A stretch of DNA of 45,719 nucleotides from a virus: IMG/VR virus record IMGVR_UViG_3300005253_000027, positions 1 through 45,719 of that record, one strand, 5' to 3'. The translations under genes were made by a program, and so were the position numbers. Shown piece after piece: positions 1 through 45,719 of this stretch. Every line of letters starts with the position of its first letter. The stretch's first letter is position 1. Below the pieces are notes generated by a model that did no database searches, was not told the origin of the DNA, and saw only the letters and a list, made by a program, of their open reading frames with translations.

Positions 1-121
1 GGGGCAGACGGCCATATTGACATTATTGGCTTTGTCCATGCAACCGATGCAGTCTTAACATCCTTGAATATTACCAGTGCATTTGCCGGTAAGTGTACGG
101 TCATCGGCGGGCAATATGACA
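1..121. repeat. Terminal redundancy, left copy
   Basis: These 121 bases are identical to 45599..45719. Reading frame 1 through this copy continues the tail-spike frame at the right end without a break, so the two ends are one sequence seen twice. The length fits an assembly-overlap artefact of a circular or permuted genome, but a true short terminal repeat cannot be excluded from sequence alone. Confidence 0.97.
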
Positions 122-606
122 CAATATCGAATTCGTCTGCGGAAGGCTGCGTCCTCATTAACGTTGATAGAGAGGCTGGGGCTGTCAATTCAGGTACTCG
201 GACAGATCGAATAGTTCTTGTCGATGTAGATAATATCAAGAGGACTGAGACTCTACTGGGCAGTGCTGTCGTAGACATGCAGAACGGCGACTCAAAGACA
301 ACCGCCTACAATGTTCCGGCGGGATTGACAGCAATCATCACTAAGGTCATCATCAGAAGTCCATCGGGCTCTTTGGCTTCGGGATCGACCGGCGACTTCG
401 ACATAGGCTCTGGTGCGAACGCCGATACGTGGCTACAGACAATCAATCTCGACACTTTGACGGCGGTAACGGACTACATGGTAATCACGTCGGAAAATCA
501 AAAGTATACAATGGAGGCGGCCGGCGCTGCTTTCGGAATCAAACCAATAACAGGAGCAACCGCCAATGTGACGGCTACGATGGACGTATGGGGTTATCTC
601 TTTTGA
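1..606 (+). CDS. Tail spike, C-terminal part (5' end at right edge of window)
   Basis: This is the continuation of the gene that starts at 44153. Counting the overlap once gives one 683-residue protein. This part holds the end of the right-handed beta-helix (short repeating strands such as DGHIDIIGF and KCTVIGGQYD). A C-terminal beta-rich domain follows, starting near the SAVVDMQNGDSKT stretch, that probably closes the trimer or contacts the receptor. The C-terminal domain has the same general look (an ITKVII strand, then a final beta strand) as the end of the 30453 gene product, which suggests a shared fold, but that is inference. The gene ends at TGA without an obvious terminator. Confidence 0.85.
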   Translation, partial: GADGHIDIIGFVHATDAVLTSLNITSAFAGKCTVIGGQYDTISNSSAEGCVLINVDREAGAVNSGTRTDRIVLVDVDNIKRTETLLGSAVVDMQNGDSKTTAYNVPAGLTAIITKVIIRSPSGSLASGSTGDFDIGSGANADTWLQTINLDTLTAVTDYMVITSENQKYTMEAAGAAFGIKPITGATANVTATMDVWGYLF

Positions 607-652
607 TGCGTCACCCCAAGTGTAAACAGTTGACACGCTTTTTGAGCTAAAA

Positions 653-757
653 ATGCCAAAACGATTGAATGGCAACTTGAAATGGATCATCACTACCGAC
701 CAGATGGTGCAAAAAGCGAACCGAAGGAATCTTACGAAGAAACTTGTAAAGGAGTAA
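653..757 (+). CDS. Small basic protein, 34 aa
   Basis: A short ORF, MPKRLNGNLK to KKLVKE, lies directly behind the tail spike. It is rich in Lys and Arg and has no membrane segment. Its last codons AAG GAG TAA form the Shine-Dalgarno site of the next start at 761, an arrangement repeated in several genes of this phage. Its own ribosome site is weak, so expression may depend on translation of the gene before. No family was recognised. Confidence 0.45.
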   Translation: MPKRLNGNLKWIITTDQMVQKANRRNLTKKLVKE

Positions 758-760
758 CCG

Positions 761-927
761 ATGGGAATCATAAATAAATTGACACAATCGTAGATGATTG
801 TAATATGGAGGGTACGGTTCAGCATTCAGATGCTGTAGCCGCTATTGACTTACTTCAAAAGGAAGTGAATAGAGTGTTGTTCCTTGGAAAGGAGAATCAT
901 GGAAAAGAGCAAGCCTACAATTGCTGA
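761..927 (+). pseudogene. Small gene with an apparent one-base frameshift
   Basis: ATG at 761 has a strong AAAGGAG site but meets a stop after 10 codons (MGIINKLTQS). One base out of frame, from about 778, an open frame continues through IDTIVDDCN, MEGTVQHSDA and AAIDLLQKEVNRVL to a stop at 927 and looks coding. Adding one A in the AAATT run near 776 would join them into a protein of about 55 residues. Either the base is missing from the assembly, the gene is mutated, or translation restarts at ATG 805. The end overlaps the next gene. Confidence 0.5.
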
Positions 928-1156
928 ATTAGAAGAAATATTGAATGACCCAAAAGCACGACCTATTACAATTCAACCAGATGGCTCAATTGCAGTTGAC
1001 CAGCAGGAAAAGGAACAATGTAGCAACTGCCGGTTCAAGAAGGAGGATTTGTGTAAGCGACACGCACCACAACCATTAAAAGATACAGACCATCGTATTC
1101 CTAAGTGGCCCGACGTGCGTGATACCGACTGGTGTGGAGAGTGGGGGAAGAAATGA
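899..1156 (+). CDS. Cys-rich small protein, 85 aa
   Basis: ATG 899 was chosen because AAAGGAG lies just upstream; a TTG at 884 is in frame but has no site. The N-terminal 40 residues are acidic (IAELEEILNDPKARPITIQP). The C-terminal half carries CSNCRF, then Cys and His at CKRHAP, and finally WPDVRDTDWCGEW, a four-Cys layout seen in many phage miniproteins that probably binds zinc or an Fe-S cluster. Its stop overlaps the next start by ATGA, so the two are translationally coupled. The function is unknown. Confidence 0.8.
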   Translation: MEKSKPTIAELEEILNDPKARPITIQPDGSIAVDQQEKEQCSNCRFKKEDLCKRHAPQPLKDTDHRIPKWPDVRDTDWCGEWGKK

Positions 1157-1347
1157 TTACCACGGACTTAAACACAGGTAGAGTGACATTTTTTCTCAGC
1201 CAGGAAAGGCAACTTGAAATGTCAGCCAGTGAATATGAACACTTTGAAAGCCTGATAAAAAACCCACCGCATATCCAACCTATCCGGCCATGTACAGCAT
1301 ATTCTGTAAGAGTTGTGAATGGACTAGAACTAAACACTAAGGAGTAA
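1153..1347 (+). CDS. Hypothetical protein, 64 aa
   Basis: ATG 1153 overlaps the previous stop (ATGA) and has a GGGGGAAG site; the longer GTG start at 1132 is less likely. The protein (MITTDLNTGRVTFFLSQERQ...) is soluble with no Cys pair and one short helix region (SASEYEHFESLIK). It ends NTKE, and its final codons again supply the AAGGAG site of the next gene. No family was recognised. Confidence 0.7.
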   Translation: MITTDLNTGRVTFFLSQERQLEMSASEYEHFESLIKNPPHIQPIRPCTAYSVRVVNGLELNTKE

Positions 1348-1350
1348 CCA

Positions 1351-1656
1351 ATGATTAGAGGATTTTTTGCATTCTGGAAAGCCCTCTCGTGGGCCAACAA
1401 GCAACGCAAGGGCGGAGAGAAGTTCGGCGTAAATTACTTCTCGGACGCTAGGATGCACATCTGGCGACTTGGCCTCGAAAGGATCGGCAGGGCACTCGAA
1501 AAGGGAGATTTAGGCAACGTGCCACCTATCGTCAAATGGTTCCTCGGCAGAACGCGCATCGACAACAAAATAGGCCACGCCATACAAGTACTCCTCAAGA
1601 GCGACAAGCTCGCAACGGGCGACAAAGCCCTCAACCATCCATATCAAACACATTAG
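1351..1656 (+). CDS. Hypothetical protein, 101 aa
   Basis: ATG 1351 sits at good spacing behind AAGGAG. The product is basic, with an aromatic amphipathic N-terminus (MIRGFFAFWKALSWANKQRK) and a helical body (MHIWRLGLERIGRALEKGD, PPIVKWFLGRT). It lies among small late genes behind the tail spike, where phages often place lysis or virion accessory genes. There is no clear transmembrane span or catalytic motif, so a holin or endolysin call is not supported. Confidence 0.7.
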   Translation: MIRGFFAFWKALSWANKQRKGGEKFGVNYFSDARMHIWRLGLERIGRALEKGDLGNVPPIVKWFLGRTRIDNKIGHAIQVLLKSDKLATGDKALNHPYQTH

Positions 1657-1675
1657 AGCAAAGGAGAAAAACAAG

Positions 1676-1867
1676 ATGGAAGCCTATCAAGAACGAGTAG
1701 TCGAAGAAGCACAAGAACTAGAAAAAAAGCTGGTCAAGTTGGTCGCATTCTGTCGCACGAAGCGATTTGAGGCACTGTCCTCGGCTGAGCAGTGCCGGAT
1801 GATTCGTCAGCGGTTGCTTATGACCCGTTACGGCGAAGTGCTGGGAGAACGCATCGAAGCGTTTTAA
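1676..1867 (+). CDS. Conserved phage helical protein, 63 aa
   Basis: It has a strong GGAG site before ATG 1676. The sequence begins MEAYQERVVEEAQELEKKL and ends YGEVLGERIEAF. This pattern (YQ.RVV.E..EL..K...L..F, then RL..M..Y..VL..RI..F) matches a small protein I know from many tailed phages, usually annotated only as hypothetical. It is predicted to be an all-alpha, probably coiled-coil hairpin. The role is unknown. Confidence 0.75.
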   Translation: MEAYQERVVEEAQELEKKLVKLVAFCRTKRFEALSSAEQCRMIRQRLLMTRYGEVLGERIEAF

Positions 1868-1907
1868 CCCACATAGCAAATAGACATTAGATTAAAGGAA
1901 GAATACC

Positions 1908-2177
1908 ATGCGAAAGGATATACTCATCGGCGCCGGAAGCCTTATAGTTGCTGGCATAGGGCAAGGCGATAATGAGGGAATAGGTATCTACTCGTCCCCA
2001 GATCATGGGCACGAGACAAACGATCCAATACCGATGAAAATGTTAGACGACAAGGAACCCGAGATTGCTATATGGTTTAAGGACATGAAAGCGATACGGA
2101 TGTTCCAAGATCAAATAAATGGCGTAGCGTTACGCATGAACGGATACGAAATCAAGAATAAGGAGAAAGTAACATGA
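1908..2177 (+). CDS. Hypothetical protein with hydrophobic N-terminus, 89 aa
   Basis: ATG 1908 follows an AAAGGAAG site. Residues 4-18 (DILIGAGSLIVAGIG) form a short hydrophobic stretch that could be a weak signal or anchor. The rest is soluble and ends in a Lys/Glu-rich tail. Its stop overlaps the lipoprotein start by 4 bases (ATGA), so the two are made together. No family was recognised. Confidence 0.65.
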   Translation: MRKDILIGAGSLIVAGIGQGDNEGIGIYSSPDHGHETNDPIPMKMLDDKEPEIAIWFKDMKAIRMFQDQINGVALRMNGYEIKNKEKVT

Positions 2178-2635
2178 GAAAGATTATGAGCATTGTAGTA
2201 TGTGTGCTGCTGGCGATAGTAGCGGGATGTAACGAAAGCCAGCACCTGACAGCGTGGGCGCTGGGAACAACCAACTTCGACAGCCAGGACAATGAGTTCA
2301 CTGGCCGAGGTGGTATTTGCGACGGGAAGGTGGAAGCTGGCGCGGAAACCACGTACTACGGCCCACACGGCCATCAGGCTTACGGAGGCTATGCTCTGCT
2401 GCATTTGGAAGGCGACCCGTCGAGTTGGCTGGGCCAACCCTACGTTGGCTACCACGCCACTGTGGCGGACGCTGAGGACGGCGGGCAGTACGGGCCTATT
2501 GTCGGGACTGTCTACTGGAATATCTTCGTAGTGGAAGTCCAGCCGCTCCAAGGTTACAATGGGAAGCTCGAAGAGAAGTTCGGCGAGTCGCATGATGAGA
2601 ATCGGCTGTACACGGGGGCTGTTTTTGAGTTCTAA
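2174..2635 (+). CDS. Predicted lipoprotein, 153 aa
   Basis: The N-terminus MRKIMSIVVCVLLAIVAGC is a typical lipoprotein signal with the lipobox IVAGC, so Cys19 should be lipidated after export. Residue 20 is Asn, not Asp, which favours outer-membrane sorting by the E. coli rule. The mature part is rich in Gly, Tyr and short beta strands (AETTYYGPHGHQAYGGYALL) and ends TGAVFEF, a terminal aromatic as in small beta-barrel or surface proteins. Possible jobs are surface modification or superinfection exclusion, or an unusual outer spanin; none is demonstrated. It is coupled to both neighbours. Confidence 0.75.
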   Translation: MRKIMSIVVCVLLAIVAGCNESQHLTAWALGTTNFDSQDNEFTGRGGICDGKVEAGAETTYYGPHGHQAYGGYALLHLEGDPSSWLGQPYVGYHATVADAEDGGQYGPIVGTVYWNIFVVEVQPLQGYNGKLEEKFGESHDENRLYTGAVFEF

Positions 2636-2739
2636 TGAGTGGCTACCGCCTACCCCTCCCCCTATTGATCTGGGGTCTAATCAAGAGCTTCATCAAGGAA
2701 GCCTATAAACGGCTAAGAGCTTGCCTTTCCAACGATTAG
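2635..2739 (+). CDS. Tiny hydrophobic peptide, 34 aa
   Basis: ATG 2635 overlaps the lipoprotein stop (TAATG). The peptide starts MSGYRLPLPLLIWGLIKSFI and has a basic tail (KEAYKRLRACLSND). The hydrophobic first half could insert in a membrane. Position next to a lipoprotein would fit a lysis cassette, but the span is short and contains prolines, so this is only a suggestion. It is the last gene before the convergent point. Confidence 0.4.
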   Translation: MSGYRLPLPLLIWGLIKSFIKEAYKRLRACLSND

Positions 2740-2781
2740 GGTGGGATAGCGTCCGCAATGTTCGCCGTCCCACCCGACGCT
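2739..2781. other. Interleaved inverted repeats at the convergent junction
   Basis: GGGTGGGA (2739-2746) pairs with TCCCACCC (2768-2775), and AGCGTC (2748-2753) pairs with GACGCT (2776-2781). The arms alternate (a-b-a'-b'), so the two stems exclude each other unless a strained pseudoknot forms. It lies where plus-strand late transcripts meet minus-strand early ones, which suggests a transcription stop or barrier. There is no clear U-run. The stretch from 2782 to 2910 holds no gene that I can support. Confidence 0.45.
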
Positions 2782-2910
2782 TGCTCATTCTCGATTCCTT
2801 TCAACTCGGTTTCTTGTGCGTTACTCTGTACTTGAGTTTTCTAAGGTCTTTCTCTTCACTCAGGGCGTACTCGAACTCGAGGTGCTGTCTTCGGGATCCT
2901 TCGCAGGTTC

Positions 2911-3732
2911 TTATCTCGCAGGCTGCTTGGAAGCACAGGGCGGGAAAGTCTGTTCACTGAGAGCCTCCACTATCCTTTCTCCGAGCCACTTGGCAACTGA
3001 GACGGTGACGGCGTTTCCGACGGCGCGTTGGCGAGCTGAGCCAGGTATTCCGTCAGTGTGTCCCGGACTGAATCCTTGAACAAGCTCCCGCTCAATGTGT
3101 GAGAGCACACGTATCCCCCGTCTGGGCCCTTCGAAAACATAATTACAACGATAGTCCATCCGGTTCCGTCGTGTTGTAAGACAGAGCATGGGCGTCTCTG
3201 TATTTGAGCCCGCCTGGCAAAACCCTTCACTGCTCTCATTGTCATGGCACGCTCGCACAAACCTATCAAGGGTTTCGAGCTGATCGAATCCTGCCACGAA
3301 CTCACGGGCCCTACTCTGCCCTGTAAACGCTTTTGAATCCATCCGGATAATAATGCTTTGGTATCCGAGCAGTCCCAGAGCCCCGCCGAATTCCGCTGCA
3401 TCAGGGTGATGAACATTTTCGCGCAAAAGCCACCGGGGTTTGCAGCGGTAGACCATTGCAAGAAAGTATCCCGACAAGTCGGGGCTGCGTGTTCTGTGAA
3501 TTCCCCCAGCCAGGCTTCGAATGGGGCAAGGGTCTCCGCCCACAATTCCCATGCAGGGTCGGACTTCGTTTTTGGGTACATCAGGCCAGTGCCTGTTGAG
3601 GAGTGTGAGGCAGTGTTTGTCATTTTCTATTTGGAAGACAGCTTTTAAGCCGGCCTGTTCCAAGCCGAGGTCGAGCCCACCCGCGCCAGAAAACAAGCTT
3701 CCAAACTCCATGTATTGGTTTAGGGTTTCCAT
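2911..3732 (-). CDS. DNA (cytosine-5) methyltransferase
   Basis: It transfers methyl from SAM to C5 of cytosine in a DNA site, probably to hide phage DNA from host restriction. The standard motifs are in order: SAM-binding FSGAGGLDLGLEQAG (about residues 14-28), catalytic GGDPCP with Cys69, ENV (105-107), QSRAR (139-143) and the C-terminal GNAV (239-242). At 273 residues it is short for the family, leaving a compact target-recognition region between residues 145 and 230. No restriction enzyme gene is adjacent, so it is an orphan methylase. It is the last gene of the leftward block. Confidence 0.9.
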   Translation of the reverse strand: METLNQYMEFGSLFSGAGGLDLGLEQAGLKAVFQIENDKHCLTLLNRHWPDVPKNEVRPCMGIVGGDPCPIRSLAGGIHRTRSPDLSGYFLAMVYRCKPRWLLRENVHHPDAAEFGGALGLLGYQSIIIRMDSKAFTGQSRAREFVAGFDQLETLDRFVRACHDNESSEGFCQAGSNTETPMLCLTTRRNRMDYRCNYVFEGPRRGIRVLSHIERELVQGFSPGHTDGIPGSARQRAVGNAVTVSVAKWLGERIVEALSEQTFPPCASKQPAR

Positions 3733-3744
3733 GTTCGTGCCGTT

Positions 3745-4065
3745 TTAATCTGTGAAATAGTCGAACGTCGGCTCCTTGTATATTTCGCGGTAACAATTTA
3801 TTGTTCCAAATCCATACACCCCTTTGCAGCAGGGGCAAACAGAATGCCGCTCGGCGCTGATGAATGAGTATGAGCAGCCGAGGTACAGACAGTACTGCGG
3901 ATGAAATAGTTTAGGCCACGCTACACTGGATTCAGCCATGCGAATTCTCCGTGGTATTGTTGTGCTGCAAAAGACGAGGTCCACGCTGTTGTCCGGCCAC
4001 TCACGCATCACGTCGATCAAGTCACCGCAGACGAATTGGTTTGTCGGTAAGGCTTCCTTGCTCAC
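3745..4065 (-). CDS. Methyltransferase remnant fused to a zinc-ribbon-like tail
   Basis: A GTG start at 4065 has a strong AAAGGAG site. The first 35 residues match the beginning of an N4-cytosine/N6-adenine methyltransferase (FVCGDLIDVMREWPDNSVDLVF), but the SPPY/DPPY catalytic motif that should follow is absent: the frame reads CSTTIPRR. From MAESSVAWPK onward the sequence looks like a separate Cys-rich miniprotein (CLYLGCSYSF, CPCCKG). The simplest reading is a deleted methylase joined in frame to a small zinc protein. It is unlikely to methylate DNA. Confidence 0.6.
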   Translation of the reverse strand: MSKEALPTNQFVCGDLIDVMREWPDNSVDLVFCSTTIPRRIRMAESSVAWPKLFHPQYCLYLGCSYSFISAERHSVCPCCKGVYGFGTINCYREIYKEPTFDYFTD

Positions 4066-4068
4066 TGG

Positions 4069-4278
4069 TCACTCCTTTCCCCACCCAAGAGGGCACCATT
4101 TAGGTGTTCTGATAAGCCGCCGTGTTCCCAGCTTTATTGATTGTAATCTGCGAGCGCGTCCGCCGTAGCAGCACAACTCATAATGCCTGCTCCGTGGGAT
4201 GGCATCGACATAAACGTCTTGATGCTTGCAGGCGTCGCATAGCAATACAGGGCCTTCTTTTGTACTGAAGATGCTCAT
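4069..4278 (-). CDS. Cys-rich miniprotein, 69 aa
   Basis: ATG 4278 (MSIFSTKEGP) is preferred over the longer frame because the preceding gene ends at 4280. It contains LLCDACKH, then ELCCYGGRARR and a final WCPLGW, a Cys layout typical of phage zinc-ribbon proteins that sit among early genes. The ribosome site is weak, so translation probably depends on the gene before. The molecular role is unknown; binding of nucleic acid or protein through zinc is a guess. Confidence 0.65.
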   Translation of the reverse strand: MSIFSTKEGPVLLCDACKHQDVYVDAIPRSRHYELCCYGGRARRLQSIKLGTRRLIRTPKWCPLGWGKE

Positions 4279-4279
4279 G

Positions 4280-4438
4280 TCAGTTCTCGTCCGGGTACTC
4301 TCTCGTTGCGGGACAGTGCTTACACTTTTGCGTAGGCACGCCTTTGACGTCAAAATCATCGACCCAGTGGTGGTCGCTATCTAAGCAGCCGCCGCACTTA
4401 CGCGGGCAGACGTCCAGTAGGATTCCACGATCTTTCAT
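4280..4438 (-). CDS. Zinc-ribbon miniprotein, 52 aa
   Basis: This short gene reads MKDRGILLDVCPRKCGGC, an acidic middle (DSDHHWVDDFD) and a second pair in CKHCPATREYP. Two Cys clusters about 25 residues apart predict one zinc site. It overlaps the previous gene by ATGA and stops just before the next start, so it fits exactly into the operon. No family was recognised. Confidence 0.65.
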   Translation of the reverse strand: MKDRGILLDVCPRKCGGCLDSDHHWVDDFDVKGVPTQKCKHCPATREYPDEN

Positions 4439-4620
4439 TTCGGCTCCTCAATCTCGAGCATCTTTTTGGCTACGCCTCGGACTTCGTGACGCTTTATCAG
4501 GCATCTAGTCAAACCACGATAGAAATTTGCTTTCGTCCGGTTATTATAAAAGAGATTTGCTGTCTCATTTATATTCTCGGCCATTCTTCGCCCTAAAATT
4601 TCCGAGCGCGTTTCTTTCAT
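4435..4620 (-). CDS. Hypothetical basic protein, 61 aa
   Basis: It lies between 4-base overlaps on both sides (4617-4620 and 4435-4438), strong evidence that the frame is used. The product (MKETRSEILGRRMAENINET...) is basic and helical with a Lys/Arg-rich middle (RCLIKRHEVRGVAKKM) and could bind nucleic acid. No known motif. Confidence 0.65.
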   Translation of the reverse strand: MKETRSEILGRRMAENINETANLFYNNRTKANFYRGLTRCLIKRHEVRGVAKKMLEIEEPK

Positions 4621-5078
4621 GTCGGCTCCTCAATCTTCTCGAACGTCACTGGGCGTGCGCCAATACGTTCCCAGAGTTCGTTCTGGCAAGTAAGGCAAAG
4701 GTGGCCGCACGGATAGCATTCATAGGCAATGTCGAAGGGGTTCTCGCACAACCACGTCACAGCTTTCCATCGAATCCATGACTCGAAATAATCGGTGGCC
4801 CAATAAGGAGTGTCCACAACTTGATAGATACCGGGCTTCAAGTAGTCGTCTTCTGATTCGATCCGCACTATCTCTGCTTCCAAAACAACCAAAAGATTGT
4901 GCTGGTCCTTTTGGTCGCCATATTCTTCGCACTTGCAACAAGTGAATTCATAATACTCACGATAGCAATCATCGCATATTGGATCGTCGCTGGAATCTCT
5001 ACGTGGGTTTTCTCGCTCTTCTTCATCGAACTCATCGCCACACGAACTACAATTTGTGACTTCTAGTTTCTCGCTCAT
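4617..5078 (-). CDS. Acidic zinc-cluster protein, 153 aa
   Basis: The start at MSEKLE (5078) is chosen over an upstream ATG because a GGAG-type site precedes it. CSSCGDEFDEEE and CDDCYREYYEFTCCKCEE form a double zinc knuckle near residues 10-50. A third Cys set (CYPCGHLCLTC) lies near residue 130. The sequence between is acidic and aromatic (DTPYWATDYFESWIRW). The arrangement resembles a RING/zinc-ribbon adaptor, but no catalytic group is visible. Confidence 0.65.
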   Translation of the reverse strand: MSEKLEVTNCSSCGDEFDEEERENPRRDSSDDPICDDCYREYYEFTCCKCEEYGDQKDQHNLLVVLEAEIVRIESEDDYLKPGIYQVVDTPYWATDYFESWIRWKAVTWLCENPFDIAYECYPCGHLCLTCQNELWERIGARPVTFEKIEEPT

Positions 5079-5117
5079 TTCTTCATCTCCTGCACAGCCC
5101 ACGCAGGCCAGATTGCT

Positions 5118-5789
5118 CTAATCTTCTATAGCCATCGCCTTATCAAAACATGCCTTCATATATTGCTTGAGAACAACTGGATCATTGCAGTCATCCGGGG
5201 TGCTACAAGCGAGTCGGACGGTATCTTTAAGATCATCTAGCTTGACATTCTCGGCGTATAATACGACGAGTGTTTCCTCGGCTTCATGCCAGCTTTTACG
5301 CAGACGCGCTTCCACTTCGTCTTTAGCTTTGAGTTGCTCGGCCTGTCGGTCGATAAGGTCAATCGCATCTTTGGCCCAAATCTTCCAGCCTGTCCGTCCT
5401 AAATCCCAATGTCGGAGGCTTAATGTATGTGTGAGAGATACGCCGGTTGGCTTTGTCTGTATCTCCTGCGCATCTTCCATTGCTTCAATCTCGTCTGCGT
5501 GACTCATTTCGGCATCCTTGCAGTCCTTACGTGGTCTTACCCCGGCCTTCCACGCTTTTTCTAATTCTGCATCTAATTCAATAATGCGGTTAAGTCGCTT
5601 GATCTCTGCCACTTGGTCGTCGATGAGGTCTTGCAACTCTCTCCGTGCTGTATAGTAGCCGGCGGCATATATGTCGCACTGCATTGTGCCGGGGTCAATA
5701 GTTTCTTTATACTTATTCCAGGACGGAATCCAGTTCTTTTGTATCTCGCAACCATCCGCCATCGCTTGAAGACCGTCTGCATGACTCAT
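5118..5789 (-). CDS. Coiled-coil protein with an internal duplication, 223 aa
   Basis: A strong AAAGGAG site precedes ATG 5789. Residues 1-20 (MSHADGLQAMADGCEIQKNW) are repeated in altered form near residue 95 (MSHADEIEAMEDAQEIQTK), each followed by a Lys/Glu-rich heptad stretch (DLIDDQVAEIKRLNRIIELD and DLIDRQAEQLKAKDEVEARL). The protein is thus two copies of one module of about 95 residues, probably an elongated coiled coil. Many phage early blocks hold such proteins without known function. Confidence 0.7.
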   Translation of the reverse strand: MSHADGLQAMADGCEIQKNWIPSWNKYKETIDPGTMQCDIYAAGYYTARRELQDLIDDQVAEIKRLNRIIELDAELEKAWKAGVRPRKDCKDAEMSHADEIEAMEDAQEIQTKPTGVSLTHTLSLRHWDLGRTGWKIWAKDAIDLIDRQAEQLKAKDEVEARLRKSWHEAEETLVVLYAENVKLDDLKDTVRLACSTPDDCNDPVVLKQYMKACFDKAMAIED

Positions 5790-5808
5790 TGTTCATTACT
5801 CCTTTCGG

Positions 5809-6288
5809 CTAAAACCATTTTTTTATACCTGTTTCTTTCAACAACTTACCCACTTCGGCCTGATAGTACAGAACCAGTCCAGGAAACTCCCGTGGCCCCC
5901 ACCGTGAAGGTAGTCGGTGAAGTCGTTCGAGTTCCTGGACGGTTTCTTCGTCGTATTCCGCGACGAGCCCTTCACGAAACTCCTCTGTCCGACCACCCTC
6001 GAATCCATTACATGAGCCACATTGTACTCTGATGTTCCTTTCATCGAAATACGTACCACTGCCCCCACCCAAACCTCTCGGCTTGTAATGCCCGGCCTGC
6101 CCGCCGCCTCGGCGTCTAATGTCAACTAGCCGCCCGCATGTATAGCATTGAGCTAGTGCATCAGTGGTGAATGTTCCGAGTCTTTCGGCAGTAGCAACAA
6201 CACCCTTGAGTCTAACCCAACGGGCCATCCAGTCCCAGGCTATGCTCTTCTGTGTTTTCTTATGCTTGCCTCTTTTCCATCTAACCAT
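5809..6288 (-). CDS. NinG-like recombination protein
   Basis: The 159-residue product has CYTCGRLVDIRR, GGQAGHYKPRG and QCGSCNGFEGG, the Cys/His pattern of the lambda NinG (Rap) family, Holliday-junction or recombination nucleases with an HNH-like core. The conserved H in GHY and the paired Cys knuckles are present. An AAGGAA site precedes ATG 6288. It would act on branched DNA made during replication or recombination. It lies with other nucleases and an SSB-like gene in the early block. Confidence 0.75.
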   Translation of the reverse strand: MVRWKRGKHKKTQKSIAWDWMARWVRLKGVVATAERLGTFTTDALAQCYTCGRLVDIRRRGGGQAGHYKPRGLGGGSGTYFDERNIRVQCGSCNGFEGGRTEEFREGLVAEYDEETVQELERLHRLPSRWGPREFPGLVLYYQAEVGKLLKETGIKKWF

Positions 6289-6555
6289 TTATTCTTCCTT
6301 AATTCCCTTCCTGTTCCATCCTGTGATTGCCCGCACTTCAACTCTCACCGGCCGTGGTAATCGCCAACCATGCGGCTCGGCGCGCAAGTCGCTCCGCGAT
6401 CCAATATAGCCATATACTTTTTTAATATAGTCGCGGGCTTGTTGCCGGGTGGTAAAAAGCACCGGGACACGATCCTTGTAAAGTAGGTGTTCAGTCACGT
6501 CATCAAGGTGATTCTTTGAATGCCACATTGCACCCCATCGCGTTACAGGTTTCAC
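6289..6555 (-). CDS. Hypothetical protein, 88 aa
   Basis: The GTG start at 6555 overlaps the stop of the previous gene (GTGA), so translation is coupled. The product (KPVTRWGAMWHSKNHLDDV...) is basic with a beta/alpha look: VPVLFTTRQQARDYIKKVYG resembles a small fold seen in many phage hypotheticals, followed by a Pro/Arg-rich strand (PRPVRVEVRAI). The last codons supply the next ribosome site. The function is unknown. Confidence 0.65.
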   Translation of the reverse strand: MKPVTRWGAMWHSKNHLDDVTEHLLYKDRVPVLFTTRQQARDYIKKVYGYIGSRSDLRAEPHGWRLPRPVRVEVRAITGWNRKGIKEE

Positions 6556-6947
6556 TTCGTCACCTCGCTAAAATCCGGGTGCATTGTGGTCATGTGCCTA
6601 TTGAGGTTCGTGAAATGTCGATTACAGCAGGGGCATACGCCGTTGGCTATGCGATTCTTCAGCCGTGTTTTAGCAGCCTTATGGCCTCGTAAACTTGCCC
6701 TTGTTTGATCGTGCCTTGATCTTTCATTGGCAAGATAGTATTGTTCTCGCTCGAGTCTTTCTTTTGTCTGCGCAAGTTCGGATAGCTCTTTGTTATATCC
6801 CCAAGTACACTTGCAATAGGGGCAGGTCCAATACCCACCATGCTCGCGTTTTTCCTTGAGGTATCTTTGCGTTAATGCGTAGACCCCGCCACACTCGCCG
6901 CAACTCACTTTAGTAAATGTCTCGGTTAATTCTATAGTCTCTAACAT
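6552..6947 (-). CDS. C2H2-type zinc-finger phage protein, 131 aa
   Basis: The N-terminus has CGECGGVYAL and WTCPYCK, one zinc ribbon. A central Glu/Arg-rich coil (residues 50-95) follows. The C-terminus holds a classic finger, VCPCCNRHFTNLNRHMTTMH, with two Cys and two His at C2H2 spacing. This ribbon-coil-finger protein is widespread in tailed phages and is taken to bind nucleic acid; its exact role is not known to me. It ends the run of genes left of the inverted HNH gene. Confidence 0.8.
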   Translation of the reverse strand: MLETIELTETFTKVSCGECGGVYALTQRYLKEKREHGGYWTCPYCKCTWGYNKELSELAQTKERLEREQYYLANERSRHDQTRASLRGHKAAKTRLKNRIANGVCPCCNRHFTNLNRHMTTMHPDFSEVTK

Positions 6948-6998
6948 TATTTGCCTCCTTTTGTATTGAAGTCGGACGGGAAAGTGTTAACATAAAAC

Positions 6999-7033
6999 GA
7001 GCCGAACGGAGGTATCGTGCTTCCGAACGGCTC
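6999..7033 (+). promoter_or_regulatory. Leader hairpin of the plus-strand HNH gene
   Basis: GAGCCGAACGGA (6999-7010) and TCCGAACGGCTC (7022-7033) pair through 6 and 4 base pairs around an AA/AA internal loop, with an 11-base apical loop. It lies 30 bases before the HNH start. A strong hairpin ahead of each solitary HNH gene is a recurring design here. Confidence 0.6.
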
Positions 7034-7063
7034 TAAACATAGCAAACTAATCAGGAGTCTGCA

Positions 7064-7486
7064 ATGTGTGATGCAATCATATCGAAACGCTGCTGGAAAT
7101 GCAAGTCTGTCAAGCTGCTGTCTGAGTTTTACAGAGATTCCCACACTGGAGACGGGCACACGTCCAGGTGTAAGGTCTGTGTGCTTACGCACCAGAGGCA
7201 GTATCAACAAACCGAGAAAGGCAAAGAGGTAAACAGAGCCGCCGTTGCTCGCTATGGTCGCACTGAGAAAGGCAAAGAGATCCGGCAAACCGAGAAAGGC
7301 AAGTTGCGACTCAAAGCGCGTCAAGCAGTAGCCTACGTCGTCGCCACCGGGAAAATGCCGCGTGCTCGAACCTTGCAATGTACCTATTGCGATAAGCCCG
7401 CAAAGGAATATCACCACCATCATGGTTACGAGAAGCCGTTCTGGCTCGACGTTGTTCCTGCTTGTTTTGACTGCCGTCGTGATTGA
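7064..7486 (+). CDS. HNH-type homing endonuclease, opposite orientation
   Basis: The 140-residue protein has an N-terminal zinc ribbon (CWKCKSVKLLSEFY, CKVC), a linker with three QTEKGKE-like repeats, and a C-terminal HNH-like core (CTYCDKPAKEYHHHHGY, ACFDCRRD). It would make a site-specific nick or break and promote its own spread. It is the only plus-strand gene inside a 17-kb minus-strand block, has its own hairpin leader and an AGGAG site, and cuts off a coupled downstream start (see findings). It is best read as a mobile insertion. Confidence 0.8.
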   Translation: MCDAIISKRCWKCKSVKLLSEFYRDSHTGDGHTSRCKVCVLTHQRQYQQTEKGKEVNRAAVARYGRTEKGKEIRQTEKGKLRLKARQAVAYVVATGKMPRARTLQCTYCDKPAKEYHHHHGYEKPFWLDVVPACFDCRRD

Positions 7487-7500
7487 TTGAATCTCTTTAC

Positions 7501-7520
7501 TCATAACAATTTCACTTTCT
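7501..7520. repeat. 20-base direct repeat, copy 1
   Basis: TCATAACAATTTCACTTTCT occurs here and at 8007..8026, flanking the nuclease-like gene on the minus strand. Each copy contains a start codon (read leftward) and its upstream region, so the second copy is the leader of the 8010 gene and the first is both its C-terminus and a leader for a start now cut off by the HNH gene. Confidence 0.85.
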
Positions 7521-8010
7521 CTCTTTGTTGCCGATACACAACCGCCTTTAGCGACCATATTCGCATAGCCGCCAGTTTGCCGAGTTTTTGTAATTCCTTT
7601 TCGTTCAATTTTCGGGCACCGCTGTTTGTCTTCGGAGTCTTTACAATCTCTGTTTTGCCGTAGGCGTATGGAGCCATGTCGGGCTTAACGATAATCAAGC
7701 CCGCCCTTTCTGGTATGAGTTCCATTGCTTTTGCTCGGAGATCCTCGGGGACGGCAAAATATAGCTGTCGGATTCGATCACTGCGGTGTCCGTGTATCTT
7801 TTTTTTGTCAGCCTTAAGGTCAGACGCCGATACTTTAATTTCAATCTCTGTAGCCCATCCCACCGGACTAACGACAAGCATGTCGAGTTCGTGCCAGAAA
7901 TTTAGGCCCCAATGCACATTCGGCACGATGAAGTACCGTCGCCATCCGTAGCGGTGAGCGATTGCAATTTCTATGTCGCCGGCGTGCATCTTTGGTCGTT
8001 TTTGTTTCAT
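7501..8010 (-). CDS. PD-(D/E)XK-like nuclease, 169 aa
   Basis: The start at ATG 8010 (MKQKRPKMHAGD) is chosen over an upstream frame because the repeated leader ends there. HELDMLVVSPVGWATEIEIK gives the ELD-x(n)-EIEIK pattern of the PD-(D/E)XK fold, like MmcB/VRR-NUC DNA-repair nucleases. RYFIVPNV and LYFAVPEDL are the flanking core strands. It probably cuts or processes DNA during repair or host take-over. Basic residues around KADKKKIHGHRSDR may bind DNA. It is preceded directly by the gene ending at 8025. Confidence 0.7.
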   Translation of the reverse strand: MKQKRPKMHAGDIEIAIAHRYGWRRYFIVPNVHWGLNFWHELDMLVVSPVGWATEIEIKVSASDLKADKKKIHGHRSDRIRQLYFAVPEDLRAKAMELIPERAGLIIVKPDMAPYAYGKTEIVKTPKTNSGARKLNEKELQKLGKLAAMRIWSLKAVVYRQQREKVKLL

Positions 8011-8026
8011 AACAATTTCACTTTCT
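8007..8026. repeat. 20-base direct repeat, copy 2
   Basis: Identical to 7501..7520. Read on the minus strand it gives AGAAAGTGAAATTGTTATGA, ending in the ATG of the nuclease gene. Confidence 0.85.
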
Positions 8027-8495
8027 AGAAAGGCGCACTCGGCGCCACAGCCTCGCACAGCCACTTGATGTAAAATCCCTCACGATTTCCCGCAATGCGA
8101 CGGCACAAACGTTCAGCATCCTCCTGGACTTTTCCTGCGTCCACCGGCACGCCCCTGTAACTGGCTGTCGGAAATCCAGCGCGCCTGCTTTTAGGATCAC
8201 CAGCCAAGTCCACGCCATCTGGCCGCATGATTACGTAGAGTTCCACGGGTTCGGCGTGGGCTACTTCTTTTGGGATAATGGCAGGGTTCATAGCCTGCAA
8301 GATTGCGCCGGCCGGTGGGAGCCCTTGGCGTGTTCTACGGAACTTGAAGTCCTCAACACACTGTTTAGCCTTATCGTAGTCGAACCGCCCCAAACGCTTG
8401 GCCCAGCCCTCAATATCGACTTCAGACTCCACCAGCTTCGGCCAGTTGCCTTTCAGTACTTTTTCAATGAAGTTTTGGGATTGTTCTGGGGTCAT
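8025..8495 (-). CDS. Possible helicase-loader-like protein, 156 aa
   Basis: The start at ATG 8495 (MTPEQSQNFI) overlaps the previous stop by 4 bases. The region NWPKLVESEVDIEGWAKRLG, then DYDKAKQCVEDF and GLPPAGAIL, recalls the G39P-like and other phage helicase loaders (a Trp/Tyr helix pair followed by PP...I). The C-terminal half (VDAGKVQEDAERLCRRIAGN) is helical. If correct, it would place a host DnaB-type helicase on phage DNA, consistent with the lack of a phage helicase. The similarity is weak. Confidence 0.45.
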   Translation of the reverse strand: MTPEQSQNFIEKVLKGNWPKLVESEVDIEGWAKRLGRFDYDKAKQCVEDFKFRRTRQGLPPAGAILQAMNPAIIPKEVAHAEPVELYVIMRPDGVDLAGDPKSRRAGFPTASYRGVPVDAGKVQEDAERLCRRIAGNREGFYIKWLCEAVAPSAPF

Positions 8496-8707
8496 AATTG
8501 TCCAATAAAATCTACAATATCTTTCAAGCACTGAACCGTAAAGCCCATCATTGGCTCGGGTTGCAGCTCCCACTTCCCAAAGTCGCCGACGATTATTATG
8601 CCCAATAATCCCTTGGTTCGGTTGCTCCGGCACTCGAACGCATACACCTCGGGAAATAACGGGTGGCGTTTTTCAGTGAAATAGATAAATCTATACTTGA
8701 GCCTCAT
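8492..8707 (-). CDS. Hypothetical protein, 71 aa
   Basis: It is held between two ATGA overlaps (8704-8707 and 8492-8495). The product starts MRLKYRFIYFTEKRHPLFPE and contains a hydrophobic beta stretch (GLLGIIIVGDFG). It is probably a small beta-sandwich or a partner of the adjacent replication-type proteins. No family was recognised. Confidence 0.65.
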   Translation of the reverse strand: MRLKYRFIYFTEKRHPLFPEVYAFECRSNRTKGLLGIIIVGDFGKWELQPEPMMGFTVQCLKDIVDFIGQL

Positions 8708-8964
8708 TTCGGTATTTTGCCCTCTTTCTGGAGCTTGGTGTATGTGTCGGAAATTGAGTCTGGCTTAGAGCTTTCACCCGGCCACCAGTTCATGCGAATA
8801 CATTTCATCATGTGGAGCCTGAGATTCTTGATAGGGCGATTACACCCGTCCACGAAGCCGACCGCGCCGAAGTGTTCGTAGTACGCCACGGCCTCGGCTT
8901 CGGTCTTACCCACCATTACAGCGGCGTCCTTGCACTCTTGCTCACTCCACTGGCGATTTTGCAT
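8704..8964 (-). CDS. Replication-associated small protein, 86 aa
   Basis: ATG 8964 (MQNRQWSEQECKD) has a TAAGGA site; the longer frame lacks one. VAYYEHFGAVGFVDGCNRPI followed by KNLRLHMMKCIRMNW matches a C-terminal motif (YN/YE...GW...G.PI.N...W) found in phage replication-initiator or loader proteins. It may be a stand-alone copy of that motif. It is coupled to the next two genes, which would fit a small replication cluster. Confidence 0.55.
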   Translation of the reverse strand: MQNRQWSEQECKDAAVMVGKTEAEAVAYYEHFGAVGFVDGCNRPIKNLRLHMMKCIRMNWWPGESSKPDSISDTYTKLQKEGKIPK

Positions 8965-8989
8965 GTTTGTCCTTAGACGTCCGCTTTTG

Positions 8990-9157
8990 TTAACACTTTT
9001 CAGCATAGATACGGTCAATGATGGCTATTTGTTTATCAGTGAATGTCTCAGGTGGATTATCCATGAAACCAGCAATAAATTGCACTTCCCATTCCGATAA
9101 ACCATGACCGAAGCTGTCGATATGCTCCACTATTTCCTGGGAATTGAATCCATCCAT
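8990..9157 (-). CDS. Hypothetical protein, 55 aa
   Basis: ATG 9157 has an AAAGGA site. The product (MDGFNSQEIVEHIDSFGHGL..., then LSEWEVQFIAGF and TDKQIAIIDRIYAEKC) has the look of a conserved phage miniprotein with the L.EWE..FI and LT.KQ...I..IY patterns, usually found beside replication genes. It is the first gene after the regulatory stretch at 9.16-9.57 kb. Confidence 0.7.
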   Translation of the reverse strand: MDGFNSQEIVEHIDSFGHGLSEWEVQFIAGFMDNPPETFTDKQIAIIDRIYAEKC

Positions 9158-9381
9158 TCTACTGATCCTTTTCTATGGTATCTTAGTTTACACCGCAACC
9201 TTACCTCAGTTCCTAATATCTTCATAGGACTAAGTCATACGAACCAAGGCAGCTTTTGATATCACCTATTTCGCTTCTGAGCTTGTGTAAATCTATCTAG
9301 CCATCGTTGAACTGAGTATGGCGAGGACACACCGCCTCAAAGTTCGGTGCGTTGCGTTGTCCCGTTGTCATAGACTCCATT

Positions 9382-9411
9382 CTCATAGACATTTTTGGTT
9401 CGGTGTGTCAA
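9382..9411 (-). promoter_or_regulatory. Leftward sigma70-type promoter candidate
   Basis: Read on the minus strand: TTGACA at 9411-9406, an 18-base spacer, then TATGAG at 9387-9382 (4 of 6 matches to TATAAT). It would drive the operon from 9157 leftward. Spacing is one base long of optimum. Confidence 0.5.
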
Positions 9412-9430
9412 AAAAATGAGCCCCCAGGGT

Positions 9431-9502
9431 TGGATAGAATCGCTTTGGGCAAATCTCCCTGGAGGCAAGTTTCAACTAAATTTGACTGTTCGATTCTATC
9501 CA
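9431..9502. repeat. Perfect 12-base inverted repeat
   Basis: TGGATAGAATCG (9431-9442) and CGATTCTATCCA (9491-9502) form a perfect pair separated by 48 bases. Inside and across it lies CCCCCAGGG (from 9421) with CCCTGGAGG (from 9458), 8 of 9 pairs. The arms are AT-containing and long, unlike an intrinsic terminator. Confidence 0.7.
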
Positions 9503-9575
9503 TGTCGGCTAATCTACACTTTCATTTTGGGTTGTCAAGGGTAATTTCACAAAAAAACATTCTTGGCAGTTCATT

Positions 9576-10022
9576 TCAATCCTTTACGAACCAGGCATGA
9601 ACATCGTGTCCTTGGCGTATCCATCCCGGTATGTGGCCGGGAATATGACTATCAGTACCAGTGTGAACATCATGGAACAAATAGAAGTCCGGCTCGCTCA
9701 CAATATCGCCGATGTCGCGAGCATAGTCCCAATTTGACCGCGAAACACTCAACCGGCCATTGGCACTGTTTACAAAAACTAAACATTTCTCATACTCCGA
9801 TTCCGGCTCGTAGCCGGGCTTGAGGATGAGCAGTTGATCGCACCAGACTGATAGCTCCCGGCCGTGTGCAGAGCCATCCGGTAAATTTTTCGTGACTTGG
9901 AGCGTATTCTTAATCCCGGCATCAAACAAGACGCCCTGCTCCTCTTTGGAACGTATCCAGTACGGCTGTACCTTTCTCGGGTCTTTCAACTTCTTGATTC
10001 GTTCTTTTAGTTCTTTGTCCAT
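9576..10022 (-). CDS. Hypothetical protein, 148 aa
   Basis: ATG 10022 (MDKELKERIKKLKDPRKVQP) follows an ATAGGAG site. The protein has a basic helical start, then a mixed fold with several aromatic residues (SVWCDQLLILKPGYEPESEYEKCLVFV; SNWDYARDIGD) and a His-rich end (LFHDVHTGTDSHIPGHIPGW). The His cluster could bind a metal. No family was recognised. It is the first gene left of the repeated GCGAGCGAA leader. Confidence 0.65.
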   Translation of the reverse strand: MDKELKERIKKLKDPRKVQPYWIRSKEEQGVLFDAGIKNTLQVTKNLPDGSAHGRELSVWCDQLLILKPGYEPESEYEKCLVFVNSANGRLSVSRSNWDYARDIGDIVSEPDFYLFHDVHTGTDSHIPGHIPGWIRQGHDVHAWFVKD

Positions 10023-10091
10023 GTCGTTCTCCTATTCTGTTAATAAAAGCGAGCCGGCCTCCTTGCCGTGCTGTGTAGCTTCCTTGGCGTG

Positions 10092-10109
10092 TTCGCTCGC
10101 GTTGATTTT
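10092..10109. repeat. 18-base direct repeat, copy 1
   Basis: TTCGCTCGCGTTGATTTT occurs here and at 10424..10441. Both lie in gene leaders on the minus strand (reading AAAATCAACGCGAGCGAA), ahead of the 10022 and 10403 starts. Here GCGAGC can also pair with GCTCGC near 10050, followed by TTTT, a possible attenuator. Confidence 0.7.
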
Positions 10110-10112
10110 GCG

Positions 10113-10403
10113 TCATAATTGTTGTGCCTGTTTTCTTATGGCAGTTTCTACGACAGTAACTCTATTTGCAAGAACGGCATCCAAGCAAATTCGCATTTTT
10201 GTATGCTCATCGCGTGTCAATATGGTAATTTTTACATGAGTACATGGTCCACCAAATTCTACAGTTACATCGCTCCTGATACGCTCGTGCTTCAGGTCAG
10301 CCTCGTCAAGCGTATCGTATCCAAATAGTTTGGCAATCTTTTCTTGCTGTTCCTGTGTGCGCTCCAATTGCGTCGTTAGTTTTGTCAAATTATGCGTATC
10401 CAT
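10113..10403 (-). CDS. Hypothetical protein, 96 aa
   Basis: ATG 10403 has a strong AAAAGGAG site. The N-terminal 30 residues are helical and polar (LTKLTTQLERTQEQQEKIAKL). The rest is alpha/beta with two beta strands (DVTVEFGGPCTHVKITILTR) and a C-terminal helix ending RKQAQQL. No known motif. Its leader contains a double hairpin (10445..10485). Confidence 0.65.
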   Translation of the reverse strand: MDTHNLTKLTTQLERTQEQQEKIAKLFGYDTLDEADLKHERIRSDVTVEFGGPCTHVKITILTRDEHTKMRICLDAVLANRVTVVETAIRKQAQQL

Positions 10404-10423
10404 TTCTATCTCCTTTTAAGCGA

Positions 10424-10485
10424 TTCGCTCGCGTTGATTTTAGCGGGCGGCGGCAAGAAGGTATCTGGTGATACGACCGCCGCCC
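10424..10485 (-). promoter_or_regulatory. Structured leader of the 10403 gene
   Basis: GGGCGGCGG (10445-10453) pairs perfectly with CCGCCGCCC (10477-10485), and inside it GTATC pairs with GATAC around a 4-base loop. The second copy of the 18-base repeat (10424-10441) follows toward the start codon. A 9-bp G/C stem followed on the minus strand by GCTAAAATC could pause or stop RNA polymerase. Confidence 0.55.
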
Positions 10486-10579
10486 AGGTGACTACAGCTT
10501 CCTGCACATATTGCACCCCCTTTCTTGTTTGTCGGGCAAGCTACGTCCCGCTCGAAATATATTGACCTGTCAACTTCTT

Positions 10580-10653
10580 AAAAAGTGCTGGTGGGCGAAG
10601 ACAGTTAATCTCTGCCGCTCGAAAGCTCGGAGTCACGACGCAGCCACCAACAC
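10580..10653 (-). ncRNA. Candidate structured small RNA with terminator-like end
   Basis: On the minus strand, GTGTTGGTGG (10653-10644) pairs with CCACCAGCAC (10594-10585) as 10 bp including one U-G pair, directly followed by five U. Inside, CUGC/GCAG closes a second stem capped by GCU-UUCG-AGC, and AGA...UCU forms a third. This gives a branched fold of about 70 bases ending like a Rho-independent terminator. It lies in the 275-base gene-free gap between 10404 and 10678. It could also be only the terminator of the endonuclease VII gene. Confidence 0.45.
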
Positions 10654-10678
10654 AACTCTATTCACTTGTAAAAAAAGC

Positions 10679-11173
10679 TCACTGTAGATGTCTGAATAAG
10701 TAGTTAATTGCTTCTTGCAGTATCATTGGGTCCTCCCTACAAAGCCCGATCATTTGATTACACTTGCCGCAGAGCAATGCACGTGTTTTGCCTGTCTTGT
10801 GGTTATGATCTACATGGAAATGTCTTTGTTTTCTGTTTGCCTTACTGCCGCCACAAATGTTGCACTTGCCATTTTGCTTGACCAACATCGCATCATAGTC
10901 TTCTATCGTAATACCATACATTTTAACGTAACGATTTTCTCGTGCTCGTAAAATTAACTCAGGAGCGCGTTCTTTGTATTGTTGTCGTTTATATGCTTTC
11001 ATTTTTTCGTGAATATGCGGATTTGCAGCCAAGTATTTTCGTCTGTTTACGTGCTCACAATCACGACAGAAGTAACTCCTTTGTCCACGGTTTGCATGTA
11101 TACAGTGTCGGTCTATTGTGAAATCGTTTTCTGGCTTTTGTTCTTTACAGGTGGAGCATTTTAAGAGTTTCAT
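10679..11173 (-). CDS. Endonuclease VII-like HNH nuclease, 164 aa
   Basis: ATG 11173 (MKLLKCSTCKEQ) is preferred; the upstream frame crosses a hairpin leader. The N-terminus is a zinc ribbon (CSTCKEQKPENDF; CRDCEHVNRRKYL). The C-terminal half is the recombination endonuclease VII signature: YGITIEDYDAML, CNICGG, HVDHNHKTGKTRALLCGKCN and a final helix. It could resolve branched phage DNA, or act as a homing endonuclease, as such stand-alone genes in phages often do. The separate leader hairpin and lack of overlap with neighbours favour a mobile gene. Confidence 0.85.
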   Translation of the reverse strand: MKLLKCSTCKEQKPENDFTIDRHCIHANRGQRSYFCRDCEHVNRRKYLAANPHIHEKMKAYKRQQYKERAPELILRARENRYVKMYGITIEDYDAMLVKQNGKCNICGGSKANRKQRHFHVDHNHKTGKTRALLCGKCNQMIGLCREDPMILQEAINYLFRHLQ

Positions 11174-11192
11174 GGCAGTTTCCAAAAAAGAA

Positions 11193-11245
11193 CCAGCCGG
11201 AGTTGCTACGCAGTATGGGCAAGAGCCCGATGTGCCTCCGGCTGG
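11193..11245 (-). promoter_or_regulatory. Leader hairpin of the endonuclease VII-like gene
   Basis: CCAGCCGGAG (11193-11202) and CTCCGGCTGG (11236-11245) form a perfect 10-bp stem about 20 bases upstream of the start at 11173. There is no U-run after it, so it more likely controls mRNA access or stability than termination. Confidence 0.65.
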
Positions 11246-11313
11246 CCATGATTGTTTTTGTACTACGTAGCATACCATGTTTATAACTCTTTCTTGGAGT
11301 CTGTCAATACTTT

Positions 11314-11673
11314 TTAGGAAATGTGCCTGAATATCGACTGTTTAGCGTTCAGCGTAGCCGACAGTACGCCAATTTTCGTGATAATGCTCTTGTAGGCGTT
11401 CGTTGCTATTTCCTGGGTCACCCGCTCATCGGAACACATACCTTCGGCCAATTTCTTGATGAGTGTAGCCGGAGGCTTGCCGTCAATGGCCACGCCGCAT
11501 ACTTCCTTTACCGTCCCGAGTGCGAGCTTGGCCGTCGCTATTGCAATGGCTTTATCGTAGTCTCCAAGAGCAATAGCTTTGATATTGCCGACGTCGTCCA
11601 ATCTCTTCGTTATATCTTCCAGCCACTTGATCCGTTTTTCAATAGCTTCATGAACAATATGTAAATCTGCCAT
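11314..11673 (-). CDS. Hypothetical helical protein, 119 aa
   Basis: A GGGGTAAG site precedes ATG 11673. The product (MADLHIVHEAIEKRIKWLED...) is almost entirely helical with low aromatic content, suggesting a helical bundle or coiled coil. Segments such as YDKAIAIATAKLALGTVKEV and PPATLIKKLAEGM are amphipathic. No known family. Confidence 0.65.
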   Translation of the reverse strand: MADLHIVHEAIEKRIKWLEDITKRLDDVGNIKAIALGDYDKAIAIATAKLALGTVKEVCGVAIDGKPPATLIKKLAEGMCSDERVTQEIATNAYKSIITKIGVLSATLNAKQSIFRHIS

Positions 11674-11674
11674 C

Positions 11675-11821
11675 TTACTTACCCCTTGCCATTGCGTCTT
11701 CTAATGACTTGATGTCGTTATTCAATCCCTGAACCTGGTCGTGGGCCTGCTCAAGTTCCCCCTTCAGCTTCGCGTTCTCAGCTATAAGTACTACGCAACC
11801 TTTGCATTCTTTACCATCCAT
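11675..11821 (-). CDS. Short coiled-coil protein, 48 aa
   Basis: ATG 11821 follows AGGAGTAAGGAAT, the same ribosome-site block used by the next two genes upstream. The product starts MDGKECKGCVVLIAENAKLK with a CxxC pair and continues as one heptad-rich helix (LEQAHDQVQGLNNDIKSLED). It resembles the 12303 gene product (Cys pairs followed by a coil), so the two may be diverged relatives. Confidence 0.65.
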   Translation of the reverse strand: MDGKECKGCVVLIAENAKLKGELEQAHDQVQGLNNDIKSLEDAMARGK

Positions 11822-11832
11822 ATTCCTTACTC

Positions 11833-12048
11833 CTAAGTAAAAGGCCCACCGGGATATTCGGCAGTCACGCCTGATTTTCTATGTTGATAGATTACTCCTG
11901 TGCTATTGCACGTTCGGCATTCACGAGGTTCTTCGCCACCCCATTCGATACCAGCACAGCAGCCGCAATCAATCACATCCCATTTAGGATGAGTCTTGCA
12001 TGGCTTCGTCGCAAAGTGTACCATTTCTTTTCCATTCCAATGTGCCAT
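11833..12048 (-). CDS. DnaJ-type zinc-knuckle miniprotein, 71 aa
   Basis: ATG 12048 has AAGGAGTAAGGAAT. IDCGCCAGIEWGGEEPRECRTCNSTG contains CxxG-like Cys pairs of the kind found in DnaJ zinc centres (CGCC ... CRTCNSTG). It probably binds one zinc ion and could bridge protein or RNA partners. No other domain is present. Confidence 0.7.
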   Translation of the reverse strand: MAHWNGKEMVHFATKPCKTHPKWDVIDCGCCAGIEWGGEEPRECRTCNSTGVIYQHRKSGVTAEYPGGPFT

Positions 12049-12060
12049 ATTCCTTACTCC

Positions 12061-12303
12061 TTAATCCAGTTTCATGCGACTCATTTCAAGATCCGTCTGC
12101 AATGCGATTATATCGACCTTCAGCTTCTCATTCTCGGCCCTTAAATCCAACAAGCTCTGCTGCATCTCGGAGTCAGTATTTGCGGCTATAATGGGACACT
12201 TGCCACAATGTTGCTCGAATACGATCACATTCAAATCTTCACCGCAAGACACACAACAACCGTCTTCATCTACTGGCGTTTGGATTGTATGTTTACATGC
12301 CAT
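12061..12303 (-). CDS. Zinc-site plus coiled-coil protein, 80 aa
   Basis: ATG 12303 follows AAGGAGTAAGAGAT. It has paired Cys (CKHTIQ, GCCVSCGEDL, HCGKCPII) in the first 40 residues and a heptad-rich helix (LLDLRAENEKLKVDIIALQT) in the rest. This looks like a small dimeric zinc-coil adaptor. No specific function is supported. Confidence 0.7.
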   Translation of the reverse strand: MACKHTIQTPVDEDGCCVSCGEDLNVIVFEQHCGKCPIIAANTDSEMQQSLLDLRAENEKLKVDIIALQTDLEMSRMKLD

Positions 12304-12320
12304 ATCTCTTACTCCTTAGA

Positions 12321-12944
12321 TCAAAACGGAAGATCCGAGTCCCCGACCGGCGGTTCGCCGTATCCCCCGTCATCAGCCGGTTCACGGTTAGGCACAGACT
12401 CACGACCATTGTAGACGTACTTCACGTAAGTCTCGGCCATTTGGACGACCAACTCAGGACTCATTCCCCGCGATTCCTTATTGACCTCAGCGAGTGCTAC
12501 GACGAGAAGTGTGGCAGAGTGAATAGCGTGGCTCCTGAATTCCCGTTGCTGCTTACCGTCCCAGTCAACAGGCTTGTCCGCCGGTTGGGCGTTCGCAGGC
12601 TGACGGGCTTGTGGCGCAGGCTGACGGCTCTGTGGGGTGGGTTGCCGGGGCTGTCCTTGCGGCTGCTGGTTTGTTTGCGCACCGCTATTCCAAAATCCCT
12701 GATAGCCGACATACGCACCGCCCTGCCCTTGCCCGTCAAATGACGATAGATCGAAACCTGACCTTTGGTTCAGCATATTAGCATTAGGTAGGCTGTTTCC
12801 GTACAGGTGAACCGTATGACTTACTCCCTGATCGTCTGTGAGCTTGACCTTGACGGTCGGCTTCTGGTTTGTCGTCAAGGTCTGCCCGTTAATTTCGGTG
12901 AACGTAGCGAATATCGACGTTTTTGCTGCATACTGGCCGTCCAT
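12321..12944 (-). CDS. Single-stranded DNA-binding protein-like, about 207 aa
   Basis: It has an N-terminal OB-like region (IFATFTEINGQ, PTVKVKLTDDQGVSHTVHLYG), a long Gln/Pro/Ala-rich flexible linker (residues 85-130), a helical segment (ATLLVVALAEVNKESRG) and the tail GDSDLPF. The acidic DDDLPF-like tip is the hallmark of bacterial SSB, which uses it to recruit replication and repair enzymes. The phage would thus coat its own ssDNA while using host machinery. Coding similarity seems to extend 13 codons upstream to an ATT at 12983 behind GAGAGG, so the true start may be non-canonical. Confidence 0.7.
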   Translation of the reverse strand: MDGQYAAKTSIFATFTEINGQTLTTNQKPTVKVKLTDDQGVSHTVHLYGNSLPNANMLNQRSGFDLSSFDGQGQGGAYVGYQGFWNSGAQTNQQPQGQPRQPTPQSRQPAPQARQPANAQPADKPVDWDGKQQREFRSHAIHSATLLVVALAEVNKESRGMSPELVVQMAETYVKYVYNGRESVPNREPADDGGYGEPPVGDSDLPF

Positions 12945-12995
12945 TTGGCCCTTACATTGATCTACTGTCGCAAAATTAATAATACACCTCTCTTT

Positions 12996-13490
12996 CTAAA
13001 AATTAGTATTTGCAAATTCTTTGAAATGTTTCTTGGCGGCCACATCATAAGTCTTTGCCGCTTCATGTTCATCTAGGAAGCATCCCAGATGTATTTTCTT
13101 TTTGTTCACTCTGATATCCGCCTGCCATTTCCGTGTTGGGGGGAACCAACTCACTCCTTTGTACCGGCTACTGCTGTTGTTGTAAGATTGTGAGTTTTGC
13201 ATGTTTTGCATACAGGTACATACACGCAAATTCTCCTTTCGGTTGTTTAGTTGGTCGTGGTTAATGTGGTCCACCTGCAACCCTCTTGGGCAAGACATGA
13301 TTTGTCGGTGCATGAAAATGGTGTACTGTTTTTTTAGAAACGGACAGTAACAACTACGCACAGCAACAAATGTATTCAAGTTTTTTGCACGACAGCATCT
13401 TGCTGCTTGCCACGAGAAGTGATTCAAGGAAGCGTAATCTTCGTTATCGACAACTGCATAAAAACCTTGTGTGAGTTTAATCCGTTTCAT
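12996..13490 (-). CDS. HNH homing endonuclease with AP2 domain, 164 aa
   Basis: ATG 13490 (MKRIKLTQGFYAVVD) has a GGAG site. The HNH core reads MHRQIMSCPRGLQVDHINHD then NNRKENLRVCT. The C-terminal part (SRYKGVSWFPPTRKWQADIR, LGCFLDEHEAAKTYDVAAKK) is an AP2/ERF DNA-binding domain. This pair is a well-known free-standing phage homing endonuclease type. It would cut a related phage genome lacking the insert. It sits between intact genes and brings its own leader with an inverted repeat. Confidence 0.92.
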   Translation of the reverse strand: MKRIKLTQGFYAVVDNEDYASLNHFSWQAARCCRAKNLNTFVAVRSCYCPFLKKQYTIFMHRQIMSCPRGLQVDHINHDQLNNRKENLRVCTCMQNMQNSQSYNNSSSRYKGVSWFPPTRKWQADIRVNKKKIHLGCFLDEHEAAKTYDVAAKKHFKEFANTNF

Positions 13491-13520
13491 AGCAAAAGCT
13501 CCAAAACCCACCGGCCTACG

Positions 13521-13582
13521 GCTTTGGCAAGCTGCGGTGCAGGCCAGTAGGTTTAAGTTCTTTTGATTGTGCCTGCCAAAGC
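13521..13582 (-). promoter_or_regulatory. Leader inverted repeat of the HNH-AP2 gene
   Basis: GCTTTGGCA (13521-13529) pairs perfectly with TGCCAAAGC (13574-13582) and encloses a further CCTAC/GTAGG pair. It lies upstream of the 13490 start. The design matches the leaders of the other two HNH genes although the sequences differ. Confidence 0.55.
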
Positions 13583-13617
13583 TCATAAGGGTAACTTACC
13601 AATCTGAAAGGAACCTG

Positions 13618-14613
13618 TCAATACTCTATCTTAGTGTGTGGAATACGATTACTGGCGACGGCGGTAATCAATGTTTTACCAAAGTCCTCCGTCATTCCCA
13701 TACCTGTCAGCATCACCAATATCTCTTGATGGATTTTCCGTCGATGGTCGATGTTTGCAATACGTAATTGCTTGGCGGCTTCTTGCTCAGCGAGCCTTGA
13801 TTCCTCCGCTCGACGTTCTTGGCGAAGTGCCTGTTCTCGTTCTTCTGTTTTAGCGGCGGCTTCGTCCTTGGCCCGCTGGACGTCGGCGATGCGGCGGTTC
13901 TCGGCGTCAACGAGGGCCTGCTTGCAGGCGTTCTCGGCATTAACTGCCGCTAGAGCCGCTGCTTCCTCTTGCCTTTGTCGCTTGTTTTCGGCGTCCCTAA
14001 GAGTCTGTTCAGCCTTGGCAATAGTAGCGAGTCGCCTCTTCTCCGTGTCAATCAATACTTGCTCGACTGCTGCTTTCGCTTTCTTCTTGGCTTCCTCGGC
14101 GATACGTGCTTCACGTTCTTTACGGTCGAACTCTGCCTCTTTCGCGTCAAGTTTGGCTTGCTTCTCGGTCAATTTGGCCTGTTCGGCGTCGAACTCTGCC
14201 TGCTTTGCTTCTTGTTCGCAGATTTCCTCTTGCATCCCCCGTGCTTCTATCTCTTCCGCGGCCTTCTTCTCGGCATCCTTGATTTCTCTCAAGGGTTTAT
14301 CGTGGAACTCAATCATTTCCTCGATGCCGGTAATTATGTCATTTTTGGTCCTGTCCCATTCCTTGCAATACTTCAACGCCTCAGCCTTGCCCGTTTTGTG
14401 GAGTTCAGATACTGGGGCCTTTAGAGTTCTCAAGTAAGCTACCCAACTCCGAGCGTCCTTGTTACCCTGCTTGTCTTTGTAGTCGAAAGCAAGTAGTGCG
14501 CTCTTTTCTTTCGCCTCTCGTATCTTGGCCTTGAGGGGATCGAATACCGACAATTCCATCGGCATATCTACCGCATCTACCACTTCTGATTCAGCTATCT
14601 CTTTCGTTTCCAT
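13618..14613 (-). CDS. Long coiled-coil protein, about 331 aa
   Basis: ATG 14613 lies behind AAGGAG; TTG 14619 at closer spacing is an alternative. The N-terminal part (VFDPLKAKIREAKEKSALLA, DYKDKQGNKDARSWVAYLRT, then MIEFHDKPLREIKDAEKKAAE) matches a family of phage coil proteins usually found beside recombination genes. Residues 120-290 are a very long Ala/Glu/Lys-rich coil; residues 295-331 form a small C-terminal domain (ILVMLTGMGMTEDFGKTLIT). A role near the SSB-like protein in DNA metabolism is plausible but unproven. Confidence 0.8.
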   Translation of the reverse strand: METKEIAESEVVDAVDMPMELSVFDPLKAKIREAKEKSALLAFDYKDKQGNKDARSWVAYLRTLKAPVSELHKTGKAEALKYCKEWDRTKNDIITGIEEMIEFHDKPLREIKDAEKKAAEEIEARGMQEEICEQEAKQAEFDAEQAKLTEKQAKLDAKEAEFDRKEREARIAEEAKKKAKAAVEQVLIDTEKRRLATIAKAEQTLRDAENKRQRQEEAAALAAVNAENACKQALVDAENRRIADVQRAKDEAAAKTEEREQALRQERRAEESRLAEQEAAKQLRIANIDHRRKIHQEILVMLTGMGMTEDFGKTLITAVASNRIPHTKIEY

Positions 14614-14821
14614 GTTCAATATTACTCCTTCCCATTCGTATATTCCTTCTACGCTTCTCCGCCGCTAAAGACTTTGGCACACACCGCACACGCCCATCTA
14701 CCACTTCCATTGGAATTCCCCCACCACCGGGGAAGTCTACGTACTCACCCGTTCTCTCGGCGTGTCTCAGTCTCTCGTGGCGGTGGTCTTGCTGGTCTTT
14801 CGTTTTCGGTTGGGGGTTCAT
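14591..14821 (-). CDS. Hypothetical polar protein, 76 aa
   Basis: ATG 14821 overlaps the previous stop (ATGA), so the longer upstream frame is rejected. The product (MNPQPKTKDQQDHRHERLRH...) is rich in Arg, His and Gln. It has a short motif VDFPGGGGIPMEVVDGRVRC followed by a basic helix (SLAAEKRRRNIRMGRSN) that could bind nucleic acid. The GGGG loop is notable but not a known nucleotide-binding motif. Confidence 0.65.
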   Translation of the reverse strand: MNPQPKTKDQQDHRHERLRHAERTGEYVDFPGGGGIPMEVVDGRVRCVPKSLAAEKRRRNIRMGRSNIEHGNERDS

Positions 14822-15141
14822 TTCGGCTTCTTGTCGGGCGATAATACTTTCATCAACGTTTGCATTTGTTCGATGTCCTCTTTCGATGTCGAATCTTTGA
14901 GTTGGAGGCGGTTTACCTTGGCTAGTAAGCCTTCGGTGAACTCTAGGGCTTCCGTAAGGACATGCTGCTTGCGCTGAAGTTCGGATCTGTGCTCTCTCCA
15001 TATTTGAGTCACGTCAAGATATTTATTGTACTCGTCCTCCTCTAACAAAAACATCTTTCGCGGCGTTGCCGGACATCCTTCTGGAACAAAACACTTCAAT
15101 GTGTTTTCATCAATCTTATTCAATATCGCTATCTGATACAT
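14818..15141 (-). CDS. Hypothetical protein, 107 aa
   Basis: It starts inside the end of the previous gene (26-base overlap) and ends in an ATGA overlap with the next. An N-terminal beta region (MYQIAILNKIDENTLKCFVP) is followed by two long helices (VTQIWREHRSELQRKQHVLT; SKEDIEQMQTLMKVLS). The fold could be a small coiled-coil dimer. No family was recognised. Confidence 0.65.
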   Translation of the reverse strand: MYQIAILNKIDENTLKCFVPEGCPATPRKMFLLEEDEYNKYLDVTQIWREHRSELQRKQHVLTEALEFTEGLLAKVNRLQLKDSTSKEDIEQMQTLMKVLSPDKKPK

Positions 15142-15478
15142 TCGCAGTACCCCCTTCCTCCTCTCTCGGCTTCACCGTCACCTCGGGTTGCCGGTCGATG
15201 AGCCTTTTTCTCTTTACACGGCCGGCAAGGAAGCCTTCGATATATGCCTGGGCAAGCTCCTTGGTTGGGTAAGACTCTAAAGTTCTTACGGCAGCAATGT
15301 CTACTTTTCCGCCACCCCCAAAGTGCATCTTCCATATTTCATCTACGCCCCAAAAACCGAAATACGGCGTGATGGTTAACTGTGCCAAGGCATCGCTAAT
15401 CTTTACTGTTTTGTCGCCTACACGGAATTTGATTTCGCACGGGATGTCTTCTTTGGGATATTTCATACCCTCGGCCAT
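15116..15478 (-). CDS. Hypothetical protein, 120 aa
   Basis: ATG 15478 (MAEGMKYPKEDIPCEIKFRV) is preferred because an AAAGG site precedes it; an in-frame ATG lies at 15535. The mixed sequence has a Gly loop (MHFGGGGKVDIAAVRT), a helix (PTKELAQAYIEGFLAGRVKR) and an acidic tail (EEEGGTANVSDSDIE). The long overlap with the gene before it (about 80 bases) is unusual for this phage and may reflect a late frameshift in that gene. Confidence 0.6.
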   Translation of the reverse strand: MAEGMKYPKEDIPCEIKFRVGDKTVKISDALAQLTITPYFGFWGVDEIWKMHFGGGGKVDIAAVRTLESYPTKELAQAYIEGFLAGRVKRKRLIDRQPEVTVKPREEEGGTANVSDSDIE

Positions 15479-15728
15479 TTCTATTCTGCCTTTCTTTCTT
15501 CGGTTCCCGGTTTCCGGTTCCCGATTCCTTTTCATCTTCCACTCGCGGCGGCAAGTCCAGTGCCGCTTTCATAGCGCCGAGCATTTCATGCTTACCATCA
15601 GTGAATATGACCTCTTGGAACCAGAGATTATCTACCTGGGTCCGCTTCTTGACGGTCTTGATTGTGAGATCGTACCCGCCCGTACCTTGATCTACTTCCA
15701 TGCCTAGAATGTCTAGTATTGATGTCAT
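15396..15728 (-). CDS. Hypothetical protein carrying the GAMKAALDLPPR motif, 110 aa
   Basis: The first 65 residues (MTSILDILGMEVDQGTGGYD..., LWFQEVIFTDGKHEM) look like a compact alpha/beta domain and end in LGAMKAALDLPPR. That motif is also in the 16784 gene, and the DNA is almost identical there (see repeat). After it the sequence becomes low-complexity and basic and overlaps the next gene by about 80 bases, so the C-terminus may be a read-through of a frame that once stopped earlier. Confidence 0.6.
   Translation of the reverse strand: MTSILDILGMEVDQGTGGYDLTIKTVKKRTQVDNLWFQEVIFTDGKHEMLGAMKAALDLPPRVEDEKESGTGNREPKKERQNRNGRGYEISQRRHPVRNQIPCRRQNSKD
15546..15582. repeat. 37-base repeat, copy 1
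   Basis: CGGCGGCAAGTCCAG followed by T then GCCGCTTTCATAGCGCCGAGC matches 16689..16725 with one mismatch. In both places the minus strand encodes LGAMKAALDLPPR in frame, so an exchanged coding module, not chance, is likely. Confidence 0.85.
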
Positions 15729-15758
15729 TTGATACTCACTTTCTGTATCCTGTCCTTC

Positions 15759-15873
15759 CTAAAAAAGCTGGTCGCCCTCCGTGGCGTACTCGTCAATCAT
15801 TTTACCAAACCGGTTTTTTTGACAGCACTCAAGAGTCTCCAGTCTACGCTTGACATTGTATTCCGTGATCCAT
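15759..15873 (-). pseudogene. Small gene with probable one-base frameshift
   Basis: ATG 15873 follows an AAAGGTGG site but runs into a stop after 10 codons. One base over, an open frame reads ITEYNVKRRLETLECC, then QKNRFGKMIDEYATEGDQLF to a stop at 15761, and looks coding. Removing one G in ATGGATC would join start and frame into a 37-residue protein. It may be an assembly error or decay; translation could also restart at the internal ATG (MIDEYATEGDQLF). Confidence 0.4.
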
Positions 15874-15902
15874 CACCTGCTACCACCTTTCTTCAAGTTC
15901 AA

Positions 15903-16231
<329 letters not shown>

Positions 16232-16244
<13 letters not shown>

Positions 16245-16561
16245 GCGACCGCTCCCATCATCGCTTGCCCAGCCGCTTTGCTCATCGGAATTATTTCAAT
16301 AGCTTCTGTTAATTCGATATGAGGCACGGGCACACTGATTTTCGAGTTGACTAAATCGACACCATCCATCGCCACTTGGCTCAAACTGCATGCGCCTTGC
16401 CATGACCACAGTCGTCGTGCATTCTTGAGCACCACTTCTTTGCCCTCTCGGCTTTCCAGTGTTCCGAAATGCACACCCGCCGAATACGTTCGCACTAAAA
16501 CGAGACCGCCTAACTTGACTGCCTCCACGTACTGCACATCATCAATCACTACTGTCTTCAT
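16232..16561 (-). CDS. DUF6948-like protein, 109 aa
   Basis: ATG 16561 (MKTVVIDDVQYVEAVK) is preferred. The body reads VLVRTYSAGVHFGTLESREGKEVVLKN with ARRLWSWQGACSLSQVAMDG and ELTEAIEIIPMSKAA, a pattern I associate with a domain of unknown function found in phages and bacteria (DUF6948 by memory; not verified). Its last codons overlap the start of the Gly-Tyr repeat protein, and from memory such proteins are often followed by glycine-repeat proteins. The pair may be one functional unit. Confidence 0.6.
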
Positions 16562-16613
16562 TTTGTCTCCAATCTTCATCAAGTTCATGGTTACGTGTCT
16601 TGGCCCCGTCCGG

Positions 16614-16784
16614 CTAAAACATTTCTTCTTCTGATTCCGGGTCGTCGGGCAACGTGTCATGTTCTGTTGCAAAAGGTTCCTCGCTTCTCGGCGGCAAGTC
16701 CAGGGCCGCTTTCATAGCGCCGAGCCCAAGGGCCGTCAGCACCGGCTCTACGCATCCGTCTATTGCTTTGTCGTGGTCGTACAT
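16614..16784 (-). CDS. Small acidic protein with the GAMKAALDLPPR motif, 56 aa
   Basis: ATG 16784 has a strong AAGGGG site. The product starts MYDHDKAIDGCVEPVLTALG, contains LGLGAMKAALDLPPR and ends with a strongly acidic tail (LPDDPESEEEMF). The motif and its DNA are shared with the 15728 gene. It may be a peptide that binds a partner through the common helix. It overlaps the end of the YopX gene by 25 bases. Confidence 0.7.
   Translation of the reverse strand: MYDHDKAIDGCVEPVLTALGLGAMKAALDLPPRSEEPFATEHDTLPDDPESEEEMF
16689..16725. repeat. 37-base repeat, copy 2
   Basis: Matches 15546..15582 with one mismatch; see that entry. Confidence 0.85.
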
Positions 16785-17236
16785 TGTGATTCCCCTTCGA
16801 GGAGTTCCGGGTTCTCGTGGACGTTTCCGATGACTTCATGGTTGTAATTACAATTAGTCAATTTCCCGTAATTATATAAGCCGTAGATGTGGTGGTGGAT
16901 ATGTTTGCCCATTTTCTCTTTGCGATGAATATGCCATCCAGAACATGTCCCATCCCACCATTCAACTACCATATTCTTTCCATCCATATATTTAAGAATA
17001 TCCCCCTCGTATATATCCTTGCCGTTCTTGTCCTTTAGGCCGGTGAATTGGCCGACGGTTTCGGGGAGGACTTCGACAAGACCAATAGCTCGACATGATT
17101 CTGGCTGGTTTATGGTTTCAGCTATTTGACCACGCGATCCCCAAATGTAAACTTTTTTCCAATCTCTACTGGGTAACACGTATCCAAACTCCCATTCACC
17201 ATTCTTAAGCTTGCCTCTAAATAGTATCTCTCTCAT
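16760..17236 (-). CDS. YopX-family protein, 158 aa
   Basis: ATG 17236 (MREILFRGKLKNGEWEFGYV) overlaps the previous stop by ATGA. The sequence has the family hallmarks: ILFRGK at the start, PETVGQFTGLKDKNGKDIYEGDIL near residue 65, and VEWWDGTCSGW after it. YopX proteins are common in Gram-positive and Gram-negative phages and prophages; the function is unknown, with a beta-barrel (SH3-like) fold expected. It lies in the early block with other hypotheticals. Confidence 0.93.
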   Translation of the reverse strand: MREILFRGKLKNGEWEFGYVLPSRDWKKVYIWGSRGQIAETINQPESCRAIGLVEVLPETVGQFTGLKDKNGKDIYEGDILKYMDGKNMVVEWWDGTCSGWHIHRKEKMGKHIHHHIYGLYNYGKLTNCNYNHEVIGNVHENPELLEGESQCTTTTKQ

Positions 17237-17433
17237 TTCTTCTTCTCCATTTCGTTTGCCGCCGCCACCAGGAACCGGGCAAACGGCCCCGTAACGAACT
17301 CGACAACGATCCTGTTCTTGCCCCGGCCGACGCAGCGTATGTGATACCACTCGGTAGCGTGTGTCGTCCGATCCCGCAGCGGCTTGCCGCCGATCATCGC
17401 TCGCTCCATCGACCATTTGCGTTTCTGCGGCAT
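17233..17433 (-). CDS. Hypothetical basic protein, 66 aa
   Basis: It starts MPQKRKWSMERAMIGGKPLR at 17433 and overlaps the YopX start (ATGA). The middle strand WYHIRCVGRGKNRIVVEFV is beta-like and the end is Lys-rich (ANEMEKKK), whose codons provide the AAGAAG ribosome site for YopX. No known family. Confidence 0.65.
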   Translation of the reverse strand: MPQKRKWSMERAMIGGKPLRDRTTHATEWYHIRCVGRGKNRIVVEFVTGPFARFLVAAANEMEKKK

Positions 17434-17434
17434 G

Positions 17435-17641
17435 TCACCCCCAAACTAAACCGGATGGGTTCGTTGCTTGAACTGTGCGAGTATTGCAATAGAGTACGAA
17501 CACATTTCCTTCTGCAATCCTGATAATCACGCCGGGCTGACAATCTTTGTGGCCGGCATTCCCTTGGGCGTGGCCTGGGATGTAAGTCACGGGATCCAAG
17601 TAGTTTTTGTCGGGATGTACTTCTCGGTCTTCAATTTTCAT
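17435..17641 (-). CDS. Conserved phage miniprotein, 68 aa
   Basis: The sequence runs MKIEDREVHPDKNYLDPVTY, then IPGHAQGNAGHKDCQPGVII and TNPSGLVWG. The pattern DPVTY.P.HA.G.A.H.DC..G.....V.....L.WG recurs in many phage hypotheticals and predicts a small beta barrel with conserved His and Cys that might bind metal. It overlaps the upstream gene end at 17638 (ATGA). Confidence 0.75.
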   Translation of the reverse strand: MKIEDREVHPDKNYLDPVTYIPGHAQGNAGHKDCQPGVIIRIAEGNVFVLYCNTRTVQATNPSGLVWG

Positions 17642-18000
17642 TTCTTCACCTTCGCTTGAGCGACAACTATTTGGGCACGAGACATTGTCGATTCCCAGGC
17701 AACAAGACTGTCGCCTTTAAGCATCGCAACTGCTTCGCAGAGGTCGCCTGATAATTCTTCGCACGCTGTCACCAGGGCGTCGACGGTCTTCTGGTCCTTG
17801 TTGTAGGTTTCAATCACTTCCACCTGAACACCGTCAATGACGGGCCGAATCAGTAAGACGTCCAAGTACTCCGAGACTTCTTTCATTGTCCGTCGACAAA
17901 AGATACATTCTGGCGTATCACACATTTCGCCTTCCAGATCCAAGCAGCCTTGGCATATATTTATATGAAACTGCGTGGTCGGTGTGTGTTCGTCTGGCAT
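17638..18000 (-). CDS. Zinc-cluster plus helical protein, 120 aa
   Basis: Cys-rich N-terminus (ICQGCLDLEGEMCDTPECIFCRR, residues 14-37) predicts a zinc knuckle. Residues 40-120 have a mixed and then helical region (TVDALVTACEELSGDLCEAV). The stop overlaps the next start. It might tether a helical partner through the zinc site; this is inference only. Confidence 0.65.
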   Translation of the reverse strand: MPDEHTPTTQFHINICQGCLDLEGEMCDTPECIFCRRTMKEVSEYLDVLLIRPVIDGVQVEVIETYNKDQKTVDALVTACEELSGDLCEAVAMLKGDSLVAWESTMSRAQIVVAQAKVKK

Positions 18001-18014
18001 AATCTTATCCTTAA

Positions 18015-18164
18015 TCAGTGTGTTTTACGAGTTATAATCTCGGCCACTTTCTCTTGCAGAGCGGGAACTGTTTTGTATGTATCCACGAACCAGCCGTCAA
18101 CAGTCAATTGGTAGCTAGTATTGACGATCTCAATTTTTATATCAATTGTCGCATACACTGACAT
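18015..18164 (-). CDS. Hypothetical protein, 49 aa
   Basis: ATG 18164 is at ideal spacing from AAGGAG; an ATG 6 bases upstream is too close. The product (MSVYATIDIKIEIVNTSYQL...) is a beta strand pair with a short helix (VPALQEKVAEIITRK). Its leader carries the hairpin with loop ACGGAA and is a candidate CsrA target. Confidence 0.65.
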   Translation of the reverse strand: MSVYATIDIKIEIVNTSYQLTVDGWFVDTYKTVPALQEKVAEIITRKTH

Positions 18165-18179
18165 AATCATTCTCCTTAT

Positions 18180-18195
18180 GGGCCTTCCGTGGCCC
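18180..18195 (-). promoter_or_regulatory. Leader hairpin with ACGGAA loop (candidate CsrA site)
   Basis: On the minus strand GGGCC-ACGGAA-GGCCC forms a 5-bp stem with a six-base loop holding ANGGA, the CsrA consensus core. It is followed after AUA by AAGGAG, the Shine-Dalgarno site of the 18164 gene, itself an ANGGA match. This is a diverged copy of the module at 18867 and 19700. Confidence 0.6.
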
Positions 18196-18207
18196 GGTTA
18201 CGGTCCG

Positions 18208-18366
18208 TCAGTGAGAGGTTGCCATATCACGGATTTCTTGTTCAAGTCCCGATATGCGTTCCTGTGAGATTTCCAACTTCCCGTCTATTGCACAGGCGGG
18301 GCAACTTACTTCGTCTGAGAATACCGGCACGAAGTCTTCGTGTAAATCACAAGCTTGCAGTGGCAT
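18208..18366 (-). CDS. Cys-pair helical protein, 52 aa
   Basis: ATG 18366 (MPLQACDLHEDFVPVFSDEV) has AAGGAG at 7-8 bases; ATG 18372 is too close. It has VSCPACAIDGK, then a coil (EISQERISGLEQEIRDMATS). It again has the Cys-pair-then-coil pattern seen at 11821 and 12303. The leader has a GCCC/GGGC hairpin but without a GGA loop. Confidence 0.65.
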   Translation of the reverse strand: MPLQACDLHEDFVPVFSDEVSCPACAIDGKLEISQERISGLEQEIRDMATSH

Positions 18367-18425
18367 AATCATACTCCTTTCCTGATAAGATGCCGCCCAA
18401 CGAGGGCCGGAGGCGACAAGAAACA

Positions 18426-18623
18426 TCAACGGGTTAAGGCTTTGGAATCCATAACTGCCTGGCTTGGATTGGCAGACTGTAACTCGGAACGTCGCTTGAT
18501 CCAATATTCCCCACTTTCTCCCTGAAACATAGGATCACCGGATGGAGCAAATCGAATGCGTGATAATAGCTCATAGTGACTCTTGCTGTCAATTTCTGCT
18601 TTAAGTTCTGGTGTTAAGTCCAT
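18426..18623 (-). CDS. Hypothetical protein, 65 aa
   Basis: ATG 18623 has an AAGGA site. The protein (MDLTPELKAEIDSKSHYELL...) begins with two helices and continues as MFQGESGEYWIKRRSELQSA. An opening LTPELK.EID..S...L....RFAP.GDP.F....G.YW pattern recalls a conserved phage miniprotein. The function is unknown. Confidence 0.7.
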   Translation of the reverse strand: MDLTPELKAEIDSKSHYELLSRIRFAPSGDPMFQGESGEYWIKRRSELQSANPSQAVMDSKALTR

Positions 18624-18641
18624 ATTCCTTGCCTCGCTTTC

Positions 18642-18869
18642 TTACTTAAATCCGCACTGTTCTCGAATCTGCGTAATGATATTATCCAGCGGCTCCACCA
18701 ACCAAGACTCGCGCCAAAGCTGTGTCTTTTTGCGGACTAGCTTGGTTATTGGATTGCCCGGGGTGCCTGAATCAAGGTTCATTGATTTCATAGTAGCTGT
18801 TTGACGTATTTCTCGCAGGCCGTCATAAATACGCTCGGCTTGCTTGATGCCGATAGGTTTATGTATCAT
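18642..18869 (-). CDS. Hypothetical protein, 75 aa, under a repeated leader
   Basis: ATG 18869 is the last base triplet of a 41-base leader shared exactly with the 19702 gene. The product (MIHKPIGIKQAERIYDGLRE...) is basic and helical with no known motif. The leader hairpin (loop AGGGAC) and AAGGGAG site suggest that its translation is regulated. Confidence 0.65.
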   Translation of the reverse strand: MIHKPIGIKQAERIYDGLREIRQTATMKSMNLDSGTPGNPITKLVRKKTQLWRESWLVEPLDNIITQIREQCGFK

Positions 18870-18907
18870 TTTCTCATACTCCCTTGGGCGTCCCTGCCCG
18901 GTCTACG
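18867..18907 (-). repeat. 41-base leader module, copy 1
   Basis: Identical to 19700..19740. On the minus strand it contains the stem GGGC-AGGGAC-GCCC (18899-18886), then CAAGGGAG and the ATG. Both the loop and the Shine-Dalgarno site match ANGGA, as in classic CsrA targets. The flanking sequences of the two copies differ, so the module itself is what was copied or conserved. Confidence 0.9.
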
Positions 18908-18924
18908 GTCCGTCTGGTTTGAGC

Positions 18925-19110
18925 TCACGGCTTGGCGTGTTGTGTTACGTGCCAGTCCTGCATCCTGCGAATGAGCCGATCCTCTGCCTCCGGCTTCAAG
19001 GTATCGGCGACGCCGGCTCGCATGGCATAACCGGCAGTTGCAGAGCCCGCTGCACATCCCATAGCGCACAATAGACAGACTAAGCTCATTATTACAATCG
19101 TCGTCTTCAT
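18925..19110 (-). CDS. Small predicted lipoprotein, 61 aa
   Basis: ATG 19110 has AAGGAG. MKTTIVIMSLVCLLCAMGC is a lipoprotein signal with lipobox CAMGC, leaving a mature chain of about 43 residues (AAGSATAGYAMRAGVADT...). The size recalls outer spanins, but it is not Pro-rich and sits in the early block, so host envelope modification or superinfection immunity is an alternative. A longer overlapping frame on the same strand is rejected. Confidence 0.7.
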   Translation of the reverse strand: MKTTIVIMSLVCLLCAMGCAAGSATAGYAMRAGVADTLKPEAEDRLIRRMQDWHVTQHAKP

Positions 19111-19205
19111 GGTTCTCTCCTTGATAGTAGGTTAAAGGTCGACTTCGTTCGGGAATTGCCACCAGCGTTTCAGGCATTTTCTCACCTCTCATATAGGGTT
19201 AAAAA

Positions 19206-19412
19206 CTACAACGATTGAGCGATATAATGCTCACGCACGGCAACCACGGCAAGCGCCCTTGTTTCGTGATACCCGCTATAACTCATATCGTATGTTTCGG
19301 CAAGCCAGGACCGCCGAGCACCTCTAACAATGCCAATTCTTTCATCACCGTAATAAACATGATATATTCCAATTATGTATTTTTGTATGCGTGTCTTGCT
19401 TAATACTGCCAT
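19206..19412 (-). CDS. Hypothetical protein, 68 aa
   Basis: ATG 19412 (MAVLSKTRIQKYIIGIYHVY) is preferred because ATAGGAG precedes it. It has a beta-rich first half (YHVYYGDERIGIVRG) and a helical end (TRALAVVAVREHYIAQSL). The ribosome site lies in the loop of an ACTTGA/TCAAGT hairpin. No known family. Confidence 0.65.
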   Translation of the reverse strand: MAVLSKTRIQKYIIGIYHVYYGDERIGIVRGARRSWLAETYDMSYSGYHETRALAVVAVREHYIAQSL

Positions 19413-19413
19413 G

Positions 19414-19438
19414 ACTTGATCTCCTATTCTATTCAAGT
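19414..19438 (-). promoter_or_regulatory. Hairpin displaying the ribosome site of the 19412 gene
   Basis: ACTTGA and TCAAGT (19414-19419 and 19433-19438) form a 6-bp stem with a 13-base loop that contains AUAGGAG on the minus strand. This would present GGA in a loop next to the start codon, a possible further CsrA-type site. Confidence 0.45.
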
Positions 19439-19456
19439 ATCGGCTTGATTCGAGGG

Positions 19457-19702
19457 CTAGTCGTCCCAAGTTTCAAATCGTTCGTTAGTGTCTACGTTTT
19501 TAGGCGCAAAGTGTGGGATACTAATGAGACTACCACCAAGACACCCGCATCGCACATATCCCAGATTGACGTCTATTACCATGCAGCCGTCCTGAGTCAA
19601 CACTCTACCACATAGCGGACAGTTTGCGCGGATTGATTCCACGTGTACGTTCACTGCGGGATATATCTTTGCTTTTGCGACCGTGATTCTTTTCTTTGCC
19701 AT
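19457..19702 (-). CDS. Zinc-ribbon protein, 81 aa, under a repeated leader
   Basis: It has NCPLCGRVLTQDGCMVIDV then YVRCGCLGG, one zinc ribbon, after a basic N-terminus (MAKKRITVAKAKIYPAVNVH). ATG 19702 is at the end of the second copy of the 41-base leader. It is probably co-regulated with the 18869 gene. Confidence 0.7.
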   Translation of the reverse strand: MAKKRITVAKAKIYPAVNVHVESIRANCPLCGRVLTQDGCMVIDVNLGYVRCGCLGGSLISIPHFAPKNVDTNERFETWDD

Positions 19703-19740
19703 TTTCTCATACTCCCTTGGGCGTCCCTGCCCGGTCTACG
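19700..19740 (-). repeat. 41-base leader module, copy 2
   Basis: Identical to 18867..18907 (hairpin loop AGGGAC, then AAGGGAG and ATG). Confidence 0.9.
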
Positions 19741-19782
19741 AATCCCGTCGAACGTAACTCCGGGCGGGGCGAGCGTGATTTA

Positions 19783-20076
19783 TTAGGCCGTCTTTGCGAC
19801 AAAGTCGTGTGATCGCGGCACGAAGACATCACTGCCGGGTTCGTTGAAATGCTTTGCTCGACAACCGTTAATATCGTGCATTACTTGGGACAGGATAAAC
19901 CCTGGCTCGTTAGCTGCACGTCCCAACTGAGTCGTGCCCATAAAATCGAGCATGGCTTCCAAGTCCTTAACTTCATCGGCTTGCATGGCAACGTGTAGAG
20001 TGCAGGCGATGTCCATCATATCGATAGCAATACCCGCCTCTTTAGCCAACTGTGAGATTTTCTCGTTAATAATCAT
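19783..20076 (-). CDS. First gene of the leftward operon, 97 aa
   Basis: ATG 20076 (MIINEKISQLAKEAGIAIDM) has an AGAGAGG site. The product is helical (ISQLAKEAGI, EVKDLEAMLDFM, FILSQVMHDING) with one Cys in each half. No known family. Its leader is a long G/C-rich structure (20099..20155). As the promoter-proximal early gene it could act in host take-over, by position only. Confidence 0.65.
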   Translation of the reverse strand: MIINEKISQLAKEAGIAIDMMDIACTLHVAMQADEVKDLEAMLDFMGTTQLGRAANEPGFILSQVMHDINGCRAKHFNEPGSDVFVPRSHDFVAKTA

Positions 20077-20098
20077 AATTCATTCCTCTCTAAAAGAA

Positions 20099-20155
20099 GC
20101 CGCCGCGCCCGGGGCATGACCTGCGCCAAGCAGGGATGAAGCCCAGGCGGGCGGC
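20099..20155 (-). promoter_or_regulatory. Structured leader of the leftward operon
   Basis: GCCGCC (20099-20104) pairs with GGCGGC (20150-20155). Further pairs stack inside: GCC/GGC, GGGC/GCCC and CCTGC/GCAGG around a five-base loop. On the minus strand the last arm is followed by UUCUUUU, so it could act as an attenuator between the promoter and the 20076 gene. Confidence 0.55.
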
Positions 20156-20203
20156 ATTGTGTGTGATTTGATTCGTGAGGATTGTGGCGCAAGTCATAAT
20201 CAC

Positions 20204-20232
20204 AAACTACCACATACAACAAAATAAGTCAA
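20204..20232 (-). promoter_or_regulatory. Leftward early promoter candidate
   Basis: On the minus strand TTGACT (20232-20227), a 17-base spacer and TAGTTT (20209-20204). The -35 is strong, the -10 weak (3 of 6). The position upstream of the structured leader and operon is right. Confidence 0.45.
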
Positions 20233-20370
20233 ACAGAAAATATCTAATAATCGCATAAGTGTTTGTAATACACAGCCTCACGACGCAGGAAAGCAGATAC
20301 CGTGCGCAAACTGGGGGGAAATATGTTTGACAACGCAGGAAAAAGGATGGAAAAACTTTCAAAAGAAAGA

Positions 20371-20399
20371 TTGACAGAGCATGGTTTGTGATTTATCGT
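20371..20399 (+). promoter_or_regulatory. Promoter of csrA
   Basis: TTGACA (20371-20376), 17-base spacer, TATCGT (20394-20399, 4 of 6). It lies 48 bases upstream of the csrA start, in the divergent control region. Host sigma70-type RNA polymerase would use it. Confidence 0.65.
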
Positions 20400-20431
20400 A
20401 GTGATTGTCGGACGTTAATGGAGTGTCATTG

Positions 20432-20445
20432 TGAAAGGGATTTCA
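20432..20445 (+). promoter_or_regulatory. csrA ribosome site in a GGGA-loop hairpin
   Basis: TGAAA-GGGA-TTTCA is a perfect 5-bp stem with tetraloop GGGA, ending one base before ATG 20447. The loop is the Shine-Dalgarno site and with its preceding A bases fits ANGGA. CsrA binding here would block its own translation, as for E. coli csrA. Confidence 0.65.
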
Positions 20446-20446
20446 G

Positions 20447-20644
20447 ATGTTGGTATTGACTAGGAAACCAGGTAAAGGGATTATGATCGGTGACGATGTG
20501 GAAATTATCATCGTCGACGTTCGTGGAGACAAAGTTCGATTGGGCATAACCGCCCCGAGAAGCATATCTGTTCATCGTAAAGAAATCTACGATACAATAA
20601 TGCAAGAGAGACTTGAAACGGCTGCCGCAGCTATGTCGAAGTAA
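20447..20644 (+). CDS. csrA: CsrA-family RNA-binding translational regulator
   Basis: The 65-residue product aligns along its whole length with bacterial CsrA: MLVLTRKPGKGIMIGDDVEI, then VRGDKVRLGITAP and VHRKEIY. The RNA-contact residues Leu4, Arg6 and Arg44 are all present. CsrA is a domain-swapped dimer that binds ANGGA in hairpin loops and usually blocks the ribosome site. Here it has its own promoter, own terminator and a self-target hairpin, so it forms a separate transcription unit at the centre of the control region. It may rewire host metabolism, time phage early genes, or both. Confidence 0.97.
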   Translation: MLVLTRKPGKGIMIGDDVEIIIVDVRGDKVRLGITAPRSISVHRKEIYDTIMQERLETAAAAMSK

Positions 20645-20666
20645 CTGCTGGCGGCCGTTTTCTTTT
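20616..20666 (+). terminator. Terminator of csrA
   Basis: AAACGGC at 20616 pairs with GCCGTTT near 20654, continued by GCC/GGC and GCAG/CTGC around a 14-base loop, and followed by TCTTTT. The stem begins within the csrA stop region, so csrA RNA ends right behind the gene. Confidence 0.75.
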
Positions 20667-20722
20667 ACATAGCGGCAAATGCCAAAACGCCGTACAATTT
20701 CGGCATAGCAATCGAAAAGACT

Positions 20723-20863
20723 ATGACTACTTACAAGGCGACAAACGTATACCAGAAGCAGATTAGTGACGAAGGATCTGTTTGCGTGCTATTTCGGATG
20801 ATCGACGGCTCGGCCTTGTTTGTGGTTAGAAGATGCGCAGGTTCGATAAACAAAGCTTCCTGA
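20723..20863 (+). CDS. Hypothetical protein, 46 aa
   Basis: MTTYKATNVYQKQISDEGSV then CVLFRMIDGSALFVVRRCAG looks like a small beta meander and ends at TGA 20863. The ribosome site is weak. The next small ORF (20833) overlaps it in another frame, and the joined reading could represent one longer protein with a shift. No known family. Confidence 0.45.
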   Translation: MTTYKATNVYQKQISDEGSVCVLFRMIDGSALFVVRRCAGSINKAS

Positions 20864-20928
20864 TTGCTAGCAACCTTCTATTCTTGCAAGAAGTAGGAAC
20901 CGAAGAATTTATCTGGGATCTAAGCTAA
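20833..20928 (+). CDS. Hypothetical protein, 31 aa
   Basis: MRRFDKQSFLIASNLLFLQE to EEFIWDLS. It is short and partly hydrophobic, ends directly before the 20930 start, and overlaps the previous ORF by 31 bases. It is either a separate peptide or the C-terminus of the 20723 protein after a frameshift. Confidence 0.35.
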   Translation: MRRFDKQSFLIASNLLFLQEVGTEEFIWDLS

Positions 20929-20929
20929 A

Positions 20930-21196
20930 ATGATAGTGTATCCTGATGGTGGTCAAGAGTGTTTACAATGCAACAGGGCTAAGAAGGCCGGCGACACAAC
21001 AGCCTCAAGACGAAGCAGTCGAGCGCACAAGGCTAAAGTCGGCAAGGAGCGGCAATTGTATCATAAGAAGGTAAGGACGTGGCCAGGCAAGATACCTTAT
21101 GACGATTACAAGCACATGCAGAGCATAACTCAGGAGATCACAATGGAGCAATTAACCACGTCAAGCCAGGTAGTAGGGCATGGAACAAAGCTGTAA
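20930..21196 (+). CDS. Hypothetical basic protein, 88 aa
   Basis: The N-terminus has CLQCNRAKK, a Cys pair with basic flank, followed by Ser/Arg/Lys-rich residues (TTASRRSSRAHKAKVGKERQ). The rest is polar. The Cys pair and basic tract resemble an HNH-fragment or zinc-ribbon DNA-binding peptide, but no second Cys pair is present. It ends just before the small terminase. Confidence 0.6.
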   Translation: MIVYPDGGQECLQCNRAKKAGDTTASRRSSRAHKAKVGKERQLYHKKVRTWPGKIPYDDYKHMQSITQEITMEQLTTSSQVVGHGTKL

Positions 21197-21199
21197 GGA

Positions 21200-21676
21200 G
21201 TGCTGAGCATTTTGCGTCTCAATAACCGACAAAAGACCTTCTGCACACTAATGGCCACAGGCACACTATCAGCATCAGAGGCTTACAGACAGGCCGGCTA
21301 CAGCCACACAGACGCAGACGGAGCAGCACATAGACTGTCGGTGAAAGTAGGTATAGGGGAGAGAATAGCCAGTATAAGGGCTAAGATACGCGAGAAGAGG
21401 GGTGTTACGCAGGAATCACTGGCAGATGAATACGACGAAGCCCTAGAGATGGGGCGGGATCAGAAGCAGCCTACGGCCATGGTAAGCGCCACCACAGGCA
21501 AGGCTAGACTCTACGGCCTGGATAAGCAGGTAATAGAGCAAGGAGAAACACACAAGGACCTAACCACCACCGAAGCAGAGCAAGCCCGTGACTACGCTCA
21601 ATTCAAGCTATGGCAGGCTAGTAGGGGTGAGACACAAGACGGCTCAGAGCCCAACGTCGTGCCCATAGCGGGTTAA
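21200..21676 (+). CDS. terS: Terminase small subunit
   Basis: Residues 6-70 (LNNRQKTFCTLMATGTLSAS, AYRQAGYSHTDADGAAHRL, KVGIGERIASIRAKIREKRG) match the helix-turn-helix DNA-recognition region of phage small terminases (L...Q..F......G..A.EAYR.AGYS). It would recognise phage DNA and pass it to the large subunit. The last part is acidic and polar. GTG 21200 overlaps its ribosome site, so TTG at 21212 is a likely true start. The large subunit follows four small genes later. Confidence 0.85.
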   Translation: MLSILRLNNRQKTFCTLMATGTLSASEAYRQAGYSHTDADGAAHRLSVKVGIGERIASIRAKIREKRGVTQESLADEYDEALEMGRDQKQPTAMVSATTGKARLYGLDKQVIEQGETHKDLTTTEAEQARDYAQFKLWQASRGETQDGSEPNVVPIAG

Positions 21677-21719
21677 TGTGGTTATAGTTGTAGGATTGGT
21701 TGTAGGCTAAGAGGATAAT

Positions 21720-21806
21720 ATGGGATACGAGGCTAATAACAAGGGTAATGACAGTAAGGGCGACGGTTCGCTAATCCGTAGCACACGAGATGGTAGGGCT
21801 GTATGA
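21720..21806 (+). CDS. Small polar peptide, 28 aa
   Basis: MGYEANNKGNDSKGDGSLIR follows AAGAGGATAAT at good spacing. It is polar and Gly/Asn-rich. Downstream a G/C-rich palindrome (GCCCCCCAGGGGGC near 21828) has a loop too small to form fully. The existence of the peptide rests on the ribosome site alone. Confidence 0.4.
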   Translation: MGYEANNKGNDSKGDGSLIRSTRDGRAV

Positions 21807-21937
21807 AGGCTCTAACGAAGGTCGAAGCCCCCCAGGGGGCGGGGCGTCATGATATGATAGTCCCATGGCGCATTTTTCACACTTCCGAGCGTTAACGAAA
21901 GGTATGTCAAGGAAAGTTAAGATAGGAAAGGAACATA

Positions 21938-22375
21938 ATGACAGAAAAGATTGACAAGCGAAGCAAGGCGTACCGTGATAGTCAGCAAGATTCTGCTCAA
22001 TCAGGGGTTCCTGGTGAGGACAACCAATTAGCCCCCCGTGGTGAGCGGTCTGCTGAGACTATTGATATAGCTAATCCGGTAATTCTCGGCCGGCCCCAAG
22101 GTGGCGATGTTGCAGTTGTGGACACAATCCTCCCGGATCCGGTCGAAATTAAACTGGGTCATATATTAGCTCTTGTTGAGGAGATTCATACAGCTGTAAT
22201 CCATCCACGGATGACTGCGGATCCCGACACGCATAACGTAACGCAACTTGAGCCCCCCAAGAAACCCGTGGGCGACTTGACGAATTGTATGAGATGCGAG
22301 AGAGATTTACCCCCGACCGAGACTCCCCGCACCGTACAGGAGCTTTGCCATGAATGTGTGTGGAGGAATAAATGA
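21938..22375 (+). CDS. Hypothetical zinc-ribbon-tailed protein, 145 aa
   Basis: ATG 21938 has AAAGGAA. It is polar and probably disordered for the first 60 residues, with a helix near residue 70-90 (VEIKLGHILALVEEIHTAVI). It ends with a compact zinc ribbon, CMRCERDLPP then CHECVWRNK. The stop overlaps the next start (ATGA). The position between the terminase subunits suggests a packaging or regulatory accessory. Confidence 0.65.
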   Translation: MTEKIDKRSKAYRDSQQDSAQSGVPGEDNQLAPRGERSAETIDIANPVILGRPQGGDVAVVDTILPDPVEIKLGHILALVEEIHTAVIHPRMTADPDTHNVTQLEPPKKPVGDLTNCMRCERDLPPTETPRTVQELCHECVWRNK

Positions 22376-22548
22376 TGTTAGTCAAAATCAAGATGGCAAG
22401 TGGCGGTGAAAGGGTCGGTAAGGTCGGTGCCAAGACTTTAGACGAAGTGCTTGATAACTTCAAGAATGGTTTTTTACTGCTCGATCACTCATCCGGTCCG
22501 ATTTTGATAAACGTGGCGAATATTCGTGAAATAACGAGGGCGCAATGA
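22372..22548 (+). CDS. Hypothetical beta-rich protein, 58 aa
   Basis: GGAGG precedes ATG 22372. It has the short strands MMLVKIKMASGGER, GFLLLDHSSGPILINVANIR, ending TRAQ, like a small SH3-type barrel. It is held by 4-base overlaps on both sides, which supports expression. No known family. Confidence 0.65.
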   Translation: MMLVKIKMASGGERVGKVGAKTLDEVLDNFKNGFLLLDHSSGPILINVANIREITRAQ

Positions 22549-22757
22549 TACGAAGAACAGTCTTAAAAGCATTGATGGCGAGTCCTTTGGGGTTTTTGAG
22601 TCCTAAGCCTGTTTCCGCCACAGAAGTATGTAACGACGCCCTGAGGAAGCTCGGGCGGGAAGAATTTCAGTTGACAGGTATGTGCGCAACAACTTCCTTT
22701 TCAAGTTTTTATATCGTTCCTGATGACGACGGACCTATGGTAATGCTGAGAGTTTAG
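22545..22757 (+). CDS. Small protein with signal-like N-terminus, 70 aa
   Basis: MIRRTVLKALMASPLGFLSP begins with a twin arginine and a hydrophobic stretch and has a possible cleavage near VSATEV, so it may be exported. The mature part is short (NDALRKLGREEFQL, FSSFYIVPDDDGPMVMLRV). It is coupled to the gene before and lies 8 bases ahead of the large terminase. Confidence 0.55.
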   Translation: MIRRTVLKALMASPLGFLSPKPVSATEVCNDALRKLGREEFQLTGMCATTSFSSFYIVPDDDGPMVMLRV

Positions 22758-22765
22758 GCGTTGAC

Positions 22766-24376
22766 ATGAAATACACCGATCTACAAAAAGGCGCCGCCCA
22801 GGTAGACTGTGGCTATTGGGCCACTGAGGCCAACCGGATACGGCTTCAGAAGGGTCATTACTCATTTGTGGACCGTGAGTACCTAAAGGAGCCGATGTCG
22901 TCCACGTTCCGTCGTAGGGCTTATATGAAGTCAGCCCAAGGCGGAGGGTCTTTAGCGGAAAACTTAAAGTCGTTCCACGGGATGATCCATGGGTATTTAC
23001 CTTGCGGCGTGTTGTACCTCTTCCCCACCGATAAGGACATGCAAGACTACTCTAAAGGGGTCATGGGTCCGATCATCGCCGAGAACTATTCCATACGGAA
23101 GTGGATCAAAACCGGTAAAAAGGCTTCCGACTCCGCCGGATTGAAGACTATCCGTAAGGCCAACCTTTATATGAGAGGTGCAGGGTTGGGTCAGATCATC
23201 GAGGGCGAGGGAGAGTCGGCGGCTCTTAAAGGGATCTCGGTCGATAAGGTCGTTTTCGATGAAATCGAACTGATGGACCCCATGGCGATTGCCAAGGCCG
23301 CCGGCAGGATGAAGAACTCCCAAGTCAAAGAAGAGGTCTACATTGGCAACCCCGGCATCCCCGGTAGAGGGATTGACGAAATCTTCTCTCTTTCCGACCG
23401 GAGGCATTGGTTTAGGAAGTGCGGATGCGGGGAATGGACGTGCGCCGAACTGACCTTTCCTGATTGCGTGAAGATCAGAGCCGATGGTACCGGTTATGTA
23501 GGATGTATGAAATGCGGTAAGGAGGTTTTTGTCAGAGACGGCCAGTGGGTCCCCCAAGATAGAGACAAATCAGATTACATGCACGGCTACAGATGGTCGT
23601 GTCTGACCTCTCCCAATAACGACCCGGCAGAGATACTCGAAGATTTCATAAATCCCCCGCAGGGGAACTTGGCCGACGTCTACCGTTTGAGTTTGGGACT
23701 TCCTTACGTCGCTACAGAAAACAGACTGTCTATGGGCCAGGTCTACAGCCGTTGCGGTCAATCGGTGATGGGGCTGTCCGATCGGGGTCCGTGCGCCTTC
23801 GGTCTCGATGTGGGTAAGATAAAGCATTTGGTAATCGGTAAAAGGATTGGAAGGAAAAACTTCCAAATAATCAAAGTGGCGAGATTTTCGGACTGGGACG
23901 ATATTTCCAGAATGATACTCAAATTCAACTGCAAGAGCGGAGTTATCGACGCCCGACCTTACGAAGACGAGGCCCGGAGATTCCAAAAGGCCCATCATTT
24001 AAGAATCTTCTTATGCGAGTATTCCGAAACCACTCTCGTCGGAACAACTTGGAACCCCAAGACCAAAATGGTTAAGGTCAATCGCACGGAAATCCTGGAC
24101 GCAACTCATAACCTGGTATCCGAGGACGGGCTTTTGGTCCTACCGAGAAGGTCTCCAGAAATCCAAGAGTTCGCCAAACAACTATGCGACCCGGCGAAGA
24201 AGGAGGAAATCAACAAAAAGACAAAGCAATTGATTTACAGGTACATCGGTAAGGAAGACCACTACCGCCATGCACTGAATTATTTCTTGATGGCGGCCGA
24301 GAAAATCGGAGTGTCACAGCGGTCGGGACATAGGAAAAAACACAAGAAGGTAATGAACGAGTACGCAAGGATATAG
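22766..24376 (+). CDS. terL: Terminase large subunit, GpA-type
   Basis: This is the ATPase-nuclease motor that packages DNA into the head. The Walker A-like SAQGGGSLAEN lies at residues 56-66. Walker B with the catalytic acid, VVFDEIELM, lies at 162-170. A Cys-rich insert (CGCGEWTC, GCMKCGKE) at about 220-255 probably binds zinc. The nuclease half has FGLDVGKIKHLVIG, GVIDARPYEDE and a final HYRHALNYFLMA. Layout and 536-residue size fit the GpA group used by podoviruses and lambda-like phages, which often make cohesive ends. Confidence 0.93.
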   Translation: MKYTDLQKGAAQVDCGYWATEANRIRLQKGHYSFVDREYLKEPMSSTFRRRAYMKSAQGGGSLAENLKSFHGMIHGYLPCGVLYLFPTDKDMQDYSKGVMGPIIAENYSIRKWIKTGKKASDSAGLKTIRKANLYMRGAGLGQIIEGEGESAALKGISVDKVVFDEIELMDPMAIAKAAGRMKNSQVKEEVYIGNPGIPGRGIDEIFSLSDRRHWFRKCGCGEWTCAELTFPDCVKIRADGTGYVGCMKCGKEVFVRDGQWVPQDRDKSDYMHGYRWSCLTSPNNDPAEILEDFINPPQGNLADVYRLSLGLPYVATENRLSMGQVYSRCGQSVMGLSDRGPCAFGLDVGKIKHLVIGKRIGRKNFQIIKVARFSDWDDISRMILKFNCKSGVIDARPYEDEARRFQKAHHLRIFLCEYSETTLVGTTWNPKTKMVKVNRTEILDATHNLVSEDGLLVLPRRSPEIQEFAKQLCDPAKKEEINKKTKQLIYRYIGKEDHYRHALNYFLMAAEKIGVSQRSGHRKKHKKVMNEYARI

Positions 24377-24378
24377 AT

Positions 24379-24681
24379 ATGGCAAATATCTTTAAGGAAA
24401 TTACGCGGCCCTTTAAGCAAGCCGCTGCGGAAATTAAGCGGATAGGGAAAAAAATCGAGCAGGAGGACCGTAGGATAAGAAACCAGATACTGGGTACTGT
24501 CTTTCCCAAACCACCGAAACCGGATCCTTTACCGATACCCGATCCCCCGATAGTCCGGGGTCAACCGGGTACGGCAGCGTCGGCAGCGAAGCGTAAACTT
24601 ATCAAATCGGGCAGAGGCGGCACTATCCTAACGGGCCAATTGGCTCCGGTGAAGACAGGTAAAAAGAGGCTATTGGGATGA
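24379..24681 (+). CDS. Conserved virion-cluster protein, 100 aa
   Basis: It has a basic helical N-terminus (IFKEITRPFKQAAAEIKRIG), a Pro-rich central run (KPPKPDPLPIPDPPIV), and a conserved-looking end, KRKLIKSGRGGTILTGQLAP. Similar proteins with the RRGR.GTILT-type tail sit before portal genes in many podoviruses. It may be a minor head or portal-associated protein. Its stop overlaps the portal start. Confidence 0.65.
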   Translation: MANIFKEITRPFKQAAAEIKRIGKKIEQEDRRIRNQILGTVFPKPPKPDPLPIPDPPIVRGQPGTAASAAKRKLIKSGRGGTILTGQLAPVKTGKKRLLG

Positions 24682-26291
24682 TCGACCCTAGAACTATAAT
24701 AGACATTCAAAAGAACCTCGAAGACGGAGATTCCACCTTCAGGTCCAACTGGCAGGATCAGGCGAACTACATCTTCCCCAGAGAGAGTAATATCACTGAA
24801 AAGCACTTTCCAGGGAGTGTGAGGAAGTTCGACCGCCTTTACGATACCACGGGAGTCACCGAGTGCGAGAGAATGACTACTGGTATGTTGACTGAAATGG
24901 TCCCGGCGGGTCAGAAGTTCTTCTCTTTAACGACTTCCGGTACTGAGTTGCAGGAATTGGACGTTGTGAAGTCCTACATGGCGAGGTCTACCGAAGTTTT
25001 ACACGAAGAGTTGTTCGCCTCTAACTTCATTTTACAATTGAAAGAGACTTTACAATCTTTGATAGCCTTTGGTACGGGTTGTATTTTCGATAGTTGGAGA
25101 GATGGGTTATATTTCATGGACTGGGATATTTCCAGGTATCAAATATTAGAAAACTTTCAGGGTAAGATTGATACTCTATATTTGAAGTTCCCCAAAACAG
25201 CCAAACAAGCATTTGGTGAATGGGGCGATTTTGCCGGTGAATCTGTTTTATTGGCTATGAAAGACGAAAAGAAACAGAACCAACTTTTCTGGTTCATCCA
25301 CGTTGTAAGACCCCGCCAGCATAGAAATCCCCGCCTTGAAGACAGCTTGAATATGGCGTGGGAAAGTGGTTATGTAAACATTAAAGATAAGATTGTCGTG
25401 GAGGAAGGTGGCTTCCCTGAATTCCCCTACCAAGTTCCGAGATGGTCCAAGACCTCCGGTGAGGTCCACGGCCGGGGAATAGGTCACATGATCCTACCCC
25501 AAGTCAAGATGGTCAACGCCAATAAGCGAGACTTCAATGAGATGACCAATAAGATCGTCAATCCCCACAGAGAGGTTTTGGAGTCGTTCGAAGGCGAGTA
25601 TGATACGACCCCCGGCGCGAGAAATAACGTTATGGAGTTACCGTCTTCCAGGGTGGATGAAAGGAATTTCGGCAACTTCCCCGTTGGTAAGGATAGTCTT
25701 ACAATGGAACGCCAGGTAATCAAGGACGCCTTTTTTCACGACGCCTTTGCGCCTTTAACCGATTTGAGCGGCGACCGCAGAAATGAATTGGAAATCCGAC
25801 AGAGGATACAGGAAGCCTTTAGAAGAATAGGCGCTGTGGGTAGGATCGAAGCCGAGTTATTCACTCCCTTGATAGTCAGGAGTTTTAATCTCCTGGTAAG
25901 AAACGGGGTCATTCCCCCACCCCCGCCCGAGTTACAGGGCCAGAATCTTAAAGTCGTCTATATGGGACCGTTGTCTCTGGCGCAGCAGAACGCCGAAGTC
26001 ACAGCCTCTCAGCAATGGGTAGGACTATTGGCTGAGACGGCGGAAGCCTTACCTGGGGTTATGGATAACGTAGATGCCGACTCAACGGCCCGGAGGTGGG
26101 GAAGGGTATTAGGCGTCAACGAGGAAGATATAGCCTCAGAAGAGGACGTACAGGCCAAGAGAGAGGCCCGCCAAGACGAGGCCCGGAGAAATCAGGCGTT
26201 GGAAGCCGCCAAGATCGCGGGTGATGTTTACGGTAAGACTCAAAAGGCTCCAGAAGAAGGTTCGGGGGCAGAGCAGATGGGAGTAGTATGA
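24678..26291 (+). CDS. Portal (head-to-tail connector) protein
   Basis: The 537-residue product has the T7 gp8-like pattern: NWQDQANYIFPRES near residue 28, RLYDTTGVTECERMTTGMLT, FGTGCIFDSWRDGL, FPYQVPRWSKTSGEVHGRGI, and the C-terminal coil NQALEAAKIAGDVYG. Twelve copies form the ring at one head vertex through which DNA enters and to which tail parts attach. It sits in the usual place, between terminase and scaffold. Confidence 0.92.
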   Translation: MIDPRTIIDIQKNLEDGDSTFRSNWQDQANYIFPRESNITEKHFPGSVRKFDRLYDTTGVTECERMTTGMLTEMVPAGQKFFSLTTSGTELQELDVVKSYMARSTEVLHEELFASNFILQLKETLQSLIAFGTGCIFDSWRDGLYFMDWDISRYQILENFQGKIDTLYLKFPKTAKQAFGEWGDFAGESVLLAMKDEKKQNQLFWFIHVVRPRQHRNPRLEDSLNMAWESGYVNIKDKIVVEEGGFPEFPYQVPRWSKTSGEVHGRGIGHMILPQVKMVNANKRDFNEMTNKIVNPHREVLESFEGEYDTTPGARNNVMELPSSRVDERNFGNFPVGKDSLTMERQVIKDAFFHDAFAPLTDLSGDRRNELEIRQRIQEAFRRIGAVGRIEAELFTPLIVRSFNLLVRNGVIPPPPPELQGQNLKVVYMGPLSLAQQNAEVTASQQWVGLLAETAEALPGVMDNVDADSTARRWGRVLGVNEEDIASEEDVQAKREARQDEARRNQALEAAKIAGDVYGKTQKAPEEGSGAEQMGVV

Positions 26292-26431
26292 CGGGATGCC
26301 CGACATTGATAACGCGATTCTGGTTTTGGGTATACAGATGGACAAGGCGAATGAAGGAATATGCAGAAGAAACAGCAGATGAAAGATACGCAGCGGAGTG
26401 CAGAAAGAGAGATGGGATAACTGGTGGATAA
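26288..26431 (+). CDS. Small aromatic-basic protein, 47 aa
   Basis: ATG 26288 overlaps the portal stop (ATGA). MTGCPTLITRFWFWVYRWTR then RMKEYAEETADERYAAECRK: an aromatic, possibly membrane-associated start followed by a polar helix. Phages often carry tiny RFW.WV-type proteins here; the function is unknown. Confidence 0.5.
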   Translation: MTGCPTLITRFWFWVYRWTRRMKEYAEETADERYAAECRKRDGITGG

Positions 26432-26702
26432 AGAAGACGAAAAAATGATTTCCGAACATAATAAAGCAGTTGATATTAAATCTGCGAACAAGATGAAGAT
26501 ATCTGACTTGATAGAAAAATTAACTGCCATAAAGGAAAAGTCTGGTGATCTACCAATTTATATGGAAATCTTGGAAGAAGATATATGCTCTGGGTGTGGT
26601 GAGCCGAAAACTACTATAGTCGATGGTTTTCCGGATCGAATATCGACGGGCAATCTAACCCGCGAATTGCACGTATGGCTAACTGCGTCTGAAAGATGTT
26701 GA
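26424..26702 (+). CDS. Hypothetical protein, 92 aa
   Basis: The GTG start at 26424 overlaps the previous gene. After MDKEDEKMISEHN comes a helix (MKISDLIEKLTAIKEKSGDL) and a Cys pair (ICSGCGEPK). The DLIEKL..IKEKSGDLP.Y pattern is that of a small phage family with unknown role. The opening bases duplicate those of the next gene. Confidence 0.6.
   Translation: MDKEDEKMISEHNKAVDIKSANKMKISDLIEKLTAIKEKSGDLPIYMEILEEDICSGCGEPKTTIVDGFPDRISTGNLTRELHVWLTASERC
26425..26445 (+). repeat. 21-base repeat, copy 1
   Basis: TGGATAAAGAAGACGAAAAAA is identical to 26705..26725; each copy encodes DKEDEK at the start of a gene. Confidence 0.9.
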
Positions 26703-26703
26703 A

Positions 26704-26958
26704 ATGGATAAAGAAGACGAAAAAACACAATTGATACGCGACTACCAGTGGTTCAAGACCCCCAGTGGTGAGAATGTCTTGAAGCATATGAAGAAGTTGG
26801 CTCAGTACAATACGACTACTTCGCCGCCCGTCGGTACGGATGGTCATACTGATGTTTTTAGAGTGATGCACAAAGACGGGCAGAGATGTGTCATAACGAA
26901 TATTGAAATGATGATGAATAAAGACCCAAACGAGAAAAAAGGAATCAAGAATGCCTGA
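26704..26958 (+). CDS. Hypothetical protein, 84 aa
   Basis: It begins MDKEDEKTQLIRDYQWFKTP and shares its first seven residues with the gene before. The rest (FRVMHKDGQRCVITNIEMMM) is a small alpha/beta domain with a Lys-rich end. No known family. The scaffold start lies 8 bases inside its end. Confidence 0.6.
   Translation: MDKEDEKTQLIRDYQWFKTPSGENVLKHMKKLAQYNTTTSPPVGTDGHTDVFRVMHKDGQRCVITNIEMMMNKDPNEKKGIKNA
26705..26725 (+). repeat. 21-base repeat, copy 2
   Basis: Identical to 26425..26445. Confidence 0.9.
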
Positions 26959-27817
26959 TGAAAACGACACCTCCGAACAAACGGAACAACTGTCGGAAGA
27001 AGTAACGAGTCTGGTAAACGCCGACGGCACGTTCGTCAAGGACTGGACCACCAAGTTGAAAGACGAGACCCTGCATAACGATCCTACTTTGATAAGGTTC
27101 AAAGGGATTGAAGAATTGTCAAGCGGCCATGTCAATGTCCGCAGGCAAGTCCCTATGGACAAAATGCCCAGGCCTACCGACCACTTCACCGATACCGATT
27201 GGGAAGACTTCCATAAAGCCGGTGGCAAGCCTGATACCGCCGGTGATTACAATATTCAGCGAGACGAGAAAATCCCCGAAGCGGCAATGACCAAACAGAT
27301 GATCGAGGGTTATGAGGAACTTTTCCACAAGATAGGTTTGAGCAAGAAACAGTCCGACGCCATAGTGGCTTATAATTCCGAGCAGATGATAACTCAGTTG
27401 ACCACGATGGCGCAGAAATCGGAGATGGACTTCAATACCCTCAAGGACGGATTGACAAAGAAGTGGGGCCTGGCGTTCGAGCAAAATACCCATCTCGGTA
27501 ATATAGCCATTGACAAAGGCGCTATCAAAGGCGCAGATGGTAAAGTCGATTTGGATGCTAAAGAAAGACTGATCGAGAAGATCAACAAAGACCCGGACTT
27601 GATAGAGTTCGCCTCGAATCTCGGAAGTCTTTTCGCCGAACACAAAATAGTCGAGGATATCAATATTCCAAGTATAGGTGATATGGACACCAAGATACGT
27701 GAAGCCCAGAACCATCCGGCGTATATGGATAAGAGAAATCCCGACCATGCTCGCCAAGTTCAAATAGTTGCACATTTGATTCAGGAGAAAACGAAACACC
27801 AAAAGAAATCAGCATAA
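26951..27817 (+). CDS. Scaffolding protein
   Basis: The 288-residue acidic protein has an opening typical of podovirus scaffolds: LVNADGTFVKDWTTKL, RFKGIEELSSGHVNVRR, RPTDHFTDTDWEDF. It then has a helical centre (MIEGYEELFHKIGLSKKQSD) and a charged, Lys-rich C-terminus (LIQEKTKHQKKSA) that would contact the capsid. It should guide shell assembly and leave before packaging. It lies directly between portal and capsid, as expected. Confidence 0.8.
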   Translation: MPDENDTSEQTEQLSEEVTSLVNADGTFVKDWTTKLKDETLHNDPTLIRFKGIEELSSGHVNVRRQVPMDKMPRPTDHFTDTDWEDFHKAGGKPDTAGDYNIQRDEKIPEAAMTKQMIEGYEELFHKIGLSKKQSDAIVAYNSEQMITQLTTMAQKSEMDFNTLKDGLTKKWGLAFEQNTHLGNIAIDKGAIKGADGKVDLDAKERLIEKINKDPDLIEFASNLGSLFAEHKIVEDINIPSIGDMDTKIREAQNHPAYMDKRNPDHARQVQIVAHLIQEKTKHQKKSA

Positions 27818-27894
27818 CGGACAACCCCTTCGTGGCCCCGGAAAACGGTGGTAATCCACCCGTGACCAACGCTATGTAGGAAAGCCCCTTTTTG

Positions 27895-27940
27895 GATAAC
27901 CTTTCCGCAAGACTTAAACGAGTTTTAACGAAAGGTTATC
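27895..27940 (+). promoter_or_regulatory. Hairpin holding the capsid ribosome site
   Basis: GATAACCTTTC (27895-27905) and GAAAGGTTATC (27930-27940) form a perfect 11-bp stem. CTTAAAC and GTTTTAA can pair in the loop. The Shine-Dalgarno AAAGG (27931-27935) lies in the 3' arm, three bases before ATG 27943. It is either an RNase III-type processing site or a translational gate for the most abundant virion protein. Confidence 0.8.
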
Positions 27941-27942
27941 TA

Positions 27943-28893
27943 ATGTCATTTGAAATTACAGTAGCTTTTGTAGAGCAATACAGGTCGAATATCCTGCTAT
28001 TGTCTCAACAGAAGGTGAGTCGTACCAGAATGACTTGCCAGGAAGAGTCGGTCGTTGGCCGGACCTTCTACGGCGAGCGCATAGGAGCGACCGCCGGAGA
28101 GGATATTACCGACCGGCACGGCGACACGCCCCAAATCTCCACCCCGCATTCCAGGCGCAGAGGGTCTATGGTCGATTGGGACATCGGCGATCTTGTCGAT
28201 GAAATGGATAAGATCAAGATGTTGATCGACCCCACGAGTACCTACATCCAGAACTTCATGGCCGCCGCCAATCGTCGTATCGACAAGCACATCTACGACG
28301 CTCTTGGTGGTACGGCGGCTGCCGGTGTGACTGGTGGAACAACGGTCAACAACTACGACGCCGGTGAATGTCGTCTGGTAGACAGTGACGGAACCGTAGT
28401 CAGCGCGGGGTCGAACCATTCGGCTGCGACTTCGACTGTCTTGACAATCGCCAAGCTGTTGACTTGTAAGACCTTATTGGACGAAGGGGATATTGACCCC
28501 GAGCGCCAGAGGTACTTCGTAACCAACCCCTTCAACCTCAACGAACTGCTCAACACTACCGAAGTCAAGAGTTCCGACTACAACACGGTCAAGGCTTTGG
28601 CGCAGGGCAAGATCGACACCTTCATGGGCTTCAAGTTCATCATGTTGCAGAACTTCCAGGATGAGATCAAAGGCCATTTGAGGGACAGTGAAGTCGAGAC
28701 CGCCGACGAAGCCGTTGAGTGCTACGCATGGGCGCAGGACGCCATCAAGCTCGGTGTGGGCAAGGACATCACCACCGAGGTCGATAGAATCCCCCTAAAG
28801 CGGTACAGCGTCCAGGTGTACATGAGGCACAGCTTCGGCGCCGTCAGGGTCGAGGGTCCGGCAGTCGTGGAGATTTCGTTGAAGAAGAAGTAA
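27943..28893 (+). CDS. Major capsid protein
   Basis: ATG 27943 (MSFEITVAFVEQYRSNILLL) is placed behind AAAGG; the TTG 27892 frame would read through the hairpin. The 316-residue product has the expected order: an N-terminal arm, EDITDRHGDTPQISTPHSRR, then DWDIGDLVDEMDKIKMLIDP, FMAAANRRIDKHIYDALGG, RYFVTNPFNLNELLN, and a C-terminal RHSFGAVRVEGPAVVEISLK. This is the HK97-like capsid pattern common in environmental podoviruses. It lies after the scaffold. Confidence 0.85.
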   Translation: MSFEITVAFVEQYRSNILLLSQQKVSRTRMTCQEESVVGRTFYGERIGATAGEDITDRHGDTPQISTPHSRRRGSMVDWDIGDLVDEMDKIKMLIDPTSTYIQNFMAAANRRIDKHIYDALGGTAAAGVTGGTTVNNYDAGECRLVDSDGTVVSAGSNHSAATSTVLTIAKLLTCKTLLDEGDIDPERQRYFVTNPFNLNELLNTTEVKSSDYNTVKALAQGKIDTFMGFKFIMLQNFQDEIKGHLRDSEVETADEAVECYAWAQDAIKLGVGKDITTEVDRIPLKRYSVQVYMRHSFGAVRVEGPAVVEISLKKK

Positions 28894-28941
28894 GTCTTGG
28901 CCGAACAGGGCTGAGAAGAATATTTAATTAGGAGACTGAAA

Positions 28942-29736
28942 ATGTCAGGACCACAACCAGTAAATCATCCCAACGCCATAGCAGGGCAGTTGAGGATAGA
29001 CCCTACTGATACCACGAGATTTGGTGTCTACAGCACGGGGACAGTCAAGAAGCATCCTTACGGTCTTCGCTATCGAGTTGGCGATAGGGTGTTCAAGTAC
29101 ATCAGAGGCGGGGCTGCCTTACAGCCCAGAAAGGGCGGTCACAACATGGGCGCCTTTAGCGGCGTCACAGGCGGTAACGTGACCGCAAGGGCAATCGGTG
29201 ACGTTTGGGTGGATATACTTCTGGACGGTACTACCGGGGGCACGGCGTGGTTCGGCACTAAGAACGAAATGGTTGGTGGCATGTGGGTTCAGCCGGACAC
29301 CACAAATCTACAGTTCAGAATGATTACCGGTCACGAGAAGGGCGCTAACGGCGGGATCATCAAGGTTTATCTCGACGGCCCGATTACCAGGACGATGATT
29401 GCAACGTCTTTTATGGAAATCGCTCAGAACCCATATCGTAATTTACAACATGCCGGAAATAATTTCACCTCGGTTTTTGGTGTACCAACTACCGTGATAG
29501 CTTCCGGTTCTTACGGTTGGGGCCAGACGTGGGGGCCGTGTGTTTTGAACCCGAATACGCCGGTCGCAGATACGGCTTCATGGCGTACAGTGTGTTTCAG
29601 GAACGATGGTTCTATTTCCGGGTTTGACGATATTATCGGAGAGACGGGTCATCAGGTAGCTGGATTTGTAATCGACAACACTTCGCCCGGTAGCGACAAC
29701 CCACCGTTTATCTTTTTGCAGATCAGCCCGTTTTAG
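28942..29736 (+). CDS. Probable head decoration or minor structural protein, 264 aa
   Basis: A strong GGAG precedes ATG 28942. The protein is beta-rich and Gly/Thr-rich throughout (DTTRFGVYSTGTVKKHPYGL; ILLDGTTGGTAWFGTK; ISPF at the end). It directly follows the capsid gene, where phages keep head decoration proteins. No catalytic motif is visible. The surface-exposed role is inferred from position. Confidence 0.6.
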   Translation: MSGPQPVNHPNAIAGQLRIDPTDTTRFGVYSTGTVKKHPYGLRYRVGDRVFKYIRGGAALQPRKGGHNMGAFSGVTGGNVTARAIGDVWVDILLDGTTGGTAWFGTKNEMVGGMWVQPDTTNLQFRMITGHEKGANGGIIKVYLDGPITRTMIATSFMEIAQNPYRNLQHAGNNFTSVFGVPTTVIASGSYGWGQTWGPCVLNPNTPVADTASWRTVCFRNDGSISGFDDIIGETGHQVAGFVIDNTSPGSDNPPFIFLQISPF

Positions 29737-29745
29737 AGGTGTACG

Positions 29746-29973
29746 ATGGACGCAGCCATGAGAGAAGCGGTTAGACGCGGCGACGAGGAGTTGATCCCCG
29801 CCGGCGTGTCGGACGTAGACTTGACGGATATGATGAATGCACGTTCGCACAGAGCGGGATTGACGAACCGTCAAGGCGAGTCGTGTAAGTCTGTCAGGAT
29901 TATCTCTCGTGGTTTCGGTCCGTCCAGGTTGAATCAGTGGCCGAGAGATGCAAATGGAAAATTGATCGAGTGA
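29746..29973 (+). CDS. Hypothetical basic protein, 75 aa
   Basis: AGAGG precedes ATG 29746. MDAAMREAVRRGDEELIPAG, then RSHRAGLTNRQGESCKSVRI and SRLNQWPRDANGKLIE. It is mostly polar with a conserved-looking Arg/Gly/Trp end, perhaps a head-completion accessory. It ends exactly at a terminator. Confidence 0.6.
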   Translation: MDAAMREAVRRGDEELIPAGVSDVDLTDMMNARSHRAGLTNRQGESCKSVRIISRGFGPSRLNQWPRDANGKLIE

Positions 29974-30004
29974 GGGCGGGGGACGAACCTCCGCCCACTT
30001 TTTT
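29974..30004 (+). terminator. Rho-independent terminator after the head genes
   Basis: GGGCGG (29974-29979) pairs with CCGCCC (29991-29996), extended by inner G/C pairs, and is followed by ACTTTTTT. It would reduce transcription into the neck and tail genes, setting a higher level for the capsid group. Confidence 0.85.
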
Positions 30005-30019
30005 GAAAAGGAAATTGTT

Positions 30020-30166
30020 ATGGCACCGAGAAAGAAAGCACAAAAGTACGTGAGCGCAGAGCCGAACCTGGATAAAGATTCAAGGGAATACCATGCAATG
30101 TTCGGCTGGCCCGAGGAAGATGAAAACCCCGAAACAGAAACCTCCAATGTTGAGGAGACCAAATAA
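30020..30166 (+). CDS. Hypothetical acidic-tailed protein, 48 aa
   Basis: AAAAGGAAA precedes ATG 30020. It has a basic start (MAPRKKAQKYVSAEP), YHAMFGWPEEDENPETETSN, and a Glu-rich end. TAATG joins it to the next gene. It is too short for a known family, but codon order and coupling support it. Confidence 0.65.
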   Translation: MAPRKKAQKYVSAEPNLDKDSREYHAMFGWPEEDENPETETSNVEETK

Positions 30167-30456
30167 TGGCTGCTACAACCGATCAAACATTTTGGGGTTT
30201 TTTGTGGTGGATCAAACACAATAGAGGTCTGTCTATCGAGTCAATGACCGAAGACGATCTCGATGAACTGGTGTTAGCTTTCACAACGGTCAATACGACT
30301 TTGTGTACGTTCTCCACCACCGATCCCCTCGCATACGGCACGTTGGAATTCCCCCAGAGAGGTGGACTTGACGACGGCAACGGCGTTACGGCGGCTGCAA
30401 CTCAGGCAGTGGCCGATCAATCTCATTATCCGAAAACTCACTACGGGGGTGCATGA
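30166..30456 (+). CDS. Hypothetical structural-region protein, 96 aa
   Basis: MAATTDQTFWGFLWWIKHNR, then SMTEDDLDELVLAFTTVNTT and a Gly/Ala-rich end. It has an aromatic helix followed by beta segments. It is coupled on both sides (TAATG and ATGA). Place in the neck cluster suggests a minor virion part. Confidence 0.55.
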   Translation: MAATTDQTFWGFLWWIKHNRGLSIESMTEDDLDELVLAFTTVNTTLCTFSTTDPLAYGTLEFPQRGGLDDGNGVTAAATQAVADQSHYPKTHYGGA

Positions 30457-30839
30457 TGGCTTTGACAGCAAGCAGTACACCGACAATGGTGCCTCAAATC
30501 CCTTCTCTTGGAAGGGTAGACTGGGTAGTGAACGGATATTCTACGGACGCTTCTTCCGCTGACGAAGTCAAGGCGGCTCCGGGCGTAGGTAAGGCGTTAT
30601 TTATTAAGGAGGTGATTATTACCTGTAATGACGTTGATTCCTACCCCTGGCTACAAGACGAGGATGATAATGTTTTATTCGGCAGATTTTTCACCCTCTT
30701 GACTTCTGGTAGTGGATTTGTTCTTGCCTGGAAATTTACGAGGCCAATTCAGTTGGTAACAAATAAGGCACTTGAAATTAAAGCTGCCGCCGGTGGTAAT
30801 GTGTCGATATGGATCGAAGGGGCGACGGCGGAGGTATAA
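30453..30839 (+). CDS. Probable fibre or neck beta protein, 128 aa
   Basis: The second half, ALFIKEVIITCNDVDSYPWL to FTLLTSGSGFVLAWKFTRPI and NVSIWIEGATAEV, is a beta sandwich of the type found at fibre tips. Its layout resembles the end of the tail spike (an I-T-K-V-I-I strand and a final aromatic strand). It probably binds another virion protein or a receptor. Confidence 0.55.
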   Translation: MMALTASSTPTMVPQIPSLGRVDWVVNGYSTDASSADEVKAAPGVGKALFIKEVIITCNDVDSYPWLQDEDDNVLFGRFFTLLTSGSGFVLAWKFTRPIQLVTNKALEIKAAAGGNVSIWIEGATAEV

Positions 30840-30840
30840 A

Positions 30841-31032
30841 ATGGCTGACGTTGAAATATCCGATAAATGTGAATTCACAACCGGGGCGGACCAGGTGCGC
30901 CTAACCACACAGACGAATGGTGACACGATCCATATCCGTCACATCCATTTGGGCGCTGACGCCGCCGCCGCTTTGGCGTACCTGATAAACAAAACCGACA
31001 ACCATCTCAAGATAGAGATTAAGGAGGCGTAG
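30841..31032 (+). CDS. Hypothetical small protein, 63 aa
   Basis: ATG 30841 (MADVEISDKCEFTTGADQVR) starts two bases after the previous stop; a longer frame upstream overlaps it and is rejected. It has a beta start and a helix with AADAAAALAYLINKT. It is probably structural by position. Confidence 0.6.
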   Translation: MADVEISDKCEFTTGADQVRLTTQTNGDTIHIRHIHLGADAAAALAYLINKTDNHLKIEIKEA

Positions 31033-31680
31033 ATGGCTTCTGAGACTGAGATTATCAACCAGGCTCTTGGTAGAATAGGGTCGCAGCGCGTCAGTGACTT
31101 TGACGATACCAGCGAGGACAACTTACAGAGCGTCCAGGCGAGACTTCATTATGCCCAGACCAGAGATGCTTTGTTGAGGAGTCATTGGTGGAGGTTTGCC
31201 AGAACAAGAGTTCGGTTAAGCCCGAATGCAACCGCACCGGATTTCGAGTACAGCACCGCCTTCGACTTACCAAATGATTTCTTGAGAGAATGGTTGCCCC
31301 CTTGGGAGGATAACTCTGAGGTGCAGGGCCGGACTCGAAACTCCTACTCGTTAGAAGGCAAGCAGTTACTCTCTAACGAATCGACAATGCGACTGCGATA
31401 TGTCAAGAGGGTGGAAGACGTTACTGAATTTGATCCATTGTTCACCGAAGTCTTGGTTCTTCAACTTGCGCTCAAATTCGTCATGCCCATAGCTGAGGAC
31501 AAAGTCTTGTGGCGAATAATCTATGTTGAATTATGGGGTGAGCCTGGAATCAAGGGTGTCATGTCCAGGGTAAGGACGATGGACAAGCAGGAAACAAAAA
31601 CCGTGGGCCAAAACGAAACGCCAACTTGGAATGATTCAAGGCTTGCAGGCGCAGGGAATCCATTAAAGAGGTTTAGCTGA
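31033..31680 (+). CDS. Tail tubular protein A-like adaptor (T7 gp11 type)
   Basis: The 215-residue protein starts EIINQALGRIGSQRVSDFDD and continues ARLHYAQTRDALLRSHWWRF with DLPNDFLREWLPP, the typical pattern of the adaptor ring between portal and nozzle. The WWRFA step is a strong hallmark. It lies ahead of the fibre cluster and tubular B genes. Confidence 0.85.
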   Translation: MASETEIINQALGRIGSQRVSDFDDTSEDNLQSVQARLHYAQTRDALLRSHWWRFARTRVRLSPNATAPDFEYSTAFDLPNDFLREWLPPWEDNSEVQGRTRNSYSLEGKQLLSNESTMRLRYVKRVEDVTEFDPLFTEVLVLQLALKFVMPIAEDKVLWRIIYVELWGEPGIKGVMSRVRTMDKQETKTVGQNETPTWNDSRLAGAGNPLKRFS

Positions 31681-31886
31681 TGGATCTGAAACCTTTATTA
31701 GTGCCGGCCGGTAGCGATACCGAAGTCCAGCTCAACGATGGCGGAATCTTCGGTGCGGATGCTACGTTCAACTTCAATAAAACGACAAAGACACTGACCG
31801 CTCAGGAACTTGAGGTGACGAACGATGCCAATGTCGGGGCTACATGCACGGTCAAAAGACTTCTGGCCGGAGGGGTAACGGAATGA
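31680..31886 (+). CDS. Fibre-type beta protein, 68 aa
   Basis: GSDTEVQLNDGGIFGADATF and NKTTKTLTAQELEVTNDANV form the start of a repeated beta motif that in other phages precedes long fibre shafts. It is short here, so it is either a stand-alone assembly piece or a truncated fibre. It overlaps the previous gene by one base. Confidence 0.6.
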   Translation: MDLKPLLVPAGSDTEVQLNDGGIFGADATFNFNKTTKTLTAQELEVTNDANVGATCTVKRLLAGGVTE

Positions 31887-31911
31887 TTTCTATTTTGGAG
31901 GCACGAGAATA

Positions 31912-32574
31912 ATGGCTGACACAATTACTATCCTGGACGGCTTGGCGCACGCACAGAACACCGCCGACTCAGCGACTTTGTTCGATATTGACGACGCCGT
32001 GAATTCTGCGGTAGGGACTTGGCCGGTTGCGATACCAATGAGTGCTACTCGGGCTCGCGTAATTTTCAACAACACGTTCGACCCGGACGGAGCGACGGTT
32101 GCCTGCCGAGTGCGAGTGACAAAAGCGACCGATATCACAACAGCCGCAAGCGTAGCGACGGCGACGAAGACCGAGAACACACAAGCGATGGAATGGACTG
32201 ACCTCGCTCAGAACACGGTTGTCGAAACCGGAACGATCGATCTGGACTCGAACATCCAATCCGTCCTCCATATTGACGTGTGCCTCTCGAACACGACTGC
32301 CCATACAGGCACAGAAATCGTCGTCCAGATCGCGAGCGAGGCGGGTGTGGACGATGCCTGGACCACACTAGGCGCCGGTGGATGGATAGGCCCGACTGGA
32401 ACGGCTATCTCCGCCGTACTACCGGCTAACGAAGCGGCCGGGCAGACGGAAATCAGCCTCACGAATCCGGTGGCGAACAACTTCGATAACGACGGCAAGT
32501 TCAAGTTTATGAAGAACGGTACGATTGCGAATTCGGAAATCGTATACCAGACGGCACAGTCGGGCGACACATAA
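31912..32574 (+). CDS. Virion beta-rich protein, 220 aa
   Basis: GGAGG precedes ATG 31912. It is a Thr/Ala-rich beta protein (ATRARVIFNNTFDPDGATVA; VVETGTIDLDSNIQSVLHID) without catalytic residues. Regular strands of 8-10 residues suggest a jelly-roll or Ig-like domain for fibre assembly. It is coupled to the LamG gene. Confidence 0.6.
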   Translation: MADTITILDGLAHAQNTADSATLFDIDDAVNSAVGTWPVAIPMSATRARVIFNNTFDPDGATVACRVRVTKATDITTAASVATATKTENTQAMEWTDLAQNTVVETGTIDLDSNIQSVLHIDVCLSNTTAHTGTEIVVQIASEAGVDDAWTTLGAGGWIGPTGTAISAVLPANEAAGQTEISLTNPVANNFDNDGKFKFMKNGTIANSEIVYQTAQSGDT

Positions 32575-33377
32575 TGCACATTCCGGGACAAAAACCGATG
32601 TTGGGTCAGTCCTTGAACGGGGCGCTTGCGATCAATAAAGGACTCGTGGGGGCATGGCTAAATGTGGAACACGCTCCAGTCGGCGGTCGCCTGCTCGACC
32701 TCTCCGGCAACAGCAACCACGGGACGCTCTTCAGCACTACAAGTACAGTTGCCGGCAATTTCGGCAACGCTTTAGATTTTGGTGGCGACGCAGCGGGAGA
32801 TTATGTCGATATTCCCTACAGTGCCGTGTTAGATAATCCAGCGGCATTTACAATGGTCATATGGGCGAAGTCGAACATTTTAGGCAGTGGCTATACTGCT
32901 GATAGGGCTTTTCTTGTAGATATGGGAGTATTCAATCCAACTGGCCGAGGGATCTATTTAGAGCCTGATGACGACAAGATTGTTGCTTATTACAACGGTG
33001 GCAACACGGCAGTGGCTAACGCTACATTGGACTTGAATTGGCATCAGTATGTTTTTGTATATAATGGCGCGAATCGCATTCTTTATATCGACGCAATTCC
33101 GCAGGGGAGCCCTACTTCCGTTGGTGTTGGCACGATTACGGATAACCCATATCGGATCGGGGCTCAATCAAAATTTTTGGAGCGACATTGGAACGGCCAG
33201 ATTGACCATGTGTTGGATTACAACCGAGCCTTGAGTGCCGGCGAGATAACCAGCTTGTACGGTGATCCGTTTCAAGGTTGGAACAGAACTCCTATAGAAC
33301 TTATTGTTGCGGCTACGAGCATAGGGGCTGCTCCGACAGGGATTGTAGTGCTTAGACGAAGAAGGGAGGCAACATGA
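32574..33377 (+). CDS. LamG/concanavalin-like tail protein, 267 aa
   Basis: Residues 20-230 form a LamG-type jelly roll: GLVGAWLNVEHAPVGGRLLD, LSGNSNHGTLF, FGNALDFGGDAAGDYVDIPY, FTMVIWAKSNI, WHQYVFVYNGANRILYIDAI and GQIDHVLDYNRALSAGEITS. Such domains bind sugars or surface glycans. The end has a hydrophobic stretch (IELIVAATSIGAAPTGIVVL) and RRRREAT, an unusual anchor-like tail that may fix it to the virion. Confidence 0.8.
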   Translation: MHIPGQKPMLGQSLNGALAINKGLVGAWLNVEHAPVGGRLLDLSGNSNHGTLFSTTSTVAGNFGNALDFGGDAAGDYVDIPYSAVLDNPAAFTMVIWAKSNILGSGYTADRAFLVDMGVFNPTGRGIYLEPDDDKIVAYYNGGNTAVANATLDLNWHQYVFVYNGANRILYIDAIPQGSPTSVGVGTITDNPYRIGAQSKFLERHWNGQIDHVLDYNRALSAGEITSLYGDPFQGWNRTPIELIVAATSIGAAPTGIVVLRRRREAT

Positions 33378-34477
33378 GTCAAAGAGTTTTGAGAAAATAC
33401 GGCGTTCAGACAGACATTGATTTTGATGTATATAAAGTTGATGGAGTGGACTTGCGAACGGATTGGGCGCCAGCTCAGGCTGATTGTAGGATTATGAAGG
33501 ATGGCGGAGCCTTTCAAATGTGTGACAATACAGCTGTCACTGAAAGTGGAACCTACTCGATCATATTAACTGCAACGGAGATGCAGTTTGCTAGCGGAGT
33601 CTTGAAGATAGTGGATGCTGCGACGAAAGTATTCCTTGATAAAGTAATTATCATCGAAACCTATGGTCACGCATCGGCTCAGCACGCGATGGACTTTGAT
33701 GACGCTGATGGTTCTACATTAACAGAGGTCGGCGGGGATGGAGCTCAATTAACTGAAGCTGGAGGCGATGGAGATCATCTTAGCGAAGCCGGGGGAACTG
33801 GAGATCAGTTTTCCGGTTTACCTAGAAGTGAAGCTGATTTAACCTACATCCACGGCACTGCCTTAACCGAAACCGCAGGCCAGCTTGCTGCGGCATTTAA
33901 GAAATTCTTCGATGTTGCGGCTCCAACAGCAACGGCGCTTAGTTTACCAGATGCGCTCCCCGATGCGGCTGGAGGATTGCCGGTGTCCGACGCCGGCGGT
34001 CTTGATCTCGATACGAAACTGGCAAATACAAATGAAATCACCGCCGCCCGCATGGGGGCATTGACCGATTGGATCAACGGTGGCCGACTGGACTTGATTC
34101 TGGATATCATTGCCGCCGATACCACTACAGATATACCCGCCTTGATAGCAACGGCGCAGAACGATCTTGATACGATCACAGGCGGAAGTGGAGTATTGAT
34201 AGATACTGATGCTGTTGATGCCGATGCCTTAAAAGCTGATGCCGTTGACGAAATATGGGCCAAGGCTATGAGTGATCTTGCCCAAGGCGCGCCAAGTGCA
34301 ACGGCTTCGGTATTGGTGGCGATCAATTGGTTATATGAGGCATTCAGAAACAAGTCAAAGACCACTGCTACGCGAATTACGATTTATAAGGACAACACTA
34401 CGACTGAACTGGCAAGGTCTACGATAAGTGATGACGCAACCACATTTACCAAGGGCGAGATGGCAACGGGTGTTTAA
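33374..34477 (+). CDS. Fibre-like protein with GGDG repeats, 367 aa
   Basis: The N-terminal 110 residues form a beta domain. Residues about 113-150 have three near-repeats (TEVGGDGAQL, TEAGGDGDHL, SEAGGTGDQF), then helical segments (LAAAFKKFFDVAAPTATALS; MGALTDWINGGRLDLILDII) and a C-terminal domain with TTATRITIYKDNTTTEL. A repeat-linked, partly trimeric fibre is likely. It is coupled to the next gene by ATG at its stop. Confidence 0.65.
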   Translation: MSQRVLRKYGVQTDIDFDVYKVDGVDLRTDWAPAQADCRIMKDGGAFQMCDNTAVTESGTYSIILTATEMQFASGVLKIVDAATKVFLDKVIIIETYGHASAQHAMDFDDADGSTLTEVGGDGAQLTEAGGDGDHLSEAGGTGDQFSGLPRSEADLTYIHGTALTETAGQLAAAFKKFFDVAAPTATALSLPDALPDAAGGLPVSDAGGLDLDTKLANTNEITAARMGALTDWINGGRLDLILDIIAADTTTDIPALIATAQNDLDTITGGSGVLIDTDAVDADALKADAVDEIWAKAMSDLAQGAPSATASVLVAINWLYEAFRNKSKTTATRITIYKDNTTTELARSTISDDATTFTKGEMATGV

Positions 34478-35343
34478 TGGCTGTAGATACTGAAACAAAA
34501 AGACGGTCGGCTTTAGGTATGCTCGTAATGGCGCTGACCATTGCGCCTGTGCCGGATGGCACTATTGCCGCCGTTGACCGCGAACATATTACGGGCATTT
34601 ATGCAGGAATAGCTCCTGCCTCTCCGGGCGTATTAACAACAGCTATTCATATTTTCAGCGAAACAACAGTCGAACCCAACCATGCTACAGACAATCCGAG
34701 CAGTGTTTTGATTGCCGACGACCTTGAGGTGCAGGGAGAGGGGTTCTTTGGAAGTGGGTCTAATTACTCTCAATTTGAAGGTGATGGCACGTATGTAATG
34801 AAAGGAGCCGCGACTGTCTGGAATGATTTAATCTTACCACTATCAAGCGCAAGAGTCCCAGCGGCAAACGCGCCATCGTGGACATCGTTCATCGGGAACC
34901 TAAATGCTTATACTTACGATGTGAATGATTTTCAGGAATTTTCCACCGAGATAGAACATGGATACAAGAGCGGCTCGACTTTTGAGTTTCATATTCACGG
35001 AGCGGTAAATGGCAGCAACGTAGACGATAGAACAATCAAATTCGAGATAGAATATACAATTGCCGATACCCCCGCAGAATCAGGATTCGGGGATGTCTAT
35101 CCGGCTACCACCACGATCAACGGCGAGTTGACCATCCCGGCGGCTACAACAGACCTCACAGCTTTCAGTATTCACATTGGAACGGATTCTACAGGTAGTT
35201 TTGTTCAAGGGGCTATAGTAAACGGTAGAGTCCGAAGAATAACTTCCACTGGCACAGAGCCGACTGGCGATCCATTTCTTACTGAGGTCGGGATACACGC
35301 CGAAGACGATACTATTGGATCACGAACTGAAACAGCTAAATAG
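34477..35343 (+). CDS. Probable receptor-binding or fibre protein, 288 aa
   Basis: It has a helical start with hydrophobic LGMLVMALTIAP, then a beta-rich body (VLIADDLEVQGEGFFGSGSN; FEFHIHGAVNGSNVDDRTIK). A final beta domain (TTINGELTIPAATTDLTAFS) carries strands facing HIG.DSTG. The fold is like a fibre tip. No enzymatic motif. Confidence 0.55.
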   Translation: MAVDTETKRRSALGMLVMALTIAPVPDGTIAAVDREHITGIYAGIAPASPGVLTTAIHIFSETTVEPNHATDNPSSVLIADDLEVQGEGFFGSGSNYSQFEGDGTYVMKGAATVWNDLILPLSSARVPAANAPSWTSFIGNLNAYTYDVNDFQEFSTEIEHGYKSGSTFEFHIHGAVNGSNVDDRTIKFEIEYTIADTPAESGFGDVYPATTTINGELTIPAATTDLTAFSIHIGTDSTGSFVQGAIVNGRVRRITSTGTEPTGDPFLTEVGIHAEDDTIGSRTETAK

Positions 35344-35357
35344 AATAGAAAAGCTCG

Positions 35358-35885
35358 ATGGCTGAAGAAGTAAAACATAATTTCGTAACCGGAAAGACTC
35401 TATATTTCTGCCGGTTCATATTATCGAACAGCAATGTTATGCTCGCCAACCCCGCGACGAACGAGGTCTGGGGTACAGGCGCCAGAGATGCCAGCGCTTA
35501 CGGTGTCGCCATGACTGAAGAAGGCGGGTCAGGCCACTACACAGGCGACTTCGCTGACGGGGGCGCGATAGCGGCAGGGACGTATCATATAGTTGTCTAT
35601 GACCGTCTGACAGGTGCTTTTATAGATTCCGATCCTGCTTTGGCGCAGGGTGATCTCCCTTGGGACGGAACCAGTGAAATAAATCTGTTTGCGGTATACA
35701 CAGACACGAATGAAATCCAAGGCAAACTTCCAGACGAATTCATAATGGGCAGTTCGGTAACAGATTCAATGGACGATGAGATAAATGCCGCAGTGCAGGA
35801 TCTCGGACAAGTGAAAACAATTGAAGACGAATCACCCGGTGACGGTGCGCCGGACAGGACGTCCGGTATTGTGAAGGGTTTTTAA
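35358..35885 (+). CDS. Virion structural protein, 175 aa
   Basis: The body (FVTGKTLYFCRFILSNSNVM; GHYTGDFADGGAIAAGTYHI; YDRLTGAFIDSD) is a beta sandwich related in style to the N-terminal domain of the 33374 gene product, suggesting diverged copies. The C-terminus is polar and probably disordered. It is coupled to tubular B. Confidence 0.55.
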   Translation: MAEEVKHNFVTGKTLYFCRFILSNSNVMLANPATNEVWGTGARDASAYGVAMTEEGGSGHYTGDFADGGAIAAGTYHIVVYDRLTGAFIDSDPALAQGDLPWDGTSEINLFAVYTDTNEIQGKLPDEFIMGSSVTDSMDDEINAAVQDLGQVKTIEDESPGDGAPDRTSGIVKGF

Positions 35886-37048
35886 TGCCTAACCATCCAA
35901 TTATCAATTTCAATAGTGGCGAGCTTAGCAAACTCATAGATGCCAGAAGCGACATAGACAAATATGCCGCAGGCTGCCGTGTATTAGAGAATATGATCCC
36001 GAGAGTCTACGGCATTGCCGAACGGCGTCCGGGATTACAATTCATTCTTGCAGCAGATGATAATGCCGTTGCCGGTAGGATAATTCCGTTCATATATTCC
36101 AATGCGATTGCCTATGTAATTGAGATGGGCGATCAGGTCTTTAGGTTCTTTTTCGACGGTGGCGTAGTTCTTGACGGTGCCAGCGCTGTTGAAACTGCCA
36201 CTCCGTATGTAGAAGCGGATTTATTTCAGGTTCAGTTTATCCAAAGTCTTGATGTTTTGTACCTTACCCATCAGGATTACGCCCCGAGGACATTGAGCCG
36301 AACGTCGGCTACTGTTTTTGCCTTAGCAGCGATAGAGTTTAAGTTCGGGCCGTTCTTACAGAGAAATGATTACCTTGAAGATGATGACGTTACTCTTACG
36401 TGTTCGGTGATAGCCGCAGCGGCATCAGGGACTTTAACTGCCTCCGCAGCGACTTTCCTATCAGGTCACGTAGGGTCTTTGTGGAAGCTGACGTTACCCA
36501 GGGTCAATACCTCAGTAAAAGGTACCGCTACCGGGACGGGAGTGATCGACGCCGCCATAGACGTTGACGGACCGTTTACCTTTAAGACGTCAGGTCATTG
36601 GGGCGCCACCATAGAACTCCAACGAAACGAAGACTCTAACGGATGGGAGACTTTCAGGACTTGGACTTCTGTTTTGAGTGCGGGCGTGGGGTCGTTAAAC
36701 GCTCAGTATACTGGCATAGAGTACGCTCAAAATACCCAATACAGAATGAACGTCACTACGTATTCGGGAGGCACAGTTCAAGCGTCTCTCACGGTCAACA
36801 CCTCAACTCAATCGGGGATAGTCAAAATAACAGCGGTGACTAATTCAACTTCGGCGACTGCTACAGTCATATCTAAACTCGCATCTACCGATACCACAAA
36901 GCAATGGAACGAAGGCGCGTGGTCGGGGGTCAGAGGTTATCCGAAGACAGTGTGTATCTTCCAGAGTCGGGCGATTTACGCCAGTACGTCCTTTCAACCT
37001 CAAACATTATGGTTCAGTCAGACGGGGGCCTACAGCATAATTACGTAG
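35885..37048 (+). CDS. Tail tubular protein B-like, N-terminal part
   Basis: 387 residues beginning MPNHPIINFNSGELSKLIDA then ARSDIDKYAAGCRVLENMIP, with RPGLQFILAADDNAVAGRII. This is the start of the nozzle protein (T7 gp12 type; GELS, Y..GC...EN..), and further on VCIFQSRAIYASTSFQPQTL leads into WFSQTG. The frame then ends at TAG 37048, but the homologous continuation is in the +1 frame from 37041. See the next entry and findings. Confidence 0.8.
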   Translation: MPNHPIINFNSGELSKLIDARSDIDKYAAGCRVLENMIPRVYGIAERRPGLQFILAADDNAVAGRIIPFIYSNAIAYVIEMGDQVFRFFFDGGVVLDGASAVETATPYVEADLFQVQFIQSLDVLYLTHQDYAPRTLSRTSATVFALAAIEFKFGPFLQRNDYLEDDDVTLTCSVIAAAASGTLTASAATFLSGHVGSLWKLTLPRVNTSVKGTATGTGVIDAAIDVDGPFTFKTSGHWGATIELQRNEDSNGWETFRTWTSVLSAGVGSLNAQYTGIEYAQNTQYRMNVTTYSGGTVQASLTVNTSTQSGIVKITAVTNSTSATATVISKLASTDTTKQWNEGAWSGVRGYPKTVCIFQSRAIYASTSFQPQTLWFSQTGAYSIIT

Positions 37049-37055
37049 GGATATT

Positions 37056-38309
37056 ATGGTAGTTGCGATAGGAAATGGCCCAAATACAGGCCCGAACATT
37101 GCCGGGTCATACATAGACACAAACAACGAAGGCTCGACCCCTGGTGTTGCCAGTACGACCGCTACCCCAAGTGCGTTCAATCGGCTAATTACCGACTCCT
37201 CTTCGTTTTCTCTGACTTTAGACTCAGGGACGAGAAATGCAATCCAATGGATAGCAGCCAAGAAACACATTCTGATAGGAACTACCGGAGGCGAGTGGCG
37301 GATGGGAGGCCCTCCACAGAGACCATTCACTCCTACTAACTTTGAGTTGAAGCAGCAGACGAATCGCGGATCGAAGGATATGCAGCCCATCTTGATAAGT
37401 GATGCAATTGCTTTTGTGAATGTAGTTGGAAGAAAATTGCATAAACTTACCTTCAATGGAGTGAGTGAGGATTACGAAACTCCAGACCTTTCAGTCCTGG
37501 CCGAACACATAACCGAAAGCGGTGTAACGTCTATGGCGTTCCAGCGGAATCCAGATGAGATACTATGGCTTACCCGTGTTGACGGCACGTTACTTTCGAT
37601 GACTTACGATCCGATTCAGAATGTAATTGCGTGGGCTCGGCACCCTATGGGGACGGCCCTTGCGGAAAGCGTAGCGGTTATTCCCGGTGATGGCGAGGAC
37701 GAAGTATGGGTTTTCGTGCAGAGGACGGTTGGTGGGAGTACTGTAAGATATGTAGAAAGAATGAAGCCTCGCAACTGGGGAGACGACGTTGAGGATATGT
37801 TCTTCGTGGACTCGGGATTAACTTACGATAGCACGGCAACGACAACTATCACGGGATTGGATCATTTGGAGGGTGAGACAGTTGCAATCTTAGGCGACGG
37901 TGCCGTACTTCCTACGAAGGTAGTCTCAGGCGGTTCTATCAGTTTAGCGGAGTCAGTCTCGGTGGCGCAGGTCGGCTTACCATACACCTACAAATTGAAG
38001 CCAATGAGAATGGACCAAAACACTCAGGCGGGTACATCTAAGGGATCTGTAAAGAAGTTCGCCGAAGTGGTGATAAGTTTCTTCAGGACATTGAATGCGA
38101 AGTTCGGCGACGGCAATACGACGTTCAAAATTCCGTGGCGGGAATCTTCTGATGATTATGGCGATCCTCCGGCTTTGTTTACCGGAGATAAGGAAGTCGT
38201 CACGGACGGAGGCTTCAACGTGGAAGACCCATTTGAAATTACAGGCTCAGATCCAATGCCGTGTAGCGTCCGCGCGATTATACCGCGCGTTGAGAAAGTA
38301 GGGAGATAG
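37056..38309 (+). CDS. Tail tubular protein B-like, C-terminal part
   Basis: 417 residues. SGTRNAIQWIAAKKHILIGT, TGGEWRMGG, then QQTNRGSKDMQPILISDAIA and SMAFQRNPDEILWLTRVDG are the middle and end of the same nozzle protein. ATG 37056 has AGGG at suitable distance, so re-initiation is possible. The open frame begins at 37041, overlapping the first part by 8 bases. The full joined product would be about 800 residues, typical of gp12-type proteins. Confidence 0.8.
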   Translation: MVVAIGNGPNTGPNIAGSYIDTNNEGSTPGVASTTATPSAFNRLITDSSSFSLTLDSGTRNAIQWIAAKKHILIGTTGGEWRMGGPPQRPFTPTNFELKQQTNRGSKDMQPILISDAIAFVNVVGRKLHKLTFNGVSEDYETPDLSVLAEHITESGVTSMAFQRNPDEILWLTRVDGTLLSMTYDPIQNVIAWARHPMGTALAESVAVIPGDGEDEVWVFVQRTVGGSTVRYVERMKPRNWGDDVEDMFFVDSGLTYDSTATTTITGLDHLEGETVAILGDGAVLPTKVVSGGSISLAESVSVAQVGLPYTYKLKPMRMDQNTQAGTSKGSVKKFAEVVISFFRTLNAKFGDGNTTFKIPWRESSDDYGDPPALFTGDKEVVTDGGFNVEDPFEITGSDPMPCSVRAIIPRVEKVGR

Positions 38310-38310
38310 A

Positions 38311-38874
38311 ATGTGGTTCCTTTTGGCATCTATGGCATTACAGGCATTTAGCTCCTTCCAGCAGGGAAGGGCGCAAGCCGCCGACGAGAGGCAGAACGAA
38401 GCAATAGCCAGGCACAACGCCTTATTGGCCGAAACAGATAGGCGAGCGGCTGAGGTCAAGCTCGAAGAAGACCAACTGCTTCAACTCTTCGAGTCCGAGC
38501 AGGCCATAGGCAGAGCAACGGTCAGGGCGGGTGCTAGCGGGGCCAGGGTTGATGTAGGCGCTCCGTTTAAGGAAAGGGCACAGTTAGGTTCCATGTTCGA
38601 CTTTATGAGGTTCAGGGCCGCCAGGGAGGGCCGTGAGGGTATCGAGGACTTAACGCAGGAAGCTGCGTCGTTTAGAGCCAGGGCGAAACAGTTTGGCGAA
38701 AGGGCTAAGTCGGCAGAGAAGGCAGGATTACTCGGGGCCGGTACGGCGATTTTGGGTGGGTTGGCTAAGGGTACGAAGCAAGGGCATTTCTTTCAGCCGA
38801 AGTCAACGACTACAAGTCGGGGTTTTGCTACAGGCGTATCTTCAACTGCAACTGCGGGCGCCGGAAGGTTTTAA
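38311..38874 (+). CDS. Internal virion protein (T7 gp14-like)
   Basis: 187 residues starting MWFLLASMALQAFSSFQQGR, with a long Ala/Glu/Arg helix (AADERQNEAIARHNALLAET; DRRAAEVKLEEDQLLQLF) and a Gly-rich end. This is the look of the first of three T7-type ejection proteins, which form a channel across the outer membrane during DNA entry. It is followed by the other two in order. Confidence 0.7.
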   Translation: MWFLLASMALQAFSSFQQGRAQAADERQNEAIARHNALLAETDRRAAEVKLEEDQLLQLFESEQAIGRATVRAGASGARVDVGAPFKERAQLGSMFDFMRFRAAREGREGIEDLTQEAASFRARAKQFGERAKSAEKAGLLGAGTAILGGLAKGTKQGHFFQPKSTTTSRGFATGVSSTATAGAGRF

Positions 38875-38883
38875 GGAGACATT

Positions 38884-40341
38884 ATGGGATTTAGATGGCC
38901 GACAATGCCGGGAAGCGGAGGGGCACAAGTAGCCCAGCAAATAGGTGCTATCGGTGCGGGCATAGGGGCCTTGGGTGAAGAAATCAATGCCCAGCAGGCT
39001 GAAGTTGAATATCAGGATTTCAAACTCCGGCAGAAGGCCAGAATAAATGCTCTCGGTGATACGTTGGAACAAAATACCGACGAGAATACGTATCTTTCCG
39101 AAACAAAAAAAGTCATTGACCAGATGCAGTCCGACATGCCGAAGAACGGTCTCGCCAAGAGGTTCGCTTCTTCATGGATCAAGAATGAAATACCCCATTT
39201 GAATAAAGCTGCCAACGAGTCGATCAAGAGAAGGATAAAGGATAAATCGGACGTCAAGCAAGGAGAGCTGATAGAAGATGCTATCCGCAGTGGTAATACA
39301 GTAGACTTAGAAGAACACACCGTCGCCCGAGTCGGGTTTGGGTACATGAGCGCCGCTGACGCTCAGAGGGTGTTGCAAGACACCAGACATAAAGCCGAAC
39401 GATCGGCCGCAGAACAGATTGCCCTGGGGCCGAAACCTGAAATAATCCTTGATAACTACACAACTGCCCAGGAACTCCAAAAGGACTTCCCAACCTTAAC
39501 GCCGGGAGATTTTCAAGATTTACGGTCCATGGCGCGAGGCCAGCAAAGATACCTCGAAACAGACGAGAAATTGCGGAGGCGAGAAGCTATCAACGCAGTC
39601 GGCGTGGAGGCAAGCAAACTCGCAGCAACAGAAGGCATTGAGGGTTACAAGAAGGCTCAGAAGTTACTGCTGGACAATATTGATATTCTCGGTCACGACT
39701 TGTTTACGACTCTAAGCCGGAATTTGCAAACTACCTCGAAACTCTACGGTGAAACGGGAATCAACTATTACGAAGTGACACACAAGCCTTCTGTCTTCTG
39801 GGAACTCGACAGTCAAATCAAGGCTGGCACTCTTACCGATCCTGCGTTCGTTTACCAGAGAACAGGTGCGGACGGTATCAGTGAGACGGACGCGGCTCGC
39901 CTTGCAAAGAGAATACCGAAACAGGGAGGAAGTGCGAACGATTTCCGCAACGGCGCTGCGGCGACAATGTTCCTAAACGCTTACAAGGCGGCAGTGAGCA
40001 ATAACCTTCTTCTTGATGAAGCAGGGCTGGGTAAAGAGTTGGGATTGAGATGGCTGGAAGACTCCCTCCAACAACACCCGGACTGGTCACTGAGACAGGT
40101 AGACGAAGAGGCTTTACGGATAATGGAGAAAGTCCAGCAAGCGGAGATTGAGGGAGCGTTACCGACAACTGCCGACGAACTAAAGGGATTGCGAGTCAAG
40201 GCGGAAAAGAAAACCAACAGAGATATTATGCAGCGTATCTGGGAGCAAATGACAGAGGAAGAAAGAGTTATCGCCATGCAGGCATTAAAGCAGGGCAAGA
40301 CAGCGAAAGAAATCATAGCCTTTTTCGAGGCGAACAAATAA
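38884..40341 (+). CDS. Internal virion protein (T7 gp15-like)
   Basis: 485 residues, start behind AAGGAG. It has helical repeats (IGAGIGALGEEINAQQAEVE; AINAVGVEASKLAATEGIEG) and a C-terminal coil with EQMTEEERVIAMQALKQGKT. Homologues span the periplasm when the phage ejects DNA. Its stop overlaps the start of the next gene (TAATG). Confidence 0.7.
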   Translation: MGFRWPTMPGSGGAQVAQQIGAIGAGIGALGEEINAQQAEVEYQDFKLRQKARINALGDTLEQNTDENTYLSETKKVIDQMQSDMPKNGLAKRFASSWIKNEIPHLNKAANESIKRRIKDKSDVKQGELIEDAIRSGNTVDLEEHTVARVGFGYMSAADAQRVLQDTRHKAERSAAEQIALGPKPEIILDNYTTAQELQKDFPTLTPGDFQDLRSMARGQQRYLETDEKLRRREAINAVGVEASKLAATEGIEGYKKAQKLLLDNIDILGHDLFTTLSRNLQTTSKLYGETGINYYEVTHKPSVFWELDSQIKAGTLTDPAFVYQRTGADGISETDAARLAKRIPKQGGSANDFRNGAAATMFLNAYKAAVSNNLLLDEAGLGKELGLRWLEDSLQQHPDWSLRQVDEEALRIMEKVQQAEIEGALPTTADELKGLRVKAEKKTNRDIMQRIWEQMTEEERVIAMQALKQGKTAKEIIAFFEANK

Positions 40342-43300
40342 TGGCTAATCGCTTAACAGGATTATTGGACAAGCCCAAGGTGAAAGTGAATCGACTTGAA
40401 GGATTACTCGACCCGGTAGTCCCCATTGTTCCTGATCCTGCAAGAGTCGAACAGGGCATCAAAGATACTCTGGACATTGCCGAAAAGTCGAATGTTCCAA
40501 TTCCCAGTGCGACACAAAGCCATAAGACCTTCCAGGATATTATACTGCGTCAAGACACTGCATGGCAGCGGCTACTGGACATGCCGCGAAGAATCAACGT
40601 ACCCTTTACTGATCCGGTAGTCCCGGTTACACCAGAGGACGTAATTCGGGCCGAAAAAGAGAGTGCGCAGCGAGCATTAGAGATGCAGTTGGGTTTAGCT
40701 GTTACTGATCCGAGCGTAGTCGGCTCGATTCCGGCAGCGCCAATCCATCCATTACGAACAGCCGAAGAAATAGCCAAGGGTGGTGTGCGATTTGGCGAAA
40801 CTGTTCTCGGTATTTCGGGCGGTACTGTGCCCAACTGGGTTGGCAGATTCATAGAAGCCGGGGGCCGGGCACTGGACGATTTCGTAAAGCTCGGAACGGT
40901 AGACAAGGATCAGATTTACAATCCCTATGCCGAAGCGATTATGGCATTTGGGCGTAATATGTCGAGACAGGGCAAGGCTGATAGGAAATTATGGGCCGAG
41001 CGGGCACAGACAGGATGGGAGGCACTTGATCCTCAGTTGAAAGAGACTGATCCTGTTTCCTATGGCGCTGGTAGGTTGACCGAAGGCGTGGCGTCAAGCG
41101 CGCTGTCTGTGCTGGCGGTCTATCTTTCAGGTGGGGGGGCTGCGCCGGCACTGCTCAATCAAGGTTTCCGAATTAACCGGGGCCTGGTTGCGTTGTCCGG
41201 GCTCTCGGCAGCAGGGGGATTTGAACACGCCCAAGCCCTCGAAGATCCGACGAAAGGCGAGACGGAGAATTTCCTATGGTCAACGGTACAGGGATTTGCA
41301 GATGGCCTTATAGAGTACGTCATGGAATCGAGCTTTTTGGATGATGTGGGAAAGGGCGGTAAGGCATTAACGGCGGGAAGAAAAGAAGCGACCGAAGAGT
41401 TCTTCACAGGTGGTATGCAAACGTTGCGGGCCAAGACGCTTGAGAACGACGCCAAGGGCATGAGTGCTTACGATTCGATCAAGGATGCCGTCAAGACGTG
41501 GTTGGTTGGTTCGCCGTGGGACATCGCGGCCGGATTTATCGGCGGTTACGGTATCCAGGGCGGTGCGAATCTTATAGCGTTGACGAAGACGGCTAACGCC
41601 ATACCGCTTGAGGTCGAGGAAGCCCCCACGGCGCCCGCTAAGCCGTCGGAAGTCGCACCCCCAGCCGATGCTCCCATCAACGTCTACAAGACAACCGACG
41701 GCACGGTAACGGGTTTACAAGAGACAGATGTTGAATTGCGTGACGGGGTATTGGTAGATAAGGATACCGGCAAGCCCGTCATTCTCGACACAGAAGCCAG
41801 CGGTAGTGCTATTGCCGCCCCAGCGGCGGAAGTAACACCCGAAGGCGAGGTGCCCATACAGAAACCTTTGGCCGAAGAGGGCGCAGGTGGGATCGCATGG
41901 CAGACCGCAATGAAGAACGTTCTCGCCTTGGCCGAAAAGGATCGACCGCTTATCAAGAAAGAACAGACTGAGGCTCGCTCCCAGAGGGTAGGGGCAATGG
42001 CCGGGACGTTGGAATTCCTACGTGGGAAGGGCGTACCGGGCAAGGAAGCAATCCACAGGGCGTCCGGTCAACTCAAGGGCGCGCTGACTAATTACGAAGG
42101 CCGCTATCAGCCGTTGGAAGACATCATCGAACCTGCATTCATTCAAGCCGCCGAGAACGATATAGCCGATACCGAGAACCTTACTCCATTCGATAGAATC
42201 TCCTTGACGAATCACGATAAGACAGGCGCATGGGACAAAATGCTGCGCGGAGCGGCAATGACGCCGGGCGACGTGAGGTTGATAAGGAAGTGGCAACCTC
42301 TTCTTGCGAAAGAAGCCTCGAAGCGAGTGCCGTTGTCAACGAAGTTCTGGAGCGGCCTGGAAAGCCTACTCGGGACATTAAAGTTCGGTGCCGGCTTCGA
42401 CATCCAAACGCGACGTCAAGCACGATGGATGCGTGGTAGACATCCGATCATATTCCGCAAAGCAGTAGGCAGGAATATCGCCGCTTACATATCGAACCAA
42501 TATGCCGACAAGATGGCTGCGGAAACTGAATCAAGTCCTAACTATAAAATGGAGGCAAGGTTTAGTTCGCAGAAAAATGGCCTGAAATTCCTTTCCCGAC
42601 ATCCGGAAGTTAGCGTCGATCGACCGGAACAATTCACAGCAACAATACCTAAAGAGTTACCGTTCCTTGGCAAGAGGCTAAAGGTTGTCGGTAAGGGCGC
42701 AGAGGTAGTTTACAAATACACAGGAGGGCAGATCGGCAGGGTACACGCAGCGTCTATGCGGGGGTTCATCGACTCTTTCAACTGGATGCAGCAGAAACTT
42801 TGGGATCAGCAGATCAACAACTGGAAACAGAACAATATAGAGATTACGCCCAAGATGCTACATGACTTGGTCGATTTCCAAAACACAATGATGGGCATGG
42901 CAAAACCGAAGACAAACTTTGGCCAGGCTGTTAACCGGGTTATGCGGCCTGTTATGTGGTCCCCGAGTTTGACGTGGTCAAGAGTGCGTACACCTTCCTT
43001 GATGCTCTCTAATTCTACTATGAGAACAGAAGTTGCCGCGACGTTGGGTACGTATATAGGGACGGGACTGATGTACTTGGGCGCAGCCTCGATGCTTGCC
43101 CGATGGTGGGATTTGGACGATGTTGTCGAGTGGGATGTGGATTCCAGCGATTTCGGCAAGATCAAGTTAGGCAATACCCGATGGGATATTTTCGGTGACG
43201 GCGGCCCGTATGTCAGAGCCATACTGCAAACATGGAAAGGCACGAAGAAAAATCAAGCTGGCCGAGTAACAACGAGAGAGGGATTTGAAAAGCTCCAACC

Positions 43301-44141
43301 ATTCAAGCAACTATTCAGGAACAAACGTGCGCCTGCAATGGACTTATTCCTAAAGATATGGACGGGCAGAAACTACTACGGCGGCGATGCGTGGGCTTTA
43401 CCTGATTACGACTCCATGAGAAGAGAGGGTGGTCGAAAGGCGGAGATTGCTGATTGGCATGAGAAGTTCATGGAGTCCGAGAAAACCGAGGTGGCCTTCT
43501 TCATAAGTAAGGAAGTCTATGATCGCTTCATGCCCTTCTTCATACAGTCGGCGGCGGAGGCGGCGTGGTTTGACGGCTGGCCGCAAGCGTTAGGCGCAGG
43601 GACGGACGAATTCTTTAGTGGGCAGGCGTTGACGTATGAGCCGAGCACAAGTGCGGAATTGCAGATCGTTCAGGACGTAGCGGCCACGCAGGAATTCGAC
43701 AAGCTCTGGGATGATTTGACGCCGAGCCAGCAAGCCCAACTCCATAGCCAAATACCGGAAATGGAACGTCTTGAGATGAAGAAGGCTTCGGAGAAATTGC
43801 CGCCGGAAGAAATCAGCTTTGCGAAACAGAATCGGGCCGCAAAGCGGATATTCAAGGCAATGCCTGATGCCGTCAAGAAGGAAATGAACGCCGTGGGGGT
43901 GCGTATATCTGCGCCGTCCAGGAAGATTGGCAAGTTTTTCCTCAACGAAGACAGGTACAAGGCTTACGAGGGCATGGTGCGGCAAGAAGTCGAAACGAGC
44001 TTATCGAGAAGAATAGAAACGCCCCGATGGGAATCTAAGAGTGAAGTTACTCGCATGAAGATTATGAAAGACGACATAAAGCGAGCGAAGGCCAGGGCGA
44101 CAAGTAGGCTTTTGGTTGCTATCAATCGTGACAAATTATAA
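40341..44141 (+). CDS. Large internal virion protein (T7 gp16-like), 1266 aa
   Basis: It is the largest gene. It has a Pro-rich start (MANRLTGLLDKPKVKVNRLE), hydrophobic stretches near residues 250-290 (VASSALSVLAVYLSGGGAAP) and 395 (PWDIAAGFIGGYGIQGG), and a third near 890-915 (LGTYIGTGLMYLGAASMLAR). After it comes WDIFGDGGPYVRAILQTWKG, which resembles a domain of large polyvalent phage proteins (LPD38-type, by memory). I see no clear lysozyme or transglycosylase motif. It probably enters the host with DNA and forms the inner-membrane part of the channel. Confidence 0.7.
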   Translation: MANRLTGLLDKPKVKVNRLEGLLDPVVPIVPDPARVEQGIKDTLDIAEKSNVPIPSATQSHKTFQDIILRQDTAWQRLLDMPRRINVPFTDPVVPVTPEDVIRAEKESAQRALEMQLGLAVTDPSVVGSIPAAPIHPLRTAEEIAKGGVRFGETVLGISGGTVPNWVGRFIEAGGRALDDFVKLGTVDKDQIYNPYAEAIMAFGRNMSRQGKADRKLWAERAQTGWEALDPQLKETDPVSYGAGRLTEGVASSALSVLAVYLSGGGAAPALLNQGFRINRGLVALSGLSAAGGFEHAQALEDPTKGETENFLWSTVQGFADGLIEYVMESSFLDDVGKGGKALTAGRKEATEEFFTGGMQTLRAKTLENDAKGMSAYDSIKDAVKTWLVGSPWDIAAGFIGGYGIQGGANLIALTKTANAIPLEVEEAPTAPAKPSEVAPPADAPINVYKTTDGTVTGLQETDVELRDGVLVDKDTGKPVILDTEASGSAIAAPAAEVTPEGEVPIQKPLAEEGAGGIAWQTAMKNVLALAEKDRPLIKKEQTEARSQRVGAMAGTLEFLRGKGVPGKEAIHRASGQLKGALTNYEGRYQPLEDIIEPAFIQAAENDIADTENLTPFDRISLTNHDKTGAWDKMLRGAAMTPGDVRLIRKWQPLLAKEASKRVPLSTKFWSGLESLLGTLKFGAGFDIQTRRQARWMRGRHPIIFRKAVGRNIAAYISNQYADKMAAETESSPNYKMEARFSSQKNGLKFLSRHPEVSVDRPEQFTATIPKELPFLGKRLKVVGKGAEVVYKYTGGQIGRVHAASMRGFIDSFNWMQQKLWDQQINNWKQNNIEITPKMLHDLVDFQNTMMGMAKPKTNFGQAVNRVMRPVMWSPSLTWSRVRTPSLMLSNSTMRTEVAATLGTYIGTGLMYLGAASMLARWWDLDDVVEWDVDSSDFGKIKLGNTRWDIFGDGGPYVRAILQTWKGTKKNQAGRVTTREGFEKLQPFKQLFRNKRAPAMDLFLKIWTGRNYYGGDAWALPDYDSMRREGGRKAEIADWHEKFMESEKTEVAFFISKEVYDRFMPFFIQSAAEAAWFDGWPQALGAGTDEFFSGQALTYEPSTSAELQIVQDVAATQEFDKLWDDLTPSQQAQLHSQIPEMERLEMKKASEKLPPEEISFAKQNRAAKRIFKAMPDAVKKEMNAVGVRISAPSRKIGKFFLNEDRYKAYEGMVRQEVETSLSRRIETPRWESKSEVTRMKIMKDDIKRAKARATSRLLVAINRDKL

Positions 44142-44152
44142 AGGAGAAAATC

Positions 44153-45719
44153 GTGACTGTTAGCAACCAAACCAATAGAACAAGTGCCACGGGCACCAAC
44201 ACAGCAGGGCAGGCAATATCCTATTCGTTCCCGGCCAATCTTTCGTCCGACTTGGTAGTAAAGACGAGAGTCACCGTTACTGGTGTGGAGGCTACGCTGA
44301 CCTTGACCACCGACTACACGGCCACAGTGTCGGATACAGGCGGTACGGTAACGATGGTGGCAGCCATACCAGCAACCAAGACAATTCATATCATCAGGGA
44401 TACTCCCAATACGCAGTCCTTGGATTTGGTTACCGGCGGGTCATTCGATGCCGAGAGTCTTGAGGATAGCCTGGACAAGGTGACGAAGCTTGCTATCGAG
44501 AACAAGGACAAACTGACTCGGGCTTTGCGTGCGCCAGCGACAGACCCCACATCTCTTGACATGGAACTGCCCAATTCCGTTGACCGGGCCAGTAAGACCT
44601 TGACGTTTGACGCCGATGGTAAACCTACCGCGACGGCGGCGGCGACGACTACGGTTAGTTTCTCGGCGTATGGCGAATCGTTGGTTGACGATGCGAACGC
44701 TGTCGTGGCGCAGGGAACCCTTGCTCTTAAAGATGGCTCGGCTGATCTTGATATCAAGACCCTGCAAGTACAGAATCAGGTGGCGGCAATAACGTTGGCT
44801 GACGTGAATGCAGATAGTTTTATATCGAGCAGTAGTCCGATGGTCAACGTAAAGCATCCAGACTTTGGAGCCACGGGTGACGGCGTGACCGACGACACAA
44901 CGGCGGTGAATCTTGCGAAGACAGCGGCGGAAGTCCTCGGCGGTAAGTTATACTTTCCGAATGGCGTTTACCTGATAGACAGTCTCGCACTTTCGGGGAA
45001 TCATGGTGTTTATGTGGTCGGCGAGTCTCAAGGCACGATTACTGTTACGACAGGCGTGACATTGAAATGTCGATCTGTAGTAACTGACTTCATTACAATT
45101 GCCGGTAACCGTCATCAGATGCATAATATAAGAATTGATGGAAATAATAAGGCTACGAACTGTATTCGCTTTGGCTTGGCAAACTCTACCTATATGAGTT
45201 TTCGTCATCTTGAGGTTCACAATCCCGTTGACGGTGGAGTCAATGTATTGTTCTCGGGCGCCGGTAATCCGCAAGCTTCGGAAATGGCGTTTTATAACTG
45301 CAATTTCGATGGTGGCCGGGCGGGGGCAAGTGGGATAACTAATATCTTGCTCGATTCTACGAATGTAATTAATGTAGCTTTTTATTCATGCACGTTTGGC
45401 GCCGCCGATCCCGAAACTGACGTTGATGTTCATTGTTACATCAAGAGAAGCTCGGCGTTCTTTTATGATTGTTTTTGGGTTGACGCTAAATCCTACGATG
45501 TGCGAATTGGGACCGGTACCCCTAAAAACGGTACAGTCGGTATTTTTGGCGGACGGTCGGAATCTAGTCTGCTTGATGCAGCTTCGATATCACTCGAAGG
45601 GGCAGACGGCCATATTGACATTATTGGCTTTGTCCATGCAACCGATGCAGTCTTAACATCCTTGAATATTACCAGTGCATTTGCCGGTAAGTGTACGGTC
45701 ATCGGCGGGCAATATGACA
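44153..45719 (+). CDS. Tail spike with pectate-lyase-type beta helix (3' end at left edge)
   Basis: GTG 44153 has AAGGAG. Residues 1-130 (SNQTNRTSATGTNTAGQAIS; FPANLSSDLVVKTRVTVTGV; DSLDKVTKLAIENKDKL) match the T7-type fibre anchor that fixes it to the tail. A linker follows; from residue 234 HPDFGATGDGVTDDTTAVNL opens a pectate lyase superfamily (Pectate_lyase_3) beta helix, the fold of polysaccharide-degrading spikes. It should bind and cut a host capsule or LPS. Joined with 1..606 it is 683 residues. Confidence 0.92.
   Translation, partial: MTVSNQTNRTSATGTNTAGQAISYSFPANLSSDLVVKTRVTVTGVEATLTLTTDYTATVSDTGGTVTMVAAIPATKTIHIIRDTPNTQSLDLVTGGSFDAESLEDSLDKVTKLAIENKDKLTRALRAPATDPTSLDMELPNSVDRASKTLTFDADGKPTATAAATTTVSFSAYGESLVDDANAVVAQGTLALKDGSADLDIKTLQVQNQVAAITLADVNADSFISSSSPMVNVKHPDFGATGDGVTDDTTAVNLAKTAAEVLGGKLYFPNGVYLIDSLALSGNHGVYVVGESQGTITVTTGVTLKCRSVVTDFITIAGNRHQMHNIRIDGNNKATNCIRFGLANSTYMSFRHLEVHNPVDGGVNVLFSGAGNPQASEMAFYNCNFDGGRAGASGITNILLDSTNVINVAFYSCTFGAADPETDVDVHCYIKRSSAFFYDCFWVDAKSYDVRIGTGTPKNGTVGIFGGRSESSLLDAASISLEGADGHIDIIGFVHATDAVLTSLNITSAFAGKCTVIGGQYD
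45599..45719. repeat. Terminal redundancy, right copy
   Basis: Identical to 1..121; see that entry. Confidence 0.97.

What the first reader, a model, noticed from the sequence alone, without database searches (positions are those of the whole stretch)
18171..19740. Repeated leader hairpins with ANGGA six-base loops ahead of three early genes
Two genes (18869 and 19702) share an identical 41-base leader holding GGGC-AGGGAC-GCCC followed by AAGGGAG and ATG. A third (18164) has a diverged version, GGGCC-ACGGAA-GGCCC then AAGGAG, also preceded by a similar ACGGACCGTA stretch. Six-base loops with ANGGA plus a second ANGGA at the ribosome site are the classic two-site CsrA target, and this genome encodes a CsrA. 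The proteins behind the leaders are unrelated, so selection acts on the leader.
Basis: partly seen in the sequence, partly recalled or inferred. Interest (0 to 1): 0.82.

Follow-up and report, generated by a model that had tools for sequence, protein, structure and literature searches.

The report
Phage leader hairpins likely bind CsrA
A virus of bacteria carries its own copy of the bacterial RNA-binding regulator CsrA and, in front of three small genes and the regulator gene itself, RNA signals of the kind CsrA binds, which suggests that the virus uses the borrowed regulator to control its own genes; no experiment has tested this.

Summary
Leaders A (gene 18869) and B (19702) share 41 identical bases with GGGC-AGGGAC-GCCC; leader C (18164) has GGGCC-ACGGAA-GGCCC. 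All three hairpins fit CANGGANG, the published high-affinity CsrA hexaloop. The upstream ACGGAC in A and C is itself an ANGGA site, exactly 18 nt before the loop site. The csrA mRNA also has two ANGGA sites 18 nt apart, the second being its Shine-Dalgarno inside a hexaloop. The published CsrA bridging range is 10-63 nt, optimum about 18. ANGGAN is the commonest loop among the window's GC-rich hexaloops (5 of 54; all five intergenic, sense strand). Across phages, 6 of 38 independent csrA leaders have the SD in such a hexaloop, against 5 of 524 other genes. The CsrA resembles that of Phycisphaerae, whose csrA-linked flagellin leaders have the same shape in 13 of 13 cases. Against: no relative carries these genes, A and B are probably a recent duplication, and csrA-less relatives also repeat start-site cassettes without ANGGA hexaloops, so repetition alone is not evidence for CsrA. 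Verdict: probable phage-encoded CsrA regulon with autoregulation (about 0.6); a new variant of a known kind.

The parts
18870..18924 (-). Leader A (intergenic): ACGGAC 18913-18908; hairpin GGGC-AGGGAC-GCCC 18899-18886; SD AAGGGAG 18885-18879; GGA-to-GGA spacings 18 and 11 nt
18642..18869 (-). Gene A, 75 aa, unknown function (part matches phrog_29142)
19703..19782 (-). Leader B (intergenic): CGGGAT 19747-19742; hairpin GGGC-AGGGAC-GCCC 19732-19719; SD AAGGGAG 19718-19712; identical to A over 41 nt including the ATG; spacings 19 and 11 nt
19457..19702 (-). Gene B, 81 aa, cysteine-rich (CPLCG...CGC), unknown
18165..18207 (-). Leader C, diverged (its upstream ACGGAC site, 18208-18203, begins at the last base of the preceding stop codon): hairpin GGGCC-ACGGAA-GGCCC 18195-18180; SD AAGGAG 18177-18172; spacings 18 and 13 nt
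18015..18164 (-). Gene C, 49 aa, unknown
20447..20644 (+). csrA, 65 aa, first + strand gene; L4, R6, H43 and R44 kept
   Evidence: PF02599 2.6e-24; phrog_9500; alignment
20418..20446 (+). csrA leader: ATGGAG 20418-20423, then TGAA-AGGGAT-TTCA 20432-20445 with the SD in the hexaloop; GGA-to-GGA spacing 18 nt
10055..10068 (-). Possible further site CGGC-AAGGAG-GCCG, 42 nt before the ATG at 10022 (uncertain: protein-like frame)
15773..15786 (-). Possible further site CGCC-ACGGAG-GGCG, 54 nt before the ATG at 15728 (uncertain: protein-like frame)

Best explanation
The leaders are CsrA operators, and the phage's own CsrA is their most likely reader. A CsrA dimer would bridge two ANGGA sites on one mRNA. 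In A and C these are the upstream ACGGAC and the CANGGANG hairpin loop 18 nt on, or the loop and the ANGGA-containing Shine-Dalgarno 11-13 nt further. This would block ribosomes and keep translation of three small leftward-operon proteins low once CsrA builds up. csrA mRNA carries a two-site operator 18 nt apart, with its own SD in a hexaloop, so CsrA would cap its own synthesis. Shown by sequence: the sites, spacings, loops, the csrA gene and the cross-phage enrichment at csrA. Inferred: binding, repression (rather than activation or titration), timing, and that phage rather than host CsrA acts.
For: Hexaloop enrichment in leaders. All five GC-rich ANGGAN hairpins fit CANGGANG, described as the high-affinity apical hexaloop in PMC4894983. 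ANGGA pairs 18 nt apart in A, C and csrA; 18 nt is the commonest ANGGA pair spacing in the window's leaders; CsrA bridges sites 10-63 nt apart, optimum about 18 (PMC7652899, PMC4894983). C keeps the loop rule and gains a stem pair, with one both-sided change. Phage csrA leaders: 6 of 38 independent ones have the SD in a hexaloop of 4 or more pairs against 5 of 524 other genes, p 2e-5, or 7e-4 given the motif. Other genes of csrA+ phages: 7 of 398 motif-bearing leaders against 0 of 277 in csrA- phages, p 0.045. CsrA is closest to Phycisphaerae CsrA, up to 75-77%, where 13 of 13 csrA-linked flagellin leaders put the SD in an ANGGAG hexaloop. RNA-contact residues are kept.
Against: A, B and C are homologous, and A and B are probably a recent duplication. 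csrA-less relatives also have repeated start-site cassettes and hairpins. No relative carries leaders A-C. The csrA hairpin is weak (one GC pair, not in the MFE fold). Loop-to-SD spacing of 11-13 nt is near the lower bridging limit. Most phage csrA leaders (32 of 38) lack the hairpin, including the cultured F116 and Vibrio phages. The excess at other genes of csrA+ phages is only borderline.
Confidence: 0.58

Rival explanations
1. Start-associated ribosome-binding cassettes. The repeated leader is an RBS module copied along with small accessory genes; its hairpin is a generic insulator or stabiliser and the loop sequence does not matter. CsrA is not involved.
For: A and B are perfect 41-nt copies. 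The csrA-less relative L138 has GAAAGGGACTAAAAATG before six small genes, several with upstream GC hairpins without GGA loops; L041 has GAGGTAGTCAAGTAATG six times or more. Mycobacteriophage SAS/ESAS repeats are a published parallel (PMC3203893).
Against: It does not explain the CANGGANG loop, the 18-nt second ANGGA site, their retention in diverged copy C, or the same 18-nt pair at non-homologous csrA.
Confidence: 0.25
2. Host CsrA is the reader. The phage leaders exploit or titrate the host's CsrA, for example as an mRNA sponge like Campylobacter flaA, and the phage copy acts mainly on host genes.
For: Likely hosts have csrA and flagellin leaders of the same shape. flaA mRNA titrates CsrA (PMC4894983). 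Phage CsrA has been proposed to act on host CRISPR-Cas (PMC8450108). The plasmid CsrA RsmQ controls host behaviour (PMC9928087).
Against: The phage's own csrA leader carries the same two-site pattern, and csrA-less relatives lack ANGGAN leaders.
Confidence: 0.1
3. DNA-level element: a repeated promoter or repressor operator (ACGGACCGT is a 9-bp near-palindrome) that happens to lie in the leader.
For: ACGGACCGT is shared by A and C.
Against: B lacks it. No sigma-70-like promoter was found at the leaders. Conservation extends through the hairpin to the SD.
Confidence: 0.05

Closest known systems
Campylobacter jejuni flaA 5' leader (CsrA target, PMC4894983)
   Same: ANGGA in hexaloops, a second ANGGA covering the ribosome site, GGA spacing near 18 nt (21 there), csrA encoded in the same genome
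   Different: There both sites are in hairpins and binding is proven; here the phage leaders have one hairpin plus unpaired ANGGA sites, precede three unrelated genes, and are untested
csrA autoregulation in bacteria such as E. coli (PMC7652899)
   Same: CsrA-type sites at csrA's own ribosome-binding site
   Different: Phage-borne csrA; two ANGGA sites 18 nt apart with the SD in a weak hexaloop
Plasmid-encoded RsmQ (PMC9928087)
   Same: CsrA homologue on a mobile element that prefers ANGGA in hairpin loops
   Different: RsmQ's described targets are host genes; here the element's own genes carry the sites
Mycobacteriophage cluster K start-associated sequences SAS/ESAS (PMC3203893)
   Same: Short repeats at the start codons of non-structural genes, some with inverted repeats upstream
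   Different: Different sequence (GGGATAGGAGCCC), 17-bp inverted repeats, reader unknown
Phage T4 RegA and phage Mu Com (own knowledge; Com also annotated)
   Same: Small phage RNA-binding proteins controlling translation of the phage's own mRNAs; RegA is autoregulated
   Different: Unrelated protein folds and different RNA motifs

Membership tests
CsrA-regulated mRNA leader | ANGGA in an apical hexaloop | tested here: met
   A, B and C, all CANGGANG; csrA leader ANGGAN
CsrA-regulated mRNA leader | Second GGA at the ribosome site or 10-63 nt away (optimum about 18) | tested here: met
   18 nt in A, C and csrA; 19 nt in B (CGGGA, not ANGGA); SD sites at 11-13 nt
CsrA-regulated mRNA leader | Cognate CsrA with RNA-contact residues | tested here: met
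   PF02599; L4, R6 and R44 kept
CsrA-regulated mRNA leader | Stem covariation with fixed loop in relatives | tested here: inconclusive
   Only three in-genome copies, one both-sided change; no relatives carry the genes
CsrA-regulated mRNA leader | GGA-dependent binding and CsrA-dependent expression | not testable with these tools
   needs gel shift and reporters
Autoregulated csrA | CsrA sites overlapping the csrA SD | tested here: met
   AGGGAT in hexaloop at 20436 and ATGGAG 18 nt upstream; stem weak
Start-associated sequences (SAS/ESAS) | 13-bp GGGATAGGAGCCC next to starts | tested here: not met
   Leader sequence differs
Start-associated sequences (SAS/ESAS) | Repeat at the starts of several non-structural genes | tested here: met
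   Three genes here; six genes in relative L138

The most novel reading that the evidence does not exclude
Phage-encoded CsrA proteins commonly work as translational regulators of the phage's own genes, with autoregulation, in the manner of T4 RegA, rather than only as weapons against the host. This phage carries a small self-directed CsrA regulon built by copying an operator cassette onto unrelated genes.
Probability: 0.4. Interest if true: 0.75.

Novelty: new variant of a known kind. Interest (0 to 1): 0.58.

Why it matters
CsrA genes were found in about 1% of phage genomes surveyed (PMC7366521), and their proposed targets are host genes, notably CRISPR-Cas (PMC8450108). In the papers searched here I found no described phage-encoded target of a phage CsrA. 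Concrete operators on the phage's own mRNAs, including csrA itself, make the question 'what is phage CsrA for?' directly testable with short RNAs and one small protein.

Tried and rejected
Exact leader search in IMG/VR found nothing, and DNA search in phages found only one chance-sized match. Relatives of proteins A and B in IMG/VR: none. Rfam: no match. Fold stability against shuffles: uninformative. Sigma-70 promoters at the leaders: none. Two further hairpins (10064, 15782) were set aside as uncertain because they lie in protein-like frames. The SELEX consensus score ranks the loops high but not uniquely so (rank about 41 of 1407 for A and B). Phage records from the annotated collection: no SD hexaloop of 4 or more pairs at csrA in 14 records. 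Prophage search in 10 Planctomycetota genomes found nothing, but 5 of 397 genomes of one such class have terminase matches, two of them strong; the 37-kb contig from one lacks csrA. AlphaFold was not run: the CsrA fold is not in doubt.

Full report
WHAT WAS CHECKED. The window is a 45.7-kb virus record with 121-nt direct terminal repeats. It encodes a T7-type portal, a terminase large subunit and a Phage_capsid_2 capsid protein. Most genes left of about 20.2 kb lie on the - strand and those to the right on the + strand; csrA (20447-20644 +, PF02599) is the first + strand gene. The three leaders are present as described and lie between genes. A and B are identical over 41 nt including the ATG. 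C is diverged: its stem is one pair longer and its loop differs at positions 2 and 6, exactly the two positions left free in ANGGAN. One of four aligned stem pairs changes on both sides.

CHANCE. With heuristic gene calls, 6 of 87 leaders contain an ANGGAN hexaloop on a stem of 4 or more pairs, against 0.13 expected from dinucleotide shuffles; with 4 or more GC pairs it is 5 against 0.02. In the whole window there are 54 GC-rich hexaloop hairpins. ANGGAN is the commonest class (5; no other exceeds 2), and all five are intergenic and in sense orientation. Because A, B and C are copies, the number of independent events is smaller. Two of the five (10064, 15782) are uncertain because protein-like frames run through them. 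ANGGA at the SD is in itself ordinary: 32 of 87 genes have it.

(1) The upstream ACGGAC of A and C is itself ANGGA, and its GGA lies exactly 18 nt before the loop GGA in both, although indels separate the two leaders. (2) The csrA leader, not homologous to A-C, has ATGGAG and AGGGAT 18 nt apart, the latter being the Shine-Dalgarno inside a four-pair hexaloop next to the ATG. 18 nt is the commonest ANGGA pair spacing in the window's leaders (4 cases, 3 of them these). CsrA bridges sites 10-63 nt apart with an optimum near 18 (PMC7652899; PMC4894983). (3) The hairpins of A-C fit CANGGANG, given in PMC4894983 as the high-affinity apical hexaloop. B is weaker: its upstream site is CGGGA at 19 nt.

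OTHER PHAGES. Thirty-four further IMG/VR loci encode relatives of this CsrA, and 14 regions from annotated phage records were added. Of 38 independent csrA leaders, 6 (window, L007, L011, L018, L019, L034) put the SD in an ANGGAN hexaloop of 4 or more pairs with different stems, against 5 of 524 other genes on the same contigs (p 2e-5; 7e-4 given the motif). At other genes of csrA+ phages the excess is borderline: 7 of 398 motif-bearing leaders against 0 of 277 in csrA- phages (p 0.045). Seven permuted motifs of similar make-up gave 0 or 1 each. One phage family (L011/L013/L017) has such hairpins at csrA, at the gene before it, and further downstream. Cultured csrA phages such as F116 do not show the hairpin, so it is not universal.

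LIKELY HOST. The closest bacterial CsrA proteins are nearly all from Planctomycetota, mostly Phycisphaerae and Sedimentisphaerales (up to 75-77%). The class of one such genome (G007, reached through L059) holds two genomes with terminases 48-51% identical to this one. In csrA-linked loci of these bacteria, 13 of 13 flagellin genes adjacent to csrA put the SD in an ANGGAG hexaloop with stems of 3-8 varying pairs; one further flagellin paralogue does not. This is the leader shape of a known CsrA target type (flagellin; compare C. jejuni flaA, PMC4894983) in the group from which the phage's CsrA appears to come. Host assignment remains an inference.

RIVAL. csrA-less relatives of this phage also repeat start-site cassettes: GAAAGGGACTAAAAATG before six small genes in L138, with assorted GC hairpins upstream, and GAGGTAGTCAAGTAATG in L041. 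No csrA was found in the 37-kb L138 contig, nor ANGGAN GC-hexaloop leaders in csrA- relatives. So repeated leaders are a habit of this group and do not by themselves show CsrA control; published mycobacteriophage SAS/ESAS elements are a parallel (PMC3203893). What the rival leaves unexplained is the combination of CANGGANG loop, 18-nt partner site, retention in C, and the same arrangement at csrA.

MECHANISM. Most likely, phage CsrA binds these leaders as a dimer across two ANGGA sites and lowers translation of the three small proteins and of itself, a feedback-limited post-transcriptional switch working like T4 RegA (own knowledge). In the predicted folds, part of the AAGGGAG in A and B pairs with the CC before the hairpin, so the SD is already partly masked. 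Activation by unmasking is therefore not excluded. Binding, direction of regulation and timing are inferred.

LITERATURE. csrA in phages is known (30 of 2517 genomes, PMC7366521). Proposed roles concern host genes such as CRISPR-Cas (PMC8450108), and plasmid RsmQ acts on host mRNAs and prefers ANGGA in hairpin loops (PMC9928087). In the held open-access library I found no description of a phage CsrA regulating phage genes; subscription papers were not searched.

Noticed in passing
L070, L071, L079, L096, L098, L101, L102, L112-L115, L120, L127: All 13 csrA-adjacent flagellin genes of Phycisphaerae-type bacteria have the Shine-Dalgarno in an ANGGAG hexaloop hairpin with varying stems, a candidate conserved CsrA operator in Planctomycetota.
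   Followed up: partly
L138:12183-14540 (- strand): Relative phage contig in a bacterial genome assembly repeats GAAAGGGACTAAAAATG at the start of six small genes, several behind GC hairpins: start-associated sequences without csrA.
   Followed up: partly
L041:886-1767: GAGGTAGTCAAGTAATG-type start cassette repeated six times or more ahead of consecutive small genes.
   Followed up: partly
L011, L013 and L017: A separate csrA+ phage family with ANGGAN hexaloop hairpins at csrA, the gene before it and genes downstream: a second candidate phage CsrA regulon.
   Followed up: partly
window 10034-10115 (-): After the TGA stop of gene 10403-10113 the same frame continues protein-like (RKINASEHAKEATQHGKEAGSLLLTE) to the next stop; could be a recent nonsense change, readthrough or a sequencing error.
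   Followed up: no
window 15762-15880 (-): Protein-like frame without a usual start codon (WITEYNVKRRLETLECCQKNRFGKMIDEYATEGDQLF).
   Followed up: no
window 15851-16276: Long tandem array of 6- and 12-nt units (GCTATG-like), open in several frames.
   Followed up: no
window 15543-15582 and 16686-16725: 40-nt direct repeat, 95% identical, 1.1 kb apart.
   Followed up: no
window 18925-19110 (-): 61-aa lipoprotein-like gene (LLCAMGC lipobox) just upstream of leader A.
   Followed up: no
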